Shown in pieces: positions 1 through 64,000 of a stretch of 64,000 nt of DNA. Within the stretch, counting starts at the first letter, position 1. The number at the start of each line of letters is the position of its first letter. Origin of the DNA: Thermodesulfovibrio sp. 3907-1M (GTDB lineage Bacteria > Nitrospirota > Thermodesulfovibrionia > Thermodesulfovibrionales > Thermodesulfovibrionaceae); assembly GCF_040450955.1 (NCBI RefSeq), contig NZ_CP144373.1, forward strand, positions 1,716,486-1,780,485, in the 5' to 3' direction. Below the pieces are notes generated by a model. The model did no database searches. It saw only the letters and a list, made by a program, of their open reading frames with translations, and was not told where the DNA came from. A program made the position numbers and the translations under genes.

Positions 1-276
1 GTAATGTTCTTTTTTAGTAAGAGTTTCAATCTCTTTAATACATTCCACTACAACACTTATTTGAGAAGGTAAAGGCTTTCCATAAACAAAGCCGGTGCTA
101 CATCGGTAAACTTTAATCAAATCCGGAAATTTCTGAAATACTTCAATCTCTCCTGTGTGAGCACCTTTTATAAACTGGACAAACAAAACTTTTAAACCGT
201 TTCCAACTGCCCTTATCGTAGCTCCTACTGCTGCTGTTGTTTTACCCTTTCCATCACCTGTGTAAACCTGAATCAT
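1..276 (-). CDS. cobO: Cob(I)yrinic acid a,c-diamide adenosyltransferase (CobO/BtuR type), N-terminal part
   Basis: Reading from the ATG at 276-274 the first 92 residues are open and run off the window edge. The N-terminus has the P-loop GDGKGKTTAA (residues 8-17), and VLFVQFIKG follows, as in CobA/CobO enzymes that transfer the adenosyl group of ATP to reduced corrinoids (cobalamin synthesis and salvage, cytoplasm). The family is about 170-200 residues, so roughly half is missing here. Its ATG overlaps the TAA of the upstream marC-like gene by one base, which indicates translational coupling in a small operon. Assignment is from the diagnostic P-loop region and is fairly secure; the true length cannot be seen. 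Confidence 0.85.
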   Translation of the reverse strand, partial: MIQVYTGDGKGKTTAAVGATIRAVGNGLKVLFVQFIKGAHTGEIEVFQKFPDLIKVYRCSTGFVYGKPLPSQISVVVECIKEIETLTKKEHY

Positions 277-863
277 TAACTGACTCCTAAAATCTTTGTC
301 AATCCCTTTTTAATAAGGCTTACAGCAATGGCACTCAAAAGTAAAGCCATAACTTTTGCAAAGGCTTTTATTCCGTGAACTCCCATTACTTTTATTACAA
401 AATCTGCTTTTTCAAGCATTACCCATGCAATCAAAAGATTAAGAGAAAGGGAAAAAATCACAATCGGATATCCGTAACTTCCTGCAAGAATAATTAGTGT
501 TGTAAGAGTAGCAGGACCTGTAAGCAGGGGTGTTCCTATGGGAACAACTCCAAGAGTGTCAGTTATTGAAAGCTCTTTTTTTAGTGTTAGAATATCTGAG
601 ATTGAAAGAATTAAGAGAAGAATCCCTCCAGCAATCATGAAGTCTTCAAGCTTTATTCCAAGCAGAGAAAATATGAAGTTTCCCAGAAACAGAAAAGAGA
701 TTGCCACAAGAAAGGCTGTAATTACAGACTGCCTTGCAATGTGTTTTCTTTGAGCCTCTGGAATGCCTTCAACAAGTGAGATGTAAAGAGGCAGAATTCC
801 AGGTGCATCAATTGCCACAAAAATGGGTATAAATGTGAGTAAAAATGTCTTTATTATTTCCAC
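276..863 (-). CDS. MarC family integral membrane protein
   Basis: A 195-residue, strongly hydrophobic protein with about six predicted membrane segments, and the MarC/UPF0056 pattern in the first helix (FVAIDAPGILPLY, residues 15-27; compare the NP-x-G-x-xP region of the family). The first residues are MEIIKTFLL from a GTG start directly after the TAA of the small Cys-rich gene; no other start fits. The biochemical role of MarC proteins is not settled; the early link to multiple antibiotic resistance was withdrawn. It is the middle gene of a three-gene unit ending in cobO. Whether this neighbourhood says anything about function (for example corrinoid or amino-acid related transport) is only a guess. 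Confidence 0.85.
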   Translation of the reverse strand: MEIIKTFLLTFIPIFVAIDAPGILPLYISLVEGIPEAQRKHIARQSVITAFLVAISFLFLGNFIFSLLGIKLEDFMIAGGILLLILSISDILTLKKELSITDTLGVVPIGTPLLTGPATLTTLIILAGSYGYPIVIFSLSLNLLIAWVMLEKADFVIKVMGVHGIKAFAKVMALLLSAIAVSLIKKGLTKILGVS

Positions 864-1025
864 TTATTCTTTTTCTTCTTTTTCCTTTTCTTGTTCTTCC
901 TCTTCAGTTTTTACTGTTACATCTTTTACAAAGTCAGGACATCTCTGCCCTGCTTTAAGGGAAAACTGTTTCTGGCATGTTGCCCTCCATGCACAGATAA
1001 TACACATTGGTTTTTGCTCTGCCAT
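864..1025 (-). CDS. Small Cys-rich protein with charged C-terminal tail (unknown function)
   Basis: A 53-residue ORF starting at ATG 1025-1023 behind a strong AGGAGG sequence, with its stop directly next to the marC-like GTG start. The first 30 residues hold four cysteines (C8, C11, C17, C29) in a pattern CIICAWRATC...RCPDF that could hold a metal or cluster; residues 40-53 are almost entirely Glu/Lys. I do not recognise a named family. The good ribosome site, the cysteine pattern and the operon position support a real gene. The four cysteines could make a zinc knuckle, but spacing is not that of a standard zinc ribbon. Confidence 0.7.
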   Translation of the reverse strand: MAEQKPMCIICAWRATCQKQFSLKAGQRCPDFVKDVTVKTEEEEQEKEKEEKE

Positions 1026-1177
1026 TGCTACCTCCTAAGGTTTTATTAGCGACTGTTTAAAATTTCAATAACCTCCACCTTCACTAAGGAGTACAAACTG
1101 CTTTGACTGTGGATGACATTTTTCAATTGCGAGTCTGACAAAGACAGACATAGCACTCTTCTCCACCTCCTTAAAGT

Positions 1178-1354
1178 TGTCATCCCGAGCTCTTTTGTAT
1201 CCTGAGCTTTTTTGTCATTCCGAGCCTGCCCATACTTTGTCATTCCGAGCCTGCCCATACTTTGTCATTCCGAGCGAAGCGAGGAATCTCCTTTTTTCAG
1301 TATCTGAACAAATCAGAGATTCCTCGGGTGGGATGCCACCCTCAGAATGACAAA
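1178..1354. repeat. Dispersed palindromic repeat cluster (GTCATTCCGAGC type)
   Basis: The 373-base gap between the small Cys-rich gene and the next ORF is filled with repeats. A 25-base unit beginning TTTGTCATTCCGAGC is present twice in tandem (1211-1235, 1236-1260) and its first 15 bases a third time (1261-1275); a variant GTCATCCCGAGC lies at 1179-1190. The segment 1261-1290 is matched in inverted orientation at 1316-1354 (GAGATTCCTCG ... CTCAGAATGACAAA), making a long imperfect hairpin. Similar units lie at 12440-12645, so this is a dispersed family, REP or MITE-like. A 70-codon open frame across it on the minus strand is only repeat sequence and I do not call it a gene. Confidence 0.85.
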
Positions 1355-1398
1355 ATAGAATTTCTTTATATCATATTCTTTTGCGAGCTGATGAGTTG

Positions 1399-1590
1399 TC
1401 ATAACTCAATTATTTCTCCAAATTTATAATCAGGCTTTAATTCCCAATAATACCCGCCTTTAGTGTAAATCTTCCTTGCACCAAGAGTTTTTAGTTTTAT
1501 TTTAAGTGTTTGCAGATATTTTTTGAAAAAATCATCTCTGTCAAATGAAAGCTTTTCAATAAAATCAAAGTATTTCTGCCTGTATTCCAT
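1399..1590 (-). CDS. Short nucleotidyltransferase C-terminal-like protein or fragment
   Basis: 63 residues, beginning MEYRQKYFDF and ending GGYYWELKPDYKFGEIIEL. The final WELKPDYKxGEIIEL pattern is typical of the C-terminus of small MNT-type nucleotidyltransferase-domain proteins (the antitoxin side of MNT/HEPN pairs), but the catalytic GS...DxD region is absent, so it cannot be an active nucleotidyltransferase. It starts 7 bases after the recO stop; TATAAT lies 6 bases before the ATG (1602-1597), overlapping the recO stop codon. It is either a free-standing domain or the tail of a lost gene. A second MNT fragment lies at the other window end. Confidence 0.55.
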   Translation of the reverse strand: MEYRQKYFDFIEKLSFDRDDFFKKYLQTLKIKLKTLGARKIYTKGGYYWELKPDYKFGEIIEL

Positions 1591-1597
1591 GCTTTTA

Positions 1598-2293
1598 TTA
1601 TACCTTAACAGTGTTTGAAATGTGATTTTTTAAAAATTTTTCCATTTCATTCATCAATTTTTCTGCAATCTTTACTCTTTCAAGATATGACAATCTCCAT
1701 TGGGAGATTGTATTGAGAAGCTTTAAAACTCCCTGAGACAGCATATGAGATTCTCTGTTGGAAGCGCATTTTTTGCAGATTACAAAACCATCGGAATAAA
1801 AGGACTCTCCATTTAAAGAACCACGGCAGACTCCACAATGGCTGAAATCGGGAAGATAGCCGAGAATTTTTAATGTCTTTAGTTTAAGAAAAACAATGTA
1901 GTTTTCTGCCCTTTGCGTGTTCTCCATAAAAAAAAGAGTTTCTAAAAAAAGAGAGAAAATTTCATGATTTGGCTCTCTTTTTGGAAGAATATCTAAAAAG
2001 AGGCTTAAAACCTCTGACAGCTTTAAGAAGAGCCTATAGTTTTCCCTTATTGTCTGGAAAGGCTTTATTATGTCGGATTGAATTATTTTCTGAAGTTTAT
2101 CTTCTTTCCCGATAAATGAGATTCTTGCATAGGTTAAAGGTTCAAAGGAACTTCCCCAGCGGCTTTTTATTTTGCGAGGGCTTTTTGCAAAAAGATTTAT
2201 TAATCCAAAATCTTTACTGAGATAAGTAACGATTAAATCTGCCTCGGCATAGTCTGTATTTTTGAGGACAATTCCTTCAGTGGAATAAATCAC
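1598..2293 (-). CDS. recO: DNA repair protein RecO
   Basis: 231 residues. The N-terminal OB-fold begins with the typical MIYSTEGIVLKNTDYAEADLI-like opening (shown to residue 20: EGIVLKNTDYAEAD), and the C-terminal helical part carries the zinc site C153-x2-C156 and C173-x2-C176. RecO loads RecA onto SSB-coated single-stranded DNA in the RecFOR pathway and anneals strands. The start is GTG at 2293, overlapping the TAG of the upstream gene by one base, so it is translated as part of the era-recO run. The era-(BFN)-recO order matches the common era/recO linkage of bacteria. Confidence 0.93.
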   Translation of the reverse strand: MIYSTEGIVLKNTDYAEADLIVTYLSKDFGLINLFAKSPRKIKSRWGSSFEPLTYARISFIGKEDKLQKIIQSDIIKPFQTIRENYRLFLKLSEVLSLFLDILPKREPNHEIFSLFLETLFFMENTQRAENYIVFLKLKTLKILGYLPDFSHCGVCRGSLNGESFYSDGFVICKKCASNRESHMLSQGVLKLLNTISQWRLSYLERVKIAEKLMNEMEKFLKNHISNTVKV

Positions 2294-2745
2294 TACATTA
2301 TATTGCCAAAATCTTCAGGTTTAAGATTTTTGAGCCACTCTTCAAGCTCATCTGCTTTTCTCAACTCAAAGATTCCTTCCTCAACAAATATTGGCGCCTG
2401 AACCCTTAAAGCAATGGCAACAGCATCAGAAGGGCGAGAGTCAATAGCTCTTTCTCTTACTCCGTCGTGAGCATATATTAGAGCATAATAAGTATTGTCA
2501 ATTAAGTCAGTTATAACAACTTTTGTAATCCGAACTTCAAGTTCCTCAAGAATGTTTTTTATCAGATCGTGCGTTAAAGGTCTTGGAGTAAGCACCTTAC
2601 CAAGTGCCAGTGCAATTGAGTCAGCCTCTGGTTTGCCAATCCATATGGGAAGGGTTTCATCTCCATCTATCTGTTGAAGTAACAGAATATACATTCCACT
2701 TCTTGGATCAAATAACAATCCTTCTACTTTCATCTCAATTAACAT
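2293..2745 (-). CDS. Bifunctional nuclease fold protein (DUF151/BFN family)
   Basis: 150 residues matching the BFN/DUF151 domain over nearly the whole length: LLQQIDGDETLPIWIG near residue 23 and the conserved SRPSDAVAIALR near residue 103. Plant members have dual DNase/RNase activity, and a Thermotoga structure is known; bacterial roles are poorly defined. A short C-terminal acidic extension (DELEEWLKNLKPEDFG) is typical of the bacterial proteins, which often also carry a UVR motif; none is seen here. It is wedged between era and recO with overlapping or near-overlapping ends, which suggests a nucleic-acid-related housekeeping job. Confidence 0.85.
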   Translation of the reverse strand: MLIEMKVEGLLFDPRSGMYILLLQQIDGDETLPIWIGKPEADSIALALGKVLTPRPLTHDLIKNILEELEVRITKVVITDLIDNTYYALIYAHDGVRERAIDSRPSDAVAIALRVQAPIFVEEGIFELRKADELEEWLKNLKPEDFGNIM

Positions 2746-2746
2746 C

Positions 2747-3616
2747 TCAATACCCCAGTGATTTTAATATTATATCTCTTTGCCTCCACTTTTTTCTAAC
2801 TTTTACCCAGACTTCAAGAAAAACTTTTGTTCCCAGAAATCTCTCAATATCAAGCCTTGCCTCTTGAGCAATTTTTTTCAACCTCTCACCCTTTTCCCCT
2901 ATTATAATAATTTTCTGTCCTTCTCTTTCAACATAAATATTTGCTCCAATTTTGAGCAGTTTTTTTATTTCTTCCCATTTTTCTATTTCAACAGCCACTG
3001 AATAAGGAATTTCATTATAAGTGTATTTCATAATTTTTTCTCTTATGAACTCAGCAACCATAAATCTTTCTGCCTGATCAGTAAGCATATCCTCTGGATA
3101 AAGCTTCGCAGAGTCTGGAAGATAAAAAATAATTCTGTCAAGCAGGCGTTCAATCCCGTCGTTTTTAAGGGCAGAAATGGGAATTATTTCCTTGAATGGA
3201 TATAAATCTTTATACAGATCTATTAAAGGAAGAAGGCTCTGCTTTGAGATTGTGTCTATTTTATTAATTGTGAGAATAACAGGTTTATTGAGCTTTTTTA
3301 GTTTTTCAATAATTGAAAATTCAGTTTCAGAAGGATTCACTGGTTCTACCATGAAAACTATTAAGTCAACCATGTCCATTGCCTGATGAGATTCTTTAAC
3401 CATAAATTCACCAAGTTTATGTCTTGGTTTGTGAATTCCAGGTGTGTCAACAAAGATAATTTGAGCATGGGGAAGATTTTTTATTCCAATGATTCTATTT
3501 CTTGTTGTCTGAGGCTTTTCAGTCACGATGGCAATTTTCTCTCCAACAACTGTATTCAGAAGTGTAGATTTACCAACATTTGGTCTTCCAATTATTCCAA
3601 CATATCCACATTTCAT
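2747..3616 (-). CDS. era: GTPase Era
   Basis: 289 residues, usual length for Era. GTPase motifs: G1 GRPNVGKST (10-18), G3 DTPG (about 57-60) and G4 NKID (about 121-124); the C-terminal third is a KH domain with the EKGERLKKIAQEAR signature. Era binds the 3' end of 16S rRNA and helps 30S subunit maturation, and couples ribosome assembly to cell growth. Its ATG overlaps the TGA of the aminotransferase gene (ATGA), so translation is coupled to it. Confidence 0.96.
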   Translation of the reverse strand: MKCGYVGIIGRPNVGKSTLLNTVVGEKIAIVTEKPQTTRNRIIGIKNLPHAQIIFVDTPGIHKPRHKLGEFMVKESHQAMDMVDLIVFMVEPVNPSETEFSIIEKLKKLNKPVILTINKIDTISKQSLLPLIDLYKDLYPFKEIIPISALKNDGIERLLDRIIFYLPDSAKLYPEDMLTDQAERFMVAEFIREKIMKYTYNEIPYSVAVEIEKWEEIKKLLKIGANIYVEREGQKIIIIGEKGERLKKIAQEARLDIERFLGTKVFLEVWVKVRKKWRQRDIILKSLGY

Positions 3617-4791
3617 CTAAGTTCTTCCACTGCTTTGCGTATTCTATTGATGCCTTTTGATATATTTTCCATGCTTGTTGCATAGGATATTCTTACATAT
3701 CCTTCAGCACCAAAGGCAGAACCTGGAACCACAGCGACAAGAGCTTTCTCAAGAAGGTAGATGCTTAAATCCATTGATGAATTTATTCCGTTTTTGCCAA
3801 GAATTTTTTCTACATTTGGAAAAGCATAAAAAGCACCTTTTGGCATTTTGCAGGAGACTCCTGGAATGCTGTTTAACTCTTTGACAAGATAGTCTCTTCT
3901 TTTTTCGAACTCCAGACGCATCTGTTCAACACAATCCTGAGGTCCTCTCAGTGCTGCCACTGCTGCTTTCTGGGCAATAGAGGTTGGATTTGATGTGGAC
4001 TGACTCTGTATTGTCGTCATAGTTTTTATAATCTCTTGAGGTCCTGCTGCATATCCTATTCTCCAGCCAGTCATTGCGTGGGATTTACTCAATCCATTTA
4101 CAACGATAGTTTTATTCTTAACCTCTTCACTTAAAGAGGCAATACTTATGTGTTTTTCACCATCATAAATCAGTTTTTCATATATCTCGTCAGAAATAAT
4201 GTAAAGATTGTGTTTTAAAGCAATTTCTGCGATCTGTTCCAGGGCTTTTTTTGTGTAAATGAAACCAGTAGGATTTGATGGTGAGTTAAGAATAATTGCT
4301 TTTGTGCGCGAAGTAATCTTTTCTTTTAAAACCTCGGGATGAAGCATAAAATCATATTCTTCCCTTGTTTCAACAATTACAGGCTGGGCATCATTAAGTA
4401 AAACCTGATCAGGATAAGAAACCCAGTAAGGAGCGGGAATTATTACTTCATCCCCTGGACCAAATAATGCCTGAGCAATGTTATACAAAGAATGTTTTGC
4501 ACCTGAGGACACTAAAATGTTTGCTTTTTCATACTTTAATCCATTGTCTCTTTCAAGTTTTTCAATTATTGCCTCTTTGAGCTCATCAATTCCACCAACA
4601 GGAGTATACTTTGTAAAACCATCTTTGATTGCCTTTATTGCAGCCTCTTTAATATGTTCAGGAGTATCAAAGTCTGGCTCTCCAACTCCAAAATTTACAA
4701 CATCCATTCCCTTTGCTTTTAATTCCTTAGCTCGGCTGTCAACGGCAAGAGTTGGTGAAGGTTTAATTTTTTTTGTTCTCTCTGCTAACAT
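3613..4791 (-). CDS. aspC: Class I/II PLP aminotransferase (aspartate aminotransferase type)
   Basis: 392 residues, fold-type I aminotransferase of the subgroup that contains Bacillus/Thermus AspB. Seen: SRAKELKAKGMDVVNFGVGEPDF-like N-terminus (key GxGEPDF near 36-42), the substrate segment SPSNPTG near 170, SDEIYE near 201, and the PLP lysine in GLSKSHAMTGWRIGY (near 235). It would transfer the amino group between aspartate and 2-oxoglutarate; some members also act on prephenate, which cannot be told from sequence here. Its ATG lies inside the last codons of alr (7-base overlap), with the AGGAGG site in alr. Confidence 0.88.
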   Translation of the reverse strand: MLAERTKKIKPSPTLAVDSRAKELKAKGMDVVNFGVGEPDFDTPEHIKEAAIKAIKDGFTKYTPVGGIDELKEAIIEKLERDNGLKYEKANILVSSGAKHSLYNIAQALFGPGDEVIIPAPYWVSYPDQVLLNDAQPVIVETREEYDFMLHPEVLKEKITSRTKAIILNSPSNPTGFIYTKKALEQIAEIALKHNLYIISDEIYEKLIYDGEKHISIASLSEEVKNKTIVVNGLSKSHAMTGWRIGYAAGPQEIIKTMTTIQSQSTSNPTSIAQKAAVAALRGPQDCVEQMRLEFEKRRDYLVKELNSIPGVSCKMPKGAFYAFPNVEKILGKNGINSSMDLSIYLLEKALVAVVPGSAFGAEGYVRISYATSMENISKGINRIRKAVEELR

Positions 4792-5879
4792 GCCTCCTCC
4801 TTAATATATTTTCTTTTTGCACGGCTTCCTAAGGAAGTTAATACTTCATAGGGTATAGTTTCTGCCCATCCTGCAATATCCTGAGCTGTAATTTTTTCAT
4901 TTCCTGATTCTCCAAGCAAAATTACTTCATCGTCAATTTCTGTATCTGGCACATCTGTAAGGTCTATCATTGTAAGATCCATGCAAACTGTCCCTACAAC
5001 AGGCACCTTTTTACCTCTCACAATAACCTTTGCTCTGTTAGTTAATTTTCTGAAGTATCCATCAGCATATCCCACAGGAATAACTCCAATGAGAGAGGCT
5101 TTTTTTGTTATAAAGGTTCTTCCATAACTTATTGGTGAACCCTTTGGAAGCCTTCTTATGTCAATAATTTTTGTTTTAACTTTCATGCATGGTTTTAATT
5201 CTTTTTCAAAGTTTTGACTGTATCCGTAAAGCATCAAACCAGGTCTTATTGCATCAAACAAAGCCTCAGGATATATAATTCCATGAGAGTTTGAAATGTG
5301 GAAAACAGGATTAATTTCAAGATTGCTAACGCATTTTTGAATCTCCTGAAATCTCCTTATTTGTTCTGTTGTCCATTCTTTATTTTCAGCCTCTGAAAGA
5401 TGACTCATAACACCCTCAATTTTTATATTTGGTAACTGAGCAATTTTTTTAATTGTTTTGCATGGTGCATTATAAATTCCAAGTCTTCCCATGCCTGTCT
5501 CAACTTTAATATGAACAGGGAGAGCAACTCCTTTTTTCTGAGCCTGTTTTGAAAGAGCCTGAGCCTGTTTAAAATCAAAGACCACTGGAGTAAGATCGTA
5601 TTTAAATATACCTTCCACTTCTCTGTCAAAGAGAACAATAATTTTTGATTTTATTCCTGATTCTCGTAATATAGCAGCTTCTTCTAAAAAAGCCACTCCA
5701 AAGGCAAAGCATCTTTTTTCAAGAGCACGGGCAACCTCTACTGCTCCATGTCCATAGGCATCTGCTTTTACAATTGCTATTATCCGGCAGGATGGATTAA
5801 TTGGCTTGAGGACAGCTTTAACTGTATGAAAGTTGTGAATTAATGCTTTTAAATCTATCTCTGCTTCAAGAAGTCTCAC
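4785..5879 (-). CDS. alr: Alanine racemase
   Basis: 364 residues, standard length. PLP-binding lysine K38 in IVKADAYGHGA, the C-terminal catalytic tyrosine region SYGRTF (about 250), and CMDLTMIDLTD near 295 are all present. It converts L- to D-alanine for peptidoglycan. The chosen start is GTG at 5879, two bases after the tatA stop; an ATG two bases upstream is out of frame. It is followed by an overlapping aminotransferase gene, so the two amino-acid enzymes are probably co-translated. Confidence 0.95.
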   Translation of the reverse strand: MRLLEAEIDLKALIHNFHTVKAVLKPINPSCRIIAIVKADAYGHGAVEVARALEKRCFAFGVAFLEEAAILRESGIKSKIIVLFDREVEGIFKYDLTPVVFDFKQAQALSKQAQKKGVALPVHIKVETGMGRLGIYNAPCKTIKKIAQLPNIKIEGVMSHLSEAENKEWTTEQIRRFQEIQKCVSNLEINPVFHISNSHGIIYPEALFDAIRPGLMLYGYSQNFEKELKPCMKVKTKIIDIRRLPKGSPISYGRTFITKKASLIGVIPVGYADGYFRKLTNRAKVIVRGKKVPVVGTVCMDLTMIDLTDVPDTEIDDEVILLGESGNEKITAQDIAGWAETIPYEVLTSLGSRAKRKYIKEEAC

Positions 5880-5881
5880 AT

Positions 5882-6064
5882 CTATTTTTTCTCTTCATCC
5901 TTTTTTGGAGTTACATCAATCTCATCCTTTTCAGATGTTGCTTTTTTAAAGTTCCTTATAGCCTCGCCAATTCCTTTTCCAATCTGGGGCAGTCTTGTTG
6001 CCCCAAAAAGAATAACCACTATTATAAGAATTAGCATTAATTCCTGTGTTCCTAACCCAAACAT
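5882..6064 (-). CDS. tatA: Sec-independent translocase protein TatA
   Basis: 60 residues: short N-terminal periplasmic segment, one membrane helix (about 8-24, [20 protein letters not shown]), the FG hinge and an amphipathic helix followed by an acidic/lysine tail, the classic TatA/E plan. TatA forms the pore-like assembly of the twin-arginine export path for folded proteins. It follows mobA with an overlap of 13 bases; molybdoenzymes are common Tat substrates, which makes the mobA-tatA linkage sensible. No tatC is seen nearby. Confidence 0.92.
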
Positions 6065-6660
6065 CTTTTGCCTCCTTTTTCAAGAAATTTTAAGTCTTCT
6101 TCTGTGTTTACATTAATAAAAGATAACCCTTCTTTATCTAAATTTGCAACATCTACTGTCTGAGCATGAATATCTTCAATAAGTCTAATCATGCTTAGTT
6201 TGTCTTCTTTAAGTAAATTTTCTAATTCATTCAGAATCTCTTTTGAATAAATCCCTGGTAAAGGATAAATCTTTTCCTTATAACAGGAAACAGTTATGTT
6301 GTTTTTCTGACTACGATGTTTTTCACCAAGAAAATAAACGATTTCCTTTTTAACAAAGGGCATATCGCAGGCAAAAGCAAAGACATCGTATTTTGAGTTC
6401 TTCAATGCCACATGAATTCCTGCCAAGGGTCCTTTAAAGGGATAAATATCTCCAAGCAGAGGAAAGCCTGTATAAAAATATGCTTCAGGAAAGTTTGTAA
6501 CAATGAAAAGCTCTTCAAATATTTCTTTCAAGTTTATGAGAAGAATTTCAATAAGTTTCTTGTTATTCAAAGAAAGCAAACATTTATTTGTTTTCATTCG
6601 TGATGATTTTCCACCAGCAAGTATTACACCTGTCAGAGGCAGTTTAGATGACAATTGCAC
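6052..6660 (-). CDS. mobA: Molybdenum cofactor guanylyltransferase MobA
   Basis: 202 residues of the MobA nucleotidyltransferase fold. The N-terminal loop LAGGKSSRM (15-23) binds GTP, and CDMPF near 106 is the Mg-binding aspartate motif; PFKGPLAGI is also typical. It attaches GMP to molybdopterin to make the bis-MGD cofactor. The start is GTG at 6660 (TTG at 6654 is an alternative), lying within the 3' end of the preceding MEMO-type gene (17-base overlap). Gene order and overlap point to one transcript with tatA and alr. Confidence 0.9.
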
Positions 6661-7450
6661 CGAGATATCCTACAACCTTATCATAGTCTCTGCTAACCTC
6701 AGCAGAGGTTGCGTATTTAATAATTTGAACTTCCTTTGCACCAAGAAGCTTTGTTGCCTGAAGCATTACTGTGGTAGGAATTACTCCACACATTGATATC
6801 CCATGCTCTAATACAGCGTTGTAAAGTCCCTCTGGATCAAAGGCTTTAATTTTTTCAATTGCCAGGGAGTCAACCTTTCTTGCCAGATCATCGGGTAAAT
6901 AATGGCTCATATCTGTGCTTGCAATAATAACAACTTTATCCTTAACAGCAAGCTCTTCCACTGCTTTAGCAATGCACTGTGCTAAACTGAGACTGTCTTT
7001 AAGTGAAAGCATTTTCAATGTTATAGGTACAATCTGAGCCTGAGGGTTTAGCTTATAAATAAAAGGGAGCTGAACTTCAAGTGAATGCTCGTAAAGATGA
7101 GCCTGAAGGTCTTCTGTAGCAGAAGAATTTTCTATGATTTTTTTCGCAAGTTCTTCATTTATCTTTAAACTTCCAAGAGGAATTTCCCACTGTCCTTCAA
7201 CCATCAGAGAAATATCTGCTCCATACCCTGTATGGTTTGGTCCAAGAAGAATAAACGTTTCACCAGGAGAAATTCTTGAGTATACAGCACCTGCTACATG
7301 ACCTGAATAAACATATCCTGCATGAGGACATATGGCACCACGAGCCTTCAGTTTTGCCTGTGGGGTCATGTATTCTTCCACTTCATATAAAAGTTCTTTA
7401 GGATTTGATGGATAAAAATATCCTGCAACTGCTGGCTTTCTTCTAAGCAT
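6644..7450 (-). CDS. MEMO1/AmmeMemoRadiSam system protein B
   Basis: 268 residues from the ATG at 7450 (RRKPAVAGYFYPSNPKEL...). An upstream open frame of 35 codons lies inside dnaB and is not used. The MEMO fold residues are visible: CPHAGYVYSG (about 40), LGPNHTG and STDMSHY (about 180), which in the family are related to extradiol dioxygenase metal ligands. In bacteria it is usually one of three genes (AmmeMemoRadiSam); the AMMECR1-like and radical SAM partners are not in this window. Function is not established. It begins just after the dnaB stop, with its ribosome site in the dnaB tail. Confidence 0.88.
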   Translation of the reverse strand: MLRRKPAVAGYFYPSNPKELLYEVEEYMTPQAKLKARGAICPHAGYVYSGHVAGAVYSRISPGETFILLGPNHTGYGADISLMVEGQWEIPLGSLKINEELAKKIIENSSATEDLQAHLYEHSLEVQLPFIYKLNPQAQIVPITLKMLSLKDSLSLAQCIAKAVEELAVKDKVVIIASTDMSHYLPDDLARKVDSLAIEKIKAFDPEGLYNAVLEHGISMCGVIPTTVMLQATKLLGAKEVQIIKYATSAEVSRDYDKVVGYLGAIVI

Positions 7451-7451
7451 T

Positions 7452-8834
7452 TTAGACTTCCTCTTGTATTTCTGTGCCTGTGTACTTGTCTGTATAATCA
7501 AGGAATCTTGTATAATCATCAAGAAAAGTAAGATACACAGTGTCAGTAGGTCCATTTCTCTGCTTTGCCACTATTACTTCAGCTTTGCCTTTGTTGGCAG
7601 AGTTTTTCCTGTTGTATACTTCGTCTCTGTAAAGAAAGATTATTACATCTGCATCCTGTTCAATTGCACCTGATTCTCTTAAGTTTGCCAGAGTAGGTCT
7701 TCTATCAGAAGTTTTTTCCACTGAGCGATTAAGCTGACTCAATGCAATGACAGGAACTTTTAACTCCTTTGCCATAGCTTTGAGTGAACGGGATATATCA
7801 GCTATTTCCTGCTCTCTTACATCATATGAGTTTCTGCTTCTCATAAGCTGAAGATAGTCTATGATAACCAGTCCAAGCCTGCCTTTTTCCATTTTAAGCC
7901 TTCTTGCCTTTGCCCTTATCTCAAGAACACTCATCTGAGAGGAATCATCTATGTAAATGGGTGCTTCACTAAGTTTAACAGCAGCATCTGTAATTCTTTC
8001 CCAGTCTTTCTTACTTATAAAGCCCTTTCTGAGACTTGTGGAATTTACCATTGCAATGCTGCTAAGAAGCCTCATTGCGATTTGCTCCTTTGACATCTCA
8101 AGGCTGAAAAAGGCAACAGGCTCTCCAAGCTCTACTCCCACATGCTGGGCAATGTTTAATGAAAAAGCTGTTTTTCCCATTCCAGGTCTGCCACCAATAA
8201 TTATCAGATCCCCAGGCTGAAAACCTGAGGTTAACTCGTCAAGGTCCTTGAAACCTGAAGGAATGCCTGTTATTACTGCCTTTCTCTCATACATGCTCTC
8301 TATTATCTTGAAAGTATGTTTCACCACATCTTTCATATGATAAAAGCTTGTATTTGTTCGTTTTTCTGAAATTTCAAAGATTAATCTTTCAGCATAATCA
8401 ATCATTTCCTCAGCATCCTCAGGCTCTTCATAAACTTTTGTAACGATCTCAGTGCAGGCACGAATAATAGCCCTCAGCAAAGCCTTTTCTCTGACAAGTC
8501 TGGCATGATATTTTATATTTGCTGCTGTAGGAACTACTGTGGTGAGATTTCCTAAATAACTAACTCCTCCAGCCTCTTCAAGCTCACCTTTGTCCCTTAA
8601 ATGTTCTGTAAGAGTGATGAGGTCAATTGGCTCATTTTTATCAAAAAGTTCAAGCATTGCCTGATAAATTTTTCTGTGCCTTTCACTATAGAAATCTTCT
8701 GGTGAAACTATTTCAATTACTTTAGTTATTGAGTCTCCTTCAAGAATTATTGCACCAAGAACAGCTTGTTCAGCCTCAAGGCTCTGAGGTGGTAGTCTGA
8801 GGGCAGTAGCATCTATTTCCTTTAAATAAGCCAT
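7452..8834 (-). CDS. dnaB: Replicative DNA helicase DnaB
   Basis: 460 residues. The N-terminal primase-interaction domain (about 12-115) has PPQSLEAEQAVLGAI; the RecA-like domain has Walker A GGRPGMGKT (214-222), Walker B VIIDYLQLM (near 330) and the arginine finger region. No intein is present. DnaB unwinds DNA ahead of the replisome. The ATG overlaps the rplI stop codon (TAATG), so dnaB is coupled to rplI, a widespread linkage (rplI-dnaB). Confidence 0.97.
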   Translation of the reverse strand: MAYLKEIDATALRLPPQSLEAEQAVLGAIILEGDSITKVIEIVSPEDFYSERHRKIYQAMLELFDKNEPIDLITLTEHLRDKGELEEAGGVSYLGNLTTVVPTAANIKYHARLVREKALLRAIIRACTEIVTKVYEEPEDAEEMIDYAERLIFEISEKRTNTSFYHMKDVVKHTFKIIESMYERKAVITGIPSGFKDLDELTSGFQPGDLIIIGGRPGMGKTAFSLNIAQHVGVELGEPVAFFSLEMSKEQIAMRLLSSIAMVNSTSLRKGFISKKDWERITDAAVKLSEAPIYIDDSSQMSVLEIRAKARRLKMEKGRLGLVIIDYLQLMRSRNSYDVREQEIADISRSLKAMAKELKVPVIALSQLNRSVEKTSDRRPTLANLRESGAIEQDADVIIFLYRDEVYNRKNSANKGKAEVIVAKQRNGPTDTVYLTFLDDYTRFLDYTDKYTGTEIQEEV

Positions 8835-9277
8835 TATTCTCCTACAACATTAATCTTTAATTTTGCACTGACATTTGAATGGAGTTTAACCTCTACTTCA
8901 TGCTCTCCCAATCTTTTTATGGGCTCTAAGATGTTGATTTGTCTCTTGTCGATTGAAAAACCATGATTTTGTAAAGCTTCTGCTACATCTTTTGCTGTAA
9001 TGGAACCAAAAAGTTTCTGGTCTTCCCCAGCCTTTGCTTTAATTGTAAGTTCAAGAGCACTGAGTCTTTCTGCTACTGATTCTGCATCCTGACGCTTTTT
9101 CTTTGCTTCTTCTTCAATTTTTTTCTTTTGATACTCAAGAGCTTTTAAGTTTTTTTCATCAGCAATTAATACAAGCCCTCTTGGCAGAAGATAGTTTCTT
9201 GCATATCCATCTTTTACATTGATAATCTGTCCTGCTTTACCCAATCCATGAACATCTTCTTTGAGAATTACCTTCAT
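8834..9277 (-). CDS. rplI: 50S ribosomal protein L9
   Basis: 147 residues from ATG 9277, which has GGGAGG upstream; an upstream in-frame extension of 13 codons lacks such a site and is not used. The N-terminal domain [18 protein letters not shown] and [12 protein letters not shown] (about 24-35) is diagnostic, with the long connecting helix ([17 protein letters not shown]) and a C-terminal domain. L9 binds 23S rRNA at the base of the L1 stalk and affects reading-frame maintenance. No rpsF/rpsR precedes it here, unlike many genomes. Confidence 0.96.
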
Positions 9278-9348
9278 TACTGCCTCCCAAAAAATTTTTT
9301 CACTTAAATATATCATACCATATGCACAAATAAGTATAGGAAGTGTGA

Positions 9349-9669
9349 CTATTTTGAGCTCAGTTCTTTCATGATTTTCAATAATGCTTTTTTTAATTCA
9401 GCGTCAGAAAGTTTTCTGTAAAGTTCTATAAGAATAACTTCATCTTCAGAATAAAATTTCCTTTCCTTTTCATATACTTCATGGAAAAATACGCTTACGG
9501 GAACATCAAGGGCTTTTGCTATATCAATAAGCCTTTCTATTGTAATTTTTGATTTCCCTTTTTCATACTTCTGAAGCTGTTGATAGGTTATTCCAATCCT
9601 GTCGGCAAGTTCCATCTGAGAAATCCCTTTTGCCTTTCTCAACTTCTTTATTGTTTCACCTATTTTCAT
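9349..9669 (-). CDS. XRE-family helix-turn-helix regulator
   Basis: 106 residues from ATG 9669 (TTG 9672 directly upstream is an alternative). Residues 1-60 form a Cro/C1-type [36 protein letters not shown]. The C-terminal 40 residues ([17 protein letters not shown]...) are helical, as in the alphaproteobacterial-style CtrA-controlled SinR/DUF-type XRE regulators. It is transcribed away from the receiver-domain gene; an inverted repeat sits in the gap (9709-9734), making autoregulation and control of the partner likely. The target outside this pair is unknown. Confidence 0.85.
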
Positions 9670-9708
9670 CAACTTAAAACATTAAATCTTCAACCCCTTC
9701 AAAATCTA

Positions 9709-9734
9709 TCAATATTTAGTTGTAAAAATATTGA
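9709..9734. promoter_or_regulatory. Inverted repeat, candidate operator of the XRE regulator
   Basis: Perfect 9-base arms TCAATATTT (9709-9717) and AAATATTGA (9726-9734) separated by 8 bases. The right arm overlaps the -35 element of the receiver gene (TTGACT 9731-9736). Position between divergent genes, one of them an HTH protein, is the classic place for an operator. Binding is inferred, not shown. Confidence 0.55.
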
Positions 9735-9759
9735 CTTTATATATCAAAAGTTGTATAAA
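9731..9759 (+). promoter_or_regulatory. Sigma-70-type promoter of the receiver-domain gene
   Basis: TTGACT (9731-9736), 17-base spacer, TATAAA (9754-9759). The ATG at 9770 lies 10 bases beyond the -10 element and no Shine-Dalgarno sequence lies between, so the leader would be only about 3 bases. Confidence 0.65.
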
Positions 9760-9769
9760 ATTTATAACT

Positions 9770-10117
9770 ATGAAAAAAGTTCTGGTCATTGAAAATAACC
9801 GACTTGTAAAAGAAGTCCTGATGGAGTATCTACGGTTCTTTGGCTATGAAGGTGAACTTGCTACATCAACTGTAAAATCATTTATAGACTACAAATTTAT
9901 TATAGCCGATTATACAACAATAAAGGAATTAAATCTTCTGGAAGAAATAGCGAGCATAATTTCTCATAAACCTGTGATAATTTTATCTACTCTGAACTGT
10001 CCTGAAGAAGAAATTTTAAAAAATAATGCTCTTTGTCTTACCAAACCTTTTTATATTCATGAGTTTAAGGAGGCTTTAAAGATCGTTGACGAAGAATTTC
10101 ATAAAGAAGCACAGTAG
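9770..10117 (+). CDS. Receiver-domain protein with atypical acidic pocket
   Basis: 115 residues from ATG 9770; a longer frame from 9731 would have to start inside the promoter and is rejected. The whole protein is a CheY-like receiver: MKKVLVIENNRLVKEVL at the start, a candidate phospho-aspartate in FIIADYTT (about residue 45), the switch Ser/Thr in IILST (about 77), and the conserved lysine in LTKPF (about 98). The usual acidic pair after strand 1 (DD or ED) is reduced to E-N-N, so Mg binding and phosphorylation may be weak or absent. No output domain. It is divergent from the XRE regulator and overlaps the RNA methyltransferase gene tail-to-tail by 53 bases. Confidence 0.75.
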   Translation: MKKVLVIENNRLVKEVLMEYLRFFGYEGELATSTVKSFIDYKFIIADYTTIKELNLLEEIASIISHKPVIILSTLNCPEEEILKNNALCLTKPFYIHEFKEALKIVDEEFHKEAQ

Positions 10118-10847
10118 CAGCTATGGCAACATTCAGACTTTCTGTTTTACCTTTATGGGGAATTCTGCAACTTATATGTTTTATTGTCTTTAGCTCTTCA
10201 CTTACTCCATGAGATTCATTCCCAAAAGCAACTGCTAATGAACCAGTAAAATCAACATTAAAACAGTGCAATTTTGCCTTTAAATCTGTTATTACAAGCT
10301 TAAGTTTATTTTTCAAGATGAAGTCTTTAATATCTTTTACAGAAGCCTTTATCACTGGAATAAAAAATATGCTTCCTGCGGATGCTCTTAAAACCTTGCC
10401 TGAAAGGGGATTGCATGTTCCTGGAGTGGTCAGCAGAGCTTCTGCACCAAGAGCCTCAGAAGCACGAATGATTGTTCCAAGATTTCCTGGATCCTGAATT
10501 CTGTCTGCAATAACGGCGAGTTTTGGATTTTTGATTTCATTGAGATTTTTATACTTAAATTTTGCTACTGCAAATATTCCCTGAGGAGTTACTGTTTCAG
10601 ATATTGTCTTTGCAATCCTTTCAGAAATGCCTGTAACCAGGATTTTGCTTTTAAAAGTTTTAAAAAACTCCCTTTGTTTCTCAATAAAATCTTCTGTAAC
10701 AAGTACTTCCTCAATCTGAACATAATCAGAGGTAAGGGCTGCTTCAATAAGATTTATTCCTTCAATAAAGATTTTTTCCTCTGGTTTTTTGATGATTTTC
10801 TTTATTTCTTTTATTAATGGATTTTCAGGACTTTGGATCCACTTCAT
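10065..10847 (-). CDS. TrmH/SpoU family RNA 2'-O-methyltransferase
   Basis: 260 residues. N-terminal substrate-binding domain (1-95), then the SPOUT knot with the three family motifs: [19 protein letters not shown] (motif 1), [11 protein letters not shown] (motif 2) and [22 protein letters not shown] (shown in part; motif 3, near 230-250). It would methylate a ribose 2'-OH in rRNA or tRNA using S-adenosylmethionine; whether it is RlmB-like or TrmH-like cannot be said. The ATG overlaps the stop of the NAD(P)HX repair gene (ATGA). Its last 53 bases lie under the receiver gene on the other strand. Confidence 0.9.
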
Positions 10848-12364
10848 TGACTGAGCTCAATAAAAGCTTCTGGAAGGTTTTCAATCAAATCTCCGGCAAT
10901 AAGACCATGATATCCTTTCTTTTTAGCAGCTATGTCTCCACTTAATCCATGAATGAAACAACCAAGCACAGAAGCATGAAAAGGAGTGAGTCCCTGCCCA
11001 ATAAGTGAAGCAATTATGCCTGTGAGAACATCTCCTGAACCTGCTGTTGCCATTCCTGGATTTCCTGTTGTATTTAAATATACGCTACCCTGAGGCTCAG
11101 CAACTACTGTTGGAACTCCTTTTAAAACAAGGACAACATTTAATTGGTTCGCTACTTTTTGAGCAATATCAACTCTCTGTTTTTCAATATCTTTGACTGC
11201 CATGTTTATAAGTCTGCTTAACTCACCAGGATGAGGCGTAAGAACAATCTCAGAGCGAGCTTGCTTGAGAACATCTGAGATTTTTCCAAGAACTGTTATA
11301 CCATCAGCATCAATTACAATTGGACATGGACAGTTTAAAATAAGCTCTTTTAAAATGATCTCAATATCTTCATTAACTCCAACTCCAGGACCAAAGGCAA
11401 CAGAGTTTGCCTTTGCATTTATAAATTCCATAATTTCAGGTAAAGCCTGCCTTGAAAGGGTATTCATTGTGCATGCAAGAGGAAGAATCATCTCCTCAAG
11501 AACCTTACTCTGAAAAACAACTTTAAGTGCTGCAGGAACTGCCATTGTTACAAGTCCAGAACCTGCCCGCAAAGCAGCCTTTGCTGTCATGACTGCTGCA
11601 CCTGTTTTTCCTGTAGAACCTGCAATCACAAGAACATGCCCGTATCTTGTTTTATGAGAATACTCAGGTCTCGGAGGAATAAGGCAGCAGGCAAGATGTT
11701 TTTCAATTGTTGAAATCTTTAAATTTTCAGACTCTGTTAATTCTTTTGGAAATCCGATATCTTCAATAAAAAGCTTACCTGTATACTCTTTTCCTGGAAA
11801 AAGTAAATGCCCTCTTTTTGGAAGTCCGAAAGTTACAGTTATTTTTGCTCTAATAGCAACTCCGAGAACTTCTCCTGTATCTGAGGATATTCCTGAGGGA
11901 ACATCAACAGCTAAAACGAATTTTTTTAGAGAATTTAAATTTTCAATGAATTGGGCAATTTCACCTTCAATTGCTTTTTTAAGTCCTGTTCCAAAGATTG
12001 CATCAATAATTACATCTGCCTGCATTATTTCCTCATCTCCGGGATAACCATCAATCACTGGCACTCCAAATTTTTTTGCAATATCAAGTTGATTTTTGCA
12101 ATCACTGGAAAGTTTTTCATCGGGAAAAAGCTGAAAAATTTTTACATCTTTAATTTTATTTTTAAGTATTCTTGCACAGGCAACTCCATCACCACCATTG
12201 TTTCCTGGTCCTGCAAGAACAATAACATTTTCTGGATTAAGCTCAAGCACATGCTCACTAACAGCTAAGGCAGCTCTTTCCATTAATACCATTGAAGGAA
12301 TGCCGTAATGCTCAATGGTTAGTCTATCAATTTCTGCCATTTCACGGGATGTGACGACTTTCAT
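10844..12364 (-). CDS. nnr: Bifunctional NAD(P)HX epimerase / ADP-dependent NAD(P)HX dehydratase
   Basis: 506 residues from ATG 12364; a 60-codon upstream frame runs through the repeat patch and is not coding. The N-terminal half is the epimerase (NnrE) with [15 protein letters not shown] near 57-71; the C-terminal half is the ribokinase-like dehydratase (NnrD) with [14 protein letters not shown], the HPGE segment and the [16 protein letters not shown] signature near 435-450. Together they repair hydrated NADH and NADPH, a metabolite-damage product that is made faster at high temperature. Length matches the YjeF fusion enzymes. Confidence 0.94.
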
Positions 12365-12439
12365 ATCAAAATTATACCATACAGGAGAGATAAATTCAGG
12401 ATAATGTCTAAATTTGCCGATAAAGATAGAAAAACTTTC

Positions 12440-12645
12440 ACTGGTCATTGTGAGTAGCAGTAGGGTGCGTGGCAGTATCATTATTTTTTTGCATTGAGTA
12501 GGATGAGATTCCTCACTCCACTCATGCTCCGCTCGGAATGACACACCACTTTGTCATCCCGAGGCGAAGGCAGTGTCTTCTTCCGATGGCGAAAAAAGCG
12601 GAAGAGATTCCTCGCCTGCTTACGCAGGTTCGGCATGACGATTTC
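12440..12645. repeat. Second patch of dispersed palindromic repeats
   Basis: The 363-base gap between the nnr and lysC genes holds two elements of the same family as at 1178-1354. The first spans about 12444-12542 (GTCATTGTGAG ... CTCGGAATGAC). The second spans about 12550-12640 (TTTGTCATCCCGAGG ... GGCATGAC), with the inner GAGATTCCTCG motif at 12604-12614. Each has inverted ends and would fold into an imperfect hairpin. No coding potential of its own beyond chance frames. The lysC promoter must lie in 12645-12727; I see no strong consensus. Confidence 0.8.
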
Positions 12646-12727
12646 TAATGATATTTTAAGATAATTGTAAAAAAGTGAAGAATTTTTACATAATAGAAAA
12701 ACTCAAATTTCCGAGATGGAGGCATCT

Positions 12728-13945
12728 ATGCTTATTGTTCAAAAATATGGTGGAACTTCTGTTGCAAACATTGAAAGAATAAAAGCTGTTGCAGAAAGGG
12801 TTTCAAAAACTGTTAAAGAAGGCAATAAAGTTGTTGTTGTTGTTTCTGCAATGGCTGGAGAGACAGACAAACTCATTGGACTTGCTCATCAGGTATGTTC
12901 AAACCCTCCAGAAAGGGAAATGGATTTACTTCTTTCCTCTGGAGAAAGAGTTACTGCTGCACTTACAGCAATGGCTTTATGCGAACTGGGACACAAGGCA
13001 ATTGCTCTTACTGGAAGGCAGATGGGAATAATTACCGATGCAGTGCATACAAAGGCACGAATTGAGAAAATTATCGCAACCCGAGCATTGAAAGCTCTTG
13101 AAGACGGTTATATTGTAGTGGCTGCAGGCTTTCAGGGGATTACGGAAACAGAGGATGTAACAACGCTTGGCAGAGGTGGCTCTGATCTTACGGCAGTTGC
13201 CATTGCAGCTGCATTGAATGCTGATTTATGTGAAATTTACACAGATGTTGATGGTGTATTTACTGCTGATCCAAATATTGTCCCCAATGCTCGTAAGCTT
13301 GATAAGATTTCTTATGAGGAAATGCTTGAACTTGCTTCACTGGGAGCAAAGGTTTTGCAAACTCGTTCTGTAGAGTTTGCAATGAAATACAATGTCCCTG
13401 TAATAGTTCGTTCAAGCTTTAACTGGAATCCCGGAACATTAGTTACAAAGGAGGATAAAGACATGGAAAAAGTGGTAGTATCAGGCATTGCCCATGACAA
13501 AAATCAAGCAAAAATAACAATTCTTAAAGTTCCTGACAGACCTGGAATAGCAGCAAAACTTTTCAAAGCAGTGGCAGATGCAAATATTGTTGTTGACATG
13601 ATTGTTCAGAACATAAGCAGTGATGGTAAAGCAACTGACATTTCTTTTACAGTTCCAAAAGCTGATGCTAAAAAAGCTCTTGAGCTTACAGAGAAAATTT
13701 CCAGAGAACTGGGAGCCGAGGGAGTTCTTTTAAACGAGGGGATAGCGAAAATTTCCATTGTAGGTGTTGGCATGAGAACACATTCAGGAGTGGCAGCTCA
13801 GATGTTTGAAGCCCTTGCCAACCATGGAATAAACATAATGGCAATAAGCACATCGGAGATAAAGATTTCATGCCTTATTGATGCTAAATATACTGAACTT
13901 GCTGTAAGAGTGCTTCATGATACATTTAAATTAGGTGAGCAGTAA
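12728..13945 (+). CDS. lysC: Aspartate kinase (alpha subunit)
   Basis: 405 residues from ATG 12728, preceded by GATGGAGG. The kinase domain opens with [13 protein letters not shown] and has the GRGGSDLTA substrate loop (near 150) and EIYTDVDGV (near 170); two ACT domains form the C-terminal third ([17 protein letters not shown] near 280, and [23 protein letters not shown]-like, [13 protein letters not shown] near 345), the site of lysine and/or threonine feedback. It phosphorylates aspartate, the first step to Lys, Met, Thr and diaminopimelate. A strong internal ribosome site and in-frame ATG at 13463 indicate an independent beta subunit. The stop overlaps the argJ start. Confidence 0.95.
13447..13945 (+). 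promoter_or_regulatory. Internal ribosome site and in-frame start for aspartokinase beta subunit
   Basis: AAAGGAGGA at 13447-13455 stands 7 bases before an in-frame ATG at 13463-13465 (codon 246 of lysC). Translation from there gives a 160-residue protein, [17 protein letters not shown]..., consisting of the two ACT domains alone. The same arrangement, with a start at the equivalent place, makes the beta subunit of the alpha2beta2 aspartokinases of Bacillus and Corynebacterium. The site is stronger than the one in front of many whole genes here. Confidence 0.75.
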
Positions 13946-15123
13946 TGGATATTGTTTCACCTGAAGGATTTTTTTATTCAGTTGCAAAGGCGGGGATTAA
14001 GTACCAAGACAGGTATGATGTGGCTTTAATTTATTCTAAAAAGCCTGCTCAGGTTGCAGGAGTTTTTACTACCAATCAGATAAAAGCTGCTCCTGTAAAA
14101 ATTTGTATGAAAAGAATACGCTCAGGACAGGCTCAGGCATTGATTTTAAACAGTGGAAATGCCAATGCCTGCACAGGCCAGAAAGGAATTGAGGATGCAT
14201 TAAAAATAACGGATTATCTGGCAGAAAAACTCAATATTAATAAAGAACATGTTTTACCACTTTCAACAGGAGTTATTGGAGTGCATTTGCCTGTTGAAAA
14301 AATCATTAAAGGAGTTGATGAACTTGTAAACAGGCTTGGCAATGCTCAGCCTATACAGGTTGCAGAAGCAATAATGACAACCGATACTTTCCCAAAGCTT
14401 ACATACAGGCAAATTGGAGAGGATACTGCTGTCACGATTCTGGGAATATGTAAGGGCGCTGGAATGATCTGTCCAAATATGGCAACAATGCTGTGTGCAA
14501 TAGTTACTGATGCGAAGATAAGTTCGGATTTGATGAAAGAGGCTTTAAGAGATGCTGTGGCACAGAGCTTTAACTCAATTACAGTTGACGGAGACATGTC
14601 AACAAATGATACGGTTTTAATGCTTGCGAATGGAGAATCTGATGTAAAGATTGAAAGAAAAACCACTCTATGGAAGCAGTTTAAGGGAGCTCTTAATGAG
14701 CTGTGTATTGAGCTTTCAAAAATGATAGTGAAAGATGGAGAAGGAGCAACAAAATTCATAACAGTTAATGTTAAAGGAGCTAAGACAGCTCAGGATGCAA
14801 AAAGAGTTGCCAGGGCTGTGGCAAATTCCCTTCTGGTTAAAACAGCCTTTTATGGATGTGACCCCAACTGGGGCAGAGTAATTGCTGCTGTGGGATACTC
14901 TGGAGTTGCTGTAAAGGAAGAAAAAATTGAGATTTATATAAATGGTATCTGCCTTTTTAACAGAGGCTTTCCCACAATGAGACAGGAGGAACTCAAGGAA
15001 ATTCTTAAAGAGCATGAAATTGAGATTTTGATTAACTTAAATCTCGGTACAGGGAAAGCAACTGTTTTCACAACTGATTTATCGGAAGAATATGTGAGAA
15101 TAAACTCTGCATACACTACATAA
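13945..15123 (+). CDS. argJ: Bifunctional ornithine acetyltransferase / N-acetylglutamate synthase
   Basis: 392 residues. The self-cleavage site is in CPNMATMLCAI (Ala180-Thr181), giving two chains, with Thr181 as nucleophile. Other marks: NSGNANACTG (69-78), STGVIG (107-112) and CDPNWGRVI near the C-terminus. It transfers acetyl from N-acetylornithine to glutamate in the cyclic arginine pathway and often also uses acetyl-CoA. ATG overlaps the lysC TAA by one base (TAATG), so it is translationally coupled to lysC. An ABC of lysine/arginine precursors in one unit. Confidence 0.96.
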   Translation: MDIVSPEGFFYSVAKAGIKYQDRYDVALIYSKKPAQVAGVFTTNQIKAAPVKICMKRIRSGQAQALILNSGNANACTGQKGIEDALKITDYLAEKLNINKEHVLPLSTGVIGVHLPVEKIIKGVDELVNRLGNAQPIQVAEAIMTTDTFPKLTYRQIGEDTAVTILGICKGAGMICPNMATMLCAIVTDAKISSDLMKEALRDAVAQSFNSITVDGDMSTNDTVLMLANGESDVKIERKTTLWKQFKGALNELCIELSKMIVKDGEGATKFITVNVKGAKTAQDAKRVARAVANSLLVKTAFYGCDPNWGRVIAAVGYSGVAVKEEKIEIYINGICLFNRGFPTMRQEELKEILKEHEIEILINLNLGTGKATVFTTDLSEEYVRINSAYTT

Positions 15124-15224
15124 AAGCTGAATTTGCCGATAGAGAATTAAGCTGTTTTTTTGATTCGCTCAATCCATTTTAATTATAATGGCATTTCTAA
15201 ACAAAAAATATGATATAATTAACT

Positions 15225-15674
15225 ATGCCTGAAGTTATAGAAAAAATATCAAGAGAAGAACTGGAAACCCTTGTAAAGGAAATTATTGAAGGTCTTGTTC
15301 GTCAGAATGAACAAAGAGCAAGGGAATTATCCATTATTGAAAGAATCATCAGAGTTGAGGAAGAACTAAAGGCATTAAGAGAAATTGAAAATGCAAGATT
15401 TGATGCAATGCAGGAGAGATTTGAGGTGATTCAGCAACAGATGAAAGCTTATCATGAGGCAGTTGACAAGAGATTTGAGGCGATTCAGCAACAGATGAAA
15501 GCTTATCATGAGGCAGTTGACAAGAGATTTGAGGCAGTTGAAAAGAGATTTGAGGCAGTTGACAAAAGATTTGAAGCGTTGGAGAGAAGAGTTCAATTTT
15601 TACAGTGGTTTATGGGTGTTGGTTTTACATTCATAAGTATTCTTATTGCTATTTTTGGATTAATCAGACATTGA
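15225..15674 (+). CDS. Coiled-coil protein with C-terminal membrane anchor and internal tandem repeat
   Basis: 149 residues, no named family recognised beyond the general class of coiled-coil/C-tail-anchored proteins. Residues 1-65 are charged helix; 66-125 contain an 18-residue (54-base) unit with FEVIQQQMKAYHEAVDKR, repeated nearly perfectly (DNA copies starting 15428 and 15482), followed by 7-residue repeats of the form xRFEAVx. The last 23 residues (WFMGVGFTFISILIAIFGLI) are one membrane helix with a short His end, so the coil should face the cytoplasm or periplasm on a single anchor. TATAAT at 15214-15219 stands 5 bases before the ATG, with no Shine-Dalgarno sequence. It lies between argJ and clpS. 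Confidence 0.75.
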   Translation: MPEVIEKISREELETLVKEIIEGLVRQNEQRARELSIIERIIRVEEELKALREIENARFDAMQERFEVIQQQMKAYHEAVDKRFEAIQQQMKAYHEAVDKRFEAVEKRFEAVDKRFEALERRVQFLQWFMGVGFTFISILIAIFGLIRH

Positions 15675-15702
15675 GCAATTTTTAATTTTCCCTTATTACA
15701 AA

Positions 15703-16008
15703 ATGAAAGAAAGAGTCTTCCTTGAAGAAGAACAGGAAATCTCAATTGACCAACCTGAACTTTACAGAGTTTATCTCCTGAATGATGATTACACTACAAT
15801 GGATTTTGTTGTCCATGTTTTAATGACAATTTTTGAAAAATCAAAGGTAGAAGCTACCAGAATAATGCTTTATGTTCACAGACACGGAAAAGGTCTTGCA
15901 GGTATTTATCCAAAGGAGATTGCTGAAACAAAGGTAGCCCAGGTGGAAAGCCTTGCAAGAGCCAATGGTTTTCCGTTAAAATGCAGTATAGAAAGAGATG
16001 ATCAATAA
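15703..16008 (+). CDS. clpS: ATP-dependent Clp protease adaptor ClpS
   Basis: 101 residues. The ClpS core YRVYLLNDDYTTMDFVVHVL (20-39) carries the N-degron pocket and the HxHGKGLAGIYPKEIAETK segment follows. ClpS binds proteins with N-terminal Leu, Phe, Tyr or Trp and hands them to ClpA. No Shine-Dalgarno sequence is evident before ATG 15703. The end overlaps clpA by 11 bases, so the pair is co-translated, as in most bacteria with ClpA. Confidence 0.95.
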   Translation: MKERVFLEEEQEISIDQPELYRVYLLNDDYTTMDFVVHVLMTIFEKSKVEATRIMLYVHRHGKGLAGIYPKEIAETKVAQVESLARANGFPLKCSIERDDQ

Positions 16009-18220
16009 AGATTTACAGATTATTATATCAGCTACTGTTGAAGATGCCATTGAAAGGGGTCATCAGTATCTTACAGTTGAACATCTTCTTTATGCTATTC
16101 TCCATGATGATTTTGGCATGGAAATAATTAAAAACTGCGGCGGAGACCCTGAACAGATTAAAAGAAATCTTGAAAGATTTCTTGAAGAACAGGTTCCAAA
16201 GAGAAAAACCAAAGGGCAGACATATCCAACAGTGAGTTTCCAGAGAGTAATGGAAAGAACCCTCAATCATATAAAAAGTGCAGAGAAAAAAGAGGCTGAT
16301 GCAGGAGATTTTCTTGCATCCCTTTTTCTTGAGGAAGAAACCTACGCAGTAAATCTTCTTAAGTCATATGGAATCACAAGAATTGATGTTTTGAATTATA
16401 TTTCTCATGGCATTCCTAAAACAGGCTTTGAAGAAACTGTAAGAAAAGAGGAAAAACGGGGTGATCCCCTTAAGACTTTTACAATAGAACTGGTTGAAAA
16501 AGCAAGAAGGGGCGAAATTGATCCAATAATTGGTCGGCAGAGTGAACTTGAAAGAGTTATTCAGGTTCTATCAAGAAGAAGAAAGAACAATGTAATTTTA
16601 GTAGGAGAACCAGGAGTTGGAAAAACCGCAATTGTTGAAGGACTGGCATTAAAGATTGCTCATGGTGAAGTGCCAGAGCATCTTAAAAATGTTAAAATTT
16701 TTGCTCTTGACATGGGTTCATTGCTTGCCGGGACTAAATACAGAGGAGATTTTGAAGCAAGGATGAAGGCTTTAATAAACTCTCTTTATAAAATAAAAAA
16801 CTGCATACTTTTTATAGATGAGATTCATACCGTTGTTGGTGCTGGTTCTGCAAGTGGAAGTACTGTTGATGCATCAAATCTTTTAAAGCCCGTTTTAATT
16901 GAAGGGAAAATACGCTGCATTGGTGCCACAACCTATGAGGAATACAGAAACTACTTTGAAAAAGACAGGGCACTTTCAAGAAGATTTCAGAAAATAGATA
17001 TCTCCGAACCCTCTGAAGAAGAGACAATTGAGATTCTTAAAGGTCTCAAGTCCTACTATGAGCAGTATCATGGAGTAGCTTATACTGCAGAAGCTTTACG
17101 CTCAGCAGTTCACCTTTCAGCGAAATACATAACTGAGAGATTTTTACCAGATAAAGCCATTGATGTTATTGATGAGGCAGGTGCTGTTGTGAGACTTTAT
17201 CACAGTGATAATCCAGTTGTTACTGAAAAAATCATTGAGCAGACAGTGGCAAAGATGGCAAGAATACCTTCTCAGGAGATAACATCCAGTGATGCTGACA
17301 GGCTCAGAAATCTTGAATCAGAATTGAAATCTGTAATTTTTGGGCAGGATGAAGCAATAGAGGCAGTTGCAAGAGTAATAAAACTTGCTAAAGCGGGTCT
17401 TAAAGAGCCTCAGAGACCAATAGGTTGCTTTCTCTTTACAGGTCCTACAGGAGTTGGAAAGACAGAACTTTCAAGGCAGCTGGCAAACATACTGGGAATT
17501 AGTTTTATAAGATTTGATATGTCTGAATATATGGAAAAACATTCTATTGCAAAGCTTATTGGAGCTCCTCCAGGATATATCGGATTTGAACAGGGCGGGC
17601 TTCTTACTGAGCAGATAAGAAAAAATCCTCACTGTGTGCTTTTGCTTGATGAGATAGAAAAAGCCCATGAAGATATATTTAATGTGCTGCTTCAGGTAAT
17701 GGACTATGGAACTCTCACGGACAACACAGGAAGAAAAGCAGATATGAGGAATGTTATTCTTATTATGACATCAAATATTGGTGCAAGAGAAATGGAAAGA
17801 CCGGTAGTTGGTTTCGGTGACAGAAGTTCTGATCAACTCAGAAAAAGTAAAGAGGCGGTTGAAAGACTCTTTAGCCCAGAATTTCGTAACAGACTTGATG
17901 GAATAGTTAGTTTCAATCCTTTACCTGAAGATATTGTCTTAAAGATTGTGGATAAATTCATAAAGGAACTTAATGAACAGCTTGCATCAAAAAATATTTT
18001 CGTTGAAATTACAGAGGAAACAAGAAAATGGCTTGCACAAAAGGGTTTTGATCCAAAATTCGGAGCAAGACCCCTTCAAAGAATTATCCAAAAGGAAGTA
18101 AAAGCACCGCTTGTTGAAGAAATTTTATTTGGAAGACTTAAACAAGGCGGAAAAGTTATCGTAACTCTACATGAAGGAAGCATTTCCTTTGAAATAGATG
18201 ACAGTGTATTTACTTCGTGA
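15998..18220 (+). CDS. clpA: ATP-dependent Clp protease ATP-binding subunit ClpA
   Basis: 740 residues, the ClpA type (no long ClpB middle domain). Clp N-domain 1-145; D1 Walker A GEPGVGKTA near 202; D2 Walker A GPTGVGKTE near 482; sensor and arginine-finger segments and the C-terminal D2-small domain are intact. The IGF-like loop that docks on ClpP is not obvious from a quick reading. ClpA unfolds substrates for ClpP. Overlaps clpS upstream and aat downstream (23 bases). Confidence 0.95.
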   Translation: MINKDLQIIISATVEDAIERGHQYLTVEHLLYAILHDDFGMEIIKNCGGDPEQIKRNLERFLEEQVPKRKTKGQTYPTVSFQRVMERTLNHIKSAEKKEADAGDFLASLFLEEETYAVNLLKSYGITRIDVLNYISHGIPKTGFEETVRKEEKRGDPLKTFTIELVEKARRGEIDPIIGRQSELERVIQVLSRRRKNNVILVGEPGVGKTAIVEGLALKIAHGEVPEHLKNVKIFALDMGSLLAGTKYRGDFEARMKALINSLYKIKNCILFIDEIHTVVGAGSASGSTVDASNLLKPVLIEGKIRCIGATTYEEYRNYFEKDRALSRRFQKIDISEPSEEETIEILKGLKSYYEQYHGVAYTAEALRSAVHLSAKYITERFLPDKAIDVIDEAGAVVRLYHSDNPVVTEKIIEQTVAKMARIPSQEITSSDADRLRNLESELKSVIFGQDEAIEAVARVIKLAKAGLKEPQRPIGCFLFTGPTGVGKTELSRQLANILGISFIRFDMSEYMEKHSIAKLIGAPPGYIGFEQGGLLTEQIRKNPHCVLLLDEIEKAHEDIFNVLLQVMDYGTLTDNTGRKADMRNVILIMTSNIGAREMERPVVGFGDRSSDQLRKSKEAVERLFSPEFRNRLDGIVSFNPLPEDIVLKIVDKFIKELNEQLASKNIFVEITEETRKWLAQKGFDPKFGARPLQRIIQKEVKAPLVEEILFGRLKQGGKVIVTLHEGSISFEIDDSVFTS

Positions 18221-18953
18221 GGAACTGGTTTTTCCTCATCCAGAATTTGCAGATCCCGACGGTTTACTTGCAATTGGTGGAGACCTTAGTCCAGAAAGAC
18301 TTATACTTGCTTACAGATCAGGGATATTTCCATGGTACAATCATAAACCAATTTTGTGGTGGTCACCTTCTCAAAGGCCTCTGATATTCCCCTTGCTTTT
18401 TAAAATGTCAAGAAGTCTTTATCAGAGTTTAAAAAAAGACATTTATAGAGTTAGCTTTGATAGAGATTTCATCTCTGTTATTAAGGGATGTGCCACAGCT
18501 CCAAGAAGTGATTCTGTAGGAACATGGATTACTTCAGAAATGATGGAGGCTTATATAAAGCTTCACAAACTTGGATATGCTCATTCAGTGGAAGTCTGGT
18601 TTGAAGATAAAATAGTAGGAGGACTATATGGAGTCTCACTTGGTAAAGCTTTTTTCGGTGAGTCAATGTTTACACTTATGAAGGATGCATCAAAGGTAGC
18701 TCTTGCCTGTCTTGTTGAACATCTGATTAAAAATAATTTTTACTTTATTGACTGTCAAATTACAAACAGACATTTATTAAGCCTTGGAGCCTATGAAATG
18801 CCACGAAAAGTTTTTCTTGTTTTGCTTGATGAAGCTTTAAATAAAAAGGATTCAACAGAATGGAATAAAGAGCAGAAGCCTACATCAAAAACTGCGAAAT
18901 TTCTGAAAGAAAAGTTAATTCCGCGGAGGATTTATGAAGCTAATTCTTTTTGA
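18198..18953 (+). CDS. aat: Leucyl/phenylalanyl-tRNA--protein transferase
   Basis: 251 residues. Signature FADPDGLLAIGGDLSPERL-like N-terminus (key GLLAIGGDLS about 23-32), SGIFPWY and WWSPSQRP (about 45-65), then VGGLYGVSLGKAFFGESMF (part; near 140-158) typical of the acyltransferase core. It adds Leu or Phe from aminoacyl-tRNA to the N-terminus of proteins beginning with Lys or Arg. The C-terminus has an extra charged tail (WNKEQKPTSKTAKFLKEK). Directly overlapping clpA; together with clpS-clpA it makes an N-degron cassette. Confidence 0.95.
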   Translation: MTVYLLREELVFPHPEFADPDGLLAIGGDLSPERLILAYRSGIFPWYNHKPILWWSPSQRPLIFPLLFKMSRSLYQSLKKDIYRVSFDRDFISVIKGCATAPRSDSVGTWITSEMMEAYIKLHKLGYAHSVEVWFEDKIVGGLYGVSLGKAFFGESMFTLMKDASKVALACLVEHLIKNNFYFIDCQITNRHLLSLGAYEMPRKVFLVLLDEALNKKDSTEWNKEQKPTSKTAKFLKEKLIPRRIYEANSF

Positions 18954-19608
18954 TATTGATGGGACATTAATCAGTGCTGGAGGAGCTGGAACCCGCTCTC
19001 TTAATAGAGCCTTTGAAAAGGTTCTTGGAATTAAAGACGCATTTAAAAACTTTGAAATGGCTGGTAAAACCGATGTCCAGATTATAAAGGAAGGACTTAT
19101 ACTTCATGGAATAGAGCCTTCAATTTCTCTGGTTAGTGAACTGATTGAGAGTTATCTTAAAAATCTGACAGTGGAAATAAATAATAACTCAAAGCACCTA
19201 AAACCAGGAGTAAAGGATTTCATAGAGTTTATCCATTACGAATTAAAATATCCAATTGGACTTCTTACAGGAAATCTTGAAAAAGGCGCAAGAATTAAGT
19301 TAGACCCCTTTGGCTTAAATTCTTTTTTCCCTACCGGTGCTTTTGGAAGTGACCATGAGGACAGAAACAAACTTTTGCCCATCGCTGTTAAGAGATTTTC
19401 AAAGAGATTCAATAATTATTTAGATTTCCATCAATGTATTGTTATTGGCGATACTCCAAGAGATGTAGCCTGTGCAAAGCCCTATGGAGCAAAGGTAATA
19501 GCCGTTGCTACAGGTCCTTACGGTGTTGAAACACTGAAAAAGACAGAGGCAGACATGGTTGTTGAAACTCTTACAGAAATCAATAAAATTTTGCCACTTC
19601 TTTCTTAA
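18934..19608 (+). CDS. HAD-superfamily hydrolase (phosphoglycolate phosphatase-like)
   Basis: 224 residues. HAD motif I DIDGT (7-11), motif II Thr in LLTGN (about 110), motif III lysine region, and motif IV GDTPRDVACAK (about 170-180); a cap-1 helical insertion fits residues 20-85. Likely dephosphorylates a small phosphometabolite; phosphoglycolate is a reasonable guess from the family, but the substrate is unproven. It overlaps aat by 20 bases, so it belongs to the same transcript. Confidence 0.85.
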   Translation: MKLILFDIDGTLISAGGAGTRSLNRAFEKVLGIKDAFKNFEMAGKTDVQIIKEGLILHGIEPSISLVSELIESYLKNLTVEINNNSKHLKPGVKDFIEFIHYELKYPIGLLTGNLEKGARIKLDPFGLNSFFPTGAFGSDHEDRNKLLPIAVKRFSKRFNNYLDFHQCIVIGDTPRDVACAKPYGAKVIAVATGPYGVETLKKTEADMVVETLTEINKILPLLS

Positions 19609-19609
19609 A

Positions 19610-19954
19610 ATGGGAAAATTTCCAGTAACTGAAAAGAAAGAAAGAGAGCTTTTAGATGAAATGCAAAAGCTTGGGATAAAGGAATCAGATATTGAGGAAA
19701 AGTTTATCAGATGTTCAGGGCGTGGAGGACAAAAGCTAAATAAAGCCTCCACAGGAGTTTATTTAAAGCATAAACCTACAGGACTTGAGGTAAAATGCAC
19801 AAAGGAAAGATCTCAAGGATTAAATCGCTTTTTTGCACGTAGAATGCTTGTGGAAAAATTAAAAGAATATTTAGGCATTCCCACAGAAAAACAGAAAGAG
19901 ATTGAAAAGATAAGAAAGAAAAAAGGCAAGTATCACAGATATTCTCTCGGCTAA
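19610..19954 (+). CDS. Small GGQ release-factor-like protein (ribosome rescue type)
   Basis: 114 residues from ATG 19610, two bases after the HAD gene stop; an earlier in-frame ATG lies inside that gene and is not used. The catalytic-domain core CSGRGGQKLNKASTGVYLKH contains GGQ at 39-41, then TGLEVKCTKERSQGLNR and a basic C-terminal tail (KIRKKKGKYHRYSLG). Lacking codon-recognition domains, it resembles the short C12orf65-like/ArfB-like peptidyl-tRNA hydrolases rather than RF1 or RF2. Probable role is releasing nascent chains from stalled ribosomes. No paralogous gene in this window. Confidence 0.85.
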   Translation: MGKFPVTEKKERELLDEMQKLGIKESDIEEKFIRCSGRGGQKLNKASTGVYLKHKPTGLEVKCTKERSQGLNRFFARRMLVEKLKEYLGIPTEKQKEIEKIRKKKGKYHRYSLG

Positions 19955-20037
19955 GATTATTGAGTCTTGTTGCTTTTTTTATATAAATTTGGTTAAATTA
20001 TTTTTTATATATTTCAAATTTTTGTGCCGCTACTTAC

Positions 20038-20066
20038 TTGACAGAGTTTTTATTTTTTGATAAACT
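20038..20066 (+). promoter_or_regulatory. Promoter of the str-S10-spc-alpha operon
   Basis: TTGACA (20038-20043), 17-base spacer, TAAACT (20061-20066) in the AT-rich 173-base gap before rpsL. Expected start near 20073, giving a leader of about 55 bases. The -35 is a perfect match; the -10 matches 4 of 6. No other gene or obvious terminator lies in 19955-20037. Confidence 0.6.
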
Positions 20067-20127
20067 AAAAAGTCTTGTCTGCAAATGTTAAAGTTTTGTT
20101 AAAGTAATTTTATTATGAGGTGGAAAG

Positions 20128-20499
20128 GTGCCGACAATTTCACAATTAGTAAAAAAAGGCAGGGAAAAGGTTGAAAAGAAAACCAAATCACCTGCTTTGC
20201 AATCATGCCCTCAGAGAAGAGGGGTTTGCGTAAGGGTATATACTACAACTCCGAAAAAGCCTAATTCTGCTTTAAGAAAAGTGGCAAAGGTAAGGCTTAC
20301 AAATGGAGTTGAGGTAATAGCTTATATACCCGGAGAAGGACACAATTTACAGGAACATTCGATAGTTCTTGTGAGAGGTGGAAGAGTGAAGGATTTGCCA
20401 GGTGTGAGATATCATATTGTAAGAGGAACTCTGGACTGTGCAGGTGTTAATAATAGAAGAAAGAGTCGTTCAAAATATGGCACTAAAAGACCAAAATAA
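20128..20499 (+). CDS. rpsL: 30S ribosomal protein S12
   Basis: 123 residues, start GTG at 20128 with GAGGTGG upstream. Contains [16 protein letters not shown] (about 38-53) and [18 protein letters not shown], the decoding-centre loops; no change at the lysines where streptomycin resistance arises (KKPNSALRK is wild type). First gene of the long ribosomal operon; no rpoB/rpoC directly upstream, unlike many bacteria. Confidence 0.98.
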
Positions 20500-20512
20500 G
20501 TAGGAGTATAAG

Positions 20513-20983
20513 ATGCCAAGAAGAGGTTATGTACCAAAAAGAGAAGTTTTGCCTGATCCAAAATATCAAAGCAAGCTTGTATCCAAATTAATAAATGTAA
20601 TCATGGAAGATGGCAAAAAATCAATAAGTGAAAAAATATGTTATGGTGCATTTGAGATAATTAAAGAAAAAACAGGTCAAGATCCTTTAAAAGTATTTAA
20701 GCAGGCAATTGAAAACATTAAGCCTGTTCTTGAAGTAAGGCCTCGCAGAGTAGGAGGTGCTACATATCAGGTTCCAATGGAGGTAAGACCCAATAGAAGA
20801 TTGAGTCTTGCATTAAGGTGGCTCAAGACATATGCAAGGCAAAGAAAAGAAAAGACAATGAAAGAAAGACTTGCTGCAGAAATACTTGATGCCTACAATA
20901 ATGTAGGTTCTTCAATAAAGAAAAAAGAAGAAACCCACAAAATGGCAGAAGCCAACAGGGCATTTGCCCATTATAGGTGGTAA
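20513..20983 (+). CDS. rpsG: 30S ribosomal protein S7
   Basis: 156 residues. [18 protein letters not shown] start, [14 protein letters not shown] and the C-terminal [15 protein letters not shown] are diagnostic. S7 nucleates the 30S head. Thirteen bases after rpsL, followed 18 bases later by fusA; ribosome site TAGGAG present. Confidence 0.98.
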
Positions 20984-21001
20984 TTTATTAGAAGGAGTAT
21001 T

Positions 21002-23086
21002 ATGGAAAGATTTCCGCTTGAAAAGACGAGAAATATTGGTATTATGGCTCATATTGATGCCGGTAAAACAACAACTACCGAGCGAATTCTGTACTATACC
21101 GGTGTGACCTATAAAATAGGAGAAGTTCATGAAGGCACCGCAGTAATGGATTGGATGCCACAGGAGCAGGAACGTGGAATAACGATAACTGCAGCATCCA
21201 CAAGCTGTATGTGGAAGGAACATAAAATTAATATAATAGACACTCCAGGGCACGTTGACTTTACAATTGAGGTTGAAAGATCTTTAAGAGTTCTTGATGG
21301 AGCTATTGCTGTTTTTGATGCTTCAGCAGGAGTTGAACCACAGAGTGAGACGGTCTGGAGACAGGCTGACAAATATAAAGTGCCGCGAATTGCTTTTATG
21401 AACAAGATGGATAAAATAGGAGCAGATTTTTTCATGTCCATTGAAAGCATGATAGAAAAACTTGGTGCAAACCCTGTGGCAGTGCAGATTCCCATTGGCA
21501 AAGAAGATACATTCAGGGGGCCGATAGATTTGATTGAAATGAAAGCCTACTATTTTGACGATGAGACACTCGGTGCCAAATTTGTAGAAGACGAAATTCC
21601 CTCTGAGTATCTTGAAGAGGCAAAAAAATATAGAGAAAAAATGATAGAAGCCCTATGCGATATAGATGATAGAATTATGGAAAAATATCTTTCAGGAGAG
21701 GAGATTACTGCAGAAGAAATAAGGGCTGCGATAAGAAAAGGAACAATCCAGATGAAGATTACTCCTGTTTTATGTGGTTCTGCCTTTAAAAATAAAGGAG
21801 TTCAGATGCTTCTTGATGCTATTGTTTATTATTTGCCTTCTCCTCTTGACATCCCTCCGGTCAAAGGAGTCAATCCTCTGGATGGAACAGAGGTCCAGCG
21901 AAGAGCAACTATAGATGAACCATTGACAGCTCTTGCTTTCAAGATTATGGCAGATCCGTACATGGGTAGTCTTACTTATGTGAGAGTGTATTCAGGTATT
22001 TTAACTTCTGGCAGCTATGTATACAATTCCACAAGAAACATAAAAGAAAGAGTTGCAAGAATATTTAGAATGCATTCAAATAGAAGAGAAGAAATAAAAG
22101 AAATCTGTGCAGGAGATATTGCTGCTGTTGTAGGTTTAAAGAATACTTTAACAGGAGATACTCTTTGTGACGAAAATAATCCTGTTATTCTTGAATCTAT
22201 AGAGTTTCCCGAGCCAGTTATCTCCGTTGCCATAGAACCAAAAACAAAGGCAGATCAGGAAAAATTATCTCTTTCGCTGCAGAAAATCTCTCAGGAAGAC
22301 CCATCTTTCAGGGTAAGCTTTAATGAAGAAACGGGCCAGACAATTATTTCTGGAATGGGAGAGCTTCACCTTGAAATAATTGTTGACAGACTCACACGAG
22401 AATTTAAAGTTGGAGCAAATGTTGGAAAGCCTCAGGTTGCATATAAAGAAACAATTAAAATGCCAGCAAAGGCTGAAGGAAAGTTTATAAGGCAAACTGG
22501 TGGACGTGGTCAGTACGGACATGTATGGCTTGAGGTGGAGCCACTTGAGAGAGGAAAGGGTTTTGAGTTCGTGAACAAGATTGTCGGAGGAACTATCCCA
22601 AGAGAGTTCATTCCAGCTGTTGAAAAAGGTATCATTGAGGCTATGGAGGGAGGAGTTCTCGCTGGATATCCTGTTGTTGATGTGAGAGTAACGCTTTTTG
22701 ACGGTTCCTATCATGAGGTTGACTCTTCAGAGCTTGCATTTAAAATTGCTGCATCAATGGCATTTAAAGATGCCTGTAAGAAAGCTGAACTTGTTTTGCT
22801 GGAACCAATTATGGATGTTGAAGTTGTAGTTCCTGAAGACTATATGGGTGAGGTTATAGGAGATTTGAATTCAAGACGTGGTAAAATTCAGTCTATGGAA
22901 AAAAGAGGAAAAGCTCAGGTGATAAGAGCAATGGTTCCATTATCAGAAATGTTCGGTTATGCAACTGATTTAAGGTCAAAGACACAGGGTAGAGGCACAT
23001 ACACAATGCAGTTTTCACATTATGACGAGGTTCCAAAAAATCTTACAGAGCAGATAATTGCCAAGATAAAGGGTAATAATAAATAA
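21002..23086 (+). CDS. fusA: Elongation factor G
   Basis: 694 residues. G1 [12 protein letters not shown] (16-27), DTPGHVDFT (switch II), [10 protein letters not shown] (G4), then domains II to V with [14 protein letters not shown] and the domain IV loop. Translocase of the ribosome. Single copy here; an eventual paralogue cannot be excluded. Ribosome site AGAAGGAG before ATG 21002. Confidence 0.98.
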
Positions 23087-23114
23087 AGTTTTATAAGATT
23101 TTAAGGAGGAGACG

Positions 23115-24314
23115 ATGGCTAAGGCAAAATTTGAGAGGAAGAAGCCGCATGTAAATGTAGGAACGATAGGGCACATTGATCATGGAAAGACCACACTTAC
23201 AGCAGCGATAACGAAGTATCTGGAACTTAAGGGATTGGCGCAGTACAGGAGTTATGACCAGATAGACAATGCACCTGAGGAGAAAGCGAGGGGGATAACG
23301 ATAAACACAGCCCATGTAGAGTATGAGACAGACAAGAGGCATTATGCACATGTAGACTGTCCTGGACATGCAGACTACATAAAGAACATGATAACGGGTG
23401 CGGCGCAGATGGATGGCTCCATACTTGTAGTGGCAGCCAATGATGGACCTATGCCACAGACAAGGGAGCACATACTGCTTGCCAGGCAGGTAGGAGTGCC
23501 GTACATAGTAGTATTTATGAACAAGACAGACATGGTAGATGATCCTGAGTTGCTTGACTTAGTAGAGCTTGAAGTGAGGGAATTGTTGAGCAAGTATGGA
23601 TTTCCTGGGGATGAGATACCGATAATAAGGGGCAGTGCATTGAAGGCATTGGAAAGCAGCAGCAGAGATCCGAATGCAGCTGAGTACAAACCCATACAGG
23701 AGCTACTTGATGCGCTGGACAACTACATACCAGAGCCTGAGAGGCCGATAGACAAGCCATTTTTAATGCCCATAGAGGATGTATTCAGCATCTCTGGTCG
23801 TGGGACAGTAGTGACGGGTAGAGTAGAGAGAGGGATAATAAAAGTAGGAGATGAAGTAGAGATAGTGGGATTAAGGGAGACACGGAAGACAGTAGCCACA
23901 GGGGTAGAGATGTTTCGTAAGATACTTGATGAAGGAAGGGCAGGAGACAACATAGGAGTACTGTTAAGGGGGATAGGCAAGGATGAAGTAGAGCGTGGGA
24001 TGGTGTTGGCGAAGCCAGGGAGCATCACACCGCATACAAAGTTTAAGGCAGAAGTTTATGTATTGACGAAGGAAGAAGGGGGGAGACACACACCCTTTTT
24101 CAATGGATACAGGCCGCAGTTTTACTTTAGGACAACGGATGTAACAGGAGTGATAAAGTTACCTGAGGGAGTGGAGATGGTAATGCCTGGGGACAATGTT
24201 AATCTAACAGTGGAGCTGATAGCGCCGATAGCGATGGAGGAGGGACTGAGGTTTGCAATAAGAGAAGGTGGAAGAACAGTAGGTGCAGGTGTAGTCACAG
24301 AGGTGCTGGAGTAA
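23115..24314 (+). CDS. tuf: Elongation factor Tu
   Basis: 399 residues. G1 GHIDHGKT (19-26), [12 protein letters not shown], and G4 is NKTD rather than the common NKCD. Ribosome site AGGAGG before ATG 23115. Codon use is odd: of about 33 isoleucines, nearly all are ATA, valine is mostly GTA and arginine often AGG, unlike fusA next door, which mixes ATT and ATA. Highly expressed genes usually avoid ATA, so this may reflect a biased gene-conversion history between tuf copies or import. It is contiguous with rpsJ (1 base gap). Confidence 0.98.
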
Positions 24315-24315
24315 A

Positions 24316-24621
24316 ATGGACCAAAAGATTAGAATAAAATTAAGAGCTTATGATCACAGAGTTCTGGATCAGTCTGTTAAAGAAATAGTGGATACTGTTA
24401 AAAGAACAGGCGCGAGGATTTCTGGTCCTGTGCCTTTACCAACAAAAATAAGTAGATACACGGTTTTAAGGTCAACAAATCAGGATAAAAAATCAAGGGA
24501 ACAATTTGAAATAAGAGTGCATAAAAGATTAATAGATATACATGATCCCACCCCCGAAACAGTGGAGGCTCTTATGAAATTAGAGCTTTCTGCAGGGGTA
24601 GATGTGGAGATAAAGCTATGA
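24316..24621 (+). CDS. rpsJ: 30S ribosomal protein S10
   Basis: 101 residues with [17 protein letters not shown] and the loop GPVPLPTKI; head of the S10 section, but with no promoter gap after tuf. S10 also takes part in transcription antitermination as NusE. Overlaps rplC by 4 bases (ATGA). Confidence 0.97.
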
Positions 24622-25235
24622 AAGGAATCTTGGGTAGAAAAGTAGGAATGACTCAAATATTTGATGAAGAAGGTAGAATTATTCCTGTAACTGTTATAGA
24701 AGCAGGACCTTGCTGGGTTGTGCAGGTTAGAACTCCTGGGAAAGATGGGTATGAAGCGGTTCAGCTCGGTTTTAAAGAAATAAAGAAAGAAAAAAATATA
24801 CCCAAACCTTTGCTTGGAATTTTTAAAAAAGCTGGAGTTCCTCCATGCAGAGTTTTAAGGGAATTCAGAATGATAGGCTACAATGTGGGAGATAAAGTTA
24901 CTGTGGAAATATTCTCAAAGGGTGATGTGGTAAGTGTGAGAGGAACTTCAAAAGGAAAAGGGTTTCAGGGAGTTATGAAAAGGCATAACTTTGCAGGTGG
25001 TCCTGACAGTCATGGTTCCATGTTTAACAGGGCACCTGGCTCTATTGGTGCAAGTTCTTTTCCTTCAAGGGTGTGGAAAGGTAAAAGAATGGCGGGTCAT
25101 ATGGGAGACGAGACAGTTACTGTGAAAAATTTAACAATTGTTGATGTTATTCCGGAGCAGAATTTACTTCTTGTGAAAGGTGCTGTTCCGGGGGGTGAAA
25201 ATGGAATCTTAGAAATATGGAAGGTAGAAGCATGA
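24618..25235 (+). CDS. rplC: 50S ribosomal protein L3
   Basis: 205 residues. [15 protein letters not shown] start and [20 protein letters not shown] (near 110-130), the internal extension reaching to the peptidyl transferase centre. ATG overlaps the rpsJ stop; its own stop overlaps the rplD start. Confidence 0.98.
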
Positions 25236-25864
25236 TGGAGATTGAGATAAGAGACATTAATAACAACATAGTTGGTAAAAAAGAAGTTCCAGAAATTGTT
25301 TTTAACAATCCAGCCCATGAATCTGTTGTTCATACAGTGGTGGTTGCCTATATGGCAAATCAGAGACAGGGCACGCATTCTACGAAGACAAGGGCTGAAG
25401 TTTCTGGTGGTGGAAGAAAGCCGTGGAGACAGAAGCATACAGGAAGAGCAAGGCATGGCAGCATCAGATCGCCTTTATGGAGAAAAGGTGGAATAGTATT
25501 TGGTCCTAAGCCAAGAGACTACTATGTGCAGTTACCAAAGCAGATGAAAGATACTGCTTTGTTTAAAGCTTTAACGATGAAATACAAAGATAGCGAGATT
25601 TTATTGCTTGATAATCTTTCTCTTGATAGAATAAAGACCAGAGATATGGTAGAAATTTTAAAAAAGTTGCAGCTACAGGGGAAATCTGTTCTTATAGCTC
25701 TTCCAGAGAAGGATGAAAAAATACTTCTTTCGGCAAGGAACATTCCATATGTAGGCGTAGTAAGGGCAGAGGATCTCAATGCTTACCATGTGGCAATGTT
25801 TGATAAAGTAATATTCACAGTTGCTGGACTTGATAAGTTGCTAAGTATTAAGGGGGTTTCCTGA
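25232..25864 (+). CDS. rplD: 50S ribosomal protein L4
   Basis: 210 residues from ATG 25232 overlapping the rplC TGA (a second ATG follows at 25235; an earlier frame start inside rplC is not used). [20 protein letters not shown] and [16 protein letters not shown] form the tunnel-lining extension. L4 also regulates the S10 operon in enterobacteria; no leader for that is seen here. Confidence 0.97.
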
Positions 25865-26151
25865 TGGATACTTACAGCATAATAAAAAAGCCTATTTTTA
25901 CAGAAAAAGCTTTAAATCTAAAAGAAAGTCAGAATAAAATCATTGTGGAAGTTCATCCTGATGCTAATAAGGTTCAGATTAGGAAGGCTTTTGAGGAAAT
26001 ATTCAAGGTAAAAGTTGACAGCGTTGATGTTATCAATGTTAAACCTAAGTTAAAAAGAGTGGGACTCCATTTTACAAAAACTAAGAAGATAAAAAAAGCA
26101 ATAGTTACCCTGAAACCAGGGGAAAAATTAGATCTGATAGAGGGTGTATAA
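25864..26151 (+). CDS. rplW: 50S ribosomal protein L23
   Basis: 95 residues, IIKKPIFTEKALNLKESQNK start, with KVDSVDVINVKPKLKRVG. It surrounds the tunnel exit where SRP and trigger factor bind. Overlaps rplD by one base. Confidence 0.97.
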   Translation: MDTYSIIKKPIFTEKALNLKESQNKIIVEVHPDANKVQIRKAFEEIFKVKVDSVDVINVKPKLKRVGLHFTKTKKIKKAIVTLKPGEKLDLIEGV

Positions 26152-26970
26152 ATGGCTATAAGAAGGTGTAAACCAACATCAGCAGGTAGAAGATTTGTAA
26201 CATATCCTGATTTTAGTGAGATAACCAGGGAAGAACCTTATAAGCCTTTGACTGTATGCATTAAAAAGAGAAAGGGAAGAAACAATCAGGGCAGAATCAC
26301 CTCATGGCTTAAAGGAGGAGGCAACAGAAAGCTTTATAGAATTATAGATTTTAAAAGAAACAAACACGGTGTTCCAGCAACAGTTGTGAGTATTGAGTAT
26401 GATCCCAACAGATCAGCGAGGATAGCTCTTCTGAAGTATGTGGATGGTGAATACAGATACATTCTTGCACCTGATGGATTAAGTGTTGGAGACAAAATAA
26501 TAAGTGGCTCAGGCATTGATGTAAAAGTTGGTAATAGTTTGCCTCTTAAGGAGATACCTCTTGGAACAATGATACATAATATTGAACTCTATCCTGGTGG
26601 AGGAGGAAAACTTGTAAGAAGTGCAGGAACAGCAGCCCAGCTTATGGCAAAAGAGGGGAGATATGCCCATGTAAAACTGCCATCAGGAGAAGTGAGGCTC
26701 ATAAATGTAAACTGTTTTGCCACCATAGGGCAGGTAAGCAATCTTGAGCATGAAAATGTCATAATTGGAAAAGCAGGCAGAATGAGGCACATGGGAAGAA
26801 GACCTTCTGTTAGAGGAGTTGCAATGAATCCTGTGGATCATCCTCTTGGAGGTGGAGAGGGTAAATCCTCCGGAGGAAGACCTGCATGCACACCATGGGG
26901 TAAACCTGAAGGAGTTAAAACGAGGAAAAACAAAAGAACTGATAAGTTTATAATAAAGAGGCGGAAGTAA
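26152..26970 (+). CDS. rplB: 50S ribosomal protein L2
   Basis: 272 residues. [20 protein letters not shown] with the essential His (near 228) and [14 protein letters not shown] are the signature. Near the peptidyl transferase centre. Begins at the base after the rplW stop; stop is 13 bases before rpsS. Confidence 0.98.
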
Positions 26971-26982
26971 AGGGGGTTAAAG

Positions 26983-27270
26983 GTGGCAAGATCGCTTAAA
27001 AAAGGTCCATTCGTTGATGCCAAACTTATGGAAAAGGTAAAAAAAGCACTGGAAACAGGAGATAAAAAGCCTATAAAGACATGGTCAAGAAGATCTACGA
27101 TTATTCCTGAGTTTATTGGTCTTACATTTGCAGTTCACAATGGCAAAAAGTTTATTCCTGTATATGTTACTGAAAATATGATCGGGCACAAGCTCGGAGA
27201 ATTTGCTCCAACAAGAACCTTTAAAGGGCATGCAGGCTCTGAAGAAAAGAAAAAGGCTAAGGGGAAATAA
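26983..27270 (+). CDS. rpsS: 30S ribosomal protein S19
   Basis: 95 residues from GTG 26983 with a nearby AGGGGG site. [19 protein letters not shown] and [14 protein letters not shown] are diagnostic. It sits in the head next to S13. Confidence 0.97.
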
Positions 27271-27272
27271 AG

Positions 27273-27614
27273 ATGGAAGCAAGGGCTATATTGAGATATG
27301 CTCGTATAACTCCAACTAAAGCAAGAAGAGTTATAAATTTAATTCGTGGTAAAAGAGCAGGTGAGGCATTGCTGATGTTGAAATATATGCCTCACAGAGG
27401 TGCCAGAATAATTGAAAAGGTTTTAAGATCTGCACTGGCAAATGCTGAGCAGAAAAATCCAAGAATAGATATAGATGCATTAAAAATACTGAAGGCTTAT
27501 GTTGATCAGGGTCCTATGATGAAAAGGATTGAGCATAGAGCTATGGGAAGAGCAAATATCATTAAAAAGAAAACTTCGCATATTACAATATATGTTGGAA
27601 TTGAAGAAAATTAA
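27273..27614 (+). CDS. rplV: 50S ribosomal protein L22
   Basis: 113 residues. ARYARITPTKARRVINLIRG-like start (key ITPTKARRV) and the beta-hairpin GPMMKRIEHRAMGRANIIKK that lines the exit tunnel. Two bases after rpsS stop. Confidence 0.97.
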   Translation: MEARAILRYARITPTKARRVINLIRGKRAGEALLMLKYMPHRGARIIEKVLRSALANAEQKNPRIDIDALKILKAYVDQGPMMKRIEHRAMGRANIIKKKTSHITIYVGIEEN

Positions 27615-27629
27615 ACCGGGGGTGTTGAT

Positions 27630-28274
27630 TTGGGACAGAAAACAAATCCAATAGGTAACAGACTGGGAATAATAAGAACATGGGAAAGCAGGTGGTTTGC
27701 TAAAAAAGGATATGCTGACCAATTAATAGAGGATTTGAAGCTTAGAAAGATGTTAAAAGAAAAGCTTTATCATGCTGGAGTATCCAGAATTGAGATAGAA
27801 AGAGTTGGAGAAAAAATAAAGGTTTTAATATTTGCAGCCAGACCCGGGATAATCATAGGTAAAAAAGGTGCAGAAGTGGAAAAACTAAAAAAGGAAGTTG
27901 AAGAAATAACGCATAAACAGGCAACTGTTGATGTGCAGGAGGTAAGGCGTCCAGAGCTTGATGCACAGCTTGTTGCTGAAAACATAGCTCTTCAGATAGA
28001 AAAAAGAGTTGCCTACAGGAGGGCAATGAAAAGAGCCGTAGCCTCTTCCATGAGATTCGGGGCTAAAGGTATCAAGGTATCCTGTGCTGGAAGACTGGCA
28101 GGAGCAGAAATAGCAAGAACTGAATGGTATAGAGAAGGAAGAGTTCCTTTGAGCACTTTCAGGGCAGACATTGATTATGGTTTTGCAGAGGCAAGGACTA
28201 CCTATGGAGTGATTGGTGTCAAGGTATGGATTTTTAAGGGTGAAGTTCAGCCAGGGCAATATATAAACTCTTAG
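27630..28274 (+). CDS. rpsC: 30S ribosomal protein S3
   Basis: 214 residues, start TTG at 27630 with GGGGGT upstream. KH domain with [18 protein letters not shown] (near 75) and the C-terminal [20 protein letters not shown] segment. S3 forms the mRNA entry helicase site. Rare TTG start; no better ATG is nearby. Confidence 0.97.
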
Positions 28275-28293
28275 AAACGGAGAGGAATAAATT

Positions 28294-28713
28294 ATGTTAG
28301 CTCCAAAGAAAGTTAAATTTCGTAAGATGCAAAAAGGCAGAATGAAGGGAATTGCCTACAGAGGTAGCACAATCTCTTTTGGTGATTATGGACTTAAGGC
28401 TTTAGAGCCAGCATGGATTACAGCAAGGCAGATTGAAGCAGCAAGAGTTGCTATAATGAGGCATGCTAAAAAGGGCTGTAAGCTCTGGATAAGAATTTTC
28501 CCTGATAAGCCAATTACTCGTAAACCTGCTGAAACACGAATGGGTAAAGGAAAAGGTAATCCTGAATTCTGGGTCGCAGTGGTTAAACCTGGTAGAATTC
28601 TCTTTGAACTATCTGGAGTTTCAGAAGAAGTTGCAAAAGAAGCCTTTGAACTGGCATCACATAAACTTCCAGTTAAGACGAAATTCGTAAAAAGGCAGGA
28701 GAGTTTTGTATGA
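28294..28713 (+). CDS. rplP: 50S ribosomal protein L16
   Basis: 139 residues. [19 protein letters not shown] start and [20 protein letters not shown] (near 70-90), where the arginine hydroxylation site of some species lies. Overlaps rpmC by 4 bases. Confidence 0.98.
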
Positions 28714-28910
28714 AGACTGTAGAGCTTAGAAATTTTTCAATAGAAGAGTTAAAGAAAAAAGAGCAGGAGTTACGCAGGGAGCTGTTTAATTTGAGATTTC
28801 AACTTGCAAAGGGTGAGCTTCAGAATGTAAAAAGAATCAGGGCAGTAAAAAAAGACATTGCAAGAATTTTAACGATTATTACAGAGAAACAAAGAGGAAT
28901 AAGGAGTTAG
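28710..28910 (+). CDS. rpmC: 50S ribosomal protein L29
   Basis: 66 residues; two-helix protein with [19 protein letters not shown]. Docks SRP and trigger factor at the tunnel exit. ATG overlaps the rplP stop (ATGA). Confidence 0.96.
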
Positions 28911-28914
28911 TGAT

Positions 28915-29166
28915 ATGCCGAAAAAGATATTAAAAGGCACAGTTGTAAGCGATAAAATGGATAAAACAGTGGTGGTTTCTGTGGAAAGAATTTTTCAGCA
29001 TCCTCTTTACAAAAAAACCATTAAAACAAAAAAGAAGTATAAAGCCCATGATGAAGAAAACAAATGCAAACTCGGAGATATGGTGGAGATAATTGAATCA
29101 AGACCAATAAGTAAAACAAAAAGATGGAAGGTTTTAAGAATTATTAAGGAGGTTGATGCTCAATGA
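28915..29166 (+). CDS. rpsQ: 30S ribosomal protein S17
   Basis: 83 residues; [18 protein letters not shown] (8-25) and [19 protein letters not shown]-like segment are diagnostic. Early 16S binding protein. Overlaps rplN by 4 bases. Confidence 0.97.
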
Positions 29167-29531
29167 TTCAGCCAAGAAGCATTCTTGAGGTTGCTGATAA
29201 TTCTGGTGCAAAAAAAGTACAGTGCATAAGAGTTCTTGGAGGTTCAAATAGAAAATATGCAAGTCTGGGAGATGTTATTGTTGTAAGTGTTAAAGAGGCT
29301 TTGCCAGATAGCAATATAAAAAAGGGTTCTGTCGTGAAAGCTGTTATTGTTAGATTGCGCAGATCCGTAAGGAGACCTGATGGTTCTTATATAAGATTTG
29401 ATCAGAATGCTGTTGTGCTGGTAAACAATCAACTTGAACCTATAGGCACAAGAATATTTGGACCTGTGGCAAGGGAACTGAGATGGAAAGAGTTTACAAA
29501 AATAGTTTCTCTTGCTCCAGAAGTTATTTAG
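29163..29531 (+). CDS. rplN: 50S ribosomal protein L14
   Basis: 122 residues, [20 protein letters not shown] start and [13 protein letters not shown] near 105. It binds RsfS silencing factor and bridges to 16S rRNA. Confidence 0.98.
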
Positions 29532-29544
29532 GCGGAGGAATAAA

Positions 29545-29862
29545 GTGAGCTTAAGGATAAAAAAGGGAGACACAGTTTTAGTTTTATCAGGAAAAGATAA
29601 GGATAAAAAAGGAAGAGTTCTAAGGGTTATACCCAAGGACGAAAAAGTGGTAGTAGAGGGAGTTAATATTGTAAAAAAGCATCAGAAACCTTCGCGTAAG
29701 TATCCACAGGGTGGAATTATTGAAAGAGAGCATCCGATTCACATATCAAAGGTAATGCTTATGTGTCCAAAATGTGATAAACCTACACGGATAGGTGCAA
29801 GAATTTTAGAAGATGGTAAAAAGCTGAGGATTTGCAAGAAGTGTAAGGAGGTTATTGACTGA
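29545..29862 (+). CDS. rplX: 50S ribosomal protein L24
   Basis: 105 residues from GTG 29545, which follows GGCGGAGGAA; a frame from 29512 overlaps rplN and is not used. KOW motif [19 protein letters not shown] (7-25), and a C-terminal zinc-ribbon-like C-P-K-C ... C-K-K-C found in many thermophiles. Initiates 50S assembly. Confidence 0.95.
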
Positions 29863-30422
29863 TGAATGCTGAAGCTAAAAAATATGTGCCTCGCCTTAAG
29901 GAAAAATATGACAAAGAAATCATTCCAGCATTAATGAAAAAGTTTAACTATAAAAACGTTATGCAGGTGCCTCGCCTTGATAAAATAATTGTTCATGTTA
30001 CTCTGGGAGAGGCAATTCAGAATATAAAGCTTCTTGATGCTGCTGAAAAACAGCTTGCTTTAATTACAGGTCAGAAACCTGTTATAACAAAGGCTAAAAG
30101 AGCACTGGCAGCTTTCAAACTTAAAAAAGGAATGCCTATAGGCTGCAAGGTTACATTAAGAAAAGACAGAATGTATGAATTTTTAGATAGATTAATTTGT
30201 CTTGCTTTACCAAGAATAAGGGATTTCAGAGGGATTTCGCCAAAATCTTTTGATGGAAGAGGAAACTACTCCTTTGGAATTAAAGAGCAGTTTATATTTC
30301 CTGAAATAGATTATGATAAAGTTGAGATGATACACGGACTTGATATAACTATATGCACAACAGCTAAGTCTGATGAAGAGGCTTTAGCATTATTAAAAGC
30401 CTTTGGAATGCCAATAAGATAA
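29862..30422 (+). CDS. rplE: 50S ribosomal protein L5
   Basis: 186 residues. [19 protein letters not shown] and [16 protein letters not shown] are diagnostic. Binds 5S rRNA and contacts P-site tRNA. One-base overlap with rplX. Confidence 0.98.
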
Positions 30423-30431
30423 GGAGGAGCT

Positions 30432-30617
30432 GTGGCAAGAAAGAGTAAAATAGAAAGAGCAAAGTATCCACCAAAATTTAAAGTAAGAGTAAGAAATCGT
30501 TGTAAAATTTGCGGTAGACCCAGAGGATATCTGAGAGACTTTGGGCTCTGTAGAATTTGTTTTAGATTTTTAGCCAACTCAGGGAAGATCCCTGGAGTTG
30601 TAAAAGCAAGCTGGTAA
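30432..30617 (+). CDS. rpsZ: 30S ribosomal protein S14, zinc-binding (type Z)
   Basis: 61 residues from GTG 30432 behind AAGGAGG. The short C+ form: C-K-I-C near 24-27 and C-R-I-C near 40-43 bind zinc. A long non-zinc paralogue is not in this window. Confidence 0.97.
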
Positions 30618-30629
30618 GAGGTGGTAATT

Positions 30630-31025
30630 ATGATGACAGATCCAATTGCAGATATGCTAACTCGGATTAGAAATGCAATAAAAGTAAAGGCAGATAAGGT
30701 TGATATCCCTGCTTCAAGGATGAAGATTGAGATCTCAAAGATACTTAAGGAAGAAGGGTTTATCAAGTCTTACAAGATTATCAAGGATAAAAAGCAAGGC
30801 ATAATAAGAATAAATCTGAAATATACGCCCGAGGGCGATTCAGTAATCTCAAATCTTCGGAGAATCAGTAAACCTGGCAGAAGAGTATATGTCAGTAAAG
30901 ATGAAGTTCCTCGTGTAATGGGAGGACTTGGTATAGCTATATTGACCACATCTCAGGGTGTTATGACTGATAAAGAGTGCCGACATAGAGGAGTCGGTGG
31001 AGAAGTAATATGTTATGTATGGTAA
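30630..31025 (+). CDS. rpsH: 30S ribosomal protein S8
   Basis: 131 residues from ATG 30630 ([19 protein letters not shown]), preceded by AGAGGTGG; GTG 30621 would place the ribosome site inside the gene. C-terminus GGEVICYVW is standard. In enterobacteria S8 also represses the spc operon. Confidence 0.95.
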
Positions 31026-31036
31026 GAGGTGAAGGG

Positions 31037-31579
31037 ATGTCAAGAATAGGAAGAAAACCAATTCAGATACCAGAGGGAGTGAACATAGCAGTAGAAAATA
31101 GAAAAGTCATTGTTAAAGGTCCAAAAGGACAGTTAAGCTATGAACTACCTGAAGGAATAGGATTAACCTTAGACAGCAAAGCTGTAGTTGTTACAAGAGA
31201 TTCTGATGTGGCTAAACAAAAAGCCATGCATGGACTTGTAAGAAGTTTGATATCAAATATGGTTATAGGAGTTTCTCAGGGATTTACAAAGACTCTCCAG
31301 ATTTATGGTGTTGGTTACAGGGCTCAAGTAAGTGGAAATAAGCTTATACTTAATGTGGGATATTCTCATCCAGTGGAGTTTCCTCTTCCAGAGGGTATTA
31401 AAGCTACTGTTGATGAGAAACAGACAACCATTACTCTGTACGGGATAGACAAACAGCTTGTTGGGCAGGTAGCTGCTAACCTGAGAGCTATCAGACCTCC
31501 AGATGCTTACAAGGGTAAAGGAATCAGATACGCTGATGAAGTTTTAAAATTAAAACCTGGAAAGACTGGAAAGAAATAA
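31037..31579 (+). CDS. rplF: 50S ribosomal protein L6
   Basis: 180 residues from ATG 31037 (MSRIGRKPIQIPEGV) after GAGGTGAAGGG; the frame from 31010 overlaps rpsH. Two L6 domains, ending GKGIRYADEVLKLKPGKTG. Binds near the factor-binding site. Confidence 0.97.
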   Translation: MSRIGRKPIQIPEGVNIAVENRKVIVKGPKGQLSYELPEGIGLTLDSKAVVVTRDSDVAKQKAMHGLVRSLISNMVIGVSQGFTKTLQIYGVGYRAQVSGNKLILNVGYSHPVEFPLPEGIKATVDEKQTTITLYGIDKQLVGQVAANLRAIRPPDAYKGKGIRYADEVLKLKPGKTGKK

Positions 31580-31591
31580 GGAGGTTCAGCA

Positions 31592-31951
31592 TTGCGAGAT
31601 AAAACTGAATTAAGAGAAAGAAGACGCAGAAGAATCAGAAAAAAGGTTTTTGGAACTCCTGACAGGCCAAGGCTATGTGTATTCAGAAGTCTCAATCATA
31701 TATATGCGCAGATTATTGATGATACAAAGGGACATACAGTTGTATCTGCCTCAACTCTTGACAAAGAATTGAGAAATTTACCAGGTCATAAGGGTAATAA
31801 AGAATTTGCTGCAAAGGTAGGAGAACTGATTGCAGAAAGAGCTCTTAAGGCTGGTATAACCAAAGTTGTTTTTGACAGAGCAGGTTATAAATATCATGGA
31901 TGTGTTAAAGCTCTTGCAGATGCTGCAAGACAAAAGGGATTACAATTTTAG
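31592..31951 (+). CDS. rplR: 50S ribosomal protein L18
   Basis: 119 residues from TTG 31592 with AAGGAGG 8 bases before. [21 protein letters not shown]-like segment (key RPRLCVFRS) and [20 protein letters not shown]. Carries 5S rRNA. Confidence 0.97.
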
Positions 31952-31960
31952 GGAGGAGTA

Positions 31961-32503
31961 ATGAAGCAGCAGAGAATAAATGCTCAGGAACTGAATTTAA
32001 AAGATAAAGTAGTCTACATAAATAGAGTTGCCAAAGTTGTAAAAGGTGGCAGACGATTCTCCTTCAGTGCTTTGGTTGTAGTAGGAAATGAAGCAGGGAT
32101 TGTTGGAGTTGGCAAGGGAAAAGCAGCAGAAGTTCCTGATGCAATAAGAAAGGCAATAGATAAGGCGAAAAAAAATCTTATAAGTTTTCCATTGAAAGAT
32201 ACTACAATTCCACATCGTGTGGAGTACAAATATGGTGCTACAAAGATAGTAATAAACCCTGCTCCAAAAGGAACTGGTATAATAGCTGGCGGTCCTGCAA
32301 GAGCGGTTTTTGAAGTGGCGGGAGTTCAGGATGTTGTTGCAAAAGTTCTTGGAAGCCACAATCCTTTTAATTCAGTTAAGGCAACAATAGGAGCATTAAG
32401 TAGCCTAAAAGAGCCTACTTCGGTAGCAAAACTCAGAGTAAAACCTTCTGAAATAGAAGTCCCTGAAGAAAATCAAGCAGTTGAGGAGGAAAAGGTTTTA
32501 TGA
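31961..32503 (+). CDS. rpsE: 30S ribosomal protein S5
   Basis: 180 residues. [20 protein letters not shown] and [19 protein letters not shown]. Fidelity protein. Its stop overlaps the rplO ATG, so the rpmD (L30) gene normally found here is missing. Confidence 0.97.
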
Positions 32504-32946
32504 AAATAAATGAATTAAAACCAGCTCCAGGAAGCAAAAAAAGAGTAAAAAGAATTGGAAGAGGACTGGGTTCTGGACATGGAAGATATGCAACAAAGGG
32601 AATTAAGGGACAGAAATCCCGTTCAGGGGGTGCTAAAGGAGCAGGATTTGAAGGTGGGCAGATGCCGCTTCAGAGAAGAGTTCCCAAAAGAGGTTTTTCA
32701 AATGTACCTTTTCGGAAAGAGTATGCAATAGTAAATCTTAAAGATTTAAATAAAATTATTGATGAAGTTGATGTTATTACTCCAGAAACTCTTTTACAGA
32801 AAGGTGTTGTTAAAAAGTTAAAAGATGGATTGAAAATTCTTGGAAGTGGTGAAATAAAAAAGCCTGTCATAATTAAGACTCATGCTATAAGCAAAGCAGC
32901 CCTGCAAAAGATTGAATCAATCGGTGGTAAAGTAGAGGTCATATAG
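32500..32946 (+). CDS. rplO: 50S ribosomal protein L15
   Basis: 148 residues. [20 protein letters not shown] and [18 protein letters not shown] are diagnostic. Overlaps rpsE (ATGA) and secY (TAGTG), leaving no room for rpmD. Confidence 0.97.
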
Positions 32947-34253
32947 TGGGACTTATAACAGCCTTTAGAAACATTCTCAAGATACCAGAATTAAGGGCAA
33001 GAGTTTTATTTACTCTTGCCATGCTTGCTGTATTCAGAATCGGAGCTCATATACCAACACCAGGCATAGATGGTGAAGCGTTGAGCAAGTTTTTACTTGA
33101 GCGCGGTGGAGCGGTTATGGGCTTTTTTGATATTTTTACAGGTGGAGCACTTTCTAAGGTTACCATCTTTGCTCTCGGCGTAATGCCCTATATAAGTGCA
33201 TCAATTATTTTTCAGCTTTTGACTGTTGTTATTCCATCTCTGGCAAAGCTTGCAAAAGAAGGAGAGGAAGGCAGGAAAAAAATAACGAGATATACACGAT
33301 ATGCAACAGTGGTAATTGCTGCAATTCAAGGATTTGGTATAGCTATTGGACTTGAAAGCATGGGTGGTGGACAGTTTATTCAGGACCCAGGATGGTCATT
33401 TAGATTCGTAACAATGATTACTCTGACAGCAGGAACAGCTTTTCTCATGTGGCTTGGAGAACAGATAACAGAAAAAGGAATAGGTAATGGTATTTCTTTA
33501 ATAATATTTGCAGGAATTGTTGCAAGATTTCCAAATGCCTGTTTTTATACATACAATCTTGTTAGAACAGGTGAATTATCAATATTTTTTGTTTTAATTC
33601 TGGTTGCGGTTATGGTAGGAGTTGTGGCAGGAATTATATTTATTGAAAGAGGACAGAGAAGAATTCCGATTCAATATGCAAAAAGAGTTGTTGGAAGAAA
33701 GATGTATGGTGGATATACCACATATCTTCCATTGAAGATTAATTCAGCAGGAGTTATTCCTCCGATTTTTGCTTCTTCAGTATTGATGTTTCCCGCTACT
33801 GTCGCAGGATTTATAGCTGTTCCATGGGTTCAGGCTCTGGCAAAACAGCTTTCTCCAGGAAGCTTTCTTCATATCATACTTTACGTTGGTTTGATAATCT
33901 TTTTTACATATTTTTATACAGCTGTAATTTACAATCCTGTGGAAATTGCTGAAAATCTTCAGAAAAATGGAGGATATATTACAGGAGTAAGACCAGGACA
34001 GAAGACATCTGAATATATTTATCGTGTGCTTTCACGCCTTACGTTCATCGGTGCTCTTTATCTGAGTGCTGTTTGTGTTTTACCGGAAATTCTTATTGCC
34101 AAGTTTAAAGTTCCTTTTTATTTTGGTGGAACTTCACTTCTTATAGCAGTTGGTGTGGCTCTTGATACAGTTTCTCAAATTGAAACTCACATGATAAGCA
34201 GATCCTATGAAGGATTCTTCAAAAAGTTCAGAATAAAGGGCAGGAAGGACTAA
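32946..34253 (+). CDS. secY: Protein translocase subunit SecY
   Basis: 435 residues with ten membrane segments. First loop RIGAHIPTPGID, plug region, the conserved cytoplasmic GQRRIPIQYAKR (near 236) and RVLSRLTFIGALYL. Core channel of Sec export with SecE/SecG (not in window). Start GTG 32946 overlaps the rplO stop. Confidence 0.98.
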   Translation: MGLITAFRNILKIPELRARVLFTLAMLAVFRIGAHIPTPGIDGEALSKFLLERGGAVMGFFDIFTGGALSKVTIFALGVMPYISASIIFQLLTVVIPSLAKLAKEGEEGRKKITRYTRYATVVIAAIQGFGIAIGLESMGGGQFIQDPGWSFRFVTMITLTAGTAFLMWLGEQITEKGIGNGISLIIFAGIVARFPNACFYTYNLVRTGELSIFFVLILVAVMVGVVAGIIFIERGQRRIPIQYAKRVVGRKMYGGYTTYLPLKINSAGVIPPIFASSVLMFPATVAGFIAVPWVQALAKQLSPGSFLHIILYVGLIIFFTYFYTAVIYNPVEIAENLQKNGGYITGVRPGQKTSEYIYRVLSRLTFIGALYLSAVCVLPEILIAKFKVPFYFGGTSLLIAVGVALDTVSQIETHMISRSYEGFFKKFRIKGRKD

Positions 34254-34260
34254 TCAGGTA

Positions 34261-35010
34261 GTGATCATATTAAAAAGTCCTGAAGAGCTACAAAAAATGC
34301 GCAAATCTTGCCGGATAGTGGCTGCAGTTCTTTGTGAACTTAAAAATTTTATTAAAGAAGGATTGACAACAAAGCATATAGAGCAATTTATTGAAAATTT
34401 GATAATTAAGATGGGAGGAACTCCTGCGTTTAAAGGTTACAGAGGTTATCCTGCCAGTGCATGTATTTCAATAAATGAGCAGGTTGTTCATGGAATCCCA
34501 TCAGAAAAAGTTTTTATTAAAGAAGGAGACATTGTGAGCGTTGATGTAGGAGTTTTATGTGAAAGCTTCTATGGTGATGCTGCATATACTTATCCTGTTG
34601 GAAGGATTTCAGAGGAAGCTCAGAAATTACTCAAAGTTACAGAAGAAGCATTGTATAAAGGAATTTCTGAAGCAATTCCAGGCAATAGAATCGGTGATAT
34701 ATCCAGTGCAATTCAAGCACATGTTGAATCCAACGGATTTTCTGTTGTACGAGCCTTTGTAGGTCATGGAATAGGAAGGTCTCTTCATGAAGATCCTCAA
34801 ATTCCGAATTTTGGCACAAAAGGAGTTGGTCCAAAACTGAAAAAAGGCATGACCCTTGCTATTGAACCCATGGTAAATGTAGGAACTTATGAAGTACAAA
34901 TTCTCTCAGATGGATGGACAGCTGTTACTAAGGATGGTTCTCTTTCAGCTCACTTTGAGCATACCATTGTAATTACTGAAGGTGAACCGGAAATCTTGAC
35001 TAAATTATAA
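34261..35010 (+). CDS. map: Methionine aminopeptidase, type I
   Basis: 249 residues from GTG 34261. Metal ligands are visible: D in SVDVGV (near 98), D in [10 protein letters not shown] (near 109), H in [10 protein letters not shown] (near 172), E in IEPMVNVG (near 203) and E in [10 protein letters not shown] (near 235). Removes the initiator Met. It follows secY by 7 bases, so adk, usual between the two, is absent here. Confidence 0.97.
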
Positions 35011-35025
35011 AAATATAGATATATT
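34996..35025 (+). promoter_or_regulatory. Internal promoter before infA
   Basis: TTGACT (34996-35001), 18-base spacer, TATATT (35020-35025), overlapping the end of map. The infA ATG is 10 bases beyond the -10 element and lacks a Shine-Dalgarno sequence, so this would give an almost leaderless infA transcript. Confidence 0.55.
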
Positions 35026-35035
35026 AACAAGTTAT

Positions 35036-35254
35036 ATGCCGAAAGAAGAACATATAGAAATGCAGGGAACCATTGAGGAAGCCTTACCTAATGCTATGTT
35101 TAGAGTAAGGCTTGAAAATGGGCATGTTATACTTGCTTATGTTTCTGGAAAAATGAGAATGCATTTTATAAAGATTTTGCCAGGCGATAAAGTACTGGTT
35201 GAAATATCTCCCTATGACCTTACCAAAGGTAGAATAATTTATAGATTTAAATAG
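35036..35254 (+). CDS. infA: Translation initiation factor IF-1
   Basis: 72 residues, single S1-type OB fold with [21 protein letters not shown] and [18 protein letters not shown]. Binds the 30S A site during initiation. No ribosome site between the -10-like TATATT and ATG 35036, see the promoter entry. Confidence 0.97.
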
Positions 35255-35273
35255 GTTAAATAGGAGGTGTTAA

Positions 35274-35387
35274 TTGAAAGTAAGAGCCTCAGTAAAAAAG
35301 ATTTGTTCAAAGTGTAAGATAATTAAGAGAAAAGGAGTTATTAGAGTTATCTGTGAAAATCCAAAGCATAAACAAAGACAGGGATAA
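35274..35387 (+). CDS. rpmJ: 50S ribosomal protein L36
   Basis: 37 residues from TTG 35274, with TAGGAGG 6-7 bases upstream. [20 protein letters not shown], then [11 protein letters not shown], the zinc-binding (C+) form. Too short to be found by simple ORF lists; the order infA-rpmJ-rpsM is standard. Confidence 0.97.
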
Positions 35388-35401
35388 GAAAGGAGTATAG
35401 T

Positions 35402-35767
35402 ATGGCAAGAATAGCAGGCGTTGATATACCAAAAAATGAAAGAGTTGAAATAGGACTGACAAGAATTTTCGGCATAGGCAGAAGCTTGTCAAATAAAATA
35501 TTGAAAGAAACAGGGGTGGATCCTAACAAAAGAGTAAAAGACCTTACAGATGAAGAGATAGTAAAGATAAGGAGTGAGATAGAGAGAAACTACAAGGTTG
35601 AAGGTGAGCTCAGAAAAGAGATATCCATGAATATAAAAAGATTGATGGATATAGGCTGTTATAGAGGACTCAGACACATGGCTAACTTGCCTGTAAGAGG
35701 ACAGAGAACGCGCACAAATGCGAGAACCCGTAAAGGTCCGAGAAGAAAGATCATGAAGAAAAAATAA
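35402..35767 (+). CDS. rpsM: 30S ribosomal protein S13
   Basis: 121 residues. [20 protein letters not shown] start and [20 protein letters not shown]. Subunit-bridge and P-site protein. Ribosome site AAAGGAG. Confidence 0.98.
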
Positions 35768-35794
35768 AAAATTTAAAGGAGGTTATATAAATTA

Positions 35795-36181
35795 ATGGCA
35801 CAGAAAAGAAAAGGTATAAAAAAAGTAAAAAAGAATGTTCCATACGGAGTGGCTCATGTTCAGACGACTTTTAATAATACAATTATAACAATCACAGACC
35901 CCAATGGTAATGTTGTAGCGTGGGCTTCTGCAGGTAGTTGCGGCTTTAAAGGTTCAAGGAAGGGAACTCCTTATGCAGCTCAAATAGCAGCAGAGACAGT
36001 TGCAAAGAGAGTTATTGACATGGGAATGAAACAGATAGATGTTTTAATTAAGGGTCCTGGAGCAGGAAGAGAAACAGCAATAAGAGCACTACAGGCAGCA
36101 GGGCTTGAAATTAACTTAATTAAAGATGTAACACCTGTGCCCCATAATGGGTGCAGACCTCCAAAAAGAAGGAGGGTTTAA
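35795..36181 (+). CDS. rpsK: 30S ribosomal protein S11
   Basis: 128 residues. [20 protein letters not shown] and [12 protein letters not shown] at the end. Lines the E-site platform. Ribosome site AAAGGAGG upstream of ATG 35795. Confidence 0.98.
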
Positions 36182-36184
36182 AAA

Positions 36185-36811
36185 ATGGCAAGATATACAG
36201 GTCCTCTTTGTAGACTTTGCAGAAGAGAAGGCATGAAACTGTTTTTAAAAGGTACAAGATGCTATACAGAAAAATGTGCCTTTGAAAGAAGAAAATACCC
36301 TCCTGGACAGCACGGACATAACAGGGGTAAATTATCAGATTATGGTTTACAGTTAAGAGAAAAACAGAAAGTCAAGAGAATTTATGGTGTTATGGAAAGG
36401 CAGTTTAAGAACTACTTTGAAAAAGCTACAAAAATGAAGGGTGTAACTGGTGAAAATCTATTGAGACTTCTTGAAAGAAGGCTTGACAATGTGGTTTACA
36501 GGATGGGGTTTGCTCTGAATAGAAGACAGGCAAGGCAGTTAGTAAAGCATGGATATTTTATGGTTAATGGCAGAAAAGTTGATATTCCCTCTTATCTGGT
36601 AAGACCTGGAGATATAATTGAAATTATCCCATCAGGTAAAGAATTAGAAGTCATTAAAGAAAGCTTTGCTTTGGCTGAGCAGAGAGGATTCCCTGAGTGG
36701 ATAGAAGTGAATACTGAAGAAATGAAAGGTAAATTTGTGAGACTTCCCGAAAGAGACGAAATACAGCTTTCAGTGCAAGAACAGTTAATTGTAGAGTTTT
36801 ATTCAAAATAA
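36185..36811 (+). CDS. rpsD: 30S ribosomal protein S4
   Basis: 208 residues. Zinc-binding N-terminus C-R-L-C (near 10-13) with C...C (near 28-33), the S4 domain [15 protein letters not shown] and VRPGDIIEI. Primary 16S-binding protein. Confidence 0.98.
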
Positions 36812-36838
36812 TTTATAGTGAAAGTTGGGAGGCAGTAA

Positions 36839-37870
36839 ATGAATTTATATAAAGAATTTCAAATGCCCAAAAAAGTTGAGTTTGAGCAGGAAAGTTTAAC
36901 TGATACATATGGAAAGCTTATAATAGAGCCCCTTGAGAGAGGATATGGAATAACACTGGGAAATTCATTGAGAAGAGTATTGCTTTCTTCTCTTGAAGGA
37001 GTAGCAGTTTATGCCATAAAAATAAATGGTGTTTTACATGAGTTCAGCTCAATAAAAGGAGTAAAGGAAGACGTACTGGATATTGTTTTGAATGTTAAAA
37101 AATTAAGATTTAAATACTATTCTCAGAGTGCTGATAAAAAAATAGCTACTCTTAATGTAAAAGGTCCAGCTGAAGTTACTGCAGAAGCTATCCAGACGGA
37201 TGGAACATATGAAGTTTTGAATAAATCCCAGTATATTTGCTCTCTTGATCAGGATGCTTCACTGGAGATGTCCCTTTATCTGAGCAAAGGCAGGGGGTAT
37301 GTTCCTTCAGAGGCAATTAAAGATGAGGATTTGCCTGTAGATGCGATTACTGTTGATGCCATATTCAGTCCCATTAAAAAGGTCAACTTTAGAGTGGAAA
37401 AGACCAGGGTTGGAGAACTTACAGACTATGATAGATTGATTTTGGAGCTCTGGACTGATGGAAGTATAACTCCTGAGAGAGCAATCAGCGAGGCTTCTAA
37501 TATACTCATCAATCATTTTGAATATATGAGGTTTTTCAAAGAATCTGAAATTCAAAATAAACAGTCAGAAGAGGAGGTTACTAACACCGAAGAAAGTTTA
37601 ACATTTGATACAGTAAATGAAAATATTTTTAAGCCAATTGAGGACCTTGAACTATCTGTTAGAGCATATAATTGTTTAAAGAGTGCTGGAATAAACACCA
37701 TTGCTGAACTTGTTCAGAAAAACGAAAACGAGCTTTTAAAAACTAAAAACTTTGGTAAGCGTTCACTTGAGGAAATAAAGGAAGTTTTGAACACATTGGG
37801 TTTAAAGCTTGGAATGAGAATAAATCAAGAGTTACTTGAAAAATTCAAAGAAAAAGCTCAGAGGGGGTAA
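36839..37870 (+). CDS. rpoA: RNA polymerase alpha subunit
   Basis: 343 residues from ATG 36839 (ribosome site GGGAGG). alpha-NTD 1-230 with [20 protein letters not shown]; a Glu/Asn-rich linker 245-270; alpha-CTD 270-325 with [19 protein letters not shown] and [18 protein letters not shown], the UP-element/activator-binding part. Ends the alpha section with rplQ. Confidence 0.98.
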
Positions 37871-37873
37871 TGG

Positions 37874-38263
37874 ATGAGGCATAGAGTTGATGGAAGACAT
37901 TTTGGAAGAACAGCAAATCAGAGAAAGGCTCTTTTGAGGGGACTTCTGGCTTCTCTTATTAAGTATGAAAGAATTGAAACAACTGCTGCTAAGGCAAAAG
38001 CTGTTAAAGAACTTGCTGATAGACTTGTTACCTTTGGGAAAAGGAGGGATCTGCACTCAAGAAGGCTCGCACTCAGTTACTTACCAGATAAAGAGTTAAT
38101 AAGAAAGCTTTTTACAGAAATTGCACCTCGCTTTGCGGACCGAAACGGTGGATATGTAAGAGTTGTAAGAACAGGATTTAGAATTAAAGATAGCGCACCA
38201 ATGGCAATACTGGAGTTTGTAGACTATAAGAAACCTGAAAAGGAAGAGAAAAAATCAGAGTAG
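37874..38263 (+). CDS. rplQ: 50S ribosomal protein L17
   Basis: 129 residues. MRHRVDGRHFGRTANQRKAL start and NGGYVRVVRTGFR; the C-terminal DYKKPEKEEKKSE is a short charged extension. Last gene of the superoperon; no clear intrinsic terminator before the tRNA. Confidence 0.97.
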   Translation: MRHRVDGRHFGRTANQRKALLRGLLASLIKYERIETTAAKAKAVKELADRLVTFGKRRDLHSRRLALSYLPDKELIRKLFTEIAPRFADRNGGYVRVVRTGFRIKDSAPMAILEFVDYKKPEKEEKKSE

Positions 38264-38316
38264 CACAGCTTTGAAATTTGACATAACTTAGCAAAATTTG
38301 ATAACTTTAAAATGAT

Positions 38317-38389
38317 TCCTGGGTAGCTCAGTCGGCAGAGCGGGTGGCTGTTAACCACTTGGTCGGGGGTTCGAATCCCTCCCCAGGAG
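38317..38389 (+). tRNA. tRNA-Asn (anticodon GTT)
   Basis: 73 bases. Acceptor stem TCCTGGG (38317-38323) with CCCAGGA (38382-38388), discriminator G; D arm GCTCAGTCGGCAGAGC; anticodon loop CTGTTAA with GTT at 38350-38352; T arm GGGGGTTCGAATCCCTC. CCA is not encoded. TTGACA at 38278-38283 with TAACTT near 38302 is a candidate promoter. Sits between rplQ and rplT. Confidence 0.95.
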
Positions 38390-38418
38390 TTTAAATTTTA
38401 AAATTAATGGAGGAGCAG

Positions 38419-38781
38419 ATGCCAAGAGCAAAAGGTGGATTTAAAACAAGAAGATATCATAAAAAAGTTCTTTCAATGGCTAAAGGATACTACAGTGGCA
38501 GACATCGCTCATATAAAGTGGCTGCCAAAGCAGTAGAAAAGGCATTAGAGCACGCATATAAAGACAGAAGGCTTAAAAAGAGAGACTTCAGGGCTCTCTG
38601 GATTACAAGAATAAATGCTGCTGCAAGAATGTTTGGTCTCACTTATAATCAATTCATTAATGGACTTAAAAAGGCAAATATTTCACTTAACAGAAAAGCT
38701 CTTGCTGATATTGCTTACAATGATATAAATGCCTTTGGAGCATTGATAGAGAAGGTAAAACCCTTTGTAAAAGCAGCATAA
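38419..38781 (+). CDS. rplT: 50S ribosomal protein L20
   Basis: 120 residues from ATG 38419 with TGGAGGAG upstream; a frame from 38407 begins inside the ribosome site. [18 protein letters not shown] start and [20 protein letters not shown]. In many bacteria infC-rpmI-rplT is one unit; infC and rpmI are not next to it here. Directly abuts pheS. Confidence 0.96.
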
Positions 38782-39786
38782 ATGCAAGACCCTTTACTGC
38801 AAGCCTTTGTTAAAGAAATAAATGAGATTAACTCTGTTGTTGAGCTTGTTAATCTTAAAGCAAAGTATATTGGTAAAAAAGGTATAATTACAGAAAGAAT
38901 CAAAAATTTAGGAAAACTTCCGCCTGAACAGAGAAAATTACAGGGAAAAATCCTTAATGGACTTAAAAACTTTATTGAAGAAGCTCTTAAAAACAAAGAA
39001 GAAGAACTTAAGCAAAAGGAAATATCAGAGGCTTTAAAAAAAGAATTAATTGATATCACACTGCCAGGTAAGGATTTTTATTCTGGTGGAAGTCATCCAG
39101 TTAACAGAACTCTTCTTGAAATCATAGATATTTTCAGAGAACTGGGATTTACTGTTGAAGAAGGTCCTGAAGTAGAGCTTGATTATTATAACTTTGAAGC
39201 ATTAAACATTCCAAAGAACCATCCTGCCAGAGACATGCAGGATACTTTTTATATAAGTGAAGATGTTGTTTTAAGAACCCACACCTCACCTGTTCAGGTG
39301 AGAGTTATGGAAAAGAAAAAGCCTCCGCTTAGGTTTATTTCTCCTGGAAAGGTTTATCGCTGTGATTCAGATGTAACACATACTCCAATGTTTCATCAGG
39401 TTGAGGGTTTGATGGTTGATGAAAATGTCTCCTTTTCTCATTTAAAGGGTGTGCTTGTTTATTTTTTAAAAAGGCTTTTTGGAGATATTCCCATAAGATT
39501 TAGACCAAGTTTTTTCCCCTTTACTGAGCCTTCAACTGAGATAGACATTGGCTGTATTATTTGTAGTGGAGCTGGATGCAGGGTTTGTAAAGGCAGTGGA
39601 TGGCTTGAAGTTCTTGGTGCTGGAATGGTTCATCCCAATGTATTTAAGTTTGCAGGATATCCTGAAGGAAAATACACAGGCTTTGCCTTTGGAATGGGTG
39701 TGGAAAGACTTACAATGCTTAAATACGGAATAGATGATATAAGATTATTCTTTGAAAATGACATAAGATTTTTGAGGCAATTCTGA
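38782..39786 (+). CDS. pheS: Phenylalanyl-tRNA synthetase alpha subunit
   Basis: 334 residues. N-terminal coiled-coil (1-90), then the catalytic class II core with RTHTSPVQVRVM (motif 2), GKVYRCDSDVTHTPMFHQVE and GMGVERLTMLKYGIDDIRLF (motif 3). An extra C-I-I-C...C-R-V-C zinc-like knuckle lies near 258-272. ATG follows the rplT stop directly and its stop overlaps the pheT start. Confidence 0.97.
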   Translation: MQDPLLQAFVKEINEINSVVELVNLKAKYIGKKGIITERIKNLGKLPPEQRKLQGKILNGLKNFIEEALKNKEEELKQKEISEALKKELIDITLPGKDFYSGGSHPVNRTLLEIIDIFRELGFTVEEGPEVELDYYNFEALNIPKNHPARDMQDTFYISEDVVLRTHTSPVQVRVMEKKKPPLRFISPGKVYRCDSDVTHTPMFHQVEGLMVDENVSFSHLKGVLVYFLKRLFGDIPIRFRPSFFPFTEPSTEIDIGCIICSGAGCRVCKGSGWLEVLGAGMVHPNVFKFAGYPEGKYTGFAFGMGVERLTMLKYGIDDIRLFFENDIRFLRQF

Positions 39787-41864
39787 TGAAAGTTTTATTT
39801 AGCTGGTTAAAAGACTACATTGAGGGAGAGATAGAACTAAAAAAGCTTGCCGATGCCCTGACAATGGTAGGAGTTGAAGTAGGAGGAATTGAAGATTTTG
39901 AAGGCGATGCAGTTCTTGATTTAGAAATAACACCCAATAGAGCAGACTGCCTCAGCCTAATTGGAATAGCAAGAGAGATTAAAGCAATTTTTGGATTAAG
40001 ACTCAAAAAACCATTCTTTGAAATTCAAAAAGAATTAAAAGAACCGAATTTTAAAATTTCTATTGCCAATCAAGACCTCTGTTATAGATATGCGGGAAGA
40101 ATTATCAGGAATGTAAAGATTGCTCCATCACCTGATTGGCTAAAAAAAAGGCTTGAGGCATCAGGAATTCGTTCAATAAACAATGTTGTTGATGTTACAA
40201 ACTATGTTCTTCTTGAATGGGGGCAACCTCTTCATGCCTTTGACCTTGACCTTCTTGAAGGGAAGCAAATAAGAGTTGGAACGCCAGAAGATTTTGGTAT
40301 GGATTCTGTTGAAATTACCACTCTTGATGGGGCAAAAAGAAAGCTTGACTCTCATGATCTTTTAATCTGGGATGGAGTAAAACCTGTTGCGATTGCTGGA
40401 ATTATGGGTGGTGCAGATACTGAGGTTACTGATAAAACTGTCAATATTCTTCTTGAGAGTGCTTATTTTAAACCTGAAAGAATAAGAAAAACATCAAAAA
40501 AACTCGGACTTTCAACTGAAGCCTCTTACAGATTTGAAAGAGGCACTGATATTGAGGCTCTTAAAGAAGCTCTTGACAGGTCAGCTTTTTTAATTCAGCA
40601 GCTTGCAGGCGGTGAGCTCTATGAGATCATAGATGTCTATCCAGTCAAAATTCCATTGAAAGAAGTTCTGTTTAACACAGAAAAAATCCGCAACTTTTTA
40701 GGTATAAATCTCTCAGATGATGAAATCTTAAAAATTCTTGAACTTCTTGAAATAGAAGTTAGAAAAAAGGACTCCGGGATTTATATTGCTAAAATTCCCT
40801 CTCACAGACAGGACATATCAATTGAAGAAGATATTGCTGAAGAAGTAGCAAGAATTTATGGTTATGACAGAATCCCTGCTGAGTTACCTCAGGCATTTAA
40901 ATATGTTGAAGAAAACTATGAACTTACAAAAAAGAGAAAATTTTTAGATCTTTTAAGAAATTACATGATTTCTCTTGGCTTCAGCGAAGCTGTTAATTTC
41001 AGCTTTATGTCTGCCGATGATCTTGATTTATTAGAAATTCCAAAAGATGACAGAAGAAGAAAGTTTATCTCCCTTCTTAATCCTTTAAGGCAGGAAGAAT
41101 CAGTAATGAGAACAATGCTTCTTCCGGGGCTTCTTAAGAACATTGAAAAAAACACTGCCCGTGGCATAGAAAATTTAAAGCTTTTTGAAATAGGAAGAGT
41201 ATTTATAGCTCAGCAAGCTGCCTCTCTTCCTGAAGAACCTGTTCATCTTGCCATAATAACAAAGAAAGAGGATTTTAAATCTCCCTTTAAAGAGGACCCC
41301 TATGATTTCTATGCTTTGAAGGGTTTGATTGACGGAGTTTTCAGGTATTTCAAAATAAACAATGTTCAATATATTAGGTCTAAAGAGATATTTTTACATA
41401 CTGGACAATCAGCGGATATCTTCGTAAATGGTGAAAAAATTGGATTCATTGGAGTACTTTCTCCAAAGGTTTTATCAAGACTTGATTTTAAGACAAAGCC
41501 TTACATATGTATGACAGAGCTTGATCTTGATAAGTTGTTCTCATTCGTTCAGACAGAAATAAAGTATAAACCTTTTTCCACATATCCTCCAGTGAAGAGA
41601 GATGTGGCATTAATACTGCCTATTGATTTTGAATCACAGAAAATACTTGATATTGTTAGCTCATACAGCAGTGAACTTATTGAGGATGTCTTTATCTTTG
41701 ATGTATATCAGGGCAAAGGAATTCCTGAAGGAAGTAAAAGTATAGCCTTCAGGATAACTTATAGAGCCTTTGACAGGACATTAACTGCAGAGGAAGTTGA
41801 AAGCTTTCATAATCAATTAATAGAAAAAATTATTGCTGAAACCGGAGCTACTCTCAGAACCTAA
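39786..41864 (+). CDS. pheT: Phenylalanyl-tRNA synthetase beta subunit, lacking the N-terminal tRNA-binding domain
   Basis: 692 residues against about 785-800 in most bacteria. The B1 start (MKVLFSWLKDYIEGEIELKK ... VGVEVGGIEDFEGD, 1-41) passes directly into AVLDLEITPNRADCLS (42-57); the EMAPII/YtpR-like tRNA-binding OB domain of about 110 residues, usually inserted at this point, is missing cleanly. B3/B4, B5, the catalytic-like module and the C-terminal FDX-ACB anticodon-binding domain (FSTYPPVKRDVALILP) are kept. Reading frame is open and ungapped, so this looks like a natural form rather than an error. It should still pair with PheS. One-base overlap with pheS; converges on the copZ-like gene with a 4-base overlap. 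Confidence 0.94.
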   Translation: MKVLFSWLKDYIEGEIELKKLADALTMVGVEVGGIEDFEGDAVLDLEITPNRADCLSLIGIAREIKAIFGLRLKKPFFEIQKELKEPNFKISIANQDLCYRYAGRIIRNVKIAPSPDWLKKRLEASGIRSINNVVDVTNYVLLEWGQPLHAFDLDLLEGKQIRVGTPEDFGMDSVEITTLDGAKRKLDSHDLLIWDGVKPVAIAGIMGGADTEVTDKTVNILLESAYFKPERIRKTSKKLGLSTEASYRFERGTDIEALKEALDRSAFLIQQLAGGELYEIIDVYPVKIPLKEVLFNTEKIRNFLGINLSDDEILKILELLEIEVRKKDSGIYIAKIPSHRQDISIEEDIAEEVARIYGYDRIPAELPQAFKYVEENYELTKKRKFLDLLRNYMISLGFSEAVNFSFMSADDLDLLEIPKDDRRRKFISLLNPLRQEESVMRTMLLPGLLKNIEKNTARGIENLKLFEIGRVFIAQQAASLPEEPVHLAIITKKEDFKSPFKEDPYDFYALKGLIDGVFRYFKINNVQYIRSKEIFLHTGQSADIFVNGEKIGFIGVLSPKVLSRLDFKTKPYICMTELDLDKLFSFVQTEIKYKPFSTYPPVKRDVALILPIDFESQKILDIVSSYSSELIEDVFIFDVYQGKGIPEGSKSIAFRITYRAFDRTLTAEEVESFHNQLIEKIIAETGATLRT

Positions 41865-42061
41865 TTTTTAAGTTTATACCCTGCTTCCTCAATAGCCTGT
41901 GTAATCCTTTCAATATTTGTTTTATTTTCATCAAAAACAATTGTAGCTTCTCCGATTTTTACATCTGCTTCTGCAACTGCCGCTTTTTGAAGTGCCTGAG
42001 AAACTCTTTTAATACAATGTTGACAACTCATTCCTTCAATAAATATTTTTATCCTCTTCAT
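41861..42061 (-). CDS. Heavy-metal-associated (CopZ-like) copper chaperone
   Basis: 66 residues from ATG 42061 with AGGAG upstream; a 13-codon upstream extension has no ribosome site. One HMA domain: IFIEGMSCQHCIKRVSQAL, with the metal pair C-Q-H-C near 11-14. Likely binds Cu(I). No cognate P-type ATPase is in view. Confidence 0.9.
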   Translation of the reverse strand: MKRIKIFIEGMSCQHCIKRVSQALQKAAVAEADVKIGEATIVFDENKTNIERITQAIEEAGYKLKN

Positions 42062-42148
42062 TGTTTTTCTCCTGTTGATGTGTTTTTTAAATTTTATCAT
42101 ATTATGCTAAATAAAGTGTGATTTTATAAGGGCAATATAGAGGGAAAC

Positions 42149-42166
42149 AGCCCGCATAAGCGGGCT
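42149..42166 (-). terminator. Intrinsic-type hairpin after the peroxiredoxin gene
   Basis: Arms AGCCCGC (42149-42155) and GCGGGCT (42160-42166) with a 4-base loop, followed on the minus strand by TGTTTCCC, a weak U-tract. Just downstream of the minus-strand peroxiredoxin stop at 42175. Confidence 0.65.
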
Positions 42167-42174
42167 CAATAATT

Positions 42175-42816
42175 CTATAGTTTCTTGTAGCAAAACCACC
42201 AATCAAAGTTTTCAAACTGCTTAGTTCTTTCCTGAGCTGTTTTCACATCAGAGGCTGGTGGAATGATTACTTTGTCTCCTATTAATTCATTATTAGGCCA
42301 TCCTGCAGGAATTGCAACATTGTTAGCATCAGATGTCTGTAGTGCTTTTACTGCTCTAATAATCTCATCAATGTTTCTACCTACTTCCTGAGGATAATAA
42401 AGAACAAGTCTTAAAACACTCTGAGGATCAATAACAAATACAGCTCTGATTGTATTGGTTCCTTTTGCCGGCGAAATCATTCCAAAAGATCTTGCTATTT
42501 CTCCCATATCATCTGCAATAATTGGAAAAGTTATTTCCACTCCAAGTTTTTCTTTAATCCATTCAATCCATTTAATATGAGAGAATACTTGATCAATTGA
42601 AAGCCCAATAAGCTCACAATTTAATGCTTTAAATTCATCAATTCGCTTCTGGAAAGCAACAAACTCTGTTGTGCAAACAGGCGTGAAGTCTGCAGGATGA
42701 CTGAACAAAACTACCCATTTCTCTGCATAATCACCGGGGAAATTAATGATTCCGTGCGTTGTTTTTACTTTTCTGTTTTCAATTTTCTCACCTAATAAAG
42801 GCATTCTTACATCCAT
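42175..42816 (-). CDS. Peroxiredoxin, Prx6/1-Cys type
   Basis: 213 residues from ATG 42816 with GGAGGTG upstream (ATG at residue 5 is also possible). Peroxidatic cysteine C48 in [11 protein letters not shown], Arg in IRAVFVIDP. Long C-terminal segment as in Prx6. A further cysteine lies at C209 in [10 protein letters not shown] and one near 68, so a resolving role is possible, unlike true 1-Cys enzymes. Reduces peroxides. Divergent from the flavin oxidoreductase gene. Confidence 0.92.
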
Positions 42817-42843
42817 CTTATCACCTCCGATTTTATTTTAAAA

Positions 42844-42868
42844 TAATTATAAAATAGTAATTATAAAA
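42844..42868. promoter_or_regulatory. Direct repeat over the peroxiredoxin promoter
   Basis: TAATTATAAAA occurs at 42844-42854 and at 42858-42868, spaced by 14 bases start to start. It covers the -10 element and spacer of the peroxiredoxin promoter. Its composition resembles the TTATAAT half-sites of PerR boxes, and a Fur/PerR-type gene lies at 47003. Operator function is inferred. Confidence 0.4.
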
Positions 42869-42875
42869 AAGTCAA
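42846..42875 (-). promoter_or_regulatory. Promoter of the peroxiredoxin gene
   Basis: On the minus strand, TTGACT (42875-42870), 18-base spacer, TATAAT (42851-42846). About 29 bases of leader before the ATG at 42816, with a good Shine-Dalgarno sequence. Confidence 0.7.
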
Positions 42876-42879
42876 TATT

Positions 42880-42909
42880 TTTACACAGGCAGGCTTTCTA
42901 AGGTATAAT
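42880..42909 (+). promoter_or_regulatory. Promoter of the flavin oxidoreductase gene, leaderless type
   Basis: TTTACA (42880-42885), 18-base spacer, TATAAT (42904-42909). The ATG at 42918 follows after 8 bases with no Shine-Dalgarno sequence, so transcription should begin at or next to the start codon. Confidence 0.65.
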
Positions 42910-42917
42910 AAAAGCTT

Positions 42918-43898
42918 ATGAAAGAGCTATTGGTTGCCATAATTGGTGCAGGTCCTGCAGGTATTGCTGCAGCAGTTGAATTGAAAACAGCAGGCATAAA
43001 GAATATTGCAATTTTTGAGAAAGCTGGTAATCTTTGTTACACAATACGAAGGCTTTATCCTGAAGGTAAAAGAGTGGATAGAAATTACAAAGGCATGAAT
43101 ATAGCTTTAGAGGGAGTATGTTCTTTTGAAACAGAAACAAAAGAGCAATTTCTTGAACGGATGGAGAAATATATTAAAGATTATCAGGTAGAAATTTTTT
43201 ATAACACAGAAATTAACGGGCTGCAAAAGAACGGAGAATTTTATATTATTAAAGCTGGCACATGTTCTGTTGCCAGAGCATATGCGGTGGTTATTGCTAC
43301 AGGAGTTTTTGATAAGCCTAAAAAGCCATCATATCCAATTCCTGAAGAAGTAAAACACAGAGTTTTTTTTGAACTTCCAAAAGAGTTGCCTGAAGGAGAA
43401 AAAATACTTGTGGTTGGAGGAGGGAATACAGCTGCTGAACTTGCCTGTATTCTATCAGGAAGGTGTGATGTATATATATCATACCGAAGACCTGAATTTT
43501 TTAGAATAAATGAAGAAAATCTTAGAGAGCTTGAAAAGAGAAAAGATAAAATAACCTTTTTTTTGGGCACAGAGATAAAGGGAGTTGAACCTGAAAAGGA
43601 AGGAGTAAAAGTAATCTTCACTGATGGGTATACTGAAGTATTTTCAAAGATTTTTTACTGTCTTGGAGGAAGCACACCAAGAAACTTTCTTGAGAAAATA
43701 GGTGTAAGATTTAAAGATTCACTCCCGGACATTGATGAATTTGGAGAGAGCAATCTTGAAAGAGTATTTCTTGTTGGTGATGTAGCAGTTAAAAGAGGCA
43801 GTATAGTTCATGCATTTAATTCAGCGCACAGGGCTGTAAAAAGAATTATTGAGAAATATTCGCTTATTTATATTCAAAATTTAAAGTTCAAAGTTTAA
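42918..43898 (+). CDS. FAD/NAD(P)-dependent oxidoreductase, thioredoxin-reductase-like without CxxC
   Basis: 326 residues. FAD Rossmann motif GAGPAGIAAAV (10-20), NAD(P) motif VVGGGNTAAELA (near 165), and the C-terminal FAD segment VFLVGDVA (near 290). The redox CxxC of thioredoxin reductase is absent, as in ferredoxin/flavodoxin-reductase-like and YpdA-like relatives; the family cysteine in the GxGPC position of YpdA is Ala here. Substrate unknown. The divergent peroxiredoxin suggests it may feed electrons to peroxide defence, which is only inference. Confidence 0.8.
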   Translation: MKELLVAIIGAGPAGIAAAVELKTAGIKNIAIFEKAGNLCYTIRRLYPEGKRVDRNYKGMNIALEGVCSFETETKEQFLERMEKYIKDYQVEIFYNTEINGLQKNGEFYIIKAGTCSVARAYAVVIATGVFDKPKKPSYPIPEEVKHRVFFELPKELPEGEKILVVGGGNTAAELACILSGRCDVYISYRRPEFFRINEENLRELEKRKDKITFFLGTEIKGVEPEKEGVKVIFTDGYTEVFSKIFYCLGGSTPRNFLEKIGVRFKDSLPDIDEFGESNLERVFLVGDVAVKRGSIVHAFNSAHRAVKRIIEKYSLIYIQNLKFKV

Positions 43899-43899
43899 A

Positions 43900-45183
43900 T
43901 TAAAGTTCAACAGCCCTCCGTGAAATCTTTATTGCGCAGAACTCACCACACATGCTGCAGACTTTTTCATCCTGAAGTGGTGGTCTTTGAGCTCGCATGG
44001 AGCTTACTTTTTCAGGGTCAAAGGACAGAGCAATCTGAGCCTGCCAGTCAAAGTTTCTTCTTGCTTCTGCCATTTTGTTGTCTCTCTGCCATGCCTGAGG
44101 TAACCCCTTTGCAAGGTCTGCTGCATGGGCAGCAATCTTTGATGCAATAACCCCTTCCTTTACATCTTCCTTATCAGGAAGCCTTATATGCTCTGAAGGA
44201 GTAACGTAGCAGAGAAAATCAGCACCGTACATCCCTGCAAGAGCACCACCAATTGCTGCTGCAATGTGGTCATAACCCATCGCACAGTCTGTTACAAGAG
44301 GACCAAGAACATAAAAAGGTGCTTCCCTGCATATGCTTTTCTGAAGTTTAATGTTTGTCTGCACATGATTCAGTGGAAGATGCCCGGGTCCTTCAATTAT
44401 GCACTGAACTCCTTCTGATACAGCTATTTCCTTCAGTTTACCAATGGTTATGAGTTCAAGCAACTGATATTTATCTGTTGCATCAGCAAGACATCCTGGT
44501 CTCAATCCATCTCCAAGACTAAGTGTGAGATCATACTTTTTTGCAATCTCAAGAAGTCTGTCAAACTGCTCATAAAGTGGATTTTCTCTTCCATGATAAC
44601 ACATCCAGTCTGCAAGGATTGAACCTCCTCTGCTTACAATTGGTAAAACTCTCTCACCGGATTTAAGCATCTCAACAATCTTCATGGTAACACCGCAGTG
44701 AACTGTTACAAAATCAACTCCATCCTTTGCATGCTCCTCAATTACATCAAATATATCGTCAACGGTCATCTTTACTATGCTTCCATACTTTTCAATTGCC
44801 CTTACAGCAACCTCATAAACTGGAACAGTTCCAACACTTACAGGAGAATGCTTTATCACTGCTCTACGCATCTCTTTAAGTGGACCTCCTGTGGAAAGGT
44901 CCATTACTGCATCAGCACCGTAATGGACAGCTATCTCAAGCTTTTCAAGCTCTTCATTGAGGTCTGTTTTATCTTTTGATGTTCCAATATTGGCATTTAT
45001 CTTGGTTTTTAATCCTTTTCCTATTCCAAGAGGCTTTATATCACGAAGAACATTCCTTGTTATAACTGCCTTTCCTTCTGCAATATTTTTAGAAAGCATT
45101 TCAGGTGAGATACCTTCCTCTTTTGCAACCTCTTTTACTTCATCGGTAATTATTCCCTTTTTTGCTAACTCAATTCTTGTCAT
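43900..45183 (-). CDS. thiC: Phosphomethylpyrimidine synthase ThiC
   Basis: 427 residues, the short ThiC form. IEGPGHLPLNHVQTNIKLQK, GPLVTDCAMGYDH and the C-terminal radical SAM cluster motif C-S-M-C-G-E-F-C near 411-418. Converts AIR to HMP-P for thiamine. Last gene of the thiSGEC run; ATG overlaps thiE (ATGA). It converges on the flavin oxidoreductase gene with a one-base gap. Confidence 0.97.
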   Translation of the reverse strand: MTRIELAKKGIITDEVKEVAKEEGISPEMLSKNIAEGKAVITRNVLRDIKPLGIGKGLKTKINANIGTSKDKTDLNEELEKLEIAVHYGADAVMDLSTGGPLKEMRRAVIKHSPVSVGTVPVYEVAVRAIEKYGSIVKMTVDDIFDVIEEHAKDGVDFVTVHCGVTMKIVEMLKSGERVLPIVSRGGSILADWMCYHGRENPLYEQFDRLLEIAKKYDLTLSLGDGLRPGCLADATDKYQLLELITIGKLKEIAVSEGVQCIIEGPGHLPLNHVQTNIKLQKSICREAPFYVLGPLVTDCAMGYDHIAAAIGGALAGMYGADFLCYVTPSEHIRLPDKEDVKEGVIASKIAAHAADLAKGLPQAWQRDNKMAEARRNFDWQAQIALSFDPEKVSSMRAQRPPLQDEKVCSMCGEFCAIKISRRAVEL

Positions 45184-45791
45184 GGCTTTTCTCCTAAAAT
45201 TTCATTGAATTTTTTCACTGTTCCTTCAATGTCCTTCTGCCCTAAAATTCCGCTTATCATGGCCACTCCATCACAATAGGGCATTACTTCATGGAGATTG
45301 TCAAGCTTGATTCCTCCAAGAGCAAAAACTTTGCATTTAACAGCCTCTTTTACCTCTTTTAACTTATCTATTCCCTGTGGCTTTCCTTTCATTGGAGTAT
45401 GAAAAACAGGGCTAAAGGTTATAAAATCAGCCCACTCTGAAGCTTCCTTTGCCTCCTCCACTGAATGGGTTGATACACCTATGATAAATCTATCCTTCCA
45501 TACCTTTCTTACAACATGAGCAGGAAAACCGCTCTGGGGAAGATGAACTCCATCAGCATCAATAGCCAGAGCTACATCAATTCTGTCATTTATGAATAGT
45601 AAAGCGTCATTTCTTTTTGTTATCTCACGCATTTTTTTTGCAAGAAAATAAAGCTCCTTTGCAGTCAAATCCTTTTCTCTTAGTTGAAAAGCCTTAACAC
45701 CTGCCTTAAGAGCCTTTTGCACTGCCTCTAAAAAAGCTTCTTCTTGAGGAAAAAGCTTTCTATCACCTATGAGATAAAGTTTATACTTCAT
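45180..45791 (-). CDS. thiE: Thiamine-phosphate synthase
   Basis: 203 residues, TIM barrel. [34 protein letters not shown] and [16 protein letters not shown] near 155. Joins HMP-PP and thiazole phosphate. Overlaps thiG and thiC by 4 bases each. Confidence 0.95.
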
Positions 45792-46561
45792 GTAAGCATT
45801 CCCTCAATTGGTGAGCTTGCAGAGGCATAAAGCTTTTTAGGAATTCTTCCTGCCTTGTATGCAAGCCTTCCAGCAATCCATGCATGCTTCAGTGCTTGAG
45901 CCATCATAATTGGATCTTTGGCGCCTGCAATTGCAGTGTTTACAAGAACTGCGTCACAGCCAAGCTCCATTGCCTGTGATACATCAGAGGCTGTTCCTAC
46001 TCCTGCATCAACAATTACAGGAACATTTACGGTCTCAAGAATTATCTTTATGTTGTAGGGATTTCTTATTCCAAGTCCTGAGCCAATGGGGGCACCAAGA
46101 GGCATAACTGCTGCAGCACCTGCATCAACAAGTCTTTTTGCTGTTACAGGGTCATCATTTGTGTATGGAAAAACAATAAAGCCTTCTTTTGCAAGAATCT
46201 CTGTTGCCTTAAGAAGCCCGCATACATCAGGGAAAAGTGTTTTTTCGTCACCAATTACCTCAAGCTTGACCATGTCTGACACACCTGCTTCTCTTGCCAA
46301 TCTTGCATACCTAAGGGCATCTTCCACTGTGTAACAACCTGCAGTATTGGGAAGAATTTTGTATTTCTTTGGATCAATGTAATCAAGAAGATTTTCCTTT
46401 GAGCGGTCTATGATGTTTACTCTTCTTACTGCCACTGTTACCACATCTGTTCCGGAAGCTTCAATTGCACGGGCAGTTTCCTCAAAGTTTTTGTATTTAC
46501 CTGTTCCAACCCATAGCCTTGACTTAAACTCAATACCTCTGATAATTAATGGATCATCCAT
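45788..46561 (-). CDS. thiG: Thiazole synthase ThiG
   Basis: 257 residues from ATG 46561; ribosome site GGAGGA in the thiS tail (an earlier frame start is inside thiS). [20 protein letters not shown], the Lys in [19 protein letters not shown] and [11 protein letters not shown]. Makes the thiazole from DXP, ThiS thiocarboxylate and dehydroglycine; the ThiH or ThiO needed for the last is not here. Confidence 0.96.
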
Positions 46562-46562
46562 T

Positions 46563-46760
46563 TTATCCTCCTCCAACAAAGTTGACGATCTCAATTGAGT
46601 CGCCTTCTTTTATTTTATGCTCACTGAATCTATCTCTTTTAATTATTTCAAGGTTAACCTCAACAACAACCCTCTGAGGATTTATCTCAAGCTCCTGTAA
46701 AAGCTCTGCTATTGTAGTTGCCTTCACCTCCATATCACTGCCATTTACCCTTACTTTCAT
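46563..46760 (-). CDS. thiS: Sulfur carrier protein ThiS
   Basis: 65 residues, ubiquitin-like fold, [20 protein letters not shown] and C-terminal [11 protein letters not shown]; the terminal Gly-Gly is adenylated and thiocarboxylated. GGAGG is 5 bases before the ATG, right after the riboswitch terminator. Stop is one base before thiG. Confidence 0.95.
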
Positions 46761-46770
46761 AAAACCTCCA

Positions 46771-46804
46771 AAATAAAAAGCCCCTATCCCTGAAGGATAG
46801 AGGC
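46771..46804 (-). terminator. Intrinsic terminator of the thiamine riboswitch
   Basis: On the minus strand, GCCTCTATCC (46804-46795), loop TTCA, GGGATAGGGGC (46790-46780), then TTTTTATTTT. A strong 10-pair stem with U-tract, between the TPP aptamer and thiS, so ligand would switch read-through of the operon. Confidence 0.85.
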
Positions 46805-46829
46805 TGGTTTTTAGCTCAGTCTCTCCCTT

Positions 46830-46912
46830 TCCCTACGCCGGCATTACCCGGATCAGGTTCAAGGGGTCTTCCCTCATCGGGAACTCTCAGGTCCTTTGAC
46901 CTCCCCCAGGGA
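46830..46912 (-). ncRNA. TPP riboswitch (thi box)
   Basis: The minus-strand RNA has the conserved thi-box pieces: closing stem TCCCTG (46912-46907) with TAGGGA, GGGGGAGG near the 5' side, CTGAGA (46889-46884) in P3 region, CCCTTGAACCTGATCCGGGT (46865-46846 approx.) and AATGCCGGCGTAGGG. A start near 46913 fits the promoter, so the aptamer begins the transcript. Binds thiamine pyrophosphate and controls thiSGEC with the terminator at 46771-46804. Confidence 0.95.
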
Positions 46913-46919
46913 TTAATTA

Positions 46920-46949
46920 ATTGTATAAATTTATAACTGAATCTGTCAA
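46920..46949 (-). promoter_or_regulatory. Promoter of the thiamine operon
   Basis: TTGACA (46949-46944), 18-base spacer, TACAAT (46925-46920) on the minus strand; start expected near 46913 at the riboswitch 5' end. A perfect 12-base palindrome TATAAATTTATA (46924-46935) lies in the spacer, between this promoter and that of the fur-type gene; it could be an operator or just AT-rich sequence. Confidence 0.6.
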
Positions 46950-46965
46950 TGTGCCATTAACTAAT

Positions 46966-46995
46966 TTGACAAACAAATCGTTTTTTATTTAGAAT
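46966..46995 (+). promoter_or_regulatory. Promoter of the Fur-type regulator gene, leaderless type
   Basis: TTGACA (46966-46971), 18-base spacer, TAGAAT (46990-46995). The ATG at 47003 follows after 7 bases and no ribosome site exists, so the transcript start should coincide with the start codon. Confidence 0.7.
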
Positions 46996-47002
46996 TGTTT
47001 TA

Positions 47003-47518
47003 ATGATACCGAAAATAAAATGGACACCGCAGAGGCTTGCTATTTTGAAGTATCTTGATGGAAATAAACAACATCCATCAGCAGAGGAGATTTATGAAGC
47101 CTTATCAAAGGATTTCCCTACAATGTCAGTTGCAACAGTTTACAATGTTTTAGAGTTTTTAAAAACAACGGGCAAAGTTAAAGAGATTCATGTTGATCCT
47201 GAGAAAAGAAGATTTGATCCTGATACAACTGAACATCATCATGCAATATGTGTAAGATGTAAAAAAGTTTTTGACATTTATCAAAAAGTTGAGCTTCCTG
47301 ATTTGTATCAGTATCTTCCTCAGTTTGACATTCTTGATGCTCAATTAACAGTACATGTTTTATGCCCTGAATGTAAAAAGAAAAAAGACATCAAAGTGGG
47401 ATTGAAAGAATATAAATGCTCTCAATGTGATTCAATCAGAACAGCAAAGCACAAACCTCAGAAATGTCCTTCCTGCGGAAGCAGAGGCACTTTGGAAGAA
47501 CTTAAACATCAAAATTAA
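47003..47518 (+). CDS. Fur/PerR-family repressor with additional C-terminal zinc-ribbon
   Basis: 171 residues, about 30 longer than usual. N-terminal winged helix 1-75 (TPQRLAILKYLDG, MSVATVYNVLEFL), the metal sensing HHHAICVRC (78-86) and structural zinc pairs C83-x2-C86 and C121-x2-C124. Then a separate ribbon C139-x2-C142 ... C155-x2-C158 (YKCSQC, KCPSCG) resembling a rubredoxin/desulforedoxin-type knuckle. Heads the ferritin-FprA-rubrerythrin gene set, so likely a peroxide- or iron-sensing repressor of it. The ribbon could sense redox state or simply bind zinc; cause unknown. Confidence 0.88.
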   Translation: MIPKIKWTPQRLAILKYLDGNKQHPSAEEIYEALSKDFPTMSVATVYNVLEFLKTTGKVKEIHVDPEKRRFDPDTTEHHHAICVRCKKVFDIYQKVELPDLYQYLPQFDILDAQLTVHVLCPECKKKKDIKVGLKEYKCSQCDSIRTAKHKPQKCPSCGSRGTLEELKHQN

Positions 47519-47551
47519 AAAAAATCAATTCATTAAAAACGGAGGTGCTTT

Positions 47552-47968
47552 ATGATAAGCAATGAGCTTATGAGTAAACTGCAGAAAGCAGTTGCAAGAG
47601 AGCTTCAGGTAAGCATTCAGTACATGTGGCAACATGTTCTGGCAAAGGGAATCAAAGCAGAGGCAGTGGGTAAACTTTTTAAGGAATTTGCTATTAATGA
47701 AATGATTCATGCTGAAAAGATTGCAGAAAGAATTGCCTTTTATGGAGGCATCCCAACAACACAACCAGACCCAATAACAATTGGTAAGAACCTCACGGAA
47801 ATGCTTCAGATTGACAAAAAAGCAGAAGAGGAAGCTGTTGCGCTTTACAAAGAAATTATCAAAATGGCTGAGAAAGAAGAAGACTATGTAACAAGGAAGC
47901 TCTTTGAGCAGATTCTTGAAGAAGAAGAGATTCATCTTGATAAATTCAGTTCTCTTCTTGAGGAATAA
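47552..47968 (+). CDS. Ferritin-like/bacterioferritin-type di-iron protein
   Basis: 138 residues, four-helix bundle. Metal ligands in ARELQVSIQYMWQH (helix A Glu), NEMIHAEKIAERI (E-x2-H, helix B) and QILEEEEIHLDKF (E-x2-H, helix D). Length and motifs fit the bacterioferritin/DPS-like 'ferritin-like domain' group of anaerobes. Could store iron or destroy peroxide. Ribosome site GGAGGTG; 3 bases before the flavodiiron gene. Confidence 0.88.
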   Translation: MISNELMSKLQKAVARELQVSIQYMWQHVLAKGIKAEAVGKLFKEFAINEMIHAEKIAERIAFYGGIPTTQPDPITIGKNLTEMLQIDKKAEEEAVALYKEIIKMAEKEEDYVTRKLFEQILEEEEIHLDKFSSLLEE

Positions 47969-47970
47969 AA

Positions 47971-49191
47971 ATGAAGCCAGTGGAATTAAAAAATCAGATT
48001 TACTGGGTTGGCGTTGTTGACTGGGCAATAAGAGATTTTCACGGTTATGAAACACCTCATGGAACAAGTTATAACAACTATCTTATAGTTGATGACGAAC
48101 CAGCACTGCTTGATGCAGTTCATCATGATTTTGTTCATATTTCAATTGAAAACATCTCAAGAATCATTGAGCCTAAAAAAATAAGGCACATTGTAATAAA
48201 TCACATTGAAAATGACCATGCTACAGGACTGGAAAAGATTTTAGAGATTGTTCCAAATGCAAATCTTTACATGACAGAAAGAGCCAAAAAGGGATTAAGC
48301 AGATTTATGGATTTATCCAGATATAAAGTCAATGTGGTAAAATCAGGAGATAGCCTCAAAACTGGAAAAAGAACCCTCCATTTCATTGAAACACCTATGA
48401 TGCATTGGCCTGACTCCATGTTTACCTATATTAAAGAAGAAAAACTGCTCGTAAGTCAGGACGCTTTTGGTCAGCACATGGCAACTGTAGAGAGATTTGA
48501 TGATGAGTTTGTTCAGAGCCGTTCAATGGAAGAGCTTGAAGATGCTGTTATTGATTACTATGCAAACATTCTTATGCCCTATGGAAATGTTATTAAGGCG
48601 AAAATTGAGGAAATAAAAAAGCTTGGCATTGAGATTGAAATGATAGCTCCAGACCACGGGGTTATTTGGCGTTCTCACATAGACAAAGTATTGAGTCTTT
48701 ATTCTAATATGGTTGATGCAAAAGCAAAATTAAGTGCAGTTATAGTCTATGATACAATGTGGCACAGCACTGAGCAGATGGTCTTTCCAATTGCAAAGGG
48801 GCTTGAAGATGAAGGGATTCCTGTAAAAATAATTAAACTCAGAGCAACTCCAAAATCAGTGGCAGTAAAGGAAGTTTGGAAGTCAAGGGGGGTTATAGTT
48901 GGTTGCCCCACATTAAATAATGGAGTTTTCCCATCAGTTGCTGAGTTTTTAAGTTATCTTAAAGGTCTAAGACCTAAAAACAGGCTATTTGCTGCATTCG
49001 GGAGTTATGGCTGGTCTGGTGAGGCAGTAAAAGACATGTATGAAATAGCTAAAGCAATGAAACTTGATGTTTTTGAACCGGGTATAAGAGTTTTATACAA
49101 ACCATCAGAGGAGGATCTGGCTAAATGCTATGAGTTTGGCATAGCCTTTGGAAAGGCTTTAAAAGAATATCATGCAAAAATGGAGGTGTAA
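47971..49191 (+). CDS. Flavodiiron protein (A-type flavoprotein, FprA-like)
   Basis: 406 residues. N-terminal metallo-beta-lactamase-like di-iron domain with NHIENDHATG (H-x-E-x-D-H, near 77-86), MHWPDSM (H near 147), SQDAFGQHM (D) and APDHGVIW (H near 227); C-terminal flavodoxin domain from about 255 (VIVYDTMWHSTEQMV) for FMN. Reduces O2 to water and/or NO to N2O in anaerobes. Rubrerythrin follows. Confidence 0.95.
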   Translation: MKPVELKNQIYWVGVVDWAIRDFHGYETPHGTSYNNYLIVDDEPALLDAVHHDFVHISIENISRIIEPKKIRHIVINHIENDHATGLEKILEIVPNANLYMTERAKKGLSRFMDLSRYKVNVVKSGDSLKTGKRTLHFIETPMMHWPDSMFTYIKEEKLLVSQDAFGQHMATVERFDDEFVQSRSMEELEDAVIDYYANILMPYGNVIKAKIEEIKKLGIEIEMIAPDHGVIWRSHIDKVLSLYSNMVDAKAKLSAVIVYDTMWHSTEQMVFPIAKGLEDEGIPVKIIKLRATPKSVAVKEVWKSRGVIVGCPTLNNGVFPSVAEFLSYLKGLRPKNRLFAAFGSYGWSGEAVKDMYEIAKAMKLDVFEPGIRVLYKPSEEDLAKCYEFGIAFGKALKEYHAKMEV

Positions 49192-49193
49192 AA

Positions 49194-49688
49194 ATGGAAA
49201 AAACACTTAAGAATTTGATGGAAGCCTTTGCAGGTGAGTCTCAGGCAAATAGAAAATATCTTGCCTTTGCAAAGAAAGCAGAGGAAGAAGGATACCCCGC
49301 AGTTGCTAAACTTTTCAAAGCTGCTGCTGATGCTGAAACGATTCATGCAATGAATCACCTAAAAGCTGCAAATGGAATTAAAAGCACAAAAGAAAATCTT
49401 GAAGCTGCCATCAGTGGAGAAACCTATGAATTTGAAAGCATGTATCCACCAATGATTAAAGATGCAGAAGCAGAAGGTGCTACTCAGGCAAAAAGAAGCT
49501 TTTACTATGCTAATGAAGTGGAAAAGGTTCATGCTGAGTTATTCAAAAAAGCCCTTGAAAATCTCGATAAAAAACTGGATGCTGACTACTATGTCTGTCA
49601 GGTATGCGGGCATACAGTAGAAGGTGAACCACCAGATAAATGTCCTGTTTGTGGTGCTCCCAAAAAGATGTATAAAAAAATTGAATAA
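49194..49688 (+). CDS. Rubrerythrin
   Basis: 164 residues. Di-iron four-helix domain (LMEAFAGESQANRKYLAFA, Glu pairs and ETIHAMNHL, VEKVHAELF), then a rubredoxin-like tail C135-x2-C138 ... C150-x2-C153 (YYVCQVCGH...KCPVCG). Reduces peroxide. Two bases after the flavodiiron gene, closing the redox-defence operon before a strong terminator. Confidence 0.96.
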   Translation: MEKTLKNLMEAFAGESQANRKYLAFAKKAEEEGYPAVAKLFKAAADAETIHAMNHLKAANGIKSTKENLEAAISGETYEFESMYPPMIKDAEAEGATQAKRSFYYANEVEKVHAELFKKALENLDKKLDADYYVCQVCGHTVEGEPPDKCPVCGAPKKMYKKIE

Positions 49689-49693
49689 ACCAA

Positions 49694-49721
49694 AGCTCCC
49701 TCCATTCTGGAGGGAGCTTTT
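49694..49721 (+). terminator. Intrinsic terminator after rubrerythrin
   Basis: AGCTCCCTCCA (49694-49704), loop TTC, TGGAGGGAGCT (49708-49718), then TTTT. A perfect 11-pair stem. The next gene's ATG begins only 9-10 bases later, leaving no room for a separate promoter or ribosome site. Confidence 0.9.
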
Positions 49722-49730
49722 ACAAAAAAA

Positions 49731-50306
49731 ATGAAAATTCTTGCTATACTGGGTTCACCAAGAAAGGGAAACTCTGAAATGCTTCTCAATGAAGCAATAA
49801 AGCTCTGTAGTGAAAAAAATTATGAGATAAATCTCATAAAAGCATGTGAACTAAACATCTCAGGCTGCACTGCCTGTGATGGCTGTAAAGATACGGGTGA
49901 ATGCATTATTCATGATGATATGGATAAAATCTATCCTTTACTAAGAGAGGCAAACAGAATCATAATTGCATCACCCATATTCTTTTTTGGTGTTCCAGCC
50001 CAATTAAAGCTTATTATTGACCGATGTCAGTGCTTCTGGTATGAAAAATATGTTTTAAAAAGACCGATTCCGGAAAAAGAGTTTAAAAGAAAAGCTCTCA
50101 TCATGCTTGTTGGTGGGATGAAAAAGGGACAAATTGGAGTTACCTGTTCAGAGGCAACACTGAAAGCCTTTCTCAGAACAATCAATGTGAGTGAGCACAG
50201 AACAATCTCTTACCTCGGATATGAAGAACCCGGCTCTTTATTGAAAAATTATGAGGTAATCAATGATTTAAAAAACGCTGTGATAGAATTGTTAGAAAAT
50301 GATTGA
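49731..50306 (+). CDS. Iron-sulfur flavoprotein (NADPH-dependent FMN reductase fold)
   Basis: 191 residues. Flavodoxin-like fold with GSPRKGNSEML (8-18) for FMN phosphate and a compact cysteine motif C46-x2-C49-x2-C52-x5-C58 for a 4Fe-4S cluster, the iron-sulfur flavoprotein (ISF) plan. Transfers electrons, probably from ferredoxin, to an oxidant. Starts right after the rubrerythrin terminator with no ribosome site, so it may be read through or made from an unseen promoter inside the terminator. Overlaps the radical SAM gene by 8 bases. Confidence 0.85.
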   Translation: MKILAILGSPRKGNSEMLLNEAIKLCSEKNYEINLIKACELNISGCTACDGCKDTGECIIHDDMDKIYPLLREANRIIIASPIFFFGVPAQLKLIIDRCQCFWYEKYVLKRPIPEKEFKRKALIMLVGGMKKGQIGVTCSEATLKAFLRTINVSEHRTISYLGYEEPGSLLKNYEVINDLKNAVIELLEND

Positions 50307-51222
50307 ATATGTCCAGTTTTTTCCCACACTAAGATGTAATAAAACATGTGACTTCTGTTTTAACAGGGCAAATCGCTCTTTTGAATCTGTAGAGTTTCCT
50401 CCAGATAAAATTGAAGATTTTGTAAATATTTTAAAAAGAAACAATGTTCTACACCTTGATATCCTTGGTGGTGAGCCTTTTCTTTATGAAGCTCTTGATG
50501 AGCTAGTGAAATCAGCCATTGATCATGAAATAAAAGTAACTATCAGCACAAATGGAAGTTTTGAGGAAAGAATAGAAAGGCTATTGAAACTTAATAAAAA
50601 TTCCAGAATACAGATCGGAGTATCCATCAATGATGGAATAAATCAAAGTCTTCTTGATTTAATAAAAAAACATAAGTTATGGATTAAAAGCGTTATATCA
50701 AGAAAACATACTCCTCACAGAGAAATCATAGAATTTGCAAAAAACAATGGGATTGATTATTATTTAATCTACATGGACGCTGTAACAGAAAAAGATTTAG
50801 AGCTATCAATGCCTTTTTATGAATTTATGAAACTAATTGAAGAATTAAAAAATCAGTATTCGGGTATAAAGCCTGTTTACTGTAAGGGATTTACAGGTGG
50901 AGATAAGAAATATCGTTGTCCTGCAGGAACGGAAAAAATAACTGTCATACCCGATGGAGCAGTTTATCCCTGTTATCTTCTATCAGGATTTGACGAGTTC
51001 TGCATAGGTAATGTTTTTCAAAATTCTCTTTATGAGATTCTCAACTCTCACAAATTTAAAATTTTTAAAACTCTCCTTAACAATTCATGTAATAATAAAT
51101 CATGTAACATAAAAGAAAAATGCAGGGGAGGTTGTGTTGCTCACAGTATTATTCACTATAATAATTTCAGTAAATCAGACCCAAGATGCAATACTAAAAA
51201 TCACGAGGAATGTGAACGGTGA
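50299..51222 (+). CDS. Radical SAM protein with SPASM-type C-terminal cysteines
   Basis: 307 residues. Radical SAM motif C13-x3-C17-x2-C20 (LRCNKTCDFC), then GGEPFLY (near 55-61) for SAM. The second half has YRCPAGTEKITVIPDGAVYPC and a final C-x4-C-x5-C-x3-C region (near 277-292), a SPASM-like auxiliary cluster site. The SPASM subclass often modifies peptides or proteins, but no precursor peptide is seen. Overlaps the sufC region; linkage with an ISF and the SufCB pair suggests an iron-sulfur or maturation role, which is inference. Confidence 0.8.
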   Translation: MIEYVQFFPTLRCNKTCDFCFNRANRSFESVEFPPDKIEDFVNILKRNNVLHLDILGGEPFLYEALDELVKSAIDHEIKVTISTNGSFEERIERLLKLNKNSRIQIGVSINDGINQSLLDLIKKHKLWIKSVISRKHTPHREIIEFAKNNGIDYYLIYMDAVTEKDLELSMPFYEFMKLIEELKNQYSGIKPVYCKGFTGGDKKYRCPAGTEKITVIPDGAVYPCYLLSGFDEFCIGNVFQNSLYEILNSHKFKIFKTLLNNSCNNKSCNIKEKCRGGCVAHSIIHYNNFSKSDPRCNTKNHEECER

Positions 51223-51251
51223 TACAATATTTAAAACAAAGGAGGACTGGT

Positions 51252-51992
51252 ATGGGAGAGATGTTAAAAGTAAAAAATCTCCATGTTTCTGTTGAAGGCA
51301 GAAGAGTTCTTGAGGATATTAATTTTTCCCTTGATTATGGAGAAATAGCAGTTCTTTTCGGACCAAATGGTGCTGGTAAGACAACATTTATAATGACATT
51401 GATGGGATTCCCGAAATATAAAATTGAGAAAGGTAAAATAATCTTTAAAGGTGTGGACATTACACATATGGATATTTCTGAAAGAGCAAAACTTGGAATG
51501 GGAATATCCTTTCAGAGACCTCCTGTTGTAAGAGGTGTAAGTTTAAGGAAGCTTCTTAAAATTGTGAGCAATGGCAAAAACACAGATGATGAAATTCTAA
51601 AATATGCTGAAAAATTGAATCTTACAAATCACTTAGACAGAGACGTAAATGACGGTTTCTCAGGAGGTGAGGTAAAAAGAGCAGAGTTATTGCAATTACT
51701 AATGCAGAAGCCAGAACTTGTTTTTATTGACGAACCAGAAAGTGGAGTTGATCTTGAAAACATCGTATTAATCGGTGAAATGACAAATCATCTTCTTGGA
51801 AGAGACCAGAGAGTTAAAGATGTAAAAAGGAGCGCAATTGTAATAACCCACACAGGATATATACTTGACTACATCAATGCTGACAGAGGATACATACTTT
51901 TTAATGGGAAACTCATGTGCAGGGGTAATCCAAGAGACATACTATCTGAAATAAAGAAAAATGGCTACAGGAGGTGCGCCACATGCCAGTAA
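51252..51992 (+). CDS. sufC: Fe-S cluster assembly ATPase SufC (minimal SUF type)
   Basis: 246 residues from ATG 51252, with GGAGGAC 6 bases before. Walker A GPNGAGKT (37-44), ABC signature FSGGEVKRAELLQL (near 137) and FIDEPESGVDLENI (Walker B region near 160), the SufC style. Dissociates with SufB/D to load Fe-S clusters. The only partner in the window is the single SufB/D gene that follows with a 10-base overlap. Confidence 0.93.
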   Translation: MGEMLKVKNLHVSVEGRRVLEDINFSLDYGEIAVLFGPNGAGKTTFIMTLMGFPKYKIEKGKIIFKGVDITHMDISERAKLGMGISFQRPPVVRGVSLRKLLKIVSNGKNTDDEILKYAEKLNLTNHLDRDVNDGFSGGEVKRAELLQLLMQKPELVFIDEPESGVDLENIVLIGEMTNHLLGRDQRVKDVKRSAIVITHTGYILDYINADRGYILFNGKLMCRGNPRDILSEIKKNGYRRCATCQ

Positions 51993-53233
51993 GCAAGAAA
52001 TACTTAGAGGAAATCCGCAAAAGAGCTGAAAAAGCCTTAAACAAACCAGCAGTTTATGGAGAGGATATAGATTTAACAAAATTTCAAAAATACATTGAAA
52101 GAAGCAAAATTGAGTCTCTTGAGCTTCTTCCAGAGCTTGCAAAAGAAGCTGCATTGATGGCAGGCGTTGATGTGGAGGAAAAAGAGCGTTCAGGCTCTTA
52201 TCTACAGATGGACCACTCAGTAGTATATAAAAGGCTGAGTAAACTTTATGAAGGCAAGGTTGAACTGATGAGCACAAATGAAGCAGTTGAATCCTATGAC
52301 TGGCTTGAAGAGTATTTCTGGAGAATTGTTCAGCCTGATACTGATAAATACACTGCTCAGGTTGCATTAAATCCTACGCATGGATACTTTATAAGAATTC
52401 TGCCAGGGCAGAAGCTTGATTATCCACTTCAAACCTGTCTGATGATTGCAGAAGGCTATATTAGCCAGAATGTCCATAATATAATTATTGTTGAAGAAGG
52501 AGCAGAGCTTCATGTAATTACAGGTTGCACTCTTTCAAGGTCTGACGCAACTGGAATCCATCTTGGAATTTCAGAGTTTTATGTTAAAAAAGGTGGAAAG
52601 CTTTTCTTCACAATGATACATAACTGGGCTGAAAACTTTTATGTTAGACCAAGAACAGCAGTTATGGTTGAAGAAGACGGAGTTTATGTAAACAATTATG
52701 CTCTGCTAAAACCCGTAAAATCCATTCAGTCATTTCCCGTGGTTTATTTAAAAGGAGACAGAGCCTCAGCAAGGTTTAATACAGTAATTTACGGGCTTAA
52801 AGATTCATACATTGACCTTGGCTCTAAAATAATCTTTGAGGGGAAAGACACCAAAGGAGAATCTCTTGCAAGAACCATTGCTGACCATAAAAGTGTTATT
52901 TACTCCCGTGGTGATCTTATTGCAAAAACAAGAGAATACTGTATGGGTAGACTTGACTGTAGAGGTATTATATTTTCAAAAGAAGCATCTATATATGCAA
53001 TACCCCAGCTTATTTCGTATGGAGCAGATAGAGCAGACCTTTCCCATGAAGCATCAATAGGTCCTATATCAGAGGAACAGGTTGAGTATCTTATGTCAAG
53101 GGGAATGACAAAGGATGAGGCAACAAGCCTTATTACAAGCGGATTTCTGAATCTTGACATACCATTCCTGCCTGAAATAATAGACAAACATATAAAGGAA
53201 GTGATTCAGATAACATCAAAGGAGTCAATGTAA
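51983..53233 (+). CDS. sufB: SufB/SufD-type Fe-S scaffold subunit (single copy)
   Basis: 416 residues from ATG 51983 with AGGAGG upstream. Right-handed beta-helix core with GAELHVITGCTLSRSDATG (near 175-195), RGIIFSKEASIYAIPQL and the conserved SHEASIGPISEEQVEYLMSRG (part; near 355-375) for cluster binding. No second SufB/SufD partner, no SufS or SufE nearby, so this is the SufCB-only layout seen in archaea and some anaerobic bacteria. The stop overlaps the convergent ABC ATPase gene by 9 bases. Confidence 0.9.
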   Translation: MPVSKKYLEEIRKRAEKALNKPAVYGEDIDLTKFQKYIERSKIESLELLPELAKEAALMAGVDVEEKERSGSYLQMDHSVVYKRLSKLYEGKVELMSTNEAVESYDWLEEYFWRIVQPDTDKYTAQVALNPTHGYFIRILPGQKLDYPLQTCLMIAEGYISQNVHNIIIVEEGAELHVITGCTLSRSDATGIHLGISEFYVKKGGKLFFTMIHNWAENFYVRPRTAVMVEEDGVYVNNYALLKPVKSIQSFPVVYLKGDRASARFNTVIYGLKDSYIDLGSKIIFEGKDTKGESLARTIADHKSVIYSRGDLIAKTREYCMGRLDCRGIIFSKEASIYAIPQLISYGADRADLSHEASIGPISEEQVEYLMSRGMTKDEATSLITSGFLNLDIPFLPEIIDKHIKEVIQITSKESM

Positions 53234-54145
53234 AAAGCATCGGACAAGATGTCCGGGAGCTACCTCACGAAGGGAAGGAGGCTCAACCCTGCACTCCTTC
53301 CCTTTATATTTACATCTTGGATAAAATACGCATCCCTGAGGTAAATTTTTAAGGTCCGGAACACTACCCGGAATGCCTTCTATTTTCTTTCCTTCTACAG
53401 GCATGCAATCCAGAAGAGCTCGGGTATAAGGATGCAGAGGATTTTTAAAAATCTCCTCCACATCTCCCATCTCCATGATTCTCCCTGCATACATAACCAT
53501 CATTCTATCAGCGTACTCGCCAAGAATGTTCATGTCATGAGTTATTAAAATCATGGCTTTTTCCTTTTCTTTAATTAAAAAATAAAGAAGATCAAGAATT
53601 TCTTCCTGCACAGTTACATCCAGTGCAGTAGTGGGTTCGTCCGCTATTATAAGCTCGGGCTCACATGCTATTGCCATTGCTATCATAACTCTCTGACGCA
53701 TTCCACCTGAAAGCTGATGGGGATAGTTATTGATTATATGGGCTATTTTAAGCTCGTTAAATATTTGTTCCGTTCTTTTTATTGCTTCTTTCTCAGACAT
53801 ATTAAAATGATAGATAAACATCTCTGCGACCTGATAGCCTGCTTTCAGAACAGGATTTAAAGAGACCATAGGGTCCTGAAATATACAGGAAATCTCTTTA
53901 CCTCTGATTTTTCTTATCTGAGAAGAATCAAGAGCAAGAATATCTGTATTTTTAAATATTAATCTGCCCGTAACTCTGAAATAATCTGGCAAAAGATTTA
54001 TTATTGAGAGTCCTGTTAGAGTTTTTCCGCTGCCACTCTCGCCAACAATAGAAAATATCTCACCCTTTTTTACATGAAAATTGATATCATCTATGATAGC
54101 AGCATTTTTATAAAATGTCCTTAGATTTTGAACCTGAAGTAGCAC
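53225..54145 (-). CDS. Oligopeptide/dipeptide ABC transporter ATP-binding protein (DppD/OppD type), orphan
   Basis: 306 residues. Walker A GESGSGKT (35-42), ABC signature SGGMRQR (near 150), Walker B LIIADEPTTALD, and the C-terminal oligopeptide-transporter extension with a C-x6-C-like CVFYPRCKYKGKEC (near 275). Normally in an operon with permeases and a second ATPase; here its neighbours are an IHF gene upstream and convergent sufB, so partners must be elsewhere, or it is a relic. Intact reading frame. Confidence 0.88.
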   Translation of the reverse strand: MLLQVQNLRTFYKNAAIIDDINFHVKKGEIFSIVGESGSGKTLTGLSIINLLPDYFRVTGRLIFKNTDILALDSSQIRKIRGKEISCIFQDPMVSLNPVLKAGYQVAEMFIYHFNMSEKEAIKRTEQIFNELKIAHIINNYPHQLSGGMRQRVMIAMAIACEPELIIADEPTTALDVTVQEEILDLLYFLIKEKEKAMILITHDMNILGEYADRMMVMYAGRIMEMGDVEEIFKNPLHPYTRALLDCMPVEGKKIEGIPGSVPDLKNLPQGCVFYPRCKYKGKECRVEPPSLREVAPGHLVRCFLH

Positions 54146-54146
54146 T

Positions 54147-54425
54147 TCACTTATTTAAAGCTTCCCGAAGAGCTTTGCTCATTTTAAAATGTATTGCTCT
54201 CTGAGCTGGAACTTTAATCTTCTCACCTGTTTTTGGATTTCTTGCAGTTCTTTCAGGTCTTTGTTTTACTTTAAAATTGGCAAATCCTCTTATCTCAATC
54301 TTTTCACCCCTTGATAGGGTTTCTGTCATACAATCAAAAATCATATCTATTATTGTCTCAATTTGTTTTTTTGTTAAAATATCAATTTTTTGAGAAACCC
54401 TTTCAATTAGCTCTGATTTTTTCAT
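54147..54425 (-). CDS. HU/IHF-family DNA-bending protein
   Basis: 92 residues. MKKSELIERVSQKI start, GEKIEIRGFANFKVKQRPERTARNPKTG-like arm (key GFANF, RNPKTG near 60-65) and FKMSKALREALN. Closer to IHF beta than HU in the C-terminal. Next to sppA; the ABC gene follows after one base. Confidence 0.93.
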   Translation of the reverse strand: MKKSELIERVSQKIDILTKKQIETIIDMIFDCMTETLSRGEKIEIRGFANFKVKQRPERTARNPKTGEKIKVPAQRAIHFKMSKALREALNK

Positions 54426-54454
54426 ATCTGTCCTCCCTGTCTGTTTAAATAATT

Positions 54455-55312
54455 TTAATTCTGCAATACCGGTGAATATAAATAATAAACCTGTATATAA
54501 GGCAAAATCTTTTTTATCAATGACTCAGTATCACTTTTTAAAAGTTCAATTAACAGCGTTGATTTCTTCGTTACTATCTCTGGTTCACCTTTTATTTTAG
54601 CAAGCTGAGCAGCCACTTTTATTGCATAATCAAGATCACCTATCTCATCTACAAGTCCGAGCTCTTTAGCTTTCAGTCCTGTGAATACTCTTCCATCAGC
54701 TATTTTTCTTACTTTTTCTACTGGAATTTTCCTTCCTTCAGCCACAGCTTTGATAAACTGTTCATGAACATCATCTATCAATCTTTGCAATACTTCTTTT
54801 TCATCACTCTGTAAAGGCTTAAAAGGAGATGTAATGTCTTTGTATCTGCCACTTTTTATAACTTCTGCCTTAACTCCAATTTTGTCAAGCAAACCTTTTA
54901 TATTGGGTATCTCTATCAATACTCCTATTGAGCCTGTAAGTGTTCCTGGATTAGCAATTATTTTTGTAGCAGGGCAGGAAATATAATAGCCTCCTGAGGC
55001 AGCTACAGAACCCATAGAAACTACAACAGGTTTCACAGAGATTGTTCTTTTTATTTCTTCATACATTTCCTGTGATGGAACAACAGCACCACCAGGGCTA
55101 TCCACACGTATTACAATAGCTTTTATTGAGGGATCCTTTCTGTATTGTTTTATTTCATCAATTGCTTGCTTAGAGTCTACAATAACACCTTTAATATTAA
55201 CGATAGCCACTTTGCCAGGAGAAAGCCCGCTTTCCATAATGGTTATAATAAGGCTCAACAAAAGCAGAATTCCAATGATAATAAATAATATTTTAAGCGG
55301 TTTATTTTTCAT
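54455..55312 (-). CDS. sppA: Signal peptide peptidase SppA, 36K type
   Basis: 285 residues. N-terminal membrane anchor (7-27), catalytic Ser in GSVAASGGYYIS (near 107) and Lys in KSGRYKDITSPF (near 160), dyad of the short SppA. Digests signal peptides left in the membrane. Overlaps the rpsA end by 11 bases. Confidence 0.94.
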   Translation of the reverse strand: MKNKPLKILFIIIGILLLLSLIITIMESGLSPGKVAIVNIKGVIVDSKQAIDEIKQYRKDPSIKAIVIRVDSPGGAVVPSQEMYEEIKRTISVKPVVVSMGSVAASGGYYISCPATKIIANPGTLTGSIGVLIEIPNIKGLLDKIGVKAEVIKSGRYKDITSPFKPLQSDEKEVLQRLIDDVHEQFIKAVAEGRKIPVEKVRKIADGRVFTGLKAKELGLVDEIGDLDYAIKVAAQLAKIKGEPEIVTKKSTLLIELLKSDTESLIKKILPYIQVYYLYSPVLQN

Positions 55313-56906
55313 TTTCTCCTGTCTTTTTCATGCTTAATCCGATTTTTCTTTTATCTCTGTCTACTTTTACAACCACAACCTTTATTTCATCTCCTTCTTT
55401 CACAGGTTTGCTTTTATCAATCTCAGAGTTATAAACCAATCCTTCAACAATTCCTTCAATATCAACAAATAATCCGTGTTCAGTTTGTTTAATTACCTTG
55501 GCATTGTAAACTTCTCCAACTTTAAACCTCTCTGGAATTTCATTAATCCATGGATCTTCAGTAAGCTGTTTTACGCCCAGTGAAAGTTTTTCCTTTTCAG
55601 GTTCTAAATTTAAAATAACAGCCTCAATTTTTTGTCCTTTTTTAAAAAATTGTGAGGGATGGTCAACATGTTTTGTCCATGAAATGTCAGATATATGAAT
55701 GAGTCCATCAACTCCTTCTGGCAGTCTTACAAATACTCCAAAATCTGTTATTGTTTTTACTCTTCCTGTAATCCTATCGCCCACTTTGTATTTTTTAGCA
55801 ACCACTTCCCATGGTTTGGGCTTCAGTTGTTTAAGGCTTAGAGAGATTTTTCTCTTTTCTTTATCAATATCAAGAACTTTTACATTTATCCATTCATCCA
55901 CTTCTGCATAATATGTTGGATGCTTTGGAGTTGTCCAGTCAAGTTCACTTAAATGAATCAGTCCTTCAACTCCCTCTTCAAGCTCAACAAAAATACCAAA
56001 CTCCTCAATTTTTGTTACTTTCCCTCTAACTTTCATGCCTGGTAGGTATTTTTTTTCAATATTTTCCCATGGATCAGGATTTTTCTGCTTATATCCAAGT
56101 GTTATTCTTTCAGTCTCCGAGTCAACTTTCAATACAATAAATTCATACTCCTTACCTGTTTCAAAAAACTGAGAAGGATGTTTAACTTTGCCCCAGGATA
56201 TGTCAGAAATATGAAGAAAACCATCAAGCCCGCCAAGATCAACAAAAACTCCATAGTTTGTTATATTTTTCACAACGCCTTTTATTTTCAGTCCTTCTCT
56301 TATTTTTTCAGATATTTCCTTTTTAAGTTTTTCCCTTTCTTCCTGTAGATAAGCTTTTCTTGAAAAAATTAAAGAAGTTTTAAGATTTCTCCACTGTCCA
56401 TAAAGATTTTTGGGCGGCTCAATTTTTTCTATCTTTACTTTAAAAGTTTTTCCTGTGTATTCATCAAGATTTCTCGGTTTTCTCAGTTCAAGCAATGAAG
56501 CAGGTATAAAACCATTTATACCATAAAAGAGCGTTAAAACGCCTCCCTTTGTTTTTCCAGTAACCTTTACTTCAACAGGCTGTCCTTTTTCATAAGCATC
56601 CATAAGAATTTCCCATCCCTTTATTTTCAATGCCCTTTCTCTTGACAGAGATATTACTCCCTGGGCATCATCTATTTTTTCAATAAAAACCTCTATTTGA
56701 TCTGCTTCTTTAACATTCTTCAGCTCTTCTTCTGAAAATTCATTGAGTGGGATAATTCCCTCAAATTTATATCCCACATCCACTATTACTCCATCATTTC
56801 TTACTCCTATTATTTTACCTTTTACGATCTCTCCTCTTTCTAAATGAGAAAGTGAGGCTTCATAGAGACTTTCCAATTCTTGTTTTTCACTGATCTCACT
56901 CTGCAT
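55302..56906 (-). CDS. rpsA: 30S ribosomal protein S1
   Basis: 534 residues with six S1 repeats starting about residues 20, 105, 195, 280, 365, 455, each with the FVxLxxGVxGLIHxS pattern (for example EEFGIFVELEEGVEGLIHLS). Binds mRNA leaders and helps unfolding; in a genome with leaderless genes its role there is of interest. Between ispH and sppA; order ispH-rpsA, cmk-aroA is a common arrangement in anaerobes. Confidence 0.95.
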   Translation of the reverse strand: MQSEISEKQELESLYEASLSHLERGEIVKGKIIGVRNDGVIVDVGYKFEGIIPLNEFSEEELKNVKEADQIEVFIEKIDDAQGVISLSRERALKIKGWEILMDAYEKGQPVEVKVTGKTKGGVLTLFYGINGFIPASLLELRKPRNLDEYTGKTFKVKIEKIEPPKNLYGQWRNLKTSLIFSRKAYLQEEREKLKKEISEKIREGLKIKGVVKNITNYGVFVDLGGLDGFLHISDISWGKVKHPSQFFETGKEYEFIVLKVDSETERITLGYKQKNPDPWENIEKKYLPGMKVRGKVTKIEEFGIFVELEEGVEGLIHLSELDWTTPKHPTYYAEVDEWINVKVLDIDKEKRKISLSLKQLKPKPWEVVAKKYKVGDRITGRVKTITDFGVFVRLPEGVDGLIHISDISWTKHVDHPSQFFKKGQKIEAVILNLEPEKEKLSLGVKQLTEDPWINEIPERFKVGEVYNAKVIKQTEHGLFVDIEGIVEGLVYNSEIDKSKPVKEGDEIKVVVVKVDRDKRKIGLSMKKTGENEK

Positions 56907-56926
56907 GGTCCAGTTCCTCCTTACTT

Positions 56927-57766
56927 TTATAAACTTTTTATTTTATCAATTACTTCATCAATAATCCACTGAGGAGTTGATGCTCCTGCTGTAATACCAA
57001 TTTTTTTAGCAGATTTAACCCAGTCTTTGTCAATCTCTTGAGCATCTTCTATATGATATGTTTTTACACCAATCTTTCTACAAAGATTGGCAAGCTGGGT
57101 TGTATTTGCACTATTTTTACCTCCTACAACAATCATAACATCAACTTCTCGGGCAACTTTCTCTGTTGCCTCAAGCCTTCTGGATGTAAAATTACATAAA
57201 GTGTTGAAAATTCTTATCTCTTCAAATTCATTTTGGGAGTTTACTATTTTGTTTACTATCTCCTTAACCTTTGAGATTGGCTGAGTTGTCTGTTGAATTA
57301 TACCAATTTTTTTATTTAAAGCTGGAGTTTCATCAGAGCCTATTACAGCAGCTTTTTCACCGGCATAACTGAAAATTCCTTTAACTTCAGGATGTTCCCT
57401 GTCACCGATAATGAGAACCTGATAACCTTCAGATGCTAATTTTGCAGCAAGACTCTGAGCTTTTTTTACAAAAGGACATGTGGCATCAATAACCTCAATA
57501 CCGAGCTTTTTAATCTCTTCAGAGTTTTCCTTCGGGATTCCATGAGCTCTGATTATCAATGTTTTTATGTTTTTTTCATGGATATCATCTATGGGATAAA
57601 CGCCTAAATCTTTAAGTTTTTCTACAACCCGAGGATTATGAATGATAGGTCCTAAGGTAAAAACGCCGTCTTTATGTTTTCTAGCAACATCAAAGGCGAT
57701 GTCAATAGCTCTTTTTACTCCAAAACAAAAACCAGCACCTTCTACAAGAACAATCTCTTTTAACAT
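56927..57766 (-). CDS. ispH: 4-hydroxy-3-methylbut-2-enyl diphosphate reductase IspH
   Basis: 279 residues. Three cluster cysteines: GFCFGVKRAI (C12-C13 region), DATCPFV (near 96) and FNTLCNFTSRR (near 193), with RAHGIP near 75. Last step of the MEP isoprenoid path. Short form without an S1 fusion. Confidence 0.95.
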   Translation of the reverse strand: MLKEIVLVEGAGFCFGVKRAIDIAFDVARKHKDGVFTLGPIIHNPRVVEKLKDLGVYPIDDIHEKNIKTLIIRAHGIPKENSEEIKKLGIEVIDATCPFVKKAQSLAAKLASEGYQVLIIGDREHPEVKGIFSYAGEKAAVIGSDETPALNKKIGIIQQTTQPISKVKEIVNKIVNSQNEFEEIRIFNTLCNFTSRRLEATEKVAREVDVMIVVGGKNSANTTQLANLCRKIGVKTYHIEDAQEIDKDWVKSAKKIGITAGASTPQWIIDEVIDKIKSL

Positions 57767-57789
57767 ACTGTTTTTGATAATACATGATA

Positions 57790-58458
57790 TCAGTCATCCT
57801 CTGCAACTTTTTTTAAAATGATTGATACAACTTCCTGAGCTGTAAGCCTTGATGTATCAATATAAAAAGCATCTTTACTGATTCTTAAGGGAGCATCTTT
57901 ACGGGAGGAGTCTCTTTTGTCTCTTTCAATAACATCTCTTAATGCTTCATCAAAGGTTATTTTTTTACCTGATTGTATGAGTTGCTCAAATCTTCTGTGG
58001 GCTCTTTCTTCTGGGGATGCGTCCAGATAAAACTTTTTCCACGCATCAGGAAAAACAACTGTTGTCATATCTCTTCCTTCAGCAACAAGATTCATCTTTT
58101 CTGCAAAGCTTCTCTGAAGAGGCAGTAAAAACTCTCTTATAATCTTTTTAGCAGAAAGCTCTGATGTAACAGCACCAACTTTGGGGTCTCTAATTAACTC
58201 TGAGACATCTTCATCAGATAAAAAGACTCTACCATTTTCATAGTAAATCTTTATATTTGAAAGCTCTCTTTCTATTTCATGCTCTGTTAACAGTGAAAAA
58301 TCATCAATGTTCTGAAATTTCTTAAAAAAATAGTATGCCACAGCCCTGTATAGAGCGCCTGTATCAAGATATTGAAAGCCCAATGCTTTAGCTACCTGTC
58401 TTGAAACAGTGCTTTTACCAGCACCAGAAGGTCCATCAATTGCTATTACCTTTTTCAT
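57790..58458 (-). CDS. cmk: Cytidylate kinase
   Basis: 222 residues. P-loop GPSGAGKSTV (8-17), YLDTGALYRAVAYY (30-43), AEGRDMTTVVFPDA (near 125), DKRDSSRKDAPLR. Phosphorylates CMP/dCMP. Overlaps aroA by 4 bases. Confidence 0.96.
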   Translation of the reverse strand: MKKVIAIDGPSGAGKSTVSRQVAKALGFQYLDTGALYRAVAYYFFKKFQNIDDFSLLTEHEIERELSNIKIYYENGRVFLSDEDVSELIRDPKVGAVTSELSAKKIIREFLLPLQRSFAEKMNLVAEGRDMTTVVFPDAWKKFYLDASPEERAHRRFEQLIQSGKKITFDEALRDVIERDKRDSSRKDAPLRISKDAFYIDTSRLTAQEVVSIILKKVAEDD

Positions 58459-59747
58459 CTCTGAAGCATCTCAAGAAGACTATAAAACTCCGGGAATGAT
58501 ATATCAACACAGTCTGCGTCTTTTATCACAGTTTCACCTTGTGCAATAAGTGCTGCTATGCTTAATGCCATTGCTATACGGTGGTCCTTATAAGAGTAAA
58601 CCCGGGCACCTTTAAGCCTGCACGGACCTTTTATCTCAACTCCATCTTCAAACTCTTTTATTGAAACACCCATTTTACTGAGCTCTGTGGTCATTGCTTT
58701 TATTCTGTCTGATTCCTTTGCTCTTAAATCCTTAGCGTCCTTAATTACTGTGGTTCCTTCAGCCTGTGTGGCTACAACACATAAAACTGGAAATTCATCA
58801 ATAAGTCTTGGAATAATCTCACCCTGAACACTCACAGCTTTAAGAGCACTAGCAGTTTTTACTGATATATCTCCCACAGGCTCTCCAGCCTGTTCTTTTA
58901 AATTAAATATCTCTATGTTTGCACCCATTGATTTTAAAACTTCAATAAAACCAGTTCTTGTCTCATTCAGGCAGACATTTTTAATTATTATCTCAGAGCC
59001 TGACACAAGGCAGGCTCCTGCAATGAAAAAAGCTGCTGATGAGAAATCATTTGGTATGACTATATCAAAAGGTTTAAGAGGATGCTCGGGTGGTGTTATT
59101 TTTATTGTATTATTGTTTATTTCAAGCTCTACCCCCATGCTTTTAAGCATCTTCTCAGTGTGATCTCTGCTTTTATGGGGTTCTGTGACAGAAGTCTCAC
59201 CTTCTGCAAAAAGAGCTGCAAGCAGAATCGCACTTTTTACCTGTGCAGAGGCAATGGGCATACTATAGTTTATTGCCTTTAGATGACCTCCTTTTATCAC
59301 AAGAGGTGGGAGTGTGTTTTCTGCTCTTCCCATGATGTTAGCTCCCATAAGCCTCAAAGGCTCAATAATTCGTCTCATCGGTCTTTGCCTAAGAGAGTCA
59401 TCACCTGTAAGCACGCTTAAAAACGGCTGTCCTGCAAGTATTCCGCTAAGTAGTCTTATCGTTGTTCCAGAATTTCCACAGTCAATGACATTTTCAGGCT
59501 CTTTCAAGGAATGTAAACCCTTTGCATTAACCATGATCTCTTTTGCCTGTGTTATCTGAATTTCTGCTCCAAGCGATCTCATCGCAGTGAGACTGCTGAG
59601 AGGGTCTTTTGCCCATAAAAAGTTTTTTATCCTTGAATGACCCTCTGCCATACAGGCAAACATAACTGCTCTGTGAGATATGGATTTATCAGCAGGTGGA
59701 GTTATCTCGCCTTTAAGAGCTTTCGCTTTTCTAAGAAGTCTCTCCAT
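58455..59747 (-). CDS. aroA: 3-phosphoshikimate 1-carboxyvinyltransferase (EPSP synthase)
   Basis: 430 residues. PADKSISHRAVMFACMAEG (17-35), GNSGTTIRLLSG (91-102), IPNDFSSAAFFIAGA (near 230), and DEFPVLCVVA, LRAKESDRIKAM, YKDHRIAMAL near the end. Chorismate pathway. TATAAT at 59761-59756 lies 8 bases before the ATG and no ribosome site is present, another leaderless candidate. Confidence 0.97.
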   Translation of the reverse strand: MERLLRKAKALKGEITPPADKSISHRAVMFACMAEGHSRIKNFLWAKDPLSSLTAMRSLGAEIQITQAKEIMVNAKGLHSLKEPENVIDCGNSGTTIRLLSGILAGQPFLSVLTGDDSLRQRPMRRIIEPLRLMGANIMGRAENTLPPLVIKGGHLKAINYSMPIASAQVKSAILLAALFAEGETSVTEPHKSRDHTEKMLKSMGVELEINNNTIKITPPEHPLKPFDIVIPNDFSSAAFFIAGACLVSGSEIIIKNVCLNETRTGFIEVLKSMGANIEIFNLKEQAGEPVGDISVKTASALKAVSVQGEIIPRLIDEFPVLCVVATQAEGTTVIKDAKDLRAKESDRIKAMTTELSKMGVSIKEFEDGVEIKGPCRLKGARVYSYKDHRIAMALSIAALIAQGETVIKDADCVDISFPEFYSLLEMLQR

Positions 59748-59755
59748 AAGGTTTT

Positions 59756-59761
59756 ATTATA
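59756..59761 (-). promoter_or_regulatory. -10 element of the aroA operon
   Basis: TATAAT on the minus strand (59761-59756), 8 bases before the aroA ATG at 59747. A clean -35 at standard spacing is not seen (TTTACA is 14 bases upstream). Probable leaderless start. Confidence 0.5.
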
Positions 59762-60001
59762 GCATAAAAATTCTTTGTAAAATATTTTTCGCTCCTACGG
59801 ATTGTTTAGTTGGAAAGCATTATTTCCCTGTAAAGAGCTTTATCAGGCAGAGCAATTTTTAATAGATTTCGCATCCGCTGTTTTTTCAGTAATAATTGCG
59901 TTGCCACAATTTACCATCAAATGGTTTCCATCCATTATTTTTTACATTACGTATGTATTCATTCGTTGTCATCGTTTTAAACCATTGTATGATTTTCTGT
60001 A

Positions 60002-60023
60002 GGGGCGAACCTGTGTGTTCGCC
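60002..60023. repeat. REP-like palindrome 1
   Basis: GGGGCGAAC and GTTCGCC form an inverted repeat (60002-60023). Lies inside the RAYT frame. Confidence 0.8.
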
Positions 60024-60032
60024 TATGTTATT

Positions 60033-60055
60033 GGGGCAGACACGCAGGTCTACCC
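60033..60055. repeat. REP-like palindrome 2
   Basis: GGGGCAGAC and GTCTACCC form an imperfect inverted repeat, sharing GACACGCAGGTC with palindrome 3. In the RAYT frame it encodes V-D-L-R-V-C-P. Confidence 0.8.
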
Positions 60056-60346
60056 GTACATTTATTATTATGAAATGGATGTGATTTGGCATTATAATGT
60101 GTTGGTCACATTGGATATCAGGAAATTTATTCATTAATTCAAAATACCATTTTTTCAATCATTTTCCCAGCATCGTTTAAAATCATTTCACCATCAACAA
60201 CATCCCCAAATAAACATTGGCGGTTTTTTGTGTAAATCGTTACAAAATACGCGCCGGGTTGGGAATAAACGTATTCTTTTAAACGAATTGAACGGCGGTG
60301 GTGAATGTCGGGATTATATTTCATCCTTTCACAACCCATTTTATCA

Positions 60347-60367
60347 GGGCGGACACGCAGGTCCGCC
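60347..60367. repeat. REP-like palindrome 3
   Basis: GGGCGGAC and GTCCGCC, inverted, upstream of the RAYT start. Shares the core with palindrome 2, so both belong to one REP family mobilised by such transposases. Confidence 0.8.
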
Positions 60368-60392
60368 ACTACGTTTATGATAATTCTTCCTT

Positions 60393-60521
60393 TCACACAC
60401 TCCTTGCTTTTTCTAACCTTGTTTTAACAAGTTCTGTCACTGCCCAGTAGACCTCTTTTCGCTCTTCATCTGTTAAGCCAAGGGCATCAAAAATTATATA
60501 ATCAAGGGCTTTATGTATCAT
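60393..60521 (-). CDS. 42-residue protein coupled to the methylase gene
   Basis: ATG at 60521-60519 overlaps the methylase stop in ATGA, the usual sign of translational coupling. 42 residues: MIHKALDYIIFDALGLTDEE, RKEVYWAVTELVKTRLEKAR, SV. This resembles the extreme C-terminal helix found at the end of longer Eco57I-type methylases (FDALGLTEEER-like). It may be a split-off end of the large protein or a separate helper peptide. Too short for a domain search to be decisive by eye. Confidence 0.65.
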   Translation of the reverse strand: MIHKALDYIIFDALGLTDEERKEVYWAVTELVKTRLEKARSV

Positions 60522-63500
60522 ATTTTATTACCTTCAATTATTTTTATTTCTTCTTCCGTTAAAGCATAAAGTTTATAAACCAATTGGTCAATCTCTCTTT
60601 CAAGGGCTTTGACCTGAGTTTGTTTTTGCTGGTTCTCCATATAATCCTCGGATTGGGTGAGGGAGAGGATTTGGGAGACGAGGTTTTCTATCCCTTTGAC
60701 TATGGGCTGGTTTTGGGGAGTGATTTTCTTCATTGGCAGTTTTCCAATATAATATTCATCAAAATGCATTGTCCTTATTGCTCTGTTATAGACAAACCAG
60801 TAGTAAAACCATTCAGCTAAGCGCGAATTCAAAATTCCCAGAATATACTCATATGAAAATCTATCGTCAGTTAAAAATGTATTCATTACTGTATCAAGCG
60901 TTAGGAAGCCTTCTTTGTCATAAGTCGCCATTATAATTATTCTGTCAAATGGATTCATAACATGAGCTACTATATTTTGAGAGATTATTTTTGGTCTCAT
61001 CAGTTCCTGAATTTTTTTATTTATTAACTCGGTTTTATCCAATTTCACATAGTCAATTTTACCATATATTCTGTATTTACCGATGTTTTTACCCTTTAAT
61101 ATCTCAATTCCACCTTTTCCTACTACTCTTTTTTGAAATGGCAATCCTCTAAAGGTTTTTGAAATTGATGATAAAGGAAGAGAGTTCTCTCTCATTTTAT
61201 AAAGAATATTTTTCTTTTGGTCATCCAAATAAACAGGGATAATATTAAGGTTATGGCAATCAGCAATTGATATCTTTCCGAGACGCAGAATATTTTTACT
61301 CCATCCTTCAAATGTAAAGAACTCATAATTCTTTTGTTGAGTATCACTTTTAAAAATAATAATCACCTGTTCTAATAATACATCCTCAAATGCCTTGCTG
61401 ACATCTGCAATATCTATAAGAAGATTCTTATTTAAAACAAATTTTCTTGTATTTTCCCAACCCTCTACATAAGTAAGGCTTTTCGGAACTATGTAGGCTA
61501 CTATTCCTTTAATATTAGTAATATGAGTGGCTCTTTCAATAAAAAATGATGCTGAGTTTTTTCTGGAATCAAAATATCGGTATTGATTTACAAGTTTATC
61601 TTTACTCCTTAAAACTCCACTATACGGCGGATTAGCAATTACAATATCAAAGCCACCTTTTTGATGAAATACCTCAGAAAAATAAACTTCAAAATCAAAT
61701 TCTGTGTGTCCTTTTGTTATTTCTCTAATCAATTCATCAATCTGTCTTTTATATTCTTGTTTTTTCGATGGGTTTGTTTCGTTGAAATATAATGGCTTAA
61801 GTTTTTCTAATCTTCCAAATGCATCTGCATTGAATAAATCTTTTTCAACCCCCAAAAGTGAATCCCCACAAACAACCTTATAATCAAGGTTTGGAAGAGG
61901 TTTTATCTGATAAAAGTCCTCCTCATCTACAATCATTGAAAGCCAGAACCTTAATTTACAGATTTCAACTGCTCCGGGGTCTATATCAACGCCATAAAGG
62001 GAGTTTTCAATTGAGTGGCGTTTTAGTTGATAGGTGTTAATTTCCCTGTTTAGATAGATTGATAATAATTGTCTCAATTTCACAATCTCATGCATCATTC
62101 CTATTGGAAATGCTCCTGACCCAACAGCAGGGTCGCAAACTTTAATATCAGCAAGAAGTTTATCAATGAGTTCTGCGTTTTGAATGATACTTTCTGGCAT
62201 TTTATGTTCGTACTTTGTTTCTTTCTGATATCCCATCTCAATTTTTTCTTTCTTTTCAATGGCGGTTCTTTCGTGCTCTAAAATTAAATCAGCATATTTA
62301 ACAAACTCTTCTATGTCTTTCTTTGTACAGACAAGAATGTCTGTGCTACACAAGTAACTTATTAAACTCTCCTGACACATATAATGGACAATTTCTCTTG
62401 GTGTATAATAAACACCGTATTCTTTATTAAACTTTGTCTCTTCTCCCTTTTTACCCGACTTCAAAACCTTTACATACTCATCAAAATTATCAGGTCTGAT
62501 GGCATTTAATTTCTCATAGATTTTTCCAAGAAGCTCTGGGTCAAGGGCAACCTCTTTTTCAAGTGGCTCTTCTTCATTAACTGTGAAGTTGTATCTATCA
62601 AAAACATCTAAAATTCCATCGCCAATATCGCCTTCTTTTGTTCTGTTGCTATTTGAAAAAAGTTCATTTGGTAAAAGCAAATCAACATTTTCCCAGTCAA
62701 AATCATTTATTGGGTCAAAAAGCCCACCATTTAAAAATGGAATCTTACAATTAAATCTGTTGTAATAATGGTCATATGCAGTTCTATCAGTTCTTAATGC
62801 CTCATAAAAGAGTGGTTCAAGTATATCGTTATAAAAGTTTTTGTAATCTCCGAATTCCCTATTAAATAATCTTCTTATGAAATCCTTTGGGCCTGTTCCC
62901 CAAAGTTTTCCTCTTTCAACTCCAAACCATCCTTTTTTCTGAAGAAAATATAAAAATACAATTTGACCGAGAAGTTTTTTTGCAAAGTCAACGGTATTGA
63001 TGTTTTTATTTTGGAACTCCCGCTGAACAATTTGGCTATTTTTTACGATTTTATCGAGTTCTAATTTTGTTCTTATGAACAGGTCTCTATACTTTTCAAA
63101 AAATTCTTTTGTTACAACCTCTATATCAAAGGCTTTTTCTAAATCTTCAAGGGTTGGCTTTAGCTCATCATTTTCAAGTATTGGTAAAAATCTACTTTGG
63201 GCAGTATGGCTTTTTTCATTTTTGCCAACCAAAAATGACCATCTCTTTGCAGGTGTGAATTCTTCTTTGACTTTTACTTTGCCAACTGGTGTTTCCTCAA
63301 AGCGATAATCCATCTTAACGAGAGAAAAACGCCAATCCTCTTCATCTGGTGAGACAAAGGCAACAAGGGCTGCGTCTTTTTCAGTGGTTGTCCCGAGTCT
63401 TCCCCTTAAGTATTCAGCAACAAAATTTCTCTGAGCAGTTCTTGCTCTGTAAAGGGATGTTCCTCTTTTTAAATTCACAACCAATATATCAATCTTATTA

Positions 63501-63712
63501 CCAATTTTGTCCTCATACCTACCAACTCTTTCCCAGGAACTTATAAAATTAAGGTATCTTTCAGTGACCCCCTGTATGCCAGACCTTGGTTCAAGGGCTT
63601 TTGTTCTGTTATAACTTTTCAGTAGATTGGTAACGAAATTAACAAAGTTAGATTTGTTAAAAGGATTTTCAAATGTTTCAACTATAATTTTTTTTGCCTG
63701 TTCTCTATTCAT
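60518..63712 (-). CDS. Eco57I-type N6-adenine DNA methylase / restriction-modification protein
   Basis: 1064 residues. N-terminal region of unknown type (1-200) with IDILVVNLKRGTSLYRARTA (near 73), a helical part, then a gamma/Eco57I methyltransferase core: motif I DPAVGSGAFPIG (near 527) and motif IV NPPY (near 693). Residues 800-1000 are the likely target-recognition part. Nuclease activity is not proved: I cannot mark a PD-(D/E)xK site with confidence; IDILVVNLK is a weak candidate. It may be a type IIG enzyme or a stand-alone phage-defence methylase. A 42-residue ORF is coupled to its end. Confidence 0.85.
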   Translation of the reverse strand: MNREQAKKIIVETFENPFNKSNFVNFVTNLLKSYNRTKALEPRSGIQGVTERYLNFISSWERVGRYEDKIGNKIDILVVNLKRGTSLYRARTAQRNFVAEYLRGRLGTTTEKDAALVAFVSPDEEDWRFSLVKMDYRFEETPVGKVKVKEEFTPAKRWSFLVGKNEKSHTAQSRFLPILENDELKPTLEDLEKAFDIEVVTKEFFEKYRDLFIRTKLELDKIVKNSQIVQREFQNKNINTVDFAKKLLGQIVFLYFLQKKGWFGVERGKLWGTGPKDFIRRLFNREFGDYKNFYNDILEPLFYEALRTDRTAYDHYYNRFNCKIPFLNGGLFDPINDFDWENVDLLLPNELFSNSNRTKEGDIGDGILDVFDRYNFTVNEEEPLEKEVALDPELLGKIYEKLNAIRPDNFDEYVKVLKSGKKGEETKFNKEYGVYYTPREIVHYMCQESLISYLCSTDILVCTKKDIEEFVKYADLILEHERTAIEKKEKIEMGYQKETKYEHKMPESIIQNAELIDKLLADIKVCDPAVGSGAFPIGMMHEIVKLRQLLSIYLNREINTYQLKRHSIENSLYGVDIDPGAVEICKLRFWLSMIVDEEDFYQIKPLPNLDYKVVCGDSLLGVEKDLFNADAFGRLEKLKPLYFNETNPSKKQEYKRQIDELIREITKGHTEFDFEVYFSEVFHQKGGFDIVIANPPYSGVLRSKDKLVNQYRYFDSRKNSASFFIERATHITNIKGIVAYIVPKSLTYVEGWENTRKFVLNKNLLIDIADVSKAFEDVLLEQVIIIFKSDTQQKNYEFFTFEGWSKNILRLGKISIADCHNLNIIPVYLDDQKKNILYKMRENSLPLSSISKTFRGLPFQKRVVGKGGIEILKGKNIGKYRIYGKIDYVKLDKTELINKKIQELMRPKIISQNIVAHVMNPFDRIIIMATYDKEGFLTLDTVMNTFLTDDRFSYEYILGILNSRLAEWFYYWFVYNRAIRTMHFDEYYIGKLPMKKITPQNQPIVKGIENLVSQILSLTQSEDYMENQQKQTQVKALEREIDQLVYKLYALTEEEIKIIEGNKI

Positions 63713-63797
63713 TTTCGTTTATTTCTTCAATCATCTTTTTGATAACTTCTTAAAATTCCGGTATTTTTTCTTTAATGACTTTCCACAAAACTCTCAT
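63705..63797 (-). pseudogene. Remnant of a HEPN-type toxin gene
   Basis: Directly overlapping the nucleotidyltransferase stop (ATGA), a frame starts [15 protein letters not shown] and stops, then continues in frame EVIKKMIEEINENE. V-x-W-x-V-I-K-E-K-I-P is the typical end of HEPN (DUF86) toxins. Only the last 30 codons remain, with an internal stop, so the toxin is lost. Confidence 0.6.
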
Positions 63798-64000
63798 ATA
63801 TAAACCACCTCTTGCAAGATAATCTTCCCTATATATGGTTTCAGTGCAGATTTCATAACAAGATCAACTTTAACTTTCAACTTCTTTGATAAAAAATCTT
63901 TAAGCTCAATGTAAGTCCAGAGGTCAGGAACTTCGTAAAAATCAACAAGAATATCAAGGTCGCTTCTCTTTCTCTGCTCCTCTTTTATATAAGAGCCAAA
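63794..64000 (-). CDS. MNT-type nucleotidyltransferase (antitoxin of MNT/HEPN pair), partial
   Basis: 68 residues to the stop at 63794, the 5' end lies beyond the window. [20 protein letters not shown] has the catalytic GS...DLD signature; then [19 protein letters not shown], the third Asp. It is the MNT antitoxin, of MntA type (an AMP-transferase of the HEPN toxin), if its toxin were intact. The HEPN remnant follows with a 4-base overlap. Confidence 0.85.

Follow-up and report, generated by a model that had tools for sequence, protein, structure and literature searches.

A Predicted PerR Repressor Fused to a Rubredoxin-like Ribbon in the Genus Thermodesulfovibrio

The Fur-family gene that precedes a set of oxygen- and peroxide-handling genes in Thermodesulfovibrio sp. 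3907-1M appears to encode a peroxide repressor of the PerR type, the tail of which would be the product of a downstream neighbour gene, rckp, permanently fused to perR. The fused origin of the tail and the PerR function of the core, taken together, are considered probable. The window analysed is a stretch of 64,000 nucleotides (G000:C1:1716486-1780485), which is part of the complete 1.94-Mb genome; its features are collected in Table 1. A sequence-only reading of this DNA had pointed out the cysteines of the tail and the redox genes behind it. The present analysis adds to it the identification of the tail as a fused neighbour gene, a predicted PerR box over the promoter, and a likely regulon member located about 4 kb away.

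Table 1. Features of the perR locus and of the predicted regulon member (positions in the window)
Feature	Position	Strand	Evidence or remark
1-Cys type peroxiredoxin, 213 aa, predicted regulon member	42175..42816	-	PF00578 106.1 bits + PF10417
Predicted PerR box TTATAATTATTTTAA ahead of the peroxiredoxin gene	42838..42852	-	13/14 B. subtilis PerR consensus matches
Sigma-70-type perR promoter: TTGACA (46966-46971), 18-nt spacer, TAGAAT (46990-46995)	46966..46995	+	11/12 consensus matches
Predicted PerR operator TTAGAATTGTTTTAA, 7-1-7 inverted repeat	46989..47003	+	footprint in 15 genus members
perR ORF	47003-47518	+	171 aa
PerR core: winged helix and metal sites, residues 1-131	47003..47395	+	PF01475, phmmer, ligand alignment
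Fused RCKP-type rubredoxin-like ribbon, residues 132-171 with stop	47396..47518	+	NF045720, hhalign, AF2, Foldseek
Ferritin-like di-iron family protein, 138 aa	47552..47968	+	PF00210 106 bits; conserved next gene in genus
Flavodiiron protein (rubredoxin:oxygen oxidoreductase type), 406 aa	47971..49191	+	PF19583 + PF00258
Rubrerythrin with its own C-terminal rubredoxin-like domain, 164 aa	49194..49688	+	PF02915 90.1 bits, PF21349 42.2 bits
13-pair hairpin after rubrerythrin, possible operon end	49692..49720	.	then TTTT on +
NADPH-dependent FMN reductase-like flavoprotein	49731..50306	+	PF03358 77.6 bits

The PerR Core

The FUR family model PF01475 matches residues 5-95 with 97.6 bits, compared to a cut-off of 23.1, which indicates the presence of the winged-helix and dimerisation domain, and B. 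subtilis PerR (PDB 2fe3) matches residues 5-128 with E = 1.5e-26 in a phmmer search. In the alignment, the regulatory metal site is complete: H24, D72, H78, H80 and D91 correspond to H37, D85, H91, H93 and D104 of the B. subtilis protein. It is the Asp at position 104 that distinguishes PerR from most Fur proteins. The structural Zn(Cys)4 site is complete as well, and its two CXXC pairs, C83/C86 and C121/C124, align with C96/C99 and C136/C139 of B. subtilis PerR. With all regulatory and structural metal ligands conserved, the core can be read as an orthodox PerR. The cut-offs of the NCBIfam PerR equivalogs are missed, the best model being NF052545 (119.7 bits vs a cut-off of 180); since models of this type were made for other clades, the miss concerns naming and does not touch what defines PerR at large.

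The FUR fold is common to this protein and B. subtilis PerR (2fe3, 3f8n), and 122-127 positions align at about 40% identity. Both have the same regulatory metal ligands, the structural Zn(Cys)4 site and the 7-1-7 type of box, whereas the B. subtilis protein has no third Cys4 ribbon. The latter protein also has a longer N-terminal helix and a larger regulon.

The C-Terminal Ribbon

Residues 136-166 contain an extra CX2C-X12-CX2C ribbon formed by C139, C142, C155 and C158. The ORF and the alignment give exactly the four cysteines that had been noted beyond the two normal zinc pairs. The tail scores 28.2 bits against the RCKP-type rubredoxin-like domain NF045720, which is under the curated cut-off of 45, and can be considered a derived homologue of this family, not classed as a member. 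Against the rubrerythrin rubredoxin-like domain PF21349 it scores 19.6 bits, under the gathering cut-off of 26.5; a stand-alone copy in the same genome clears this cut-off with 28.5 bits. These library matches are weak, yet they agree on one kind of domain. In a profile comparison by hhalign, the fused tail matches the stand-alone RCKP proteins with a probability of 98.5% and an identity of 41%.

Both CX2C knuckles of the RCKP-type domain are present in the tail. The fifth cysteine of the RCKP motif is missing, its place being taken by H150, and all 15 fused proteins of the genus have KHKP here, whereas stand-alone copies carry RCKP or KCKP and never KHKP. In this species the first knuckle (CSQCD) is also devoid of its usual glycine. 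The stand-alone RCKP-type protein (NF045720) found beside perR in Nitrospirota therefore has a homologous CX2C-X12-CX2C ribbon and differs from the fused form in being a free protein of 35-60 aa with the fifth cysteine. None of the four tail cysteines varies across 15 genus members, in which PerR has only 70-90% identity to the present protein. Given this invariance and the hhalign result, the tail is not a product of chance, and the agreement of 15 genomes rules out a sequencing error.

Modelled alone with AlphaFold2, the tail has three strands and a pLDDT of 87. The best solved matches of this model in Foldseek are rubrerythrin rubredoxin-like domains (1ryt, 1.5 A rmsd); the earlier likening of the tail to the ribbon of rubrerythrin is supported. 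Next come the MCM and LapB ribbons, and none of the matches is below E 0.04, as is expected at 41 residues. The modelled fold supports a Cys4 ribbon that would fit Zn and Fe alike. The full-length model is weak (mean pLDDT 74, pTM 0.49); it matches PerR and leaves the position of the ribbon relative to PerR unplaced, and for this reason a placement of the ribbon on PerR was dropped.

Distribution and Origin of the Fusion

The fused PerR is present in 15 of the 16 Thermodesulfovibrio genomes; in the sixteenth, a genome of 66% completeness, the search found no more than a paralogue. Absence of the tail from all relatives, which had been named in advance as a test, is not what is observed, as every genus genome with the locus retains it (15/15). 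Wherever the contig allows this to be seen, the tailed PerR of the genus is followed by the same genes.

In other families the ribbon is frequently encoded by a gene of its own. A separate ribbon gene of 35-57 aa directly follows perR in 15 of 34 loci from the order's other families; two of the 34 have a continuous ORF and 17 have none. In 20 further loci, selected because they had an RCKP match or a frame of fused size, perR and rckp are adjacent genes in 12 cases and a continuous ORF in three. Both in the order and in the other families of the phylum, the stand-alone gene (35-60 aa) is often located directly 3' of perR. Since the ribbon is a separate neighbour gene of perR in these families and the tail matches the stand-alone proteins by profile, the tail is most probably the product of a gene fusion, with the downstream neighbour rckp now permanently joined to perR.

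In Thermodesulfovibrio, the perR stop codon and both the ribosome-binding site and the start codon of rckp are lost, and the linker is unrelated. On the phylogenetic tree the PerR proteins of the genus form one clade with a support of 99/100 and a long branch. In the G052, G315, G359 and G188 genomes, the perR stop codon is absent and the rckp GGAGGTG..ATG is retained in frame, e.g., AAAGGAGGTGTTAATATGGCAGTC. These genomes may produce both the fused and the separate forms, since a ribosome-binding site and a start codon are still in place, and the junctions in G052/G359/G315 and in G188 would represent an intermediate state of the fusion. The read-through ORFs in other Nitrospirota lineages are less settled than the fusion in the genus. 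An ancestral fusion is disfavoured: the genes are separate in other families, and other fused ORFs retain the rckp start site. The fused ORF of G030 (L076) was left uncounted as an independent fusion. Its PerR is devoid of the C-terminal Cys pair and of D104, and an apparent frameshift points to a possible assembly error. A pattern scan of genome contigs for the fusion in other phyla returned Thermodesulfovibrio and near relatives only, with patterns taken from the DNA-binding domain of the genus, by which distant fusions would be missed.

A stand-alone rckp gene is still present elsewhere in the genomes of the genus, which would leave the fused copy free to specialise. It encodes a protein of 34-37 aa and is followed by a rubredoxin gene (L081-L091; the copy of the present genome is L083, G000:C1:304161-304259).

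The pN/pS ratio of the tail is 0.19. It lies between the 0.11 of the DNA-binding domain and the 0.35 of the dimer/sensor part of PerR; synonymous changes approach saturation. The tail is thus under strong purifying selection. A neutral origin would mean that the loss of a stop codon joined two neighbours and the tail merely persists. The read-through ORFs with a retained rckp start site in other lineages indicate that fusions arise easily. However, the tail is more constrained than the sensor domain, and within IRTAKHKPQKC, a stretch of 11 residues, the only variation is at a single position in one of the 15 genomes, with synonymous sites nearly saturated. Neutral read-through is disfavoured by the pN/pS values and seems very improbable. 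Retention of the fusion in every species with the gene suggests that the ribbon matters to the switch.

The perR Promoter and Operator

In 15 genus members the TTGACA element of the perR promoter is invariant, and the -10 element is TAGAAT, TATAAT or TAAAAT. The sequence common to the genus upstream of perR is TTTGACAAATAAAT..TTTTTTATTTAGAATTATTTTAATG. The predicted operator (G000:C1:1763474-1763488 in the present genome) overlaps the -10 element and ends on the A of the ATG. Like the PerR box of B. subtilis, TTATAATnATTATAA, it has the form of a 15-bp inverted repeat, and in two species (L039, L045) the site is the perfect palindrome TTAGAATTATTCTAA. The ATG is located 7 nt past the -10 element here and about 7-10 nt past it in 15/15 genus members, and no Shine-Dalgarno sequence was found before perR in any of the 15. 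As the start codon thus coincides with the expected transcription start, the perR mRNA is probably leaderless, with the operator touching the ATG.

A TPP riboswitch (RF00059, 78.6 bits; window 46812-46917, minus strand) is located ahead of the divergent thiS/thiG/thiE/thiC genes; the promoters of the riboswitch and of perR stand back to back.

The Operon Downstream of perR

The ferritin-like, flavodiiron and rubrerythrin domains of the genes following perR were confirmed, so that a Fur/PerR repressor does head genes for handling O2 and peroxide, as the sequence-only reading had proposed. The hairpin after the rubrerythrin gene was predicted on the minus strand; being an inverted repeat, it reads alike on the plus strand. 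The FMN reductase-like gene follows rbr in 13 of the 13 genus loci whose contigs extend that far and is perhaps outside the operon.

In Desulfovibrio vulgaris and Geobacter, perR is already known to lead operons that contain rubrerythrin together with flavodiiron or rubredoxin-like genes (PMC545781). In D. vulgaris, perR, rbr and rdl constitute one operon (PMC545781), in which perR shares its transcript with the genes for rubrerythrin and a small protein described as rubredoxin-like; however, the genes are separate, rdl is the last one, and the predicted operator is unlike the present one. In the Geobacter perR-rbr-roo operon (PMC545781), PerR likewise heads the rubrerythrin and flavodiiron (Roo) genes and the operator overlaps the -10 element, whereas the operator sequence is unlike and a fused ribbon is not reported. 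The suggestion that the architecture is undescribed is therefore upheld for the fusion, for which no described counterpart was found in the literature searched, and not for its parts and the perR-led operon, which are of known kinds. Published descriptions of a rubredoxin-like ribbon joined to PerR, or of perR-rckp gene pairs, were not found in a search that left subscription journals and other phyla outside its scope.

AhpC-type peroxiredoxin genes near perR in related Nitrospirota have an in-frame TGA at the position of the peroxidatic Cys of homologues (FYPADFTFV-TGA-ATEF), and a conserved hairpin-like GCTCTGGCAGAGC comes after the TGA. These are probably selenocysteine peroxiredoxins (L022, L025, L026, L028, L031, L049, L050, L070, L073-L075, L093, L112, L139).

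The Predicted Regulon

PerR boxes are predicted at the promoter of perR itself and at peroxide genes. With one mismatch allowed, the box pattern occurs at 10 distinct places of the genome, which include, besides perR, the peroxiredoxin gene and a rubredoxin gene with a rubrerythrin-like gene behind it. The peroxiredoxin box, 21 bp upstream of its gene and about 4 kb from perR in the same window, is kept in 9/10 genus orthologues, with the exact TTATAATAATTATAA in four congeners; the box of the rubredoxin gene is kept in nearly all genus members. Several of these boxes in the genus are identical to the B. subtilis consensus. Among the 64 genes of the window, a box with 13/14 matches within 100 bp upstream is found only for the divergent pair of the peroxiredoxin and FAD-oxidoreductase genes, for which it is one common site. 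Because this box (42838-42852) lies between the divergent genes, namely the peroxiredoxin gene (42175-42816, minus strand) and the pyridine-nucleotide-disulphide oxidoreductase gene (42918-43898, plus strand), both may be PerR targets. A PerR-like box is also present just upstream of the stand-alone rckp gene in 4-6 of 11 genus species.

The genome-wide count of box-like sites shows no excess over the reversed-pattern control; the case for the regulon is made by conservation and by which genes carry the boxes, not by enrichment. An OsmC-family gene (G000:C1:630010) was ruled out as a regulon member, its box not being conserved in the genus. The genome also encodes a second Fur-family regulator of 156 aa (G000:C1:1630119-1630427, L001) with Asp at the PerR-type position (..CGKIIDYE..). 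Some of the boxes could be used by this protein as well, or by it alone, a point against the explanation favoured here.

Discussion

Considering the ligands and the boxes, metal-loaded PerR would bind the box across the -10 element and repress its own operon and other sites. Peroxide would then release the genes by oxidising H24/H78, the histidines that ligate the iron, as happens in B. subtilis PerR, and the derepressed operon would supply iron storage, O2 reduction and peroxide reduction. The ribbon would hold one Zn or Fe in its Cys4 site. As for its role, the chances are about evenly balanced that it is an accessory module for docking, stabilisation or electron exchange with redox partners, and not the primary sensor. 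Its derivation from a small stand-alone protein beside perR fits an electron-transfer, docking or stabilising module equally.

Electron transfer of the rubredoxin type (Fe-Cys4), with rubrerythrin, the flavodiiron protein or a reductase as partners, is possible, if rather doubtful. The single operon of perR, rbr and rdl in D. vulgaris (PMC545781) argues for it. So do the closest fold matches, which are rubrerythrin rubredoxin-like domains, and the stand-alone rckp genes of the genus, which precede a rubredoxin gene. The tether to PerR would then stem only from the gene neighbourhood or serve to re-reduce the PerR iron, and this part is likewise open to considerable doubt. However, repressors are normally scarce, and a scarce protein is a poor site for bulk electron transfer; in addition, the first knuckle here has no usual glycine, and the MCM and LapB ribbons fit the model nearly as well as rubrerythrin does.

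Possibly the ribbon is a second sensor, the metal binding or loss of which, or the oxidation of its cysteines, changes how PerR binds DNA, which would let the repressor combine two inputs; we consider this unlikely. In its favour, the genus has kept the ribbon fixed and under constraint, the ribbon is tied to the peroxide repressor, its stand-alone homologue adjoins perR across much of the phylum, and the KHKP that replaces RCKP, invariant in the fused form of the genus and absent from stand-alone copies, suggests a new job. On the other hand, PerR already has a complete peroxide-sensing site, and the fused form has lost a cysteine and gained none. The stand-alone copy persists in the genus, where it is probably controlled by PerR in some species, and so the usual work of the ribbon domain needs no repressor. 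The more specific proposal, a Cys4 metal or redox centre gating DNA binding, through which PerR also reads the redox state of the rubredoxin pool or the metal supply, has an equally small chance of being right.

The accessory module thus remains the favoured reading of the ribbon. For a thermophilic sulfate reducer, the analysis provides a predicted PerR operator and a small regulon, none of which has been described before as far as was searched. If the reading of a second input is true, the widespread perR-rckp pairs would be a two-protein version of the same switch. Small rubredoxin-like proteins adjoin perR in many Nitrospirota, and a genus in which both are permanently one protein is a clue to their joint action; the permanent fusion makes this question directly testable.
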